Shown: one piece after another, positions 1 through 64,000 of the stretch
How positions within the stretch are numbered: position 1 is the stretch's first letter
Layout of the letters: each line of letters opens with the position of its first letter
NCBI GenBank assembly: GCA_964036195.1
Contig: OZ038453.1
Location: 23,646,352 to 23,710,351 of the forward strand
Length of the DNA: 64,000 nt
Reading direction: 5' to 3'
Source of the DNA: Sphaerolaimus hirsutus
Taxonomy: Eukaryota > Nematoda > Chromadorea > Monhysterida > Sphaerolaimidae
The notes under the pieces: model-generated
The model's input: only the letters and a program-made list of their open reading frames with translations
What the model was told of the DNA's origin: nothing
Database searches by the model: none
Program-made: the position numbers and the translations under genes

Positions 1-29
1 CAGACCTACGTCTCTGGGATTGCCCCCAG
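1..29 (+). other. Fixed-loop hairpin 1 (cut by window start)
   Basis: CAGA-CCTACGTC-TCTG core and the 3' arm ending CCCCCAG. Confidence 0.6.
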
Positions 30-162
30 CACTGCGTGGCGACGTACTGACGAGGTACTGTTATAATGCCTCACACAGTTGTGCAATCGTTGAACGCTAC
101 TTATTTCTGAAGTAAAAGGGCTCCTTTCTTGTATTGCATGTGCGCTATGATGACTGACTGAT

Positions 163-199
163 GAATTAAAGTCCCAAGCCTACGTCCCTGGGATTATTC
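163..199 (+). other. Fixed-loop hairpin 2
   Basis: CCAAG-CCTACGTC-CCTGG core; outer stem GAAT/ATTC. Confidence 0.6.
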
Positions 200-268
200 T
201 GACGCCAGCCGCATAGTCGCCAGAATTTCATACCCTGATTGACAGTTTTATCGTGTAATGTGCCGTCG

Positions 269-307
269 GTGGCTAAAGTGCCAAGCCTACGTCCCTGGGA
301 CTGCCAC
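269..307 (+). other. Fixed-loop hairpin 3
   Basis: Outer stem GTGGC/GCCAC, unpaired TAAA, then GTgCCAAG and CCTGGgAC around CCTACGTC. Confidence 0.75.
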
Positions 308-463
308 TGGTGACACACGGCATGGTACTGCTGGTCTTTTCAATTCGAGAATCACTCGTTTTCGCCCTTGAATTCCTCCGGCTCTTGTAATTCAACCAAA
401 CACTTCGAAACCAGCAACTGTAAGCGTCTGTTTTTCGGATACAGTGCCACTTCGCAATGCGGT

Positions 464-508
464 CTGGTGCCTAAAATGCCAAGCCTACGCCCTTGGGATT
501 GTCACCAG
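464..508 (+). other. Fixed-loop hairpin 4
   Basis: Outer stem CTGGTG/CACCAG; inner CCAAG/CTTGG; loop CCTACGCC. The AT/AT pair replaces the GT/AC pair of other copies. Confidence 0.75.
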
Positions 509-722
509 TCGTGTAGCGTTGTGATGCGCAAAAGGAGTTCAAATAACCTCAGGAAACAAACTAATTGGTCTCAAGAATTAATAGTCACGTTGCCTGCTTC
601 GTTTGCGAATTTTTATTCTTCATTTTTTTTTTGCGCAGTTTTCGTCATTTCCCTCGCATTTTGGGATTTTCCCCTTATTCTTGTCACTTTTGAGTTGCCA
701 CAGTGTCACTTCGCAATACGGT

Positions 723-767
723 CTGGTGCCTAAAATGCCAAGCCTACGTCCTTGGGATTGTCACCAG
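723..767 (+). other. Fixed-loop hairpin 5
   Basis: Outer stem CTGGTG/CACCAG; inner CCAAG/CTTGG; loop CCTACGTC. Confidence 0.75.
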
Positions 768-997
768 CCGTGTAGCGTTGTGGTGCGTAAAATGGGTTCA
801 AATATTGTCAGGGAATAAAATTAAATGGTCTCAGGATTAATAGTTACGCCGTCCGCCGCATTTGCGATTTTATATCCTTCACTTTTGCGCATTTTTCTGC
901 CATTCCTTCCGCATTTTTGGGACTTTTTCCCTACTCTTGTCAATTTTGAGCTGCCATTTTCATTTTTGGTGTGATGAGTGGTAATTCATAGGGGCGC

Positions 998-1067
998 GGT
1001 GTGTGTGCGTTGGAAACCTAAAGCGCCAAGCCTACGTCCTTGGGGTTGGTATCGGCACACACACACC
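998..1067 (+). other. Fixed-loop hairpin 6
   Basis: Outer arms GGTGTGTGTGC / GCACACACACACC, middle stem ACC/GGT, inner CCAAG/CTTGG, loop CCTACGTC. Confidence 0.75.
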
Positions 1068-1146
1068 TAACTCTCTCTTTTAAATGAAAGGAAATTTTCC
1101 ATTTTTGATTACAACCTTGTATACATTTGTGGTATCACGTCTCTGA

Positions 1147-1210
1147 GGGCCAGGTTGAGGGGTTAAAGTGCCAAGCCTACGTCCCTGGGACTACCCCATG
1201 GCCTGGACCC
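1147..1210 (+). other. Fixed-loop hairpin 7
   Basis: Stems GGG/CCC, CCAGG/CCTGG and GGGG/CCCC outside the core. Confidence 0.75.
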
Positions 1211-1740
1211 AGAGGCAAGGTAAAAATTTGTGTTTCTTCACGCCGCGTAATTTTGAGTTGTTTTAAATAGTTATACCTCGACCATACTGAGCATCGCTGT
1301 AAATAATTATTCTTAGCTTTCTACGCCGCTTTTGTATTTTACCTGTATTTAACAAAACCGCGTGGTCACATTGAGGAGGGCCCCTGGCTTTACATGTGTA
1401 TTTAGAAATATCAGGACGGCCCCCGCTCACTGTGTAAATATTTGAACTGGACTCATGGAATTTTGTGCACACAGTTTTTCTTAAAACTCCAGTGACCTTG
1501 AACACTTTCTTTTAAACAGCCACCTGGATAAAGACTTTTTGCTTCCCACATTTAAAGTAATCACCAATAATTTTTGCTGGTTGTGGCTGGGAACAAACTT
1601 TTGCAGCCACACAATGGCCATATTAGTGGAAAACAGTTTAGTTCAGTTTCACTTCAATCTTTATGTTTTTCCAAAATTCTCTCATGTTTTCCTTGAAACT
1701 TTAACGGAATATCTTTGCACAGGAGACATTTTTCTACATC

Positions 1741-2320
1741 TATTTTTCTTGACCATGGATCAAAATCAAAATGCTGGCCATACTCATTGTTTGACAATGT
1801 CTGTCATGACTGGTTCACCAAATGTGAATTTCCATGAATTTATGTACCAAGGAAGCAATGAAATTGTCATGCGTGTGACCGCTGGGGAAATGCGGCTCAC
1901 ACAGCCATTTCAACGTGAGCTTCACTGGCAAGATCCCCATCGCGAAAAGTGAGAATTTTCATGGGTTCAGTGTAAAAATTGTGTGCAATGACCAAAATTC
2001 CTTTCAGCTTGAGTGAATCTGTCCTGCTGTGGGGAAACACGGCTTTTGGAAATGACCAGCCACTGTTGGCAGTAACTGGCCATGTGGCACCGATCCAACA
2101 ATGTCAAATTCATGGCACTGGCATCCCAATGCAACTACCGGCCCACTGCCTACCGAATAGGGAGCCGTCGATTTCACCAACTGATTTCACTTATGACCCA
2201 CATCTTTCCGTCGGCCCTCCCATGCATGTGACCACGCGAATTATTAATTCCAATAGTATTCCTATCACTATCACCCTGGATCAAACTGGCAATTTTGTAG
2301 ATATTAAGTTACAATTTTAA
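1741..2320 (+). pseudogene. Coding-like tract with two frame changes
   Basis: Three overlapping open frames look coding in turn: 1741-1952 (from MDQNQNAG), 1879-2018 (NVSFTGKIPIAKSENF) and 1988-2320 (from MTKIPFSLSE, ending VDIKLQF). Each is free of stops with balanced codon use where the previous one fades, which suggests one ancestral gene broken by two frameshifts, or very short introns. I do not recognise the family. It sits among the hairpin repeats of the first 3 kb. Confidence 0.3.
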
Positions 2321-2487
2321 ATGCCAATGGCTACAATGCTGCGCTGAGTATTATTTTTCTGCGTTAGGCCAACTGTAGTAATTCCAACACAATAGTTGTT
2401 AAAATCTATTTTTGTATTCGCTATCATTTTTTTTACTATGGTACAAGTGAACCACGACACGTATTGTTTTAGTTTCTAGTGTAAAAT

Positions 2488-2544
2488 TGGGTGCAGCGGT
2501 CTAAAGTGCCAAGCCTACGTCCCTGGGACTGACCAAAGCACCCA
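2488..2544 (+). other. Fixed-loop hairpin 8
   Basis: Stems TGGGTGC/GCACCCA and GGTC/GACC outside the core. Confidence 0.75.
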
Positions 2545-3250
2545 TTGTGTACGTTTTGATATCGCTTTTGAAATTTTCTCTTAGTAAGCGCAGTCAATCA
2601 GTTGCACGCGGCAATTTTTGGTAATTGTATGGAGGTAAACCGCTTGAGCCACGTGTTTTTGTGAAGTTAGCCGCGAATTTGATTAGTAGCTGCGTTTGTG
2701 CCACCAAGAAACGTCATTGTTTGTGCTTGCGATTAGACTGAGAATTGTTAGCTGAATGTTTTCTACCGGGATCCCTTTTGTGAATTGTTGTATTTCGTGC
2801 TGTTGTGAATATTTTCTAGATTTCGTAGTTGGTTTCATTTAGTCACGTTTAGCTGATCTTTTCTTTTAAGTGGCATTCCACTTGTCTTACGGTCTCATTT
2901 ACGGTTCTCATGATTCTTGCCTTAAAATTTTTCTTGCCATAATTTTAGATTATGTTTCGACGCTTTATTAGGGTGCTTCCAGTGCACATGTTTGCGTATT
3001 TTCCAGGGTTCCACTTGCGACCTCGTAGTAGTTGTAATTCACTTTAAACATTTACATGCAATACACTGCAACGCTTTAAATACATGAAAATATCAATATC
3101 AGTCGACAGTTCCTTGAAAACAGTAGCTAACACACTCTTCGCCACTGCTGCGCTGACTAACCCGCGCTTTTAGAAAAGGGGGGAGGAAGTGTGATGCCTG
3201 TTCGCGCTGAGCCAGCGCTCAAAAGGTCGGTATAGTATGTAATGCGAGAA
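2545..3250. other. Stretch without recognised gene
   Basis: AT-rich; no open frame, splice-supported exon or repeat recognised beyond the flanking hairpins. Confidence 0.5.
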
Positions 3251-3251
3251 C

Positions 3252-3308
3252 TGGCGGCGGGCCACCAAAGTGCCAGACCTATGTCTCTGGGACGGTGACC
3301 CAGCGCCA
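3252..3308 (+). other. Fixed-loop hairpin 9
   Basis: Stems TGGCG/CGCCA and CACC/GGTG; inner CCAGA/TCTGG (compensated change); loop CCTATGTC. Confidence 0.75.
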
Positions 3309-3450
3309 ATTAACGCATACAGGCCCTAATTATGGCGCTTTAGCTGCCGGAAATGCCACACGGGCCATCTTTAGACCAAGCGACGTCATCACGACGCCGC
3401 CATATATATAACCTAACTTATAGGAAACTTACGGCGCAACGGACGCCAGC

Positions 3451-3525
3451 TATGGTAATTGGCGCCAGATCACCAAAGTGCCAGACCTACGCCTCTGGGA
3501 CGGTGATTAAGCGCGAATTACCATA
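3451..3525 (+). other. Fixed-loop hairpin 10, longest arms
   Basis: Stems TATGGTAATT/AATTACCATA, CGC/GCG and ATCACC/GGTGAT; inner CCAGA/TCTGG; loop CCTACGCC. Confidence 0.8.
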
Positions 3526-3659
3526 GAATGATATATCGATGGCGCTGTGCCGCCGGCCTTAATTAGCGGAACGGCTTAATTTGCCGCTTCTAGTCGTGAA
3601 AAGACCCGGGTGACGTCATTCGACACCTCTGGGAACGAAACCTAACTTTTGCGATAGTT

Positions 3660-4130
3660 ACGGCGCTCTCATTAAAAGAGAAAAGCAGCGCCGAGCGAAA
3701 GTCGATTCCCCTGGGCATGGCGGCCAAACGAGCGCCGGCGAACGACTTCGACGGCCGCGACAGCGCCGCGCCGCCGCCATTCGACGACCGCCGACCGCCG
3801 GAACCCGGGAGAGGGGGATTTTGGTGTTTTGGGAGATTTGGTGAAGGGTCGGATCGGCCGCTTTTGGCCGAGTGCCAACTTTCTGAAAGCAGCACTTAGT
3901 GTATTTTCGAGGGGGGGTTAAGCACTGTCGCCGTGTTTGGGCGACAGTTTATCACTCGAAACTTGTAAATTCACCCCCTACCCAGTCCCCGCGAGCGTCG
4001 ACAGCGTCGGCCGCCGGAAACGTCCGCGGAGTGACAGACTTCGGCCGCTCAGAGTTTTTGGTGGGAGTGGCCACCGGAAGGGAGGGCCCCGATAGCTCCA
4101 GAAGCCTACGTCCTTCGGAGTAGAGACGGG
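3660..4130. other. GC-rich island with short open frame
   Basis: CpG-rich stretch in an otherwise AT-rich window. It holds an ATG in good Kozak context at 3717 with a 60-codon frame (MAAKRAPANDFDGRDS). It could be a promoter/first exon; no downstream exon could be tied to it. Confidence 0.3.
4088..4130 (+). other. Fixed-loop hairpin 11, GAAG/CTTC type
   Basis: Stems CCCG/CGGG and CTCC/GGAG; inner GAAG/CTTC; loop CCTACGTC. Confidence 0.75.
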
Positions 4131-4179
4131 TCAACCCTTCTGGAGGGGTATGTGCCTTAGGCTAAAAATAGTAAAAATA

Positions 4180-4240
4180 GGGAGCGGCCTTGATAGCTCC
4201 TGAAGTCGACGTCCTTCGGAGTAGAGACGGGCCAACTCCC
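4180..4240 (+). other. Fixed-loop hairpin 12, GAAG/CTTC type
   Basis: Stems GGGAG/CTCCC, GGCC/GGCC and CTCC/GGAG; inner GAAG/CTTC; loop changed to TCGACGTC. Confidence 0.7.
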
Positions 4241-5670
4241 AAGGGAATTGGAAGAGTGCCAAAAAGGCCGTTTTTGTGTGTAAATTGGCACATATCCCGT
4301 AGCCATTGCTGCCACAGGGAGGAGTTTTGTGATTTTGTAGGGTGTAGGAGTAGGTTTAGGGAGTAGGTTCGCGGTAGGTGCCGCGGTTTGTGATTTGTGG
4401 CGCGTATAATTGTGTTTATTTGTATCTAATTACCCACCTAACCCCCTCAGTTTGTGATAATTGCGTGTGTTTGTGATTGTAATTTTATGTTCGCACTTAT
4501 TTCTGTGTTTCGCACGTATTTCTGTGTTTGCACTTTTGCACTTTGTGTTTACTTCGCGTTAGTCGATTGGTACGCTGGCCTGGACGAGCTCACATTTGAG
4601 CAAACACGGTTGTTTTTGTGTTTTTGGTCCTTTTGCAGTTGTTTGCTGTTCTCGAGTAGCTGTGGATTTACTTGGCATGTTTCCAATGGTATCACGTTTA
4701 GTTTTGGAGAGTTTCGCTCAGTTTAGGCACTTTTAAGCTGTTAGTTTGTGCGTTTACATTTGGTAGGTTACTGTAGGTATTGTACTTTCTAGTTTGGCAC
4801 AGTTCCAAGTTTGGTTTCATTAGCTGGCTGAGTGCCAGAAGAAAGGTGTTCCTGAATGTCAAGTCACCATCCCCTTGTTCCATTAAAAAGTAACCCTTGT
4901 GGTACATGGCTTGGTTCAGCTGGAGTCACTTATTTTCGGTACATTTTTGAATGCACTTCCGTGATTGGTTGGCTCCGCCCAGCTGCAAACCAGTTTTGGG
5001 CACTTCAAACCCATAAAAGAGAGCCCCAATCCAGTGATTGTCATCAGTCTATTCAATCCAATTCTAATTACTAAGTCAGTGATTTACCAGCTGAAATGAG
5101 CCTACCCTTGGTTATTCATTCTCTGCTAACTCTGGCATAGGCCTTCTCTTCCCTCTGCACGGTGACATTTAGGTTCACAGGGGCAGGAGTGGCCACACGG
5201 AGCTGCCGGTATAGCTAAGATAGGGTGTTGTATGGGGAGAACCCACCATCTGTGATGCTTACTGTACGTCTGGACCTCTGTGGACTTGTTTTAGGCGTAG
5301 TATAAGCTGAAGTAGGCTGTACACCTATTGACTCGCTCTAGGCTTTCGTAAGGGCCCAAACAGTTGTGCTACGTCGTCGTAGATTACTTTTGATAGTGGT
5401 GCTGTGCCAAGCTAGGACTTAAGTACCTGGACTTGTGTGGTCTCTTACCAGTGTACCGTACTGCTATCCTCACCTGTCTGGTTTAGCTTATATGACCCTG
5501 AGTGTTATTTAGTCATTTTTATGTTAATGTGTTGATTTGGAAAGTGGAAAGGTAAATTGGAAATATTCAAGTACTTTGGAAACTTTAATTGCAACGTTAT
5601 TCGAGAAACCCAATTAGTGTAATTCAAGCTTACTCCGGTGCAACTATTCTCTACTTAATCTATTGGCTCA
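4241..5670. other. Stretch without recognised gene
   Basis: Only short open frames (for example 4856-5074). T-rich with many GTTTGTG runs; it could be an intron leading to the acceptor at 5676. Confidence 0.4.
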
Positions 5671-5718
5671 TTCCAGCTAGTGGATCTAATTATTTCTGCT
5701 CTAAATTGTGAAATCATA

Positions 5719-6651
5719 ATGGAAGTTGCTTTTATTTGCTTGTATTCGAGTGATGTTCAGTTGTCGGTTTTCGAAGCGTGGGCAAATCTCGTTTCTGTTT
5801 CTGAGAGTGCGCCAAGTTCCGAAGGTTTCTGGGAGGTTGAGGATTTGGAAATGGGCCCTGTTTTTGATAGTTTTGAACCCGTGTCGGAATTGTTTCAAAC
5901 TCAGCGAAGGGCCACGTATGCGGAAAAGGTTCAGGGCGCTGGTGATTTCGTTGTCGATTCTGTCTTGCCCAATGGCGAAGTAATTTGTGATGCTTCTCAG
6001 CAGTGGTTGTTTGATCACTTGATCATGGAGCCAGCTTTTATTGAGCCCGGAATTTGTGGTGTTTTTGAGAAGACCGCTGAAAGGCTGAAGAAAACTGTGC
6101 AGCCTAGAAACCTTTGGTATTTGGTGGGTAAGAGAGGGAAATTACAGCCGCACGTTATTCGTCGCAAGCTTTTGCAATTTGCGCGACCGGACTTTGTTAG
6201 CTGTGGCAACCAAGTAGACCGAAAAGCTCAGAAGCCTACGTCCTTCGGAGTAGCTAGGTCGAAAGGCACCAAGCTGGTGAAGTTTGGCAGACAGGTTCCC
6301 TGCGCACGCGGCAAGCGTAGGGCTTGTAGGGCAGTTATTGATCGTCCGGTGGACATTATGTCGCTTGTTGAATTGTCGGAATTGTGTGACTATTTGGTTG
6401 GCGTGTTGCCATCGTTTGTCGTTCCACACGTGCAAAAGGTAACCAAGTTCCCTGCTAGGTGCTGTACATTTGGCGTAATTAGGCAGGATGGACTACATGA
6501 GCGCATCGTTGAAAGTTCTGACGGAATTGGACACTGTCCAAGGTGTTGCTATTTGGCCCGCCATGATAAGGTTGTAGTACCCGGGGGTCCATTGTATTAT
6601 ATTGGAGACAATGTTGCAAGACCGGGGGGGTTATATTATTATATACGGTAG
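5719..6651 (+). CDS. Unrecognised long open frame, 310 aa
   Basis: The longest open frame in the window, open from a good splice acceptor (TTCCAG at 5671-5676); the first ATG is at 5719. Composition is balanced and more GC-rich than its surroundings, which suggests real coding. I recognise no domain. Visible features are a TYAEKVQ tract, basic segments (KRRACR), and a possible zinc-binding cluster near the end (GHCPRCCYLARHD). The last 25 codons run through a G-rich palindromic repeat and are probably not genuine. One of the fixed-loop hairpins (6217-6260) lies inside the frame. It could be a retroelement gag/ORF1-like remnant or a lineage-specific gene. Confidence 0.35.
   Translation: MEVAFICLYSSDVQLSVFEAWANLVSVSESAPSSEGFWEVEDLEMGPVFDSFEPVSELFQTQRRATYAEKVQGAGDFVVDSVLPNGEVICDASQQWLFDHLIMEPAFIEPGICGVFEKTAERLKKTVQPRNLWYLVGKRGKLQPHVIRRKLLQFARPDFVSCGNQVDRKAQKPTSFGVARSKGTKLVKFGRQVPCARGKRRACRAVIDRPVDIMSLVELSELCDYLVGVLPSFVVPHVQKVTKFPARCCTFGVIRQDGLHERIVESSDGIGHCPRCCYLARHDKVVVPGGPLYYIGDNVARPGGLYYYIR
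6217..6260 (+). other. Fixed-loop hairpin 13, inside the 310-aa frame
   Basis: Stems GACC/GGTC, GCTC/GAGtAGC; inner GAAG/CTTC; loop CCTACGTC. Confidence 0.7.
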
Positions 6652-6707
6652 CTGAATTATCAAAACAAAACAGCCGCAATTTTAATCAACCACTCGTTTT
6701 TTTTCAG

Positions 6708-8456
6708 CGAAGGAAAACAAAACTTGCACGGTCTGCGACATTTTTTTGACTGACGCACAAAAGAAATTGGCCATGGCGAATGGTGTGAAATTGGGGGAAC
6801 TCTTGGATCTACACGACGCCCCAACTAATGGTGGGTGTTTGTATACTCGATGGACATCACACTTAGTATGGAAACCTACCATCAGGGGTCTCCTAGGGGG
6901 GCTGGGGGGCCATTTTACCCCCCCCCCCCAAATCCCCCAGCAATCTATCTATCCCGGAGGCAAATTTTTTGGCTATCTATCCCCAAAATCGGCCAGCTAT
7001 CTACCTATCTGGAGCGATTTTTGAGAAATTTCGCCCCAATTTTCACTCAAAATCGCCAATTTTCGTACCATTTTTTACTTTTTCACCTTCAAAATCGCGA
7101 CTTTTGCTAATACACGTGTTTACATACCTATTTTTGACCATTTTTAACCTATATTAGCTACGTTTAACTTGTTTTTAGTGATTTTTCCCCATTCTGCCTT
7201 CTATGCATTGAAAAAGCCTATATATTTTGCCCCCGCGAACCCCCACCCCAGAAAAATTTTCAGCTATACTCGGCAGACACGATACTCTACAAACAGATAG
7301 GAGTTATGTCTTTGGCTGGCAGACGGCCAGCCGAGAACTTATGGAAGACGTGATGACGACGAAGTGATGACGTCATGATAGTGTTTCCTCCGGAAAATGT
7401 ACAGCGTAATGTCATCCGAGTATATCTAACCCTCCGGAGGAGCGATTTGCTATCTATCCAGCCCCCGCGAGGGCCAAAATCTTGGAGACCCCCTGCATAA
7501 CCCATCTGAATAATGAACCAAAAATTAACAGTTTTTCATCATAATATTTCATTTTCAGAATGGGATAATTAATGATGAAATTTACCGCCTGATATTATTC
7601 ATTAAATTATGGTAGGATTTTGTAGGATCCGACACTGCGTGTCTTCATGAAGACACTTCAAGGCACTTCACACACCCATTTTCGCTGTTTATGTGTGCAT
7701 TCTTCTGAACGAAACACTCTATCGTGACGTTATCATTAGCAAAAAATGTTACAAAAAGGAAAAATCATTTCAGGGACGAAACATGTTGGTTATACTAGAC
7801 TCCGCCTTTTTCTTTTTTCTTTTTTATATTTTTTTTTGGTGAAAGCGAGTGCATAAGTATTGCGTTGGTGCTTAAGACATAAGTATGTGCGGATGCATAC
7901 TTTGCTGTCCGCTGAGTTTTTTTAAGTATTTTACATAAATTCACATCTTCTCACTTCCCAGCCATTCGAATTTGTCCTGACAACGTGATAATTTCGCAAC
8001 CGGAACTTTTGACATCTGGCTACACGGACAACAACCCAAGTTCGGACAACTCTGGCAAATGTGCCCACGGCGGGGCGGTGGACAAGCGCAGGTGCCACTC
8101 CCGCACCCTGTGAAATGCACTGGAAAATGTGTCATGTAAAATGTCATAAATGTTTATGTCAAATCTCAAATGTCATGCAAAGTGTCAAAAGTCATGTTGA
8201 ATGTCATGCAACGTGTCAAAAAGTTTTTTAAAATTCCATGTAAAATGACAATTTTTATGCAAAGTGTCTAAAGTCATGTCAAGTACCTTTTTGGCACATG
8301 ACACTTTACAGGACATTTTACAGGGTCTGGGAGTGCCCCCAGCACCGAAGTGCCCCCTTATGGTGGAATTAATAAGGATTCAAATTATTTTCTCTACGCG
8401 TCACATTTTCACTTGCACAATGAAAGTGCAAAGTTGGCGCATGAAGCCACTTTGGT
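6708..8456 (+). CDS. VWA7-like protein, three internal exons (fragment)
   Basis: Fragment of a von Willebrand factor A domain-containing protein 7-like gene. Exons are 6708-6830 (or 6782), 7962-8091 and 8343-8456. Exon 1 follows a strong polypyrimidine-AG and carries TCTVCD. Exon 2 encodes ICPDNVIISQPELLTSGY and then GKCAHGG. Exon 3 encodes PPYGGINKDS and a HFHLHNESAKLAHEAT stretch. The LTSGY / GKCxHGG / GGINKDS order is the family's conserved block, which precedes the VWA domain. Exons 2 and 3 join in frame (AG|C) once the 251-nt MITE between them is removed. The last donor is a strong GTGAGT at 8457. I could not find the VWA domain downstream, where 8.5-12 kb is transposon, nor the N-terminal part upstream. 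It may be a broken gene or one with very distant exons. Confidence 0.72.
6883..7495. mobile_element. CAGGGGTCTCC element
   Basis: Same TIR family as 36582-37885. It is inserted in an AT-rich element whose arms (ACACTTAGTATGGAAACC, GGTAGGATTTTG) recur at about 52200-52380 and 59640-59800; a TATACTCGG element is nested inside. Confidence 0.75.
8092..8342 (+). mobile_element. Introner-family MITE as intron of the VWA7-like gene
   Basis: 251 bp. Starts GTGCCACTCCCGCACCCTG and ends CAGGGTCTGGGAGTGCCCCCAG, with internal TGTCATGTAAAATGTCAT-type repeats. Flanked by CAG on both sides. Exon frame is continuous across it (AG|C). Confidence 0.85.
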
Positions 8457-9586
8457 GTGAGTTTTTTGGGAGTGGTTTTTTCGATGACAGAAAGTTTTTG
8501 TTTGTCTGTCTGTTTATTGTTTGGTTTTCAGAAATTGTGAAAACGTAAAAAAATCGTGACTTTTTATAAAGAGCCATCCATCGGCGAACAACAAAACTGT
8601 GTAAAACTCATCAACTTTTTCTGGAGATATCGAGTTTTCAAGGATTTTACATCGAAATTCATGACGAAACTTGACTGAATTTTTTTTCACTAAAAAATGC
8701 AAATTCTAGCAAATTTTAAAAAATACTTTTCCGCACAGATTTCTGCGTGATCTGCGCTCCTCTGTAAACGACACCCAATTCGGAATACTCCTGGGTCTTC
8801 TCAGGAGCACCGCCCCTGGGAAACTAGTGCAAGTTTATTTGATTTTTGGTGTCATTGCAGTTTCTTCATTGTGGTCTGGCTATGTCAGTTTTACATTTGG
8901 CGATGTCTTATACCTTTAAAAAATTGGTTGATTTTTTTTTGTACTTTTAGATGAATACTGATATTTTCTTTATTACTAATTGATTACTTTTGTGTATTTT
9001 TCTATTTACTCGCAGAAACACAATTCTACCTAAATATTGTAAATATTCCTTATTATTTACTACTTCGTTCTGCATATTAGCTTTTACTAATTTGCTTGCA
9101 TTTTTCATTTTTTTACAATTTTGTGTGGCATGGCAAAACGTCAAAGAATCAATGTAAAATTTTGCGTTTCCATGCCGACCGGAGATTTTTCGACGGGTTT
9201 TTATATGTTTCTTACAGGATCAATTCCGCATGTTTGGATGTAGAGGGAAATGGCACGAGGGAAATTTTTCGTGGGGCTTATTCGAGTATAAGTACTTCTT
9301 CTCTGATCAGTTCTTTTTACTAATGTCTTCTCGGTTGGAAGTTGTGATTTGTGTTGGTGGTATTCTGTGATAATTCAGTTTTGTGTTTATTGTCTTTATT
9401 AAAATTCGCGCGCTTGACTATACTTAAACTCAACTTGGTTACCGTATTTCCTCGAAGTACCCCCCCCCCTTGAATTAACCCCCCAGGTGTTTTCGAGCTG
9501 AGGAAAAAATAACCCCTCCCCTCGAAATACCCCCCTCTTGAATGATGTACATTGTGTATTTATTGGGGTCGAAACTCATCGCAACT

Positions 9587-11070
9587 ATACATAAACACCT
9601 TCCCGATCAAGTCCGGCCCCCCATTTTTTTTTTACTTCTGACGTCCTATCTCCTGTTCTAGGACGCGCCAGAAGCTGAAACTTGGGGTAGATATTGGCGC
9701 AACCCCCCTCTACTTCGCATGAATTGAAGGGGTCGCGGCAACCCCCTACAGGGTGGGTCGCCGAGTGCAAAAAAAATTTGCAGCTTTTTTAGTGTCCCAC
9801 ACAGGTCCGGCCCCCACTGATTTCTTTCACTGCGGGTGCCGTACCACCACCTGTGGGAGGGGTATTAATCTAAAATTTTGGGGATGTGTCGCCAACACCC
9901 CTCCCCTACTATACACTGGCCAGGCGGACTTTGGCAACTCACCACAGTGTGGGGTGCAAAGTTCAAAATTTATTAAAATGTTACTGTCCCACACGAGTAC
10001 AGCATCCAATTGAATTTCAAAAAATGGACACTTTTGTGTTGTTTTAACACTAATGTGGTTGACAATGTGAAATAAGCATGAAATATCCTCTAAAAATATC
10101 TTATCCAACCTAAAACTGCCCACCACATGAACCCCTCCCCCCAAGTGCGTGACAAAAAAATCACTTTTTACAACTTTTTCATCAGACACTTGAACTGCTG
10201 GTTTACAATGATTTTTAGAGGAGGGTTAAAGGTTTCAAATTGTGTAAAAAACCTTACCTCAAAAATGCCTTCATAAGAAAATTTGCTGGGGGTAAATTTA
10301 AAATTGTGAATTTTGCCTATTTTTGTTCCTGCAATGATGTCATTTTTACAATTTGAAATTCACCCCAGCACATTTTCTTATGAAGGCATTTTTGAGGTAA
10401 GATTTTTTACACAACTTGAGACCTTTAACCCTCCCCTATAAATTATTGTAAACCAGCCGTTCAGGTGTCTAATAAAAAAGTTGTAAAAAGTGATTTTTTT
10501 GTCACCCACTTGGGGGAAGGGGTTCATGTGGTGGCCAGTTTTAGGTAGGATAAGATATTTTTAGAGGATATTTCATGCTTATTTCACATTGTCAACCACA
10601 TTAGTGTTAAAACAACACAAAAGTGTCCATTTTTTGAAATTCAATTCGATGCTGGACTTGTGGGACAGTAACATTTTAATAAATTTTAAACTTTGCACCC
10701 CACACTGTGGTGAGTTGCCAAAAACCGCCTGGCCAGTGTATAGTAGGGGAGGGGTGTTGGCGACACATCCCCAAAAATTTTAGATCTATACCCCTCCCAC
10801 AGCTGGAGATACGGGACCCGCAGTGTAAGAAATCAACTGGGGGCCGGACCTGTGCGGGACAGTGAAAACGCTGCAATTTTTTTTCACGTATATGGCGACC
10901 CCCTCTATAGTGAGTCGCCGCTGCCCCATTTATTCATGCGGGGTAGTGGGGGGTTGCGCCTATATACCACCCAAGTTTTAGTTTTCCACCCCTCCCGCAA
11001 CCGGAGATATGGCCTGCTAAGTGAAAAAAAAATAGGCGGCCGGACTTGATCGGGAAGGTGTTTATGTACA
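9587..11070. mobile_element. 1.48-kb foldback element
   Basis: Two arms of about 700 bp in inverted orientation around a centre near 10325. Ends CATAAACACCTTCCCGATC / GATCGGGAAGGTGTTTATG with TA flanks. No transposase frame. Confidence 0.82.
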
Positions 11071-11085
11071 GTAGGTAGTTTGTAT

Positions 11086-11588
11086 CATAGTTGTAAAAAT
11101 GTATTTACTTTTACTCGATAAATACGTATACTCGAGTACAGATTAAATACGTTTACGTTTCCTCCGAAAAAAGTTCTGGTACTCGCTTTTACGTATACTT
11201 TTTGAAAGTACTCGAGTACAGAAAACGTATTTTAGATCATCTTTTATATAGGTTTTTAAAGGCATAGAAGGAAAAATGAGCTAAAAATACAGGAAACTAG
11301 TCGAAAATGGATATAGAACCAAAAATATAGTTAAACATAGTGTAAAATAGGTGAAAAGTTATGAAAACGACTGATTTTGAGAGACTTTTCTCAAAAAATT
11401 TGGCGACATTTCTCAAAAGTACTCACGTTTACGTTTGCTGCGGGGAAAAGTACGTTTACTCACGTTTACTCATGAGTAAAAGTAGAAAAAATCTACTTTA
11501 CGTTTTCTGTTTTAAAGGGGTGAGTAAAAAATAAATACTTTATGTTTACGTATACTTTGAAAAAAGTTCAGTACTTTGAACAACTCTG
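11086..11588. mobile_element. hAT-type MITE, TACTCGAGTA body
   Basis: Ends CATAGTTG / CAACTCTG, perfect TSD GTTTGTAT (11078-11085 and 11589-11596). Confidence 0.85.
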
Positions 11589-12256
11589 GTTTGTATAGCT
11601 ATAAGTTGTATGTTCTACGTTTGTATGTCCTAATATGTCCCGTTTGGTGACGTTTATTACCAGTCTTTGGTATGTAAAAGCCCGTTCTTTACTACGGTAT
11701 TTACGAAAATTTATGGCTAAATAATAAACCCCTAGAAAAAGCCCCCCTCCCTCGAAATACCCCCCCCCCCCCCCTCAAAATTTCCATTCTGGAAAAATGA
11801 AGCCTCTGGGTCTGGGGGTATTTCGAGGAAATACGGTATCAAGGAAATCAACATCAAGTACAGTCAATAAAAATCATATTTTATGTAAAATAAACATGAC
11901 GAGAGCCAAAATTTACCAGATAGAACAGTTCTTCCAAAAATTGGAAATTACGTTTGAAATCACAAATTGCAATGAACAAATGTAAATAGGTAATTGACTA
12001 TAGTCGAGATCCAAGTTATCTGAAAATGATGTTTTAACTTGGAACGATTTGCAACATAAATGTGTAAACATGAATATTTCCAGTGACAACACAAAGGGAT
12101 CCTCAAAAAAATGTGTGAAAAATGCGATTTTGTTATAAACATGGATACCTGTATACGCATTTTTATACAAAGCCCACGAACACAACAAAGATCTCAAGCT
12201 GCAGAAAGAAAATCGAGATTTTCAGATTTGAAATTGCATAAAAAATCAAATGCACG

Positions 12257-13087
12257 ATGGAAATAATTTGTGCAAAGTTTGCTATGGTGCTGTTTTCACT
12301 ATGCCTGATATTTGATTTCACTGCATCAGCAGGTTTGAACGTATTGGTGGCCCACGCACCAGTTGACACATTTATGTCAACTAGTCGATGTCAACTGGTC
12401 TGTGTCAACTCAGGTTACGGCTTCACGTGTCGCACAGCGATCTTCCAATGCATTTGCCGTGATTTGTATTTTTCAACATTGCCGCATGTGCATTTGGAGA
12501 TCGCTCTGCGACACGTGAAGCCAAATCTGAGTTGACACAACACAGTTGAGTTGAGTGGCTGAAATCTGAGTTGACTAATGTGTTAAGTATTGTGCGAGCC
12601 GCCATTTTATTTCTGCAGATGTTCCAAACTTTGAGACATGAGAAATCTACTAGAAACTATGGCACGTCCCAACTACCATTCCCGAAAATTTTAAAAATGA
12701 ACCTAAGAAAATCAAAAACTTTATATTCGGATGAGTAAAAATATGACTTATTTATGTTTATTTTATATTTTTTCTTGATTTTTCCAGAGTGACTGATCAA
12801 TATTCTTGTTTGAGTGCTCTGACATTGCATTTATTTAACTAGAATTTCGTGAAAATCATCATTTTTGATATATTTATCTAGGTAAAATCATCCCATCACA
12901 CACAGGTAACCATAACACCTTAATCCAACGCAAATACGATATATTCCGTCGCAAGCGAACAAACGACGCCATAGGCTTCACCAATTTAACAATGATGTGC
13001 CGCCAGGCCAGAAACAGAAGGGCTTGTATGAAAATCTGCATTGTTAACTTGAAACGAGGGTGTCCATATTATGGGGTGGTGGGATAG
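12257..13087 (+). CDS. Secreted cysteine-rich peptide precursor 1
   Basis: Two-exon gene (12257-12332 and 12906-13087), 85 aa, with a phase-1 intron right after the signal peptide. Exon 1 encodes a signal peptide (MEIICAKFAMVLFSLC...TASAG). Exon 2 begins after CACACAG and encodes a propeptide ending in the furin/prohormone-type site RRKR. A mature peptide of about 42 residues follows, with four cysteines spaced C-X8-C-X3-C-X7-C and a C-terminal PYYGVVG. Architecture (signal, pro, tetrabasic site, cysteine-rich core) is that of a secreted hormone, antimicrobial peptide or venom-type peptide; I recognise no named family. A palindromic element sits just inside the intron and an introner-type MITE lies 25 bp after the stop. 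Confidence 0.7.
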
Positions 13088-13112
13088 TGCTGACAGGTAA
13101 ATTTGGGACCAG

Positions 13113-13380
13113 GTGCCAGTCCCAGACCCTGTAAAATGTCGTGTGTCATGTAATTTACCGTGTAAGATGTCATGCGTCATGTAATTTACAGGTCTTTCAT
13201 TTACATAACATTTTACAGGTCTTTCACATGACACATACATGACCTCCAGGGAGCAGTCACGCGCCATGTAAAATGTGATGCAAATTCCCATAGTGTAAAA
13301 TGCCCTGTAAAAATGTCAAATTCTTCTTGGATTTTTTTGCTGACCATTCTGCATTTTACAGGGTTTTTGAGTGGCCCCGA
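13113..13380 (+). mobile_element. Introner-family MITE
   Basis: Left end CAG|GTGCCAGTCCCAGACCCTG; right end degraded (CAGGGTTTTTGAGTGGCCCCGA). It lies just downstream of peptide gene 1. Confidence 0.7.
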
Positions 13381-13856
13381 CCCGGGTCGATGTGATTTCA
13401 ACTTCAAAATTTTATTCTCCATTGCCAGGCTACATTGTCTAAATATAACTTCACTCATTTGTTGGGCATTTATTTTTGCCATCTTGTCAGAATTTTAATG
13501 TTATTGTGTGAATTGAATTTAGGACCAGAAACGATATCGCTTAGTCAGTTTTATTTTTTAAATTATGTCAATTCATGTCAACCTGTCAAAAATGCACCCT
13601 GTAGATGAAAATCATATAAATAGGCACATATTTTATTTATATACGGTTTATCTAACTTCGGCAACGTTAGCTAAATAGTGACTGGTTTACAACGACCAAA
13701 ATCCCAAATTTATAGCGACTGATAGGTAGTTTTGAATATAATGATTCAATTTAATTTGTGACATTCGTCGCACGCAAATACCTACGTAAATGCTATGTGC
13801 ATTTAAGTTGTTGTAAAAATGAAAATTACAAAATGTAAATTTGATTGTATTATTTC

Positions 13857-13862
13857 TATAAA
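13857..13862 (+). promoter_or_regulatory. TATA box of peptide gene 2
   Basis: TATAAA 96 bp upstream of the ATG, inside a roughly 150-bp segment conserved with the upstream region of peptide gene 3. Confidence 0.55.
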
Positions 13863-13952
13863 GCGTGCCGTGTTCAGTTTCAGTACCAATCAAAGCAGAC
13901 TACTTTTTGAGCCTTCCAACTTCCACGCAAAAGGGCAAATAAATATTTCACA

Positions 13953-15575
13953 ATGAAAACCGTCCAAAGTGATGCACTTTTCTTGATTTTCCTCCTCTGT
14001 TCAGTGTGTGCGGCGCTTTGCTCTGCTGCCCCGCTCAAAACAGGTGCGGTGAGATTTTTTTTATATTTGTGCAGTTTGAAAATTCTACAAACATTCGACA
14101 ACCAAAACTTAAATAAGGATTATAAATCTTATATAAACACATGACTTTATCAGCATGGGGATTCCATCAGGGGGCAGTCCCACCCAAGCCCTGTAAAGTG
14201 TAAAGTAAAGTGTCAAATGTAAAGTCAAATGCAAAGTAAAGTGTCAATCAAAACAAAAAAGAAAAGATTTTATTACTGAACTTTGCATGACAATAGACAG
14301 TTTACTTTGCATTTGACTTTACATTTGACACTTTACTTTGCATTTGACTTTACATTTGACACTTTACTTTACACTTTACAGGGCTTGGGACTGCCACCAG
14401 TAGTGCTGTAAAAAAGCGCCAGGACTTTGGCGCCAAGCGTGCATTGTGCATTCCAGCACCAAAAGCGCCATGGCGCTTTTTCTTTTGGCGCTAGCGCCAG
14501 GCATTTTCTTTCTGGCGTCAGTTAACAATAGCGATAGCTTGAATAACTCTTGATCCAGTAAAGCGATCGCAGCCATATTTTGTTGACAGCTTTCCTATTT
14601 AGTTGTTAATGGTCACCTAAAATTTGACCTTGATTCGACAGCCCAGTGTCAAGTTATTCAAAATCTAAAGCGTTGGTCTAAATTGCCGCACCCTGTACTT
14701 TGTGAAAGTAGCGTTGTACCGTATTACCTCGCATTAGCCCCCCCCCCCTCAAAATGGGCCGGGGGAATAATAAACCCCCCTGGAAATACCCCCTCCAGAA
14801 TGATGTACATCATGTATGCAGTGTACATGATGTATTTATTACTGCTTATTTGTATCGCTGCTACATAGTCTTGTTTGTGTAGCAGTCTACGTTTTTATGT
14901 TCAAATATATCCTATTTGGACGCATTTATTACCAGTTTAGTGTACGAAAATGCCTACTCTTCAGCACGATCCTTACGAAAATTTCTGACGAAATAATACC
15001 CCCCCCCCTCGAATTAACCCCACCTCAAATTTTGCTGGCGAAATAATTAACACCCGTATTGCGGTATTTCGAGGTAATAAAGTATGTTAAAACACCCAAA
15101 TCGCACTTCACTGGTAATCACAATTCCATTACAGGGAACCACAAAACCTCTATTCGATGCAAATACGACACTATGCAGCGAACAAACGACAGTATAGGCT
15201 TCACCAATTTGACAATGATGCGTGCGTTGAACAATAGGAAATGCCGTGTGGGGTCAATAGGAGTTGCGTGCCTTCAGGGAAACCAGGTGGCAGTCCCAAG
15301 CCCTGTAAAGTGTAAAGTAAAGTGTCAAGTGTAAAATCAAATGCAAAGTAAACTGTCAAGTGTAAAGTCAAATGCAAAGTAAACTGTCAATTGTCATGCA
15401 AAGTTCAGTAATAAAATCTTTTCTTTTTTGTTTTGATTGACACTTTACTTTACATTTGACTTTACATTTGACACTTTACTTTACACTTTACAGGGCTTGG
15501 GACTGCCCCCAGGCGGCTTGTGAGAAATTCTGCAGTATGATCCTAAAACCGGGGTGTCTAAATTATGTGGGATAG
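13953..15575 (+). CDS. Secreted cysteine-rich peptide precursor 2, split by a MITE intron
   Basis: Exons 13953-14043, 15135-15286 and 15513-15575 give 101 aa. Exon 1 encodes signal peptide MKTVQSDALFLIFLLCSVCA... and ends in phase 1, as in gene 1. Exon 2 shares GNHKTSIRCKYD and RTNDSIGFTNLTMM with gene 1. The 226-nt intron 15287-15512 is exactly one MITE copy, starting GTGGCAG and ending CCCCCAG. Removing it keeps frame and joins to ACEKFCSMILKPGC, the homologue of gene 1's ACMKICIVNLKRGC. About nine bases that encode RRK in gene 1 are missing, so the tetrabasic site is reduced to a single QR. It carries additional cysteines. It may be diverging in function or decaying. A TATA box lies at 13857-13862, 96 bp before the ATG. 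Confidence 0.62.
14171..14400 (+). mobile_element. Introner-family MITE in intron 1 of peptide gene 2
   Basis: CAG|GGGGCAGTCCC ... GGGACTGCCACCAG; CAG on both sides (14168-14170, 14398-14400). The arms form a long inverted repeat of AAAGTGTCAAATG-type sequence. Confidence 0.8.
14715..15085. mobile_element. ACCGTATTACCTCG MITE in intron of peptide gene 2
   Basis: C-rich subterminal tracts and inverted GGTATTTCGAGGTAATA end. Confidence 0.75.
15287..15512 (+). mobile_element. Introner-family MITE as intron 2 of peptide gene 2
   Basis: 226 bp, CCAG|GTGGCAGTCCC ... GGGACTGCCCCCAG|G. Both splice dinucleotides lie at the element/TSD borders and the flanking exons are in frame. Confidence 0.88.
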
Positions 15576-16304
15576 TGCTGACAGATGAAATTGGGATAGC
15601 GTTCCAAAATTTCGAGAGTTTTATATTTTTTAATATGAAAATAAAAAAAAATCTTTTATTTTTTTAATTTTTTCTCCATTTTTGCCGCAGAGATCAAATT
15701 ATTTTTGTTTTATGAGAAGAAAATATTAAAAACGTATCCTTTATGTTTTCTCTGCGTTTTTCAGAGAGATTCAATTGAGGCGTCCAATTCTGAAAGTCAA
15801 CAAGTCCAAAATATGAAAATTTCGAGTTAGGCTCGGAAACGTCATCTGGGGCAACTCCCGCACATTTTTCATAATTTTCCATAAATTTCCAGACCTCACA
15901 TGCCCATACGACATAGTGCCAAATTTGACATTTTTAGCAAAAAATGCAAAAAATTTCAGCAAAAAGTCCACTTAGTTTTGGGCCGGGCATAAATTTTTGC
16001 CATCTTGTCAGAACTTGACTGTGATTGTGTGAATTGAATTTGGGACCAGAAGATATATCGCTTAGTCAGATAACTGTTGATGTACGTACCTATTTATGTA
16101 GAATAAACTATCAAATATGAACCCTGTAGATGAAAATAATAAAAATACAGATTTTATGTACGGTAAAATAGCATACCTAATTCAGATGCTGATGAACACT
16201 ACGGTAATTCTAGCATGAAAACCTTGTTTTTTTGTTTTGTTTTTGAACTGTTTAATACCTGGATCATGAATTGATGGAATGCATTCACGCAAGGAAAAAA
16301 GTGC

Positions 16305-16432
16305 AAGTTCCGAGAAAAAAATAACTCCCCCCCCCCGCTTGAATAACGTTCCTTCTTGAATAACTCCCCCTCCAAAACTTCTGACGCAAAAATAACTCCC
16401 CTGGGGTCTTATTCGAGGATATACGGTATGTA
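16305..16432. mobile_element. ACCGTAT-family MITE fragment
   Basis: AACTCCCCCCC tract and CTTATTCGAGGATATACGGTA end. Confidence 0.6.
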
Positions 16433-16649
16433 CATATTTTATATACGGTAGCATATCTAACTTCGGTAGCATTAGCTAAATCGTGATCGATTTACAACGA
16501 GCAAAATCCCAAATTTCTAGCGACTGATATGAATCATTCGATCTATTACATCATAAAAATATGAATTTGTGACATTGGTCACATGCAAATACGTATTCCG
16601 TCGTTGTAAAAATGAAAATTGCAAAATGTAAATTTGATTGGATTATTTT

Positions 16650-16655
16650 TATAAA
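16650..16655 (+). promoter_or_regulatory. TATA box of peptide gene 3
   Basis: TATAAA 91 bp upstream of the ATG, in the same conserved context as in gene 2 (CAAAATGTAAATTTGATTG upstream, TTTTTGAGCCTTCCAACTTC downstream). Confidence 0.55.
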
Positions 16656-16740
16656 GCATGCCGTATCCAGTTTCAGTGCCAATCAAACCACACTACTTTT
16701 TGAGCCTTCCAACTTCCAAGCAAAAGGTCAAATAAACACA

Positions 16741-18106
16741 ATGAAAACCATTCGAAGTGATGCACTTTTCTTGATTTTCCTCCTCTGTTCAGTGTGTGCG
16801 GCGCTTTGCTCTGCCGCCCCAGTCAAAACAGGTGCGGTGAATTTTGAAAATTAATTTTTACAGTTTGAAAATCTTACAAACATTCCACAATCAAAACTTT
16901 CAAAGCTAATAAACCTTTTATAAACACATTTGGATTTACCAGCCAGGGATTCAGTCAACTACTTTGAACGGATATAAAAAATGTTTAGCTGTGGTATGGT
17001 AAACTCAAATTACTGTCTATACTTGAATAATCCCCCAGGCAATTATTTTTCGCCGGACTTTTTTTTTTTGGGGGGGGGGCTATTCGAGCGGGGACTTATT
17101 ATATTGTAAAATTTTAAAGCATGTTTCTATTAACTGATTTCATGAAATATGTTTTATTTATTAAATAACGTGCAAGTTTTGTTCAAATTGGATGCAAAAA
17201 TCATTATTGTTTATATGCCTAAAGGGGATTATTCTATGGGTTTTTATATTTTTCTTACATATTTCCCTGAAATACCCACAGGGGGTATATTTTTCAGAGT
17301 GTGTGTGGCGTCAAGCACAAAAACTACGGCGTATGAAAAATTACGTAAAGTGACGACTGTTAAGCTTGACAAAAAAATTAAAAGATAAAACAACAAATTC
17401 AGTCACAACAAAGTACACATACACAGGAACAGTTAGAGATATCAATGCCTAAATTTAAAAGCAATCACCGATATCTAAAAATAATCCAAAAAGCTCCAGT
17501 AAGTTCCCGAGATATGAATTTTACACCAAAATTCAGTATTTGTTGACAAATCAAATGAAAAATATTGCCAAAAATTGTGAAATGTTGTTGGCAAATTGTG
17601 AAATCAGCTTGTCTAGATATCTCCGCCTTCTTGTGTATTCGTAATTTGTTGAGACTGGACCTGCGCCAGTCCCAGACCCTGTAAATTGTTTAAAAAACCC
17701 TATAAAATGTCCTATAAAAAACCTATAAAAGACCCAGTAAAATGTCATGTAAATGATCCTCATGTCATGTAAAGTGTCATACCTATGTATCAAATTGTAT
17801 TGTATCGTATCCAAATCTTATGTCGAAAAGTAACACTTTACAGAGTATTTTACATGACCCATGACATTTTACAGAGTCTTTTACACTTTCCAGGGCCCGC
17901 GACTACCCCCCTGTCGTTTCACCTTAAACTTTTCGTCAAACTATAAATTACCCTACACAGAGAACCAGGACATTCAAAGTTCAAACGGCCGCAAAAATGA
18001 CGTGATTTTCCGCCGCAAACGAGCAGGCAAATGTAACATGCGAACTAATCCAAGGGCGTGTACACCCTGCGATTGGGTTCCGTCTGGGTCTACTAACTGT
18101 GATTAA
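16741..18106 (+). CDS. Secreted cysteine-rich peptide precursor 3
   Basis: Exons 16741-16831 and 17961-18106, phase-1 intron, 78 aa. The signal peptide (MKTIRSDALFLIFLLCSVCA...) is nearly identical to gene 2. Exon 2 encodes a short propeptide (GRKNDVIF), then RRKR, then a mature peptide of about 27 residues: AGKCNMRTNPRACTPC followed by DWVPSGSTNCD. The cysteine spacing is C-X8-C-X2-C-X9-C. Signal exon and promoter are shared with gene 2, while the mature part has diverged strongly. That is the pattern of defence or venom peptide families, or of receptor ligands after duplication. A TATA box is at 16650-16655. A MITE of the introner family (17664-17913) lies in its intron, 47 bp before exon 2. 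Confidence 0.67.
17664..17913 (+). mobile_element. Introner-family MITE in intron of peptide gene 3
   Basis: CTG|CGCCAGTCCCAGACCCTG ... CGCGACTACCCCCCTG; CTG on both sides. Confidence 0.75.
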
Positions 18107-18599
18107 TGATTAATGGTTGTGAAATGGGTGCATTTTGGTCGGCAAAGCTTACACTCATAATTTTCCACAAAAAAAAATTCAACTGTTTTTTGACATTTTT
18201 CATGACATTACACACTTTTTTGTGTGACATTTGACATTTTACATGGTTTGGGAGTGACACCTGGTGGCCGTTCAGTGCACTTCCCTGCAAAGTGTTAAAT
18301 GTCATGTAAAATGCCTCACGTGGGTTTTAATTAGTATTGCTGCATTTTTGATGCATTTTCAACCAAAAATATCCAGAAAAAATCGAAAACACTTTTCGAA
18401 TATCGATATTTCCATGCAGTCAAACGTCATGCAAAATGTCAAAAGTTCATAGTGATAAATTTTTTTTCATTTTTATTTTAATGGAGACATTTTAGTACTT
18501 AACTTTTTTTACTGTGTAGTGTGCGGGGCGGCTCCGTGGTGGAATGTTTTCTGAAAAATAATCACGATTAGCATTCCAAAATGGGTGTTTTTCAGAAAA

Positions 18600-19255
18600 T
18601 ACAATTGAGGCCTCTACTTCTAAAAGTCGACAAGTCCACAAAATGTGATTTTGAGTAAATCGCATTTTAAGTTTCCGATCCAATTCCAGGCCTGTGGTGC
18701 GTGGCCTATTTGGCTCTCTCATGCTTTCCATTCAGTTCCATATGTTGACAATAAAATGTCAAATTTTCAGCCCCTGCTCTCAACCTATGTGTGAAAAATA
18801 GGGTGTCCATAGATTTCCATTCGGTCAGAGCAAAACTGTTTTTGGGAGGGAAATGGACTTGTCGCATTCTTGCAGTAGAGAACATTTTTGTTCCCGGCGA
18901 CGACCAAGCTGCCTTATGGGCAATTTATGGACTTGTCGACTTTTAGAAGTATCTGTCCATGACGGACATATCACATTTCTTGCTATTTTTTTCCCATTAA
19001 AAAGGGACGAAGAGGATGGACTTGTCGACTTCTTGCTCTAAACTAAGTGGACTTGTCGACTTCTTGCCCGAAATTTTTGCATTTTTCCCAAAAAATGTCA
19101 AATTTGGCACTTTGCCATATGGGCATGTGAGGTCAAAAAATTTATGGAAAATGATAGAAAAATATGCGGAAGTAGCCCCAGATGACGTTTCCGGGCCTAA
19201 CTCGAGATTTTCATCTTTTGGACTTGTCGACTTTTAGAAGTAGACGCCTCAATAA
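18600..19255. repeat. CTTGTCGACTTTTAGAAGT repeat element
   Basis: The motif recurs in both orientations at 18616, 18928, 19018, 19051 and 19217; downstream of PRCC. Confidence 0.55.
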
Positions 19256-19918
19256 AATATAATCTCAGAAAATCTCTCAAAAATAATCTATTGAATATCT
19301 CTCAGCAAAAACGCAGATAAAAGATAAATGATATTTTTTTTATTTTCATATTAAAAATATATATAAATCTCCCGAGATATTTGGAATGCTAATCATCATA
19401 TTGCGTTTTTAGTTGACATTTGAATATGAATGCTAATTGGAAGTTTTCGTTTTCTCCACATACCGTATTATCTCGAATTACCACGAAAAATACTGATAAA
19501 TGCTTTTGGAATTTTTATCGAGCACGTATTTAGATTATAATGGTGGCAGCCAATAAATACAAATTTGCGCAATAAGAAGTTAAAAAAAGAACATTTCCGT
19601 ATTCAGATAGCGCAATAAATATCATTGATCGAAATTTTATGGATAAACTCAAAATCGCATAGAAAAAAAGTTACAAATAAAGCCAGTACCGTACCCAGTA
19701 ACCTATCAAAAAACAATATTAGTCACAATAAATAGATTAAAAAATATTACTGGGCATTATGTATTTTAAATGACATTTTACCGGTGCGGGACTGGCAACA
19801 GGCGGTAAAAAATTACAACATAAAGAGTATGGCGGCCCGCACACTAGTTGACACACGCGTGTCAACTAGTTTACGGGCCGCCTAAAACAAACGTAGATTA
19901 TCCAACCGAAAACGGAAT

Positions 19919-22900
19919 TCAAAAGCCGTACTTCTGTCTGGAAATGCGCTTGTTTTGCTTGGCACGGGACCAATCTTCTTTTAGTTCTTCCTCGCGCACT
20001 TTTGCCTGCATTTTTGCACCAAATTGGTACTAATTTTCACCAATTATACATTCTAAACAAATAGCTAGCTGAATTTACACACGTGATTTCCAGGCTACAT
20101 GAACCCTCACACGGAAGTTCCCATCACTAATACACAGAAACACTAGCTGAATATGCACAAATGAAGAGTTTCATTCCAAATGTGCACAAGCGCCAAATCC
20201 AGAAAAATCGAGTTAAGCGTGGATTTGACTTCCACGTATAGTTTTTCACATTTGAGCAAAAAAAATTAGGGTTATAGTCCATTTCGTTGCCAAGATACAG
20301 TGTACCGTTTTTCATGAAAATCGCAATTTTCACATCGAAAGTGTACATATCCATCTCAGATCCCCTATGAAAAACAGAACTTTCATTTCGAATGTGCACG
20401 TATCCATCTCGGACCACCGGAGTTTCATTTCATAAGTGCACATATCCAAAAAAATAGTTTCATTTCCAAAAGTGCACGCGTGCTCCGGATCGCTCGCGAA
20501 GAGCCGGCCGGATTTTCCCTACAAACAAAAGTTTCATTTCCAAATGTGCATACGTGAATTTTCAAATCTATTTACACTATATATCAAAAATGCGTGTATA
20601 TATTGATCTGAAAATTTAGGTCGAGGTACTTTTCGACATGAACTTTTTAATGGCAGGCTCAGTTTTGCTCCACAATGCATAGTTTAGCATTTATTTCACT
20701 TTGAATTGCAAATATTCAGATTTACTCCCTTTTTTTGGATGTTTTACAAAATGTGCCTACACACACTAGTTTTCACCGTGACTTCGTGTGAAAACTGAAA
20801 TTTTTTAAAATGCGAATAAATGAACCCGGTTGAATGATTTAATCTGAATTCAATTAAATTGAATTTAATTAAATTTGAATTCAATTCAATAAAAGTTACA
20901 AATTGAAAATTTGTAAACTAAAGCACATATAGCATGCAATAAGAGTAGGCTGAATGTCGCCATGTCGCCATTTCGGTTTTCACACATGTCACGATGAGAA
21001 CTAGTGTGTGTAGGGCCATTATGACATAATTCCCAAAATATTTGCCGGCCGACAAAATTTGTGGAATAGAAAAATGTAGACAAATGTTCAAGGTATCTGA
21101 AAAGTGCGGGGCAAGCTTTGTCGCCCAAACATGGCGATGTCGGGCCACTGCCAAACTTTAAAACGCGATTTTGAAAGATCAATACACATTTGGAATGAAA
21201 CTCTTCAAATGCCGTATTTGCTCGAATAATCCCCTGGGGAATTATTATTTAGAAAGACTTATTGAGGGGGGGGGGTTATTCAAGGGGAGGAAAAACTATT
21301 TCGTCAAAATTTTCAAGCATGTTTCTATTAACACATTCCACGGGATTATTCAAGGGGGTAAATATTTTTTCCTCACTCATCTTACAGGGGGAATTATTCG
21401 AGGGGGATTATTCAAGGGGAAATTATTCAAGCAAATACGGTAAATAGGGCAGCAGAAAAAAATGCTCACACAATACGCCAAATAAGTAATCTGGTGCTTT
21501 CGCCTGGCCACATTTCCAGGATTATCCTTTTCTAATTCCTTCTGCGACACCATTTGCCCCACCAGCGACCCGCTGTGCATGTGTTTCAGTAAATTCTCAC
21601 GGACGTTCGGACCTGAGTGGAAATTTGGGACTTTTTGATGATTTCACCAGAAGTCCCGCACCTTGTAAAGTGGAAAGTTAGGGTGTCAAATGTCATGTAA
21701 AATGTCAACTATTTCAAAATCTAAAAATATATTTTACTGAACTATTGACATTTTGCATGACATTTGACAACTTTGTATGACATCACACATGACAATTGAC
21801 TTTACACTTTACAGGGTGCGGGACTGGCACATGGATAAAAATCACATGACGACACAGAATTCGTGTCTACCAATTAGTCAAAAAACACACGGTCGGAAAA
21901 ATATCGTTTTTTAACGATCCCGATTTTAAAACCCCCCGACGAAGGTACGGATTTAAAAAAATCCGTTGAAAAATCGCTTGCCAACCCCAGCACAAAATAC
22001 CCCCCTCCAAAAAAACAACCCCCAAAACTCACCCAGCGCAGAGTCGACTTTCACATCGACAATTGGCACGCTGCCAGCCAGCGCCTCAGCCATATGTTCC
22101 TCCATTCCCACAGCGACTTCGTGCGTTTTGATCAATTGTCTGGCTCGCTCGTCAGAAATTGACGGTTGGATATTGCTACCGCCGCTTGTGGATGGTCCAT
22201 CCAACCTGGGGTAGGGTTCAATTTGAATGTAGGGCGCGAGTAGGGCGCTAGATATGTAAAAGTATGAGACTTTGGCAGTGGATAGTGGATAGACAATGGG
22301 TGGTATTTCAGAGAAAGTCCCGCCCATCACGAAGCCTGTCCAAATTCCGATAGCCCGATTTTACTGAAAATTTAATGGGAATTTTAGTTGATCGACCAGT
22401 TTTCTGCCGAACTGAAATTTTCCACCATTTTGTGCTCATCGTTTCACGCGCTATTTTCGCTCAAATTCACATGAAGTTCACCATCGAGATCACAATTTTT
22501 TAGATGCTTAATTAAAGCTACATTCAAGTTAAACATAAGTTTTACATAAGTTAAATTCAACTCAATATAAAAGTCGCCAAATTCCACTGCCACATTCAAA
22601 ATCTCAATAAGTGCAAAAAGTGCAACAACGCACCCTTGGTCTTGATCCACATTAGCCATATTATAAGCCATGGCCGGGTGGTCGGGCGGCAGCGACGGGT
22701 GCATGTCCGAACTGTTCGCCTCCGTTGAGCTGTGCTCCGCGCCCAAAGTGCCGTCCTGTGGGGGTTTTATGAAGTTGTATTGTGCCTAGAGATGACCAAC
22801 GCTTTTTCAACAGCAAGGCTCCCAGCAATTTTTTCTAAAGGTGTTTTTTTAAAGCGCTTTTCAAACAAACGCTTTTTAGAAGCGCGGTGCCGATGAAAAA

Positions 22901-25900
22901 ACGCTTTTTCCATCCCTAATTGTACCTATTTAAAGTGCCTGCGTACACACACTGCACCATCAATTGAAATAAATCAGCTTTGCAGTGCATTTGAGTTTAC
23001 CGGAACGAGTCATTTTCAAACTCGTCCAACTGTAGTTGACGATCATCTCATTCGGGTAACTCAAATGCGTTCAAGGCTGATCTGTGAGCCTTAGAAACTT
23101 CGATTTTAGTGTGTAGGACCATAGTTGAAATGTGCACCGAATAATGTGAAACAATTTTCAAAGACTTTTGTCAACGAAATGAAGTATTTCAGCAAAATCA
23201 AAAGCTTCACTTTCCTTCTTCATTCTCTTTCTCACATTTTCTAGGAAAATACATTTTTCTTCGTGTTCTACGAAAAATTACACACGGGTCATCGGTTTTC
23301 CGTAAATGCTCTATTAGGACGACCCCCCTCCAATAAAGCGACATCTCCAATAGTACGACCCCCTTTGGCACATTGTGTAAGTATAAAGCGACCCTCTCCA
23401 ATAATGCAACCCCCAAAGAAAAACAAAAAATGGACGTAAGAAAATGATGCGGCAATCATTTTACAAATGAATTGATGGGGCAATTCACAAGGGTATACAT
23501 ATCGCTATATTGCAAGGGCAAAATTTCTTTACAATGCCATATGCTCATACTAGAGTTACATGAACAGTTGAGTTGTTGAGGTGTCGAAAAATACAATGCG
23601 ACCCTCTCCAATAAAGCGACCCCTCCAATAATGCGACCCCCAAAAATGTGCTGAAAACAATAAACCGACAGTCGCCTTATTGGAGCATATACGGTATCTA
23701 GTTTTTGAGAAAATTAGGGGTCAACGGTCCATTTGAAGCCAAAAACTGTAAAATTGTAAAACTTCACCTCATTGTAAAAAAGTGGTTCCTCCCCATTGAA
23801 TTCCAACTGATCCCCTGAAACATCGCTCTTCAGTCCGACAAAATCCACATTGTCCTGTTCAATATCATCATCACTATTCTGATCATTTGCTGAAGTTTTT
23901 CCTGAAGCGACTGGTTTCAGCGGCGCCGCTGTTTTCTGCGCAATAAAATTGACGAAAAAATTAACCGGTTTTGATATGACGACAATGTTTGGGTTGATAA
24001 AATCGATGAAAGTTACAATAAATATATGTAGGTCGGATTTGGGATAAAAACGTAGGTCATGTTTGTGTTTTACAAAACGCTAGTCATAATTTATTCGTCA
24101 AATTGACATATGACAATTTTTGAACATGAAATTTTGTCATTAGCAAAAAAATGTGTCGACGTTCACCTAAAAATTTCATTTGTGGAATTGAAAATTCGTG
24201 AAAATGATCAACGACAAATTTTCTTATATGAAAAAAATATGTAGCTATGTGCAAAAATTGTCATTTGTCAATAAACACTAAAACAGACAAATTCTACAAA
24301 GGAAAAATGGACCTTTTTCGCTTGCGCCTGACTTGGAACAAAACGATATTCTGCCTTTTTAGCATCCTTCCCAACGTCAACGTTTTTGCTCAAAACGTCA
24401 GCTTTACGTTTCATCGCAATGCCAAAGAGACTACTCGATCTGGAACCAGGGGCAGTCGCGCGCCCTGTAAAGTGTAAAGTAAAGTGTCAAATGTCATGCA
24501 ACATGTCATGACTTTTTTACTAAACTTTTACACATTGAGTGACAGATTTGTATGACATTTTACATGACATTTGACACTTGACTTGATACTTTACAGGGTG
24601 CGGGACTGCCACCAGAATTCACACTTGGCAACATGCCAAGCAAACTGCACTTTGTCGCAGCTTGAGGATCAGCGTCTTTTGGCTGCGTCGTTTCGTCATC
24701 TGATGAATCTGACTTTTCGCCGGCGTTTAATTCGGGTAGGCGGATTTGAACGCGGCCTTGTCTGAGAAATTTTTGGAGGGGTTGTTAACGTACGGGGGAC
24801 TAGTATTTGAATCGATTTTTTGAAATTTTTCCGCAATTTTTGCTCAAAATCGTGAATTTCCGTACCTTTTTGCCAATTTTCAACTTCAAGAACCACTAAT
24901 TCGTGTGCCTTTTACCCGATATCTTTTTGTTTAGATACCTATTCTCGCGATGATATTTGTTTCCACCCTCTAAACCTTGAAAATTCCAATATATTGAACC
25001 CTCGCAAATCCCCCCAGATAATTTTTTTAATCTATCCCGTGACCAGCGATTCACTATCGATCTGAACCCCCACTGGGGTACAAACCTACAAAACCCCTGC
25101 CCCAGCTCACTCAGACCTGGGGGGTTTTCGAGGGGGGTAATTCAATTTTTCTAAAGCGTGACTAGCGACTATCAAAAATATCACATTCACACAATCCCAC
25201 CCAAACAAACTTCTTTTTCGGGGGTTCAGGGGCCTCTTTCAGTTCCCACCCCTTCCGCATGACAATAGTTTCTAGCACATCGTCCCGTGGCTGTTCACCT
25301 GGGCCCTGTTTTGCAGTTGACGAAAGTTGGGCAGTTGACGGAGGAAGGTTCGGGGACTGGCCGGAGTTTGCTGAAAGGGAATGTTGGGGGTGGTAGGTTT
25401 CATTGCCAAAAATGGAATGTGTAACCGTGGGTGGCACTAGTTTAATAAATTTCGGTTACTGATCAATCAGCTTTCGACACATTTAACTCATCGGAATTAG
25501 AAGCCCGTCAACTAATGTTGGCGGAGACAGAGTTGCGAACATGTATTTACACTTACCCGAAATACCCGGGTAAATGGGTATTTATATTTACACTTACACT
25601 TACACTTTCATAAAATACCCATACACTTTTTTTACACTTTCCTAAGCAAAATACCCGGGTACAGAAAGTGTATTTTTTCTTTCAGATGGCCCTGTTTTAT
25701 GCTTTTGAGAAAGCATAAAATAGGGTCATGTACAAAAAATAACTGCACAGTGCACACATGCAGTTATGCATTGAATGTAGAAAATATGGCAAATGTACAA
25801 ACTGGCCTTTGATCTCCAACCTTTGATCAGTACTCATGGTATTCTACAGTTTCAACATATTTACTTTTGTAAAAAGGACAAGATCAATGGAAATTCACCA

Positions 25901-26550
25901 GCTGGACACAAAGTCAACTGGCTTTTGCATTGACATTTGCTGCATGTCCAATCTTGCATTTAAGCAGTGTGTATCGCATTGCTTAATCAGTAAATATCAA
26001 CACTGAAAACGTGCCATTATAAGTGAACTTCATACCACTACAGTATTTGCTACAGTCTGAAATGTTTCATAAAAGGCAGTAAAATGTGAAATGATGAATA
26101 AAAACAACAAATATATTGATCTAAAGGTGAAAACAGTGGTGTATTATAATGCTCAACAGTGAGAGCCCTTTCTAAATCAAATTTTTACACTTACACTTTT
26201 TTTACACTTTCCTAGGTATTTTTAAAATACCTTACACTTTTGGTATCCATACTCAAAATTTGGAAAGTGTATTTACACTTACACTTACAAAAAATACTGT
26301 ATTTTAACAACTTTGGGCGGAGATCGAAAATGATTCATTCCGGTCAACTCAAATGCATTTAACGCATATTTTTTGGTATTCTAATTCCTGTTGACTTTCC
26401 ACCATGAACATTTCTATTTCAACTTGGATAAGACTTTTCAACATTTTACAATAAATCGCAAGGCCCCAAAAAATCGCACGCACGTTTTGAATTGTCATCT
26501 GAAGATTCCCCGTCGCTGCTACTAGCTTCGTAAGCCACCAAAGCCGCCAT
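19919..26550 (-). CDS. PRCC: PRCC homologue (proline-rich nuclear protein), complete, 9 exons
   Basis: Homologue of the nuclear protein PRCC, a splicing/mitotic-checkpoint-linked factor. It starts MAALVAYEASSSDGESSDD, like the family's MSLVAY acidic start. Exons (minus): 26550-26484, 25370-25211, 24761-(24651, 24625 or 24613), (24464 or 24439)-24313, 23935-23768, 22755-22634, 22205-22033, 21612-21470, 20005-19919. Phases agree throughout. Exons 2-3 join PEPPKKK to VQIRLPEL; exon 5 has the acidic NDQNSDDDIE stretch. Exon 8 carries the conserved RRKHQITYLA and exon 9 the C-terminal KYGF stop, both diagnostic of PRCC. Length is 385 aa with the shortest exon 3/4 choice and 406 aa if the MITE between them is removed from its own GT to its internal TTTACAG. 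That MITE sits inside what reads as a formerly continuous exon. Exon 3/4 borders are the only uncertain part. Confidence 0.92.
20150..21210. repeat. Element with TTTCATTTCCAAATGTGCAC subrepeats
   Basis: Ends AGAGTTTCATTCCAAATGTG and its inverse near 21185. The left part carries about six degenerate repeats of the same motif (20155-20560); a CACACTAGTTTTCAC element (about 20757-21018) is nested. Confidence 0.55.
21210..21443. mobile_element. CCGTATTTGCTCGAATAA MITE
   Basis: Inverted ends CCGTATTTGCTCGAATAATC / ATTATTCAAGCAAATACGG; just downstream of PRCC exon 8 on the coding strand. Confidence 0.75.
21651..21833. mobile_element. Introner-family MITE in PRCC intron 7
   Basis: AAGTCCCGCACCTTGTAAAG ... 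CAGGGTGCGGGACTGGCAC; the ends are partly worn. Confidence 0.7.
22787..22918. mobile_element. Small hAT-type MITE in PRCC intron 5
   Basis: 132 bp, ends TAGAGATG / CATCCCTA, TSD ATTGTGCC/ATTGTACC (7 of 8); interior AACGCTTTTT repeats. Confidence 0.72.
24447..24612 (-). mobile_element. Introner-family MITE splitting PRCC exon 3/4
   Basis: On the coding strand: TTCTG|GTGGCAGTCCCGC ... CGACTGCCCCTG|GTTCC. CTG is duplicated. Deleting element plus one CTG leaves a continuous frame. Here the 3' flank ends in TG, so an internal TTTACAG (exon start 24464) or the later TTCCAG (24439) must act as acceptor. Confidence 0.8.
25528..26315. mobile_element. hAT-type MITE, TACACTTACACTT body, in PRCC intron 1
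   Basis: Ends CAGAGTTG / CAACTTTG, perfect TSD GGCGGAGA (25520-25527 and 26316-26323). Confidence 0.85.
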
Positions 26551-26959
26551 TTATATGTCACTTTATATAGAAAAAAAGAGCCACTTTCTGAAGTGAAAAA
26601 ATGTCAGATTTCTGTTGTTTAAAAGTGTGAAAGCGTAAAAACGTGAAATTTAGTCGTTGTTAATGGGAATGTATGGAAAAGTTAAAAATAAACAGTATAC
26701 CTAGTAAGTATTTTAATATGTAGAGGCGATGTTTTTTATTTACGCAGTGTAAATGTTTTGCAAATACCAAAAGCAACCCAAGGCCACAGATTTATTTTTC
26801 TTCGATACAAGGAAATTAAAAGTTCTGCGATAGTACCACTATATATCACTAATTTTATGTGATACAAAAATCCTAAATTCGCTGTGAAGGTAACATACAA
26901 TAAATAAATGCTCGAAAAAAAAAACAGAGGGAAAGTGAGTGTGAGAACATTTGCAAAAT

Positions 26960-27275
26960 ACCGTAAATCCTCGAATAAAACCCCCGTCAACCCCCCCCCC
27001 CCTCCCTCGAATTACTCCCCATTTTAGCCGAGTGAGGAAAAAAATCCTCCCCTCGCATAACTTTTGATGTATGTAGCTTGAAAAATATGTATTATTTTAC
27101 GACTGGAGTACTGGTACTTATTTTATTGCTTCAATAAGGATTCCACGTACATGTATTCCACTTTATGATTAAATAAAAAACCTCATTTTTGCATTCTGTG
27201 GAAAATACCCCCCCCCCTTTCAAATAACTCAAAAGAACCTTTTGATGAAAAAAATAACTTATTTGATTTACGGTA
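26960..27275. mobile_element. ACCGTAA-family MITE between GSR and PRCC
   Basis: CCTCGAATAAAACCCCC start and CTTATTTGATTTACGGTAT end. Confidence 0.6.
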
Positions 27276-27681
27276 TGTTTGAGGCCAACTGAGCACCTTA
27301 CCAACTGAAAAGACAAGTGCTACCAGAAAAAAGGTACTTTAAAATTACAAGTTTAAAAACGTGTGCAGTAGGCATGGAATTTGCAAACTACTTTTTTATC
27401 GGTTCAAAAGGTTCGAGTATTTCCATTTGGTCAATGGTAATAAAAATACAAAATTATCGCTACAGTAATTCTACCGGTATTGTAACTTCGATTGGACTAT
27501 AAATACAAGGCATCAGATGCTCACAAAATATCGACACAAATTATAAATGCTATGACAAATCTACGAAACAACGTTTAAGCTACGCCAGAATATCACACGT
27601 AATCTTTTTTTTTTAAATAGATCGGTCGAAATCTGAAGTAAATGTGAATAAGCTCAATATACAGTACCCAGAAATATTTAT

Positions 27682-33935
<6,254 letters not shown>

Positions 33936-34344
33936 TCACAGAATCGCTAATTTTGTCAACATTATGCCACTTAGTTTTGGACACTCAAATTGACTATACA
34001 CCAATTTTGCGCAGAGAAAGATCGGCTCCAAATTTTTTGAAAAAAACAACAACATGGAAAACCTCCCAGAAATGTTTTTTTATATAAAAACATACCTGTT
34101 GAATATCAATGAAATATCTCTCCAGCGAATATTTCCAAAGGCTAAACCTGTGCATATACACGAGGCATTTAATATACAAAAATTTATAAGATACAACTCA
34201 ATAAAATCCAGTGGTATACACCGGAATTGACTGATAAACAGTGCAATTTGACAATGAATTGGCAATAAGTGATACTTTTCATTTCAACATCTGTAAAAGA
34301 CCAGTAAGAGCGTATACAAGGTGGGAAATGTGCATAGCCATGAC

Positions 34345-34566
34345 TAGTGATGTAAAAAAGCCAGGAAACATGGCGCCATTCGAAAATATTAAAAGACCCA
34401 TTAGGTATTTTATTTACACCACAATGGCGCAAATGCTTTTGGCGCCATTTCCCACAGCACCGCGCCAGGATAAAAAGTTTCAAAACGCCTCAAACGCCAC
34501 AACGTTTCAAATGGTGCTCAACGCCACGACAAGGCGCACAAAATGGCGCCATTCCATCACTAGTCA
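34345..34566. repeat. CTAGTGATG...CATCACTAG element with GGCGCC body
   Basis: Palindromic ends and TGGCGCCA repeats; relatives are at about 14400-14520, 38395-38475 and 63580-63915. Confidence 0.55.
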
Positions 34567-34618
34567 TGACAGCGCCATGGAGACTTTTAGACCTATTTTG
34601 ACATGAATGAATTGGGTG

Positions 34619-35131
34619 TAGGGTTCAAACGGGATTGACTTTTCGGGATCGGGATTCACTTTTTGAGATTTCGGGATCAGGATCGGGATTGGGGTTTCGG
34701 GATCGGGATTGGTTTTTTGAGATTTCGGGATCGGGATCGGGATTGGCCGGGATTGGGGTCACGGGATCGGGATTGTCATTTTTCCGGGATCGGGATTGGG
34801 TTCTAGGGATAGAGATTTTGGCCATTTTTCTAGCATTCACAGTTGTTCATAAAGGTCTCAAAACAATGTTGGATGCCAGAAAAGTGGCATAAAGCTGACA
34901 CTGGGGGTTTGCATCCACTTTTTTGCATGCAAAAACGTCATTATTTCACTTTTTATAATTTCCACTAATTTTTCCGGGATCGGGATCCCGGACTTGGGAG
35001 TTTCTCCGGATCGGGATTTGAAAATTTTCGGGATCGGGATTGGTATTTTTGGATTTCGGCATCGGGATCGGGATTGGGGTTTCGGGATCGGGACTGGTAA
35101 ATCCCGGAATTTCACGGGATCCGGGATCGGG
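34619..35131. mobile_element. hAT-type MITE, CCCGAT body, one end lost
   Basis: Inverted orientation. It starts TAGGGTTCAAACGGGATTG; the distal TIR is missing after GGATCGGG. Confidence 0.75.
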
Positions 35132-35690
35132 TACTCAAGAATTAAAAAATGAAAATTAAATGTTACAACAAGTCTACGCACAAGTCACAATTTCAGGAAA
35201 TTATTCAGTATTATGTATAATATAGAAATTTATATAAGTTAATGGAATTCTAGAGATGGAAAATGTTCGATAACAAAAAGGCAGCTTTATGAAATGTGAA
35301 TTTAACATCTGCAAAACAAGTTGTTCACACGCCACCACAAATCACAGAAAACAGAAGATTCATAGTGAAACAGTATAAAACACCACACCATAAACCAAGA
35401 CGTATATTTTGCCTACACACACTACACTTTGACAACCCATAAATCAGCTTTGAACACATTTCAATTGACTAAAATGGGTCATTTTTAAAATCCGTCAACT
35501 GTAGTTGACGGACACTTCATTAATGTAAACTCAAATACATTCGAAGCTGATTTAGTAGCTTTCAAAATTTCGGTTGTGAACTAGTGTGTAGAGCCATTGC
35601 ATCCCTAATATTTATGTATCATTGGTTACAATTGAGTTTTCATCTGAAATCCAACGCAAAATTTTCACTTTTAAAAAACCCATCCAAATT

Positions 35691-38600
35691 TCACAACCAC
35701 CTAAATCTCACAAACAACAAAAGCGCCACAACAATCACCAAAACAATTGCGATTTTAGTGTAAGTCGAGCGCAAATTAAGATAGCGCGCGTCGGCCCGGT
35801 ACTTTTTGGACATCACAGACAAACTGGCAGCTTTGTCGTCCAAAACTGCGAGGGTGTTCCGAAAGTAGTGAGACGAGTCGAAATGTATTTCGATTTGAAC
35901 TACTCATAAGTGAAAAATTTGAGTGGGAGCCAAAAAAACAAAGTGTGAAAAAATTTAGCAAGCGAAGAAAGAAATATAAGATTTATTTTTCCAAGATTTT
36001 CAGAGGGATGGTAAATTATATTTTCGTTTTGGGAGATTTTCTACGATATTGACAAATATCAGAAAATATAAAAACATTCCTTATTTATATATTTTCCTAG
36101 CTTTTTGGAGACATTAAATTATATATTGGTTTTTCAGAGGTTTCCTACGATAAAATATTATTGTTTTTTTTTTCTTCTCAAAATCATCCATTGTTTTTCC
36201 CCAAAATCATCCAAATAATCCACAACTAAAGCCCAACATGTCAACAAAACCAACTATTCAGCGCTTCACCCCTGTGAATGACATCCTCAATATTCTGCAC
36301 CATAACCCTCTGGACATCTTGTAATTCTTGCCCCACGGCTCCCAGTTGATAACGTGTTCTGGAATCTGCATAGCGCCTTTTGCACGTTTGGATGTAGGCG
36401 TCTGCGAATGGGGTGGGGGTTGGAATTAAAATTTTAATTCAAAAAATGAAATAAAAAAGAAATGTGGACATCGAAGTGAGCATTTCTACAGGTAATTCAG
36501 GTAATTTTTTCGATTTAATCTAGGTTTATCGATTTAATCGCATTTGCTCGAATACTGTATTTCTTATAATAGAAGGGCAGGCAGGGGTCTCCTAGGGGGG
36601 GGGGGCTGCCCCCCCCCCAAATCGGCCAGCTATCTATCTATCCCGGAGGCCGCTCAGCTATCTATCTATCCCGAGGCAAAATTTTTGGCTACTACCCCCA
36701 AAGACCCCCCCCCCCAAATCGCTCAGCTATCTATCTATCTGGAGTGGTTTTTGAGAAATTTTGCCCCAATTTTCGCTCAAAATCACCAATTTTCGCACCT
36801 TTTTATAGTTTTTCACCTTCAAAATCGTGCTCTCCGGCTATATACATGGTTATATACCTATTTTTAGCCATTTTATACCTACTTTTGGCTACTTTTAACT
36901 GATTCTTAGCGATTTTTTCCCCTTTCTGCCTTCTTAACCTTGAAAAACCCTATATATTGTGCCCCCGCCAGCCCCCCCCCCAAGCCCCCCCCCCAGAAAA
37001 AAATTTCAGCTATCTATCCCTCCGGAGGAGCGATTTGCTAAACTCGGCGGACATGAAACGAATCAGTGATTCGGCCCTTGGTTACCAATGACGTATGTTT
37101 TTCAATTTTAACTTGAATGGACGGATTCCATTCGGTTCACAATAGATTTGATTCAATCCGACTTTTTATGCAAGAACAATATGAGTTTGATCGACAAATC
37201 GTTTTAGAAAGTCGGATTGTAAGGTCTTAGGTAGGATCTCATCGTCGCAGCCCCGACAAATTCCTGTAAAAACGAACGTATATGAATTTGGCACACGTCC
37301 AAATTCCTTGCGTTTTATACCAACAACTTTAAAGACGCAGGATTTCTGTTTGCGTCAACGATAATGGCCGCGCAATGCATTTAAGTCAACACAAGTGTCA
37401 ACTAGTAAATGGGTCGCCATTAGCGACCATTTGCAGTCGCTTAATTGGATTCCGCGGCGATTATTGGAGACGCGAAGAGAAATCGTGCATCTTAAAACTT
37501 GTTTGCACGAAATGCAAGAAACTTGGACATGTGCCAAGTTTGTGTATTCTCACTCGTACAAAAATCCCGTAGAACAATGACTTCCAAAAAGTCCGCCGAG
37601 TTTATCTATCGGGGCCGCGCACACTGAAACCGAATATTTCGGCATACGCACGTTTTTGACAAATGCCGAATTAAATGCTGAATAGAAAAAAACTTGCTGA
37701 AGCAAAATCGTCCAGACGTTTTCAAAATTCAATATGAAATGCCTAAAATGCTGAACTAAAAACGTCTGAACGGCAATTTTTCAATTTAGATTCGGCAGAT
37801 GAAAAGTGCGTATGCCGAAATATTCGGTGTCAGTGTGCGCGGCCGCGTTCAGCCCCCGCGAGGGCCAAAATCCTGGAGACCCCTGAGGGCAGGTCTCTAA
37901 TAGAAGAGCGTCTCTAATAAAAGGTACACTTTTACGACTTTATTTGGGCCACGAAATAAATATAATGGCGGTCCCCAATAGAAGGTACACAAAGTGTTGG
38001 AATAGTGCCAAATGCATAAAAAAAGAAAAAATCAGCGGAAGCTGTGATTTAGTGGCTTTGGCCGAATATTTTGTGCTATTTTAACATAAAATGTTGAATG
38101 AACTCTATGTATCGTCAATCTGTGAACAGTCTGTGACATAACACTGTGAAAAGCCTTGGCAAAGCTTGAAAAGGTTTGGCTGAAAAAATGACGAAAAAAA
38201 TAGAAGGGCGGTCTCCGACAGAAGGGTAATATTAGCAGAAAACGGTAATACCCCTGCCTTAAATAATGCACACGTAACAAGAGTAAGGAAAAATAATTCC
38301 TACCCTCGAATAATTACCCGTTTAGGTATGTATATGAAAAATTTGTTGTGCTAAGCTCAGTTGCATACTAAAAATTTAGAATTTGATGCTAGTCCCAACG
38401 CAAAAATAGCGCCACAACAACATGGCACAAAGCACCAAGAGCTTCATGGCACTTTTTTACTTTGGCGCTAGCACCAAACTATAATTTAGAGTACGCAACT
38501 GAACAAATTACGAAACTTGTCAACAGGCACGCAGACAAAAAACATTCCAAACCAACCAAATTCAATAAAATGGTAGGGCCTCGTAACTGAATCCACCCTG

Positions 38601-41600
38601 GCGCCATTTTGGCTGATAAATTCATTGCCTATATCTTCCAAATATTTGAAGGCGACTTTCGACGGGAACTGCTTAGCGCACACGCACAGGAAGCACACCC
38701 CAGACATAATGATGTAGCTGCGAGGGAGAAAAATGGGGGTGGTTCCATTTTGCTGGGGTTAGATTATAGTAGAAGATTACAATGGTATAGTAGGCAGGGG
38801 TCTCCAATGCAGGGTTGCCACGAGCCTGTAGCTGTACGCACAGAAACTCGGCACGCACAAAAGCCCATTACGCACAGATGTTAACTCGGTACGCACAGAA
38901 ACTCGGTACGCACATAGCTGATGCCATGTGCGTACCGAGTTTGTGTGCGTACCGAGTTTGTGTGCGTACCGAGTTTGAGTGCGTACCGAGTTTGTGTGCG
39001 AGCAACACTCATGAATACCGAGCATTATCCACCCCTCCCCCCTGCCTTGCTGTAAAGATTTAGATTTGTGTAGTAAACTCCAGCGACATTTCACCTTACA
39101 ATGAAAGAGTTTCTTGCTTCCATTTGAAGTCACTTGAAGGTGAATTTGGTGCAATTTTGATATTGATTCCGGGTCCAATTTCGGGTCGCGGTCCGGGTCG
39201 AAAAATATGAATTTTTATATATTTTTCGCCCCGGACCGCGACCCGAAATTGGACCCGGAATGGAAATCAAAAGCTTCAGGGTGGTTTTCCGAACACTAAT
39301 TACTAGTGTTCAGAATACAAATCAGAATTTTTGATTTCGATTCCGGGTCCAATTTCGGGTCGCGGTCCACGTTGAAAAATATGAATTTTTATATATTTTT
39401 CAACCCGGACCGTGACCCGAAATTAGACCCGGAATCGAAATCAAAAGTTTCGGTTTGGTTTTCCGAACACTATTCTGCGTGCGCGAACGGTTCTGCGCCC
39501 ATTGTGTTTGCCGCACCCATGTGTGCACACCCCCATCTCGCTCAGTAATCCCCTGCCCGGTGCGCACATACGCACAGAAACCCGCCACGCACAGGGCCCG
39601 TTACGCACAGAAAACCGCCACGCACAGGGTCCGTTACGCACACAGCCCCAGTTGTGTGCGTAACGGGCGTCTGTGCGTGGCGAGTTTTGATCCTGTGCGT
39701 AACCGGCGCATGTGCGTAACGGGTTTCTGTGCGTAATGAGCCTGGCCCATATTGCCCGTTGCCACCCCCCCCCCCCCAGGGCGAATCGATGTATCCCGAG
39801 GCGAATTTTTCGACCCCCTTGAACCCCCTAAAAACGGCCAGTTATTTTGCTATTTGGAGCTATTTTTACCCACTTTTTTTTTGCCCAAAATGGCTAATTT
39901 TCATGACTTTTTGCCCATTTTCGCCTTTAAAATCACTAGTTCATCGCCTTACCGCCTACTTTTCTTCATCTTTTACCCATTTTTTTACGATTTTATAACT
40001 TTTCTGCGTTCTAAACCTTGAAATCTCATCAATTTAAATACTGCAACCCCCCATTCCCGGGGGATGGGGGGTTGGGGTCCCGGGTGTTGGGGGGTAACCC
40101 CGAGTGAACTGAGGAAATATGAACCTACTGAAACATATACTGTCCACTTTCCAGCGAGCATCTCTGCGGTGAATTTGCATTCAGTTTGCGGAACAGCATT
40201 TTCGCCTGGTTCGTGTACTTGACCATGTTTTGCTCGTGCTGCGTGAAATGAGAGAAATTTTAGGGAATTTGGTAAATATTGAGACCCAAAGGCTCTAGAT
40301 GCACTAGTTGACAAGGACACCAAATGTCAACTGGTTCCCATCCCAATTCAAAGCTTGCTGACGAGTAACACTAAGTTTTATCGTACCTATTTATACACAT
40401 ATACTTACTTCATGCTGGCCTTAAAAATTGAACATTCATGAGCAATATTCTTTCAACACTACAGCTTCAATTTGCAACATGATTTAACACTTTGCATTTG
40501 AATGCCGTTCATCGGCTCGTCAGCGAGCTACGAATTGGGATGGGAACCAGTTGACATTTGGTGACATGACAAATGCACAATTAAATCTACAAAAACTCAC
40601 TTATCCATCTGATGAGACATTTAGGTAATGCAATTTGTTATAAAATGGATAGTGGTGAGATAACAGCGAAACAAGAACAATTTTTTGTAATCATCAAAAC
40701 GTAAACCAAATGTAAATACTAAATGTATTTACATCGAGTTAATGTTTTGTATTTATGTACATTATTTAGGTATTAAATACAATACAAATGTACGCGCTTG
40801 TAAAATATGCAACTGTGCAAACAATAGAAACAACCTAGAAAAACGATTACACATGTTATTTGAGTCGTGAAGAAGTTTTTATGTTTCCGTCATCAAAAAT
40901 GAGCCCAGATTTTGCTAGCTGCAGTCAAAAATAGATGAAACGTAGGTAGCGTAATTCTATCACAATTTTTTTCTGAAATTTACTGAGGCTACCTAAATAC
41001 AATAGCCATGCCAAAAAATGTAAATATATCTTTAAGTAAACTTTCCGATAATTGAATATTAAATTTTTGACAAACTTAATTCATCTGAACATAAAGTGTA
41101 AAACGATTGTCTAAAACAAGTTTCTAAATTTACACTCTATAGGCAAACCTTAAATCTGAGCAAAAATGTCACAGGGTTCTTCAAGAATTCCCGAATGGTA
41201 TACTATATTTCGTCTAAAGGACGAAATACCTCCAATAAAATGACAGGTTTTGGCTTTTTACACTAATAAAAAAATAAAACGGCAGCCCCCAATAGAATGG
41301 CAGGTAGAAATTATGTTGACAGAGCGCCAAAATACAAACATACGCTAAAAATAAACCGCCAGAAGATTCAAAGTGTTCGAAACGATGATTTTGAAGTTTT
41401 ACTTGATTTCCAACATTGTTTTGTTTGAATTGATGCTCTGGTAAAGATGTTCAAGTTTCGTTAAGCTGCGTTCAGACTGTGTTATGTGCCGACAAATAAA
41501 AAAGTAAAAAAGTTCTATAAATCCGGAATAAAGTTCCATATCTGCAAGAAAAAACAGTGAAGTATATAAACTAGTTCAGTGTACATACATGCCAAATTTC

Positions 41601-42295
41601 AGATAAATCGGGCTTTTTGTTCTATAGTTATAAGCATTTGAAAAATTTGATCAAAAAAGCGAACCGACAACGTCAAATTTTTCAAATGCTTATAACTATG
41701 GAACGAAAAGCCCGATATATCTGAAATTTGGCATGTATGTGCACTGAACTAGTTTGTATACTTCACTGTTTTTTCTTGCAGATATGGAACTTTATTCCAG
41801 ATTTATGGAACTTTTTTACTTTTTTATTTGTCGGCACATAATGCTGTCTGAATGCAGCTTTAATGACAGAGGTATCTTGAACTTTGACGGGGGTTGGATA
41901 GATAGCAAATCGCTCCACTGGGTAGATAGAATGCTGAAAAATATCCCCCACCCATTCGAGACCCCTGTAAATGATATGTTCAAATCAAAAATGTGTAAAA
42001 ATGGTGGAAAACTCCGAGAGAACAGCAGGTAAAAAGCTGACGATTACATGTGATGTCACTGACAAAATTAATTGTCATTTTCCCCAACTTGTATTACAAC
42101 TTTTCCGGAATTGGTATACCGGTGAAGTTCAAATCACACGAACGCGAAAATCGCGCAAACAAAATTGGAAAGGCGCCAAAAACGCCAGGGCTCCAAAATT
42201 AACAAAAACTCCCAAAAAACCTGATCATCTCCCTCAATGGAAGTAGCCAAAGGAAGTCCATCGGACGCTCGCGCGACCAAAGTCAACAGGACCAT
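35691..42295 (-). CDS. SEC22: SEC22-type R-SNARE, complete, 5 exons
   Basis: Vesicle-trafficking R-SNARE that acts in ER-Golgi transport. Exons on the minus strand are 42295-42221, 40238-40129, 38717-38557, 36401-36255 and 35845-35691; all junctions are GT..AG and phases agree. The product is 215 aa, the usual length for SEC22B. It starts [17 protein letters not shown] (longin domain, about residues 1-120). The SNARE motif follows, with zero-layer Arg159 in VIHRGEAL, and then a C-terminal membrane anchor (about 195-213) ending VRFRWL, with the stop TGA at 35693-35691. Exon 1 encodes the first 25 residues and exon 4 most of the SNARE helix. Introns are filled with MITEs, including an 8-bp-TSD element at 36582-37885. 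It is the first of three same-strand genes, upstream of glutathione reductase by about 1.9 kb. Family assignment is secure; the paralogue name (SEC22A/B/C) is inferred from length and match to the B type. Confidence 0.96.
36582..37885. mobile_element. hAT-type CAGGGGTCTCC element in SEC22 intron 3
   Basis: Perfect TSD AGGGCAGG (36574-36581 and 37886-37893). It contains a TA-flanked AACTCGGCGGAC element (about 37053-37605) and a CCGCGCACACTGA palindrome (about 37613-37853). Confidence 0.85.
38829..39008. repeat. Inverted GTACGCACAGAAACTCG array
   Basis: Short repeats of TCGGTACGCACA in one orientation, then TGTGCGTACCGAG in the other; a related array is at about 39560-39740. Confidence 0.65.
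39160..39455. repeat. Two tandem inverted-repeat hairpins
   Basis: TTCCGGGTCCAATTTCGGGT and its inverse form one hairpin at about 39168-39260 and again at about 39340-39436, separated by a GAACACTA repeat. Lies in SEC22 intron 2. Confidence 0.7.
39560..39740. repeat. Inverted TTACGCACAG array
   Basis: GTTACGCACAGAAAC units followed by inverse CTGTGCGTAACGGG units. Confidence 0.65.
41465..41866. repeat. Foldback element in SEC22 intron 1
   Basis: Inverted arms (GCTGCGTTCAGACTGTGTTA ... inverse ending GCAGC) around a centre near 41665. Confidence 0.75.
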
Positions 42296-42611
42296 TTTTT
42301 TGGAAAATTTAACTCATCAAATTTGAAAACGCGTAAATTTGACCGGAAATGTTTTTAGAAATTTTTCGGACCTTGGCTCCACGTCTGCTGGTATGACGAA
42401 ATTTTGCGTTACGTATCGTGAATCGGAAAAAAAGTGACCATTGATGCGCGAAAAAGTGCGATGATTGGGTCGCTTATTTTCGATACATCTTATTTTTTAT
42501 CAAGCATCGTGTCTTTTTGTAAACATTCGTTTTGGATACTCGGTTTCCTGTTTGGATACTCGGAGATGTGAAGAATTCACCCCGGTTTCAACAACGATAG
42601 GGAACATAAAT

Positions 42612-42955
42612 ATTTACCACATTTACTTGAATAATTCCCCTGGGCAATAATTGGAATTATTATTTCGACAGCCTTTTTTGAGGAGGTAACTATTCGAGGG
42701 GGAGGGGGAATTATTCGAGGGCGATTTATTATTTCATCAAAATTTTCAAGCATGTTTCCATCAACCCATTCCATGAAATATGCTTTATTAAGAGAATAAT
42801 GTGCCATTTTTGTCAAAATTGGGCACAACAAATTGATTAAATCACTGAAGGGGGAATTATTCAAGGTGGGTTGTTTTTTTTTCCTCACTCATCTTACAGG
42901 GGGGGATTATTTGAGGAGAAATTATTCAAGGAGAACTATTCAAGCAAATATGGTA
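42612..42955. mobile_element. ACCACATTTACTTGAATAA MITE upstream of SEC22
   Basis: Inverted ends CATTTACTTGAATAATTCCC / ATTCAAGCAAATATGGT; 317 bp upstream of the SEC22 ATG. Confidence 0.7.
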
Positions 42956-43338
42956 TGTGGTCAGGGTTGGTTTTATAAAAATTCATTTTAGTAAAATTGT
43001 ATAAAAATTGTATAAAAATTTTATTTTATTTTTATTTTATTCTTGTTTCATTTTATTTTATTTTATTTTATTCCCAAAAGTCGTTAATAAAATAAAATGA
43101 CACATTTTACAAAAATTTTACAAAAACTGTACAAAAATTTTACAAAAAATCAGAATCATGCATGCAAGGCCAGAAAAATGTTATAATTAGACCTATACAT
43201 GAAAAACCTGTGACAAATTTTTCCCTTACTTTCAAAAGTTGCATGCAGTATGTATTGTTAGCTAGCTGCAAGTGTAAAGTTACAATTATTGATAAGAATG
43301 GTTTGCATTTTCAGTAGAAGGACTAGTGGAGTGTGCTG

Positions 43339-43714
43339 GGCACATTTATAAAATGTGATGCAATTTGTCAATTGTCATGACAAATGTAAAGTAAAGTGTC
43401 AATTGTCATGCAAAAAGTCAAGTTTCATGTCAAATGTCATGCAAAGTGCAAATTGTGTATCCAAATCTTGTGTTTTTGTATCCATATTATGTATTGTATC
43501 CAAATCTTATGTTGTTGTATCTAAATGTTCACATAAGATTTGGATTCAACAACAACATAATTTGGATACAAAACATAAGATTTAGATATCAAACATAAGA
43601 TTTGGACACAATTTGCTTGACAATTGATACTTTATTTTTTACATTTGTCATGACAATTGACACTTTGCATGACTATTTACATGACATTTGACACTTTACA
43701 CTTGGGACTGCTCC
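43339..43714. mobile_element. Introner-family MITE, long copy
   Basis: CTG|GGCACATTTATAAAATGTG ... CACTTTACACTTGGGACTGCTCCC; the centre holds an inverted repeat of ATCCAAATCTTATG. Confidence 0.6.
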
Positions 43715-44381
43715 CATATCCATGAATAAACAGGTAGAAACTCAAGCAACGAGATAAAATTTTACAAAAAAAAATGAATTTTTATACAATTTTACAAAAA
43801 TATGAATTTTTATACAATTTTACAAAAATTTTACAAAAATTTGAATTTTTATACAATTTTTATTTTTATTCTTAAATTTTCCATTTTATTTTATTTTATT
43901 TTATTCTTGAATATTCCATTTTATTTTTATTTTATTTTTATTTTTTTCTGAGATTTTGCCAACCCTGTATGTGGTCACGCAAACCAATAAAACTGTAGAA
44001 ATTCAGGAAACCCATAAATCTATTTGAATGCATATGAATTTACCAGAATGGCTGATTTTTGATCACTGTCAACAGTAGTTAACATAATTTCCATTCTGGT
44101 AAACTAAAATAAACTCATAATTGAACAGTTTTGAACATCTCAGATTTTGGCGGTGAACTAGTGTCTTTACTTAACTTTTCACTGTACACTATATTCCTCA
44201 CTTACCATTTGTCAAATTACTTTGCTTTCATTATTTCTCATTTTACTTGCCTTTTACGGAATCAGTGCCTGATATCTAAAATTGAGATGAAAATCATCGA
44301 AAGTGATATTTATTATGTGAACCCTAGATAAAATATTTCAAAATGTTGATGTCACCAGTGGATTAGTGTGGATTTGTCATA

Positions 44382-44741
44382 CCATATTTCCTTGAAATAC
44401 CCCCACATTTAGTGTATAGAGAACTTTTATGACAAAAGCTGCAGTTTGTGATCTGGGAAATGCAGAACACACGTTAAAAACAATGACTGTGTTATGTTAG
44501 AACAGGGTTTATACCATCTAAGTACCTTTATTATAAGTCTATAGTCTTATACATGGTGGTTTTTGTGGCATTTTTCAATGTATGTGTACTTTACAAACAA
44601 CACTTTATTACTGAGATTTCAAAACATTTATGGCGGGATATCAAAAAACCCTCGAAATACCCCCCCCCCTCGTTTAACCCCCTCAAAATTTCCACTCTGA
44701 AAAAATATACCTCCAGGTGGTAATTCGAGGAAATACAGTAT
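44382..44741. mobile_element. ACCATATTTCCTTGAAATAC MITE
   Basis: Inverted ends with CCCCC tracts; related to 55719-56150. Confidence 0.7.
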
Positions 44742-44868
44742 CTAATATTTTGTATTGCTCAATTAAAGAAAGAGTCTAGAGTTTGTCGTCAAAAACGTCA
44801 CTCCTGAAAGGAATGAGGTTTCTTTTTTACAATGAATGAATCAACTTTATTTCTATCCCAATCAACGA

Positions 44869-45084
44869 TCAGTTAAATTTTTTCCTAGATTTCGTGTTTA
44901 CACACTTTTGCGAAAGACCTGGCATGCTCGATATTACAGCTTCCATAGCCGTGAAATTTTTTGGCAAGTTATGACCACGGAACAAGTGTCGCGTTGATGA
45001 AAAAAAGTGAATTCCACCAAATAAACTTGTAACACATACTGGCATCGTGCCAAAATCGATTCTTTGATACTGGCTCGCATCCAA
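44869..45084 (-). CDS. Possible 3'-terminal exon, unrecognised
   Basis: Open frame ending KSRKKFN stop at 44869, followed on the same strand by AATAAA at about 44845. Composition is coding-like. It could be the last exon of an unidentified minus-strand gene or a remnant. No upstream exon was found. Confidence 0.25.
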   Translation of the reverse strand: MDASQYQRIDFGTMPVCVTSLFGGIHFFSSTRHLFRGHNLPKNFTAMEAVISSMPGLSQKCVNTKSRKKFN

Positions 45085-45261
45085 TTTTTCGTCTTCACTT
45101 CAATTTGAAAATAGGCACTTCTTTGTGTTTGAATAACAGGTTCTATTCGCCAAAAAAAGAAAATTTTCGTTGTCTCCGCTGCTTAGTGTCTGCGAAATTG
45201 CGCTTATCGATTCAGTGAAAACCGCCCTTACCCGTTAATCATCTGAAAGTGACTAAATTCT

Positions 45262-45626
45262 ATGCCAAAGTATTATGCATATGGAATTTGCGACGCAGGT
45301 TTGTTTGTTTTTCAACCTTGAATTTGACCATTTTTTCTCAAAGAAACGTGAAGAAAATGTTTGTTATTTTCTTTGTAGAGCCAGTTGATCGCTCGTTCGT
45401 TGGCCGATTGTCAACGCTCATTCCCGGATCACAACTGCGGCTGTTTCCAGCCCTGGATTTTCACCATTCTATGGCGTCCGTTCCAGCTATTGCACTGGCG
45501 GGAATTCAAGTTCAATTGGCTCCGCCCACTTGGTTGGTGTTGGTTTTTGTGTGTCTGTTTTTGCGGATGTGGGATTTTGGCCCCTGCCTGTTTAGATGCT
45601 GTCGCATTGTGTTGCCTGATTGTTAG
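45262..45626 (+). CDS. Possible small two-exon gene
   Basis: ATG at 45262 (MPKYYAYGICDA), donor GCAG|GTTTGT at 45299, acceptor CTTTGTAG at 45378, then an in-phase exon to 45626; 94 aa in all. The last third is hydrophobic (VLVFVCLFL). The splice signals are good but no family is recognised and a second frame is also open, so this is tentative. Confidence 0.25.
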
Positions 45627-45852
45627 GGTTCAAATGAAACGGCTGACGCTTACATTTTACCAAGGCAGAAACCGGTGTCGTGAAGTTTGAATTTGGCGAT
45701 ATTTGGACACAATTTTTGTTTGTTTCTACATGGCAATGGTGCTGCGTAGTCCCAATCTCCACAAAACTCGATATCGTTTGACTTTACATGGTGCGGGGCT
45801 GTCCCCAGATGGAAAACGATCGGAAAATCTGTGTTCAATGTTAGGTAAGATC

Positions 45853-46461
45853 TAGGGTTGGAAAAAAAACGTTTTTTTTTAAAAGCTCCCAGATATGACC
45901 TAGTGTCAACATATATAGGTATATCAGACACTGGCAATACTCTGTGATGTTAAATATGACCATACAATCGCTGTGGAGCCATGGGATAGCATTATAAGTG
46001 GTGATTTGTGTCAAAAATATCCATTTTTTGTCGACATATCGTTCGTATATCGCCTTATAGTCAAATGTTCGTGACTTCAGGTAAAGTTTGGCACCGAATG
46101 GTGATCAAACAAGGTTATAAAAGGAGGTTGTTACTTTGGGAGTGAAGTTACACACTGTGGAGGTACATGGAAGCACATTACCTCAATATTATATATTACA
46201 GCAACATATGTCGGCTTATTCACCCATGGTAGCACATAGAAATGGATGTTTTGATACTAAAAATGCAACAAAACTAATGAAAACAACCACCAATTTCAAT
46301 TTGTGTGTGAAATTGCGCGCTTGCGCGCAAAAATTTTGCAAAATACCTAGTGCTTAGTACTAAAAATTTCGGCCGATGTTTTTTAAAAAAAAAAACATTT
46401 CGGATGTCATGTTTTGTTTTTTTTAAAAAAAACGTTTTAAAAAAAACATCGGCCAACCCTA
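45853..46461. mobile_element. hAT-type MITE, AAAACGTTTT body
   Basis: 609 bp, ends TAGGGTTGG / CCAACCCTA, perfect TSD GTAAGATC (45845-45852 and 46462-46469). The interior matches 53695-54371. Confidence 0.88.
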
Positions 46462-46699
46462 GTAAGATCTCAACCAAAACAAAAAAAGATTTTATTACCG
46501 CAATTTTGGCACTTAACTGCATTCACCCCCCCCCCCAGGCACGTGTAGCGGAGCGGGGTGCCCTGCGATTGCCTTGCTGTGAACCATTGTTTTACCCCCG
46601 CCCTGTCACTTTGCCACACCGCTGCTCGTCTGGTTGGTGGGGTGTCATTTTGTACTGGGGGTTGGGGTGGGGGTGTTTTTTGTTGTCATGGGGTTTTTG

Positions 46700-48077
46700 T
46701 AGGGTTCGCACGATATGACTTTTTGATATCGATATTCGATATATTTTTCCTAAACTCGATATTCGATATCGATACGATATGAACCCTCGATATCGATATT
46801 CGATATTAAAAAATGCTCGATATTTGATATCGATATTACGATATTTTCGATATTTTGCTTTTGGTACAGCAAAGCATATTTTAAGTGGCATAATGTATTT
46901 TCATGTGGTTTTAAACATGGTTGATCATCTCTCTGTTACAAGGGAACAAGGCTGTTCAGTTACAAACAAGGCTATTTTTCACTGTTTTTTTTCACTTCAC
47001 ACATTTTCAAGTGATTTTCAGATATGCGTGAAGTGAAAAAGTTCACTAATGTCATTGCGCAACTTTTTTTCACTTTACTCATATCTGAAAATCACTTGAA
47101 AAAGTGTCAAGTGAAAAAACGGGAAAATGTGCGTATCAGGCAGATGTGCGTATCAGGCTCGCCCCATTTGAACAAAGTTTACATCACTCAAAAGTAGAAC
47201 ATGTAGAAAAAAACATGAATAAATGTGTATCAGACAAATAACAATTGGTAGATATTACAGTTCATACTGATAACCTGATTGCTAAGGGCATGTTGCAAAA
47301 AATAGAATATCAGCATTTTCTGGCTTCAAATTTAGCACTCCAACAAAAATGCCATTATAAGTACTGTACTTTAACTCATCTAATACAATTCTCAGATCAG
47401 ATCAAGCACATCAGATCAATCATAAATATCTCAAAATGAAAATGATAACTTTTTTTGGGACACAATATAAGGTTCGATATATTGAAAAAATGGTCGATAT
47501 TTGATATCGATATTTTTTCAAAATTTTCGATATGCTGCTCTTTTTGCGACATGATGTTGTGGCAGGGGTCTCCAGGATTTTGGCCCTCGCAGGGGCTGGA
47601 TTTGGGTTCGATATTTTTTCAAAATTTTCGTTATCGATATTCGATATAAAAAATGGTCGATATCCGATATTTGATACTATATATCGTTTGAACCCTAATC
47701 CAGCCCCTGCGAGGGCCGAAATCCTGGAGACACCTGCCACAACGTCATGTCGCAAAAAGAGCAGCATATCCACATTTTCTATTAGGTAGGAAACCAAACC
47801 AACTACAAGAAATGTGGAGAAAGCACTCCAATTAAAATGAAATTGTAAATAAATACTTAACTTTTACATATCAACTAAAATATTACAAACACAAATATCT
47901 CAAAGTGAAAAAATAGCTTAATTTGGGGACACATTACAGGTTTTATATCAGAAAAATGGTCGATATTCGATATCGATATCTGAAAATGGTCGATATTCGA
48001 TATTTTCTCAAAATTTTGGATATCGATATTTGATATGAAAAAAAAACAGTTGTGATATCCGATATATCCGAACCCTA
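46700..48077. mobile_element. hAT-type MITE, ATCGATATTCG body
   Basis: Ends TAGGGTTCGCACGATAT / ATATATCCGAACCCTA, perfect TSD GGTTTTTG (46692-46699 and 48078-48085). It contains other insertions, including 47564-47735. Confidence 0.87.
47564..47735. mobile_element. CAGGGGTCTCC element inside a palindrome
   Basis: CAGGGGTCTCCAGGATTTTG ... CAAAATCC-type end GGAGACACCTG. The outer flanks are inverted (GATATGCTGCTCTTTTTGCG on both sides), so it sits in the centre of a palindrome. Confidence 0.7.
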
Positions 48078-48281
48078 GGTTTTTGGGTGCTACATCTAGT
48101 TTGTATCAAGAGAGATGGCATTTTGGCTACGTTAAATAGCCGTTTGGAGTCAAAATTTGCGCGATTTTTTTCGGCATGCATTATCTGAGCTTGTTTTCTA
48201 TACTAGCCTACATTCACAAAGTTACCAAGATCCTGCTGCCCATTTCGAACTATAAAGTACCTAGATGTTTTTTCATGTATG

Positions 48282-48526
48282 CTCGGCGGACCGCAGAGTA
48301 TGCGCCCAAAATTATTTATGTCTTGGACGATAACGCTCGAGCTGATACTTATGTATGCACTTTCACAAAAAGAAAAAAAGGTGGAGTTGCGTACAAACGT
48401 GGAGCATTTTCCCATCATGTTTTTTCTCTCGTTTTTTTTGCTGGCATTATTTTTATCTTATTAACGATGACGTCATGATGGAGTGTGTCCTTCAGGAAGT
48501 TGCATAGCATGCGGTCCGCCGAGCAT
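48282..48526. mobile_element. TA-flanked GCTCGGCGGACCGCA MITE
   Basis: Ends TATGCTCGGCGGACCGCA / TGCGGTCCGCCGAGCATA; related to the nested elements at about 37053-37605 and 7266-7425. Confidence 0.7.
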
Positions 48527-50039
48527 ACCTACCTATTTTTACCCTTTTCCGCCCTGTTTTGCGATATCTCGCTGGTTTTTGTCTTCTCACTACGAAAAAG
48601 CCTACTAGATACCCTGCGAAGGGTTTTAGTTGAAAAATGTCATTTTTTATTCCAAATGTTTCCACATCGCTTCTAAATCCATTTCAGCCCTGCGAGCGGC
48701 GAAGGGATACGCAGCTGCGCGTTTGTAGCTCATCCAAAATGCAAAAATTGACTGGTCTTTGGATTTGCTGTGCTCACCGCTGCCGTAATCTCTGCTCTAA
48801 TGGTTGGTTTGGATGCGAGTTTGGTGTTTTTGGTGTTGGACTGATGCCAATTCTGCAAGTGGATAAGTGACAACTAAAGTTGCAGAAAGTGACCAGTGAG
48901 TTTGTTATTCAAGTAGTTTGTTACTTTGTTTTATAACTGGGGTGCATAATGGGGGTACCCCGCCCAAATTGCTTAGCCATTGATCTACCTAACTCAAATT
49001 TCATGTTTTTTTTGTCAATTTTCTGCTATGTATCCCTTTTAACGTTGAGTTAGCTGACATATTGTGCCCAGCGAACAAACCATTTCATTTATCTATTTAT
49101 CACTCTGGAGAGGTTTGTTATCTTATCCAAGCCTTGTTAAAATGCTGGATGCCCCTGGTGCCTTATGACTTGAATCGTTTACAATTTCATTTATCACTTA
49201 TCCACTCGTGGAATAACCCTGGAATTGGTACGTAATGGTACTTTTTTGTGCAGTCCGTGTGTTTGTTAGGAGTGATTTACCATTCGCGAGTATGATGAAA
49301 CATCTGGAATCTGAAAAAAGACGGGTTTTTGAAAGAATGTAATGTTTTTGTTTTTAAAATCGAGGATAATGTGTTTTTTTTTGTAGCGAGCATATAATTT
49401 AACAAATAAAATAGGTTGTTTCAGTTTTGTGTCACCCTTGTGCTTTCGGACTTTTCCCATTCCTAACTTTTGCCTAATTTGCCATCGTGTTCAAAATACC
49501 AATTTGGTGTCACACATTTCAGTTATGGAGTGGAGCGTGGATGCAGTGCTGCGTTTTGGCACTCATCCAACTGGCTGCTCATTGCTCGAACCCTGATTCT
49601 AGTGCCTGTGGAAGTTGGCTTATGTTTGTATTTTGCGGCATTTTTTTGTTTTATGTTTGCATTTTGCGGCATTTTTTTGTCGATTTGTAGTCCTGTTTAT
49701 GATTTCGTTTGTGAATTTACCTGAATTTTTCTGGTGTGTGTGTATGTATTTATTTACCTATTTTTCTGACCCCGTGATTAGTGCAATATGAGTGGAGAAT
49801 TTTAAGCACTAGTTTCGTTTCAACTAAATTTTTGTAAATTCTGTGATTTCAACATTCCTATGTGATAGATCATAGTTAATTTATACTGTGAAAATAAAGC
49901 ATCAGGACGATACAAAGCATCATAGTTGCTTTTAAGTGTGATACTTAAATTTTTTTGTGTTATTTAATTGACATTCAGTCGACAGGAATTTCCGATGTCG
50001 ACATTCAGTTGACAGGAATTTCCGATGTCAACTAGCATT
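48527..50039 (+). other. Stretch with weak exon-like signals
   Basis: Good acceptors precede short open tracts at about 48689 (PCERRRDTQ...) and 49533 (a signal-peptide-like MQCCVLALIQLAAHC). No consistent gene model could be built. Confidence 0.25.
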
Positions 50040-50287
50040 AGGGTTGGGACGATATATCGTATTGAATATCGAAAATCGGATATCGACCATTTTTTCATAT
50101 CGAATATCGATATCGAAAATTTTGAAAAAATATCGACCATTTCTTCGATATTATTACCGTATTACCTCGAATTATCCCCCCCCCCCCCTTGAATTAACCC
50201 CCCTCGAATTAACCCCCCCTCAAAAAGGGCTGGGGAAATAATAAACCCCCCCCTCGAAATACCCCCCCCCCCTTCGGAATGATGTAT

Positions 50288-53200
50288 TAGGTTGTAAACT
50301 AAATAACCTTAATTTTTTTCGATTTCACATTCATGCGTCCCATTCTGTTGTACATTGGCGGATATTAATGCCGTTCTAGTATGTTGGGGTTGAGGTTAAG
50401 GCTATAACGAAAAAAATTGTTTCCTCGAATAATCCCCCAGTCCTGAGATAAGGGGGTCTATAAAAAGGTGGTCATTTTGAATGGTCGATCTGGACATTGG
50501 ACGGATCTTTGAAGCTCGAAACATCAGCCATTTCTGGACTGATTTGGGTCGATCAATGCTTAAAATGATCAGTAAAACTTGCGGATTCCATTTTTTTGGT
50601 TGGATTAGTGATGAAAGTTAAGCAAACCTTCTCCCATTGGAGATGTGTCAAGGATATGAATATGGAGAAGTTGCATTCCTGCTGCTTAATGCAGTTACCT
50701 ATTTCTATAGTTAGGAGGCTTAAGTTCAAAGTGCTATAACATTTGATTGGAACGAGATATTGAAGAAAATATTTGCGTCAGATGAATTCTTTTTATCTAA
50801 AGTTTATGATAGCATGGTCAGAAACACAAATTTCTAGTGTTGAAAAACCGGGTCAAATCAGCATACGAAATTCAAACATCACTAATCCGACCATAAAAAT
50901 GGAATCTGTGGGTTTTACCAATCATTTTAAGTGTTAATCGATTCAAATCGGCCCAGAAATGGCCAATTTATGGAGCTTCAAAGCAGGCTGACCGTGAAAG
51001 TATACCCCGTGTTATACGTACATGGTATACCGCCACGCGAATGGCATTTTTTCATAACGCGCACCAGTATTAATTTGCGCGGTTTTGTTTACGCTAATTT
51101 CGCTAACACGGCACATTACGGGTTAAGCGGGCGCGCGCGTGATTGGGGTCAATCCGTTTAGCGTGGTACTTTTTTCACTAACACACATCATTTGGAACGC
51201 ATCGTGTTACATCATTTGTCATACCCCGCATAAAATATTTTTTGTGGGTTAGAGCGTGTTATAACTTGTGACAGAACTAGGCCCCCCCAAAATGTGGCTC
51301 TGCTGCGACCACTCATTTCTGTACTTGGCGCACCAAAATGCGGTTCTGCCAAAATCAGAATGCCCAACTGATCGATCATGTGTAAAAAACGGGATTGGTA
51401 TTTATAGGGGTCCGCGGTGCACGCGGCACTTGAGATTGGACAAAGATTTCCATATGTTGTCCAATATTTAGGATCGAAAAATCATTTTCTCATGAGATAA
51501 GCTCTTTGTTTTTACTCGGAAAATCGGGGCACATGCCATTTCTTTATGACATAAGGGATCAGCGTTTTTGATGTTGCATAAGTGGGGGGGGGGGGGCTGT
51601 GGTCAAGTTTTGAGCTGGATTAGGCCGCGACAGATAGAGATCAAAAGATAGGAACTGAAAAAATATCGGGATGGGATTAATGTGACGAAAATAGGCGCGT
51701 GGGAAATATGGTAGATCCTATCTGAATAATGTGCTGCTGGTCATGGGGGGATGATAATTACAGCTCCCATTCCCACAATTAACTATTATAATTTGTAGAG
51801 TTTACACGCAAACTTTGATGGCACACTTTGCACTGGAATCTACCATATCCTATCTGAATAATAACCCTGAAATAGTATCATGAAATTGCACTTTTTAACT
51901 ACCAAACATTTAACAGAAAATTGAACTTTTCAATTGACTTGATTCATCAAAATATGGTAACATTCTGTGCAAAGCATGCGATCTGATTTTCATGTGTCCA
52001 GCTAGCATTGGAAAAATATCTGAGAGATTTATATTTAATAAAATGTTACGAAATATAACAGTTTTTATTTTTATATGTTTGCCAGGTTTTTCCAGCACTG
52101 TTTAAATCGTTTTTCTATGACTTTCTGAAATTAAATTTAATTATATTTTCTCAAATTCACCAAATTTCCCAATGCTATTTAACAGTGCTGCCGACCCATA
52201 TTATAATCGGCGGAGATTACACTTAGTATGGAAACCTACCAGAACCCATCTGAATAATAAACCACAAATTATACAGTTTTTTCATTATAATATTTCGTTT
52301 TTACTATGGAATAATAAATTGAGAAATTTATGACTAGATTTTATTCATTTAATTACGGTAGGATTCTGCACATACTTTGCGGTCTGCCGCTAATACGTCT
52401 ATTTCCCACGCGCCTATTTTCGTCACATTAATCCCATCCCGATATTTTTTCAGTTCCTATCTTTTGATCTCTATCTGTCGCGGCCTAATCCAGCTCAAAA
52501 CTTGACCACAGCCCCCCCCCACTTATGCAACATCAAAAACGCTGATCCCTTATGTCATAAAGAAATGGCATGTGCCCCGATTTTCCGAGTAAAAACAAAG
52601 AGCTTATCTCATGAGAAAATGATTTTTTGATCCTAAATATTGGACAACAGATGGAAATCTTTGTTCAATCTCAAGTGCCGCGTGCACCACGGACCCCTAT
52701 AAATACCGATCCCGTTTTTTGCACATGATCGATCAGTTGGGCATTCTGATTTGGCAGAACCGCATTTTGGTGCGCCAAGTACGGATATGAGTGGTCGCAG
52801 CAGAGCCACATTTTGGCGCGCTGCTATGTGGTGGAAAGTTCTGATATGGAGGTTGTTGGGAATTTGTTGTTGGAGATGTGCCTGGGATGGTCTGGTCTGG
52901 TCGGGTCGGGTCATGTCACAGGACTTGTGTGTTGGGTCTAGTTGAGTATGAAAGTTTTTGGTATTTTTTAAACACACATCCGACCCAATATTAATCAGTT
53001 TGTGATGTTGTAAAAAATTTTTTACGTGGTATACAACCTCGGTATAACACGTTTTCTGCTTTTTGCAAATAATTGGACGGGGTATACGTTTTTTTATAAC
53101 GCACATGTCTTCTAATAATGTGGTATACAAATACGTATAACCCCCCTGTTGCGTGTTATTGAAACATCGATTGTCTGCGCACGCGCTCATTTGCGCGTTA

Positions 53201-53560
53201 GACGGGTAAGATATCGATTTCCAGGTGACCTCTTTTTACGTAATAAACAAAAGAACGTGTTGGCACGGGGTACATATGGAATAATTAGCGTGTTACGTGG
53301 TATACCGAAATAACCTAAATTTCGCGGACAGCCTGCTTCAAAGTGAACGTCCAGATCGGCCATTCAAAATGAGCACCTTTTATAGATCCTCCTTATCTCG
53401 GGACTGGGGGATTATTCAAGAAAAAAAAGATTTCGTCATAGCCCCAACTCCAAACCCCAACATACTCGAACAGCATTAATATCTGCCAATGTACAACAGA
53501 ATGGGACGCATGAATGTGAAATTGCAAAAAATTAAGGTTATTTAGTTTACAACCTAATAC
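50288..53560. mobile_element. mariner-like MITE, third level
   Basis: TIR TTAGGTTGTAAACTAAATAA on both sides with TA flanks (TSD TA); TTAGGTTG termini resemble mariner ends. Confidence 0.75.
50984..53334. mobile_element. hAT-type element CAGGCTG, fourth level
   Basis: TIR CAGGCTGaCCGtGAAAGTATACC / CGCGGACAGCCTG, perfect TSD CTTCAAAG (50976-50983 and 53335-53342). Its arms contain a further inverted repeat (51274-51650 / 52440-52830). Confidence 0.88.
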
Positions 53561-53694
53561 GTCATGTACATAATAAATACGTCATGTATGCAATGTACAT
53601 GATGTATATTACTGTTTATTTGTATTGCAGCTACACATGAACATGTTTGTGTAGCTAATCTACTAAATATATCTTGTTTGGACACACTTATTAC

Positions 53695-54371
53695 TAGGGT
53701 TTTTTTTCACTCGATTTTTTTTTAACGTTTTTTTTATTTTTAAAAAACGTTTTTTTAAATAAAAAACGTTTTTTTTAAAAGCTCCCAGATATAACCTTGT
53801 GTCAACATATATAGGTATATCAGACAGTGGCAATACTCTGTGATGTTGTATATGACCATATAATGTCTGTGGAGCCATGGGATAGCATTATAAGTGGTGA
53901 TTTGTGTCAAACATATCCATTTTTCATCGACATATCATTTGTATATCGCCTTATAGTCGAATGTTCGTGACTTCAGGTAAAGTTTGGCACGGAATAGTGA
54001 TCAAACAAGGTTATAAAACGAGGTTGTTACTTTGGGAGTGAAGTTACACACTGTGGAGGTACATGGAAGCACATTACCTCGATATTATATACTACAGCAA
54101 CATATGACGGCTTATTAACCCATGGTAGCATATATAAATGGATACTTTGATACTAAAAATGCCACAAAACCAATGAAAACAACCACCAATGTCAATTTGT
54201 GTGTGAAATTGCGCGCTTGTGCGCAAAAATTTTGCAAAATACCTAGTGCTTAGTACTAAAAATTTTGGTCAATGTTTTTTTAAAAAAAAAACATTTCGGA
54301 CGTCATGTTTTTTAATAAAAAAAACGTTTTTTTTAAATAAAAAACGTTAAAAAAAACATCGGCCAACCCTA
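53695..54371. mobile_element. hAT-type MITE, AAAACGTTTT body, second copy
   Basis: 677 bp, ends TAGGGTT / AACCCTA, perfect TSD CTTATTAC (53687-53694 and 54372-54379). Confidence 0.88.
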
Positions 54372-55718
54372 CTTATTACCTGTTTTGGGCATGCAAATGC
54401 CTACTATTTACTACGATACTTACGAAAATTTCTGACGAAATAATAAGACCCCCCCTCGAATAAACCCCCCCCCCCTCGAATTAACCCCCCCTCAAATTTT
54501 GCTGGCGAAATAATAAACCCCCATGGGGGTATTTCGAGGTAATACGGTATATTGATTTTGACCTTTTTTGAACCATAAAAATGGGTGAAGCCAACAAAAA
54601 GTGGACGCTGCAGCCATAACATAACAGCTTTTTAATGCACAAAGTAACAACTAACAACTGCACTCACAAAATACAAGCTATTTACAAAGGAAACTGCATC
54701 ACAAGGAAACAATTTCACCAAAATGTGGCTAAGAATATCTTTTTTAACAACAACCTTTAAAATGTAAAAAGCCAGCCACCCCTAGTTACAAGTATAAAAT
54801 GTAAATGTCTGCTGAATAATTTTTCACCTGATTTAATTGGATTCACCCTGTTCTTATTTCATCCTTTCATTTTGACTTTCATTTTGTGAGACTCATTTAA
54901 AAAGATGATCAACCATGTTTGTGACCAAATGGAAATACAATATGCCCCCTTGCATGAAAATATCGAAATATCAATATTGAATATCTAGCATATTTTCATA
55001 TCGAATATTGAAGGTCGATATCGAATATCGAGTTTCAGAAAAAAATATCGATATCGAAAAGTCATATCGTCCCAACCCTAACTAGCATATGTGAGTACAA
55101 ACTCGAGTGACTTATTATTTTCCGTGCAGCTGCGTCCTTACCTAATACCCCTGTCAAATAAATGATGGAGAGTTGACTCAAACTGATGACATAGTGTTTT
55201 ATCTAGCCAGAAAAGGCTGAAATGAATTTTATAAAATATGAAATGAGCATTGAATTTCAGACATAGTATTTGTATTATAATAAGTCCTCAAGTTTTTTTT
55301 TCTCCTGAAAATGTTGCTTTGCACTTTGTGCTATCAAGGTTTTCCATTGTCTTTTTCGTTTATTCATTGTTGTCTCATATGATAAATAATTTTGTCTATC
55401 AAATCTCATTTGATAGATAATTTTGATAATTTTACCCTGGAAAATTAGGTTCCACTTTACAGCCCTCATTAAAAGCTTTGGACAAACACAGATACATCCC
55501 TGAATCCTGTTTTTTTTGGTAATTTGTAATGTATTTGTAATTTTTTTGTTGTATACATATTTGTGTGTATTTTAGCATGCTCAATTTTCACCTTGATTTG
55601 TTTTGATCAATTTCACTTTTTCGTGCTGATAGGGATGGGCCAGGGGCCAGTTCCGCAAAGTGAGAAGTGAAATGGAAAAGGTGAAGTGAAAGGGCAAGTG
55701 AATTGGCAAAAGCGAAGT

Positions 55719-56150
55719 ATACCGTATTACCTCGAAATACCCCCCCCCCTCGAAATACCCCCCCCCTCAAAATGGACACTATGAACTTATAACCCCCCTC
55801 GAAATACCCCCCCCCCAAATTTAGTGTATAGAGAACGTAAATGACAAAGGCTGCGGTTTGTCATCTGGGTAATGCAAAACACACGTTAAAAACTATGACT
55901 CCGTTATGTGAGAACAGTGATTATACGTCTACACACTTATACAAGTCTTTAGAGTCTTATAAATGGCGATTTTTGTTGCATTTTCGACGTCTTCGTACGT
56001 TTCAGACGACAATTTAGTACTTGGTTTTCAAAAAATTTCTGGCGAAATAATAAACCCCCCTCAAAGTACCCCCCCTCGTTTAACCCCCCCTCAAAATTCT
56101 CACTCTGAAAAAATAAACCCCCCGGGGGTATTTTGAGGAAATACGGTATA
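55719..56150. mobile_element. TACCGTATTACCTCG MITE
   Basis: Ends TACCGTATTACCTCGAAATA / TATTTTGAGGAAATACGGTA. Inverted flanks GGCAAAAGCGAAG / CTTCGCTTTTGCC place it in a palindrome centre. Confidence 0.75.
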
Positions 56151-56400
56151 AAGAAAAAGTAATTTCTCTTCGCTTTTGCCAATTCACCTGTCATTTCTCT
56201 TCGCTTTTGCCAATTCACCTGTCATTTCACTTCGCCTTTGCCACTTAACTTCTCATTTTGCGGAACTGGCACCAGAACTCGGTGCACATGTAAATAGACC
56301 CTGTGATCCGGGGGCCAGTGATATATCCATGATTTTTGAGTGCGGGGCTGTTTATTTACTGAGCCCGGTTAACGGGTGGGCTCAGCCCCCCCCCCACCGC

Positions 56401-57011
56401 TAGGGTGTCAAAAAATTTTTTTACGGAAAACGGAAACGGAAAAAAATTTTCAGCAGCCGGAAAACGGAACGGAAAACGGAAAAAAATTCCACTTGGCGGA
56501 AAACGGAAACGGAAAAAATAATTCAGTGGCCGGAAAACGTAAAAAGAGGCCGGAAAAACGGAAACGGAAAAATCTAATTTGCACGGAAATGGAAAAACTT
56601 GCTGAAATTTTTGCTGGAAAATGGATAAAATTTGCTGAAATTTTGCTGGAAGTGGAAAAAATTTGCAGTAATTTTGCTGGAAACAGAAATGTTATACATC
56701 ATTGACAATCTGCATGAATTTTTACCAGTTTGGCTGATCAGAAAACAGAAAGTTGAGCCAGAAAAAGGTAAAGTGAGGCGAAAAAATCGAAAATGGAGGC
56801 GGAAAATTGAAAAAAGGTGAAAAACTGGAAATGGAGGCGGAAAAACTGAAAATTTAGCCGGAAAACGGAAAATGAGCCAGAAAAACAGAAACGGAAAAAA
56901 AAAGTTGCCGGGAAACGGAATGGAAAATGGAAAACAAATTTCAGCAGCTGGAAAATGGAACGGAAAACGGAAAAAAAATTTGCCTGCGGGAAACGGAAAA
57001 TTGGCACCCTA
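56401..57011. mobile_element. hAT-type MITE, CGGAAAACGGAAAC body
   Basis: Ends TAGGGTGTCAAAA / TTGGCACCCTA, TSD CCCACCGC/CCCACCAC (7 of 8). Confidence 0.8.
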
Positions 57012-57690
57012 CCCACCACTAAAATTTCACCTACATCTACATTGTGACTGAATGGCGTCATAGTGATGGCGCCATTGGCTGGGTTTACAGGCACCTACCC
57101 ATTGAGATGTACCGTTCCATACCATACTGTACCACACTTTTCAGACTTACCGTACTTTACTGTTTACTGCAAAATTGATCATTTATCGTACAGTACCATT
57201 TACAACAAAACAGCAAATATACCATACCGTATGGTTTACTGCAAGGCTGTAACATCTGCCAGTCTAGGTGGGGTCCCTCATCAACCAGTCCAGCTATCTA
57301 TCTACCTGATATGCTGCGCAGCTATTTATATACCTATCCTGGAGGCAAAATTTTTTCCACGACCGCTGACCCCCCACAAGTTACCCAGATATCATTTATG
57401 CTTTTTGAGAAATTGTGCCTCAATTTTTGCTCATAATCATCAATTTTCATGACTTTTTTGGCCATTTTCACCTGTTAATTTTGAAATTACTGGTTAACAT
57501 GTCTTATGTGCTTGTTCACTTATTTGTAGCAATAATTCCCATATTTTCAGCATTTCACCCACTTTGCCTCCTACATTTTGAAAAAGCCTACATATTGTAA
57601 AAAGTAAAAAGAAAGGTCAACTCTTCACTTTACTCGTTACTCTAATTTTTACTCTACTTTTTAATTTTCCATTTGTCTAACCAGCACCAG

Positions 57691-57800
57691 GGGGCCGTCC
57701 TAAAATGCCAACTCTGTATCCAAATCTTGTTTTTGATAGTAAGATCTGGATACAAAAACATAATATCTGGATACACAATTGACACTTTGGGACTGCCCCC
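57691..57800. mobile_element. Introner-family MITE in a palindrome centre
   Basis: GGGGCCGTCC ... GGGACTGCCCC, flanked by inverted CCAGCACCA / TGGTGCTGG and by longer inverted arms to about 57610 and 57885. Confidence 0.65.
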
Positions 57801-57912
57801 TGGTGCTGGTTCCATAGGTGGAAAATAAAAGAGAAGAGTAGAAAGTAAAAAGTAGAGTAAAGTGAAGAAGAAGAGTTGATTTTTGCTCTACGACCTGCAG
57901 AACTGGCCCCTG

Positions 57913-58177
57913 GGGGCACTCACAGACCCTGTAAAATGTCATGTGTCATGTAAATGTCAAAGCTGTTAAAGGTCAGGTAAAGGACCCTGTAAAGTGTTAT
58001 GTGTATCCACATCTTATTTTATCACATCCAACCCTCATTTTATTGTATCCAAATCTTACTAAAAGATTTGGATAAAATAAGATTTAGATTTATGATAAAA
58101 AAGATTTACAGGGTCTTTTACCTGACAATTGACAGTTTACAGGGTCTTTTACACTACAGGGTCTGGGAGTGGCATCT
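57913..58177. mobile_element. Introner-family MITE
   Basis: CTG|GGGGCACTCACAGACCCTG ... CAGGGTCTGGGAGTGGCATCTG; CTG on both sides. Confidence 0.7.
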
Positions 58178-58522
58178 GAACCACCCCCCCAAAAAAACAA
58201 AAACATGGATGGGTAGCCAAAAATCCTTCCTTAGGATTGATATTTAGCTGAGCAGCCCTTGGGGATAAATCGAATAATTTCTGGCAGATTCGGGTGGGGG
58301 TGCCATGTCCTTCCCCCATTGGAGACCCCTGCACAGGGGTCTCCAGGATTTTGGCCCTTGTGGGGGCTGGATAGATAGCAAATCGCTCCTCCGGAGGTAT
58401 AGATAGCTGAAAAAATTTTCTGGGGGGGGGCTGGTGGGGGCACAATATATAGACCCCCCCCAGCCCCCCACCTAGGGCTCGAACTTGACTCAACTAGACT
58501 CGACTCTGCTTGTGACTCGAGG

Positions 58523-60567
58523 CAGGCTGTCCGCGAAAGTATACCCCGTGTTATATGTACGTGGTATACCGCCACACAAAAAGCATGTTTTATAACGCGC
58601 ACCAGTATTTATTTCGCGGTTTTGTTTATGCTCTAACATGGCACACTACGGGTCAATCGTTTAGCGCGGTACTTTTTTTCACTAACACGCATCATTTGGA
58701 ACAAATCGGGTTACATCATTTGTCATACCCCGAAGAAAATATTTTTTGCGGGTTAGAGTGTGTGATAACTAATGATGGCAGAAAAAGATTTGAAAATTTG
58801 AAAATATTTTTGAATTTTTTAATTTTTTCATAATTTTCGAATTTTTATTTCACCCCTGGAAAAAAACACTTAAAATCGATTTATTTTTTTAAAAAATTCA
58901 AAAATTCAAAAATAGTTTTCGAATTTTAAGTCTTTAGTTCAGTGTGCTAATTGACAATGTGGTGGGTCTGAAAAAATCTTATGTAACGAAAAAACACATT
59001 GAAATGGCATCCGCGGCAGCAGCGGCGGACCCTATTACATCTGTTTTGGAATGCACGGAGCTGCCCAAACAATTAGAACCGCGGCGCTCTACTTCAGCGG
59101 ATACAGACGCGGTCCATCAAAAAAAATTTCTCGCGGGTCTTCCAAGGGGCAGTGACACAAACGTTTTTGGAAAGCATTCAGACCCAGCGAAAATTGTGTA
59201 AACTGATCCATGTAAGTTTTTCTACCATTTGTCATGTTAAAGTGAAGTGAAATTGCCATGTCATGCTTCACTTACAGTGAAATTAAGGTTAAAAGGGGCT
59301 CCAAACATGAAAACAGTCCAAGTACTGTTTTAAGCTTCAAATTCCATATTTTTATCAATTCCATATCAGCATATGGTAACATTGCGTGCAAAGCATAAGC
59401 ATGCGGTCAATATTGTGTGTGTCCAGCTAGCATTGGAAAAACTTATAGGAGATTTATAATTACAAAATATCAATATTTTGAGATATTTACGTTTTATTTA
59501 TATTTTGCCAAGATGTTTCAGAGATGTTAAAATATAAGTATTTTCATTTTCTGAATGATTTTTCTGAAATTATATTTTCTCAAAATCACTTATTTTTCCA
59601 ATACTACTTAACAGTGTGGCCGACCCATATTATAATTGGCGGACATCACACTTCTTATGGAAACCTACCAAAACCCATCTGAATAATGAACCACAAATTA
59701 TACAGTTTTTTTCCATGATAATATTTCGTTTTTAATTTGGAATAATTAATTGTGAAATTTATGACAAGATTTTATTCATTTAAGTACGGTAGGATTCTGC
59801 ACATAAATACTTTGCGGTCCGCCGCGTACAGGTGTATTCCCACGCGCCGATTTTCGCCACATTAATCCCGTCCCGATTTTCATGTGCTATTTGATCTCTA
59901 TCTTGATCTCTAGTTGACCACAACCCCCCCATTTATGTAAAATCAAACATGCCAAACCCCTTATGTCACAAAGAAATACCATGTGCCCTGATTTTTGACA
60001 CAAAACAAAGAGATAATCTCATGAGAAAACACTTTTGATCCTAAATATTGGACAACAGATGGAAATCTTTGTCCAATCTCAAGAGCCGCGTGCACCGCGG
60101 ACCCCTATAAATACCAATCCCGTTTTTTGGAAATCATCGATCAGTTGGCATTCTGATTTCGGCAGAACCACATTTTGGTGTGCCAAGTAAGGAAATGAGC
60201 GGTCGCAGCAGAGCTGCATTTTGGCCCGCTTTTTTGTTGTAAAAATTTTTTTTATGTGGTATTCACACTCGGTATAACATGTTTTCTGCTTTTTACAAAT
60301 AATGGGATGGGGTGTACGTTTTTCTGTAACGCGCATGTCTTCAAATAATGGGGTATACAACTACGTATAACCCGCCCTGTTGCGTGTTATTGATACATCG
60401 ATTGTCTGCGCACGCGCTCATCTGCGCGTTAGATGGGTAAGATATTGATTTCCAGGTGACCTCTTTTTACGTAATAAACAAAAGGACGTGTTAGCACGGG
60501 GTACATATGGAGTAATTAGCGTGTTACGTGGTATACCAAAAAAAACCCTAAATCTCTCGGACAGCCT
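58523..60567. mobile_element. hAT-type element CAGGCTG, second copy
   Basis: Same family as 50984-53334; TSD ACTCGAGG/ACTTGAGG (7 of 8). Confidence 0.87.
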
Positions 60568-61235
60568 GACTTGAGGGTAAAACCAGGTACCGACTGGACT
60601 CGTCTGACTCGACTCAAAATTTTGGCAAATTTTGAGTCAGGGTTTCCATTGAATAATGCCTAAAATATCAATTTTGATATGAAATTTTAAACATATTTTT
60701 CAAAAAATTTGCACGCGAGCACGCATTTCCACACCACATGATATATTGTGGATTGGCTTGGCATATGTATTCAATGGTGCTAAAACTCAGATTTCTTATT
60801 ACCATACAATTCTACATGATGTGCATGTGCACGCTAGTTTAGCGCCAGATTTTGGCAAACTTGTACACTCATAAATCGGCTTTGATAAAACACATTTGAG
60901 TTTACTGAAATGAGTTATTCTTAATCCCCATCAACTGCAGTTGACAGATATGTCATTCTGGTAAATTCAAATGCGTTCAAAGCCGATTTATGAGTTTACC
61001 AAAATCTAGCAGTAAACTAGCGTTTGCAGAGCCACATCGGAAACACACACACCACCTCAAATGCAGTGCACAATGTTGGCACTGATCCAAAAAATGTTGT
61101 AAAAGATGTTGATTTTCCATCCCTAGGCCGATTTTATTTTCACAACTTTATTTGTGGCAACATGAGTGATAAAAAGTTCTTTTTTTTGCTTTATCTTGAT
61201 ATTTAAATGAACTGTTGGCATTTAGACTTCATTAA

Positions 61236-61255
61236 GTGTGTGTGTGTGTGTGTGA
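61236..61255. repeat. GT microsatellite
   Basis: About nine GT units. Confidence 0.8.
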
Positions 61256-61650
61256 AAACATTGGTAGAGAAACCAGTATCAAAAATTACTGCCTGCATAA
61301 TTACTTAAGGCTAAGGGTCATACCAAAAAGTAATGCATCTGACTCGACTCGAGATTTTCGCCCAACTCAGCTCGACCTTTCACTAGCTTGCCTGACTCCA
61401 CTCGCCGACTCGACCGGAAAGAATTTGGGGTTGCGACTCGAACTTGAGTTTGAAAAAAATCGAAATCTGGCCTGTCAAATTGAGACCCCTGCCCCTGCAT
61501 CATGGGAGTTGTCTTGCACTACAAATTGCAGTATTAAGGTTGATTTACTGCATAATGTCAAAGGTAAAATGACAAATTCAGTGTTGACAAATCACATATC
61601 ATCATTCTTTTTCACAGAAAACTGTATAATTTTCACTCGGATTTTGATAT

Positions 61651-64000
61651 TCAGTGCTTGGTATCATTTGAAGTATCCACATCTATCACAAAGGCTTCAT
61701 TATCGTTCACACATTTTGTCATTTCAGTGCCTTTTGCCAAATGCTGTGTGTTGTTCACTGTCATACTGTTTTGTCCACATCCAGACACGGTGATGGGAAA
61801 TGTCACATAGGACTGAAAGTTTGGTAAATATAACATTGACATCCATGTACAATAACAATGGATAAATCATGGCAAAAAATGGTGTATAGATAGGAAGTGA
61901 AGCTCATGAGGTGTTTTCATGACCCAGCAGCTGTAGGCAACAAACGCTGCATGGCAACTGTGCTCAGTGGGCAACTGCATGTGCTCAATGGGCCACAATC
62001 ACTGCATGGAAACCACGACGTGCTCGCATGCATACCGCTGCCACGGGGCACCCGCCCGCGTTGTGGTTGCCATGCAGTCATTGTGGCCCACTGAGTGCAC
62101 GCAGTTGCCCACTGAGCGCTGTTGCCATGTGGTTATTTGCCGTTTTCATGCTGAAACTTCACCCACCTTGATAACTCTTCCAGACACATCCTGAAAAATT
62201 GCAAGATACTTTTTGATTGGATGCATTTTGATATGGTGCTGATGCTGACACTTCAATCTTGCCAACATTGCAAAGTGTCTTCTACAATTATGAATGGTTG
62301 AAGTGTATGTGAAGTGTGTGGAAGATACTCACAAATTTAGTGCTGATTGAAGCATGCCACTTTATGTGCATTCACTCTTCTTCTGAATGCATCACACCCA
62401 TTTTTAGCTGTGATTGTATACACCTCAAAACATACTGTTGCAAATCCCAAAATTGTACCAATGAGAGAACCAGCCAGCACATCAGTTGCATGGTGCACTC
62501 TGTCTGTGACTCTTGATACTGATATCAAAATTGCACCAAGAAACAGAAACACTAGTATTGCATACTTCACCAATGGAGACTGACATATCTTTGTCCAATG
62601 ACACTGAAAGTGAACATAAATCTGAAAATTTAATGGATGAAATTAATGCAATAAATGTGCTGTTGGGTGCTCAAAAGTTGGAACATGCTTTAAACAAACA
62701 ACTGGCATTGTGTTTAGTGATGAAAAAATTCCATGGTGCTGGTGCCTGCCTATACGGTAGCTAGTACTAGAGCAAAAAGCACAATGACACTTGCTAATTC
62801 ACACTATTTTACTGTGATGTTATTTTGCAGTTACGCCAGCAACAAAAGCACCTGAAGTCAAGGAAATGCCATGGTGCTTCTGGTGCTTAATACCAAAATT
62901 ATGCCACTTTGTCATCACTAGACATTAAGTTACATGGACAGGTATTCACATAAATTTACACCAAAATACAAAGTTATTTGGGATAATTGAAGATGCTTTG
63001 TTTTTTATTTGTCTGTTCATTTGCCCTTCAGCAATATGGCAAATAAAACTGAATGCAATTGGACTAACAAACATTTCAATGTAAACATAAATAAAAAATT
63101 GTAAAGCATAAATCAATCAAACTGACACTCATGAATGTGGCAAAATACAAACAGAAGCCAGCATGACCACTGGGAAAGCTGAGTCTGGCTCCATTAATGT
63201 TGGGTGTGTCTTGGTCAGTGCACACTGGTGCAGAGAGATACCTGTGAGGGTACCAATGAGCCGTGTAAGAATTACATGCATAACTGGAGAAGGCTGAATG
63301 CACCTAGATGGATTGTCTTGGCAGAATGCCAATGATTCATTACTTGGCTGGCATTGATCCAGGAAGTATGGTCTCAGTCTTCCAACTGATAGTTTCAATA
63401 AATCAATTGTTATTTTCTGAGTCATTGCACCCAATAATAGAAATCCTGTAGTGTGGTATTATGAATTTGTGACAACTAAATGGAAAGTTTCATTTTTGGT
63501 GGAGAATTTTTTGAGGATTAAAACTGCATTATCATATTGCAAAAAAATGTATTGCTATTTTGTAAGAAATGCATTTATGATGACATTGCTGTTGTGGACA
63601 AAGATGGCACTAGGCCACCATAAATCTGGCTGCAAGGTGCCAGAAAGATCTCATTATCACCAAGAACAAATTTTTAGAATGGGTGCTGTAAAATTACCAT
63701 ATATCCATTATAAATTACAGCTATTTTTTCATCAATTTTTTTTGGCTGGGGAGTTATTCAAGAGGGTTATTCAAAGGGAAAGCACCATGTCACTTTTGGT
63801 GCTTGGCACTATTTTGTGGTGCCAGGAACAAAATGCCTGGTGCTGGCGCTGAGGTTCAGAAAAGCAGCAAAGTGCTTTTGGCACTTGGTACCAAAGTCCT
63901 TTTTGATCACTAGTCCCAACTCAATTTCTTGATCAACATTTTATGCCAGATAATAATAAATAACCTGTATATTTGTAAATTCTGACCACAACTGGTGGGA
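61651..64000 (-). CDS. Phospholipid phosphatase (PAP2/LPP family), 3' part, partial
   Basis: Membrane lipid phosphate phosphatase of the PLPP1-3 type, which dephosphorylates phosphatidate, lysophosphatidate and sphingosine-1-phosphate. Exons (minus): 64000-63965 (runs off the window), 63445-63304, 63241-63127, 62621-62376 or 62337, 62190-62167, 61812-61651. All three catalytic motifs are visible: C1 KLSVGRLRP, C2 FPSGHA and C3 SRVTDRVHHATD. The intron between C1 and C2 is only 62 nt. Two C-termini are possible. Reading through exon 4 gives stop TAA at 62339-62337. Splicing at AGA|GTGAAT (62376) into the 24-nt exon 62190-62167 (DVSGRVIK) and then 61812-61651 gives a 53-residue hydrophilic tail. 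An AATAAA for this strand lies at 61152-61147. The N-terminal membrane helices are outside the window. Confidence 0.93.
61950..62135. repeat. Palindrome in phospholipid phosphatase intron
   Basis: GGCAACTGTGCTCAGTGGGC and its inverse around a centre near 62040. Confidence 0.65.

Follow-up and report, generated by a model that had tools for sequence, protein, structure and literature searches.

The window analysed here, a 64,000-nt stretch of the genome of the nematode Sphaerolaimus hirsutus, contains exons of a VWA7 gene, two of which are separated by a transposable element. The features of the locus are as follows.

6708..6838, + strand: VWA7 coding exon lying upstream (KENKTCTVC...), 3' limit approximate; tblastn to paralogues, acceptor TTTTCAG
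7962..8091, + strand: VWA7_N exon 5' of the element; Pfam VWA7_N 137-176, acceptor CCCAG
8089..8091, + strand: target-site duplication CAG, copy 1, the end of the exon; from the sequence
8092..8339, + strand: 248-bp fold-back MITE (putative introner); terminal inverted repeats, hairpin, genome-wide relatives
8092..8093, + strand: putative 5' splice site GT, from the terminal inverted repeat; in-frame join
8340..8342, + strand: target-site duplication CAG, copy 2, the putative 3' splice site; from the sequence
8343..8456, + strand: VWA7_N exon 3' of the element; Pfam VWA7_N 180-213, donor GTGAGT at 8457
8739..8832, + strand: next VWA7 exon (FLRDLRSSVNDTQFGILLGLL...), 3' limit approximate; tblastn to paralogues, acceptor CGCACAG

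An inverted-repeat element within VWA7

The element at 8092-8339 is a 248-bp inverted-repeat (fold-back) MITE with CAG on both sides. It starts at 8092 with GTGCCACTCCC and ends at 8339 with GAGTGCCCC; its ends read GTGCCACTCCCGCACCCTGTGAAATG and, on the opposite strand, GGGGCACTCCCAGACCCTGTAAAATG. In computed folding, the hairpin pairing both ends on the transcript strand reaches -79.1 kcal/mol (z -5.7). A sequence-only reading of the window had placed a 251-bp element exactly between two coding halves; the flush position stands, but the transposon itself covers 8092-8339, with the final CAG as target duplication. The GT...AG interval (8092-8342) is 251 nt long, not a multiple of three, and the element, if retained in VWA7, brings stops in all three frames. 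The same reading had rightly joined the flanking codons in frame: 8091 to 8343 gives AG|C (Ser) within a single open frame. Its account of the splice bases, with GT taken from the terminal inverted repeat and AG from the CAG duplicate, agrees with this locus and is met again in other genes. On its intronic side, the putative donor reads GTGCCA, a poor match to the donor consensus GTRAGT.

With 8092-8342 removed, the product matches positions 137-213 of the Pfam VWA7_N profile in one stretch (2.1e-19, 70.3 bits), compared with 29.9 and 31.1 bits for the halves taken separately. The exons nearby begin after acceptors of the ordinary kind. The frame runs on over the 8456/8739 junction (ATL-V-FLRDLR), and the exon at 6708..6838 shows 70% amino acid identity to a tandem paralogue on contig C4 and 44% to a paralogue on contig C1 (tblastn). 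A profile search of the genome with PF25107 gave seven matches. A large protein database returned no homologues of the joined VWA7 piece. The window also holds a 330-aa open reading frame at 5659-6651, with a related stretch on its minus strand also found at locus L017, a duplication between VWA7 copies. Further along, at 31523-31987 on the minus strand, an open reading frame with a glutathione-reductase-like motif was spotted by eye in the ORF list.

The paralogues bear on the age of the insertion. In the C1 copy (around 20395.9 kb of that contig, locus L020) the exon is unbroken at the element site, reading GKCSHGGAIDKMSTERKPLGGINKD uninterrupted and aligning without gaps to GKCAHGGAVDKRSTEVPPYGGINKD of the window. 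Unlike either C4 copy, it contains a short ordinary intron, placed 37 nt upstream of the position homologous to the insertion, and intron gain and loss in VWA7 is therefore only partly resolved. The sequence-only reading had raised an old intron at the same position as an objection to a new insertion; the C1 paralogue has none there, as a single intronless case in one diverged paralogue, with another intron 37 nt off, rather than in distant orthologues. The tandem C4 copy, 40 kb upstream, carries the same element at the same base; it is 379 nt long there, apparently owing to a second element nested inside. Between the joined exons of the two C4 copies there are 10 synonymous and 2 nonsynonymous differences (dS 0.214, dN 0.011), and between C4 and C1 dN is 0.20 with synonymous sites saturated. 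The joined VWA7 frame is under purifying selection. On the simplest reading, the element would have inserted after the C1/C4 split and before the tandem duplication.

A repeated family with CWG target sites

The 11-base end GTGCCACTCCC occurs 3054 times in the 348-Mb genome, against 33 occurrences of its reversed control, and a 23-base end with its CAG (CAG|GTGCCACTCCCRGACCCTGT) occurs 631 times against none; these counts exclude chance for the element ends. The window copy shares only the first 11 bases of the 23-base pattern and differs after them.

As a sample we took the first 90 of 100 listed CAG|GTGCCACTCCCRGACCCTGT places, all on contigs C1 and C2, with the left CAG and the GTGC end imposed by the search pattern. 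The right end was followed by CAG in 57 of the 90 and overlapped a CAG by one C in nine more, leaving 24 without a clean GT...AG element. The 66 places resolved as GT...CAG elements came down to 54 once 12 repeated-flank loci were dropped, and to 53 distinct ones if L125, a further copy of the L120 group, is set aside. Further examples of the CWG target-site duplication, with CAG or CTG on both sides, were also found. Forty copies of 150-215 nt have a median pairwise identity of 82% and a consensus of 193 nt including the CAG; the copy in the window exceeds this length and has a less regular structure. The arms of the consensus are complementary over the 90 nt compared, except at nucleotides 2 and 4: the donor side begins GTGC (as imposed by the pattern), and the acceptor side, which was not imposed, has GGGG, read as CCCC.

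This asymmetry allows a comparison of polarity. If splicing protects genic copies, an excess of CAG is expected at GT ends and of CTG at GGGG ends. Genome-wide, there are 631 CAG|GTGC, 540 CTG|GTGC, 329 CAG|GGGG and 468 CTG|GGGG ends, which amounts to an excess of the spliceable polarity (odds ratio 1.66, p 4e-8; p 0.008 with the counts quartered for duplicated loci).

At one place (G000:C4:881754-982272), ten CAG|GGGGCACTCCC ends follow one another on a single strand at intervals of roughly 7-15 kb. This series is perhaps a tandem array of a larger unit containing one element each.

Genes interrupted and reading frames

For 42 of the 54 elements we compared the joined translations, covering part of the open frames, with Pfam or PDB sequences at a cut-off of E 0.001. 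A match ran in frame across the junction residue in 11 of the 42, and the other 31 had no spanning match. Together with VWA7, the 11 matches represent different, unrelated protein families, listed here with the span of the match and the junction residue.

Carn_acyltransf, 4-86; junction 48, within LST|S
Prp8, 17-125; junction 76, within KTEDPD|LPAFYYDP
TRPC, 13-100; junction 73
Acid lipase (Pfam), 5-42; junction 25
PLC, 11-95; junction 62; PDB match, 4e-5
COMM, 56-113; junction 75
DUF229, 50-134; junction 60; below the Pfam curated cut-off
PAN_1, 48-103; junction 66; below the Pfam curated cut-off
KxDL, 9-59; junction 36
PRMT5_TIM, 10-83; junction 58
Class I peroxidase, 47-96; junction 76

No gap falls at the junction in the printed alignments of Prp8, TRPC, CROT and acid lipase. 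The PLC locus additionally has two Pfam matches below the cut-off, one on each side of the junction. As an antisense control, one frame was scanned at each of 10 of the 11 matched loci; none gave a match below 0.01, and one reached 0.091. Matches at two loci, CAP_GLY (L088) and Tho1 (L093), fell short of spanning their junctions and were left uncounted, as were those with E above 0.001, such as DUF4686 at L120 (0.023). The Prp8 exon pair is present in three copies in the assembly (L079, L080 and L081, at C1:22.18-22.24 Mb), each with the element; they differ at 7 of 198 nt in the element and 7 of 450 nt downstream, the ungapped upstream comparison being out of register.

The peroxidase match (L118, C2:10270600-10271650) comes from a gene for a class I haem peroxidase (PF00141, 3.9e-8), and such peroxidases are unusual in an animal. 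Among other coding sequences, COX1 on contig C762 contains 14 TGA codons; these, like the VWA7 and TRPC homology, point to an animal.

We also looked at composition and open frames around all 54. Flank GC is 0.55 and 0.53 within 50 bp on the two sides, about 0.40 and 0.37 at 200-250 bp, and 0.37-0.43 beyond 200 bp overall, a peak the size of an exon. The elements themselves have stops in all three frames in 51 of 54 cases. Joint open frames of at least 30 codons on both sides were found in 38 of the 54 in the sense direction, 23 in antisense and 5 at a pseudo-junction 300 bp upstream; the remaining 16 have no joint sense frame of 30 codons. Antisense frames of this length are something that GC-rich DNA permits. 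The fairest test keeps the flanks and breaks their pairing: each upstream flank was paired with a random downstream flank in 2000 shuffles. A common frame of at least 35 codons on each side was present in 35 of the 54 true pairs, against a shuffled mean of 24.7 (sd 2.4), and none of the shuffles reached the true value. The same held at every threshold from 30 to 45 codons, and at 20, 25 and 50 codons the true value was reached by 3, 4 and 4 of the 2000. This is evidence that the element interrupts the reading frame in phase. Copies starting with GG had a 30-codon joint frame in 1 of 6 cases, compared with 36 of 51 GT copies, but the two sets were collected differently (one of the six is the element nested within the tandem copy of VWA7) and we do not lean on this difference.

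Probable origin of the putative introns and relation to known elements

Introners are a leading explanation for sudden intron gain. In the parts of the 2022 survey that define them, they are repeated introns derived from non-autonomous elements, often with terminal inverted repeats and target-site duplications; the element brings one splice site and co-opts its partner from the target, usually leaving mRNA length unchanged (Gozashti et al. 2022, PMC9860276). The case drawn in Fig. 2C of that paper carries its 5' site and co-opts its 3' site, and the S. hirsutus element would likewise carry the 5' site and take the 3' site from its target. Where the survey's text turns to animals and land plants, it reports introners from two groups only, both animals, with copepods named (PMC9860276). 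Compared with the introners described there, and leaving aside any overlap with the survey's tables, the S. hirsutus family differs in its 3-bp CWG target and its near-perfect palindrome (PMC9860276).

These features resemble those of a known group of transposons. According to the relevant portions of its description, the NuwaI group of PHIS (PIF/Harbinger-ISL2EU-Spy) elements, reported from animals only, has a CWG target-site duplication and a terminal inverted repeat of 12-61 bp that usually starts with GGG, and was defined from transposase-bearing elements (PMC4482050). The family shares the CWG duplication, and one of its ends is GGGG, the other being GTGC (imposed by the search pattern); in contrast to the NuwaI repeats, complementarity between the arms of its consensus extends over about 90 nt of each. 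The CWG target and the GGG-type end point to the NuwaI group, as far as that group is characterised in these portions. An autonomous NuwaI copy would be expected to encode a DDE transposase and a Myb/SANT ORF between such ends. The genome contains at least 163 matches to DDE_Tnp_4 (PF13359), well over 100 of them with nearly equal score and each with a span about 190 bp in excess of what the matched profile requires; they represent an abundant Harbinger-type family. Around one of these loci (L132), no transposase with the element's ends was found in 3633 bases, a stretch possibly short of that transposon's own ends.

A recent mass intron gain in an animal has also been described in the copepod Eurytemora affinis, in a text that names no transposon; the donors there are GA or GG, and AG is obligatory before noncanonical donors (PMC5714493). 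The likeness would be in a recent mass gain and in the AG before the donor, whereas the donors differ, being noncanonical in E. affinis and GT here. The 329 CAG|GGGG ends of the present family would need GG donors like those of E. affinis to be spliced. In the introner and transposon literature compared, we recognised no report of this CWG introner family; the 2022 tables and a 2025 survey lie outside that comparison, and its absence is thus unproven.

The 631 copies, the in-frame matches across junctions, the excess of true over shuffled pairing and the excess of spliceable polarity lead us to regard this, on the evidence of the genome assembly, as an introner family, a known kind of element, with a CWG target like that of NuwaI transposons. 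The view of the VWA7 element as an introner, already taken in the sequence-only reading, gains support from the in-frame join, the recurrence in unrelated genes and the C1 exon that is intronless at the site.

MITEs are common in introns, and the element might instead have landed in an older intron at this site and come to fill it after erosion, making no new intron. The C1 intron 37 nt upstream does indicate that this part of the gene can hold introns. However, both ends of the element are flush with the coding halves, all the putative splice bases come from the terminal inverted repeat or the target-site duplication, unrelated genes show the same flush arrangement with no remnant of an earlier intron, and in the C1 paralogue the site is intronless; we consider an older intron very unlikely. 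It seems still less probable, indeed extremely so, that the element is retained or mis-spliced and disrupts its gene, the C4 VWA7 copies being decaying pseudogenes. One of two C4 copies could be lost, and the nearest upstream VWA7_N exon match that possibly belongs to the window copy is more than 30 kb away (C4:23621916). Against decay, the dN and dS values given above come from two copies that both carry the element, and a Prp8 gene, probably not a dispensable one, shows this arrangement too, even though its exon pair is present three times.

A preference of the family for GC-rich, exon-like DNA or open chromatin, with flanks that merely look coding and most copies unspliced, would account for the long antisense joint frames, and the CAG|GT was fixed beforehand by our search pattern. 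Against it stand the in-frame homology across 11 junctions, the true pairing above shuffled pairing and the excess of one polarity, and it too seems very improbable. We return to the introner interpretation: very probably, the element at 8092-8339 is a copy of a largely palindromic, non-autonomous MITE whose insertion into CWG brings its own intron.

Such an intron could arise as follows. The MITE would insert into CWG and duplicate the triplet, which would then read CAG on one strand and one only. There, the end of the element would supply GT directly after CAG, creating an exon end and a donor, and the second CAG would serve as acceptor. The spliceosome would then remove the element together with one CAG, restoring the frame with no bases gained or lost. 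For a symmetric element this CAG|GT rule would hold in either orientation, while for asymmetric copies orientation would matter too. Mobilisation in trans was presumably by a PHIS-type (NuwaI-like) transposase.

We are evenly divided on a broader proposal, namely that a CWG-targeting, NuwaI-like palindromic transposon seeds hundreds of introns in an animal, that, given the near-perfect symmetry of the element, the target base W, more than orientation, sets the spliceable strand, and that the GTGC/GGGG asymmetry looks like early donor/acceptor specialisation. If true, hundreds of copies in an animal would follow a legible rule in which the target triplet makes both splice junctions, and intron birth, the splicing of hairpin introns and intron loss could be traced in genes under as much constraint as Prp8. 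In this genome, the emergence of new introns may be readable. Extrapolating from two contigs (11 of 42 scanned elements, from the 54 resolved among 90 places), roughly 100 introns or more may be expected among the 631 exact copies on the strength of recognisable protein matches alone, and copies that deviate from the 23-base pattern, such as that in the window, would be additional.
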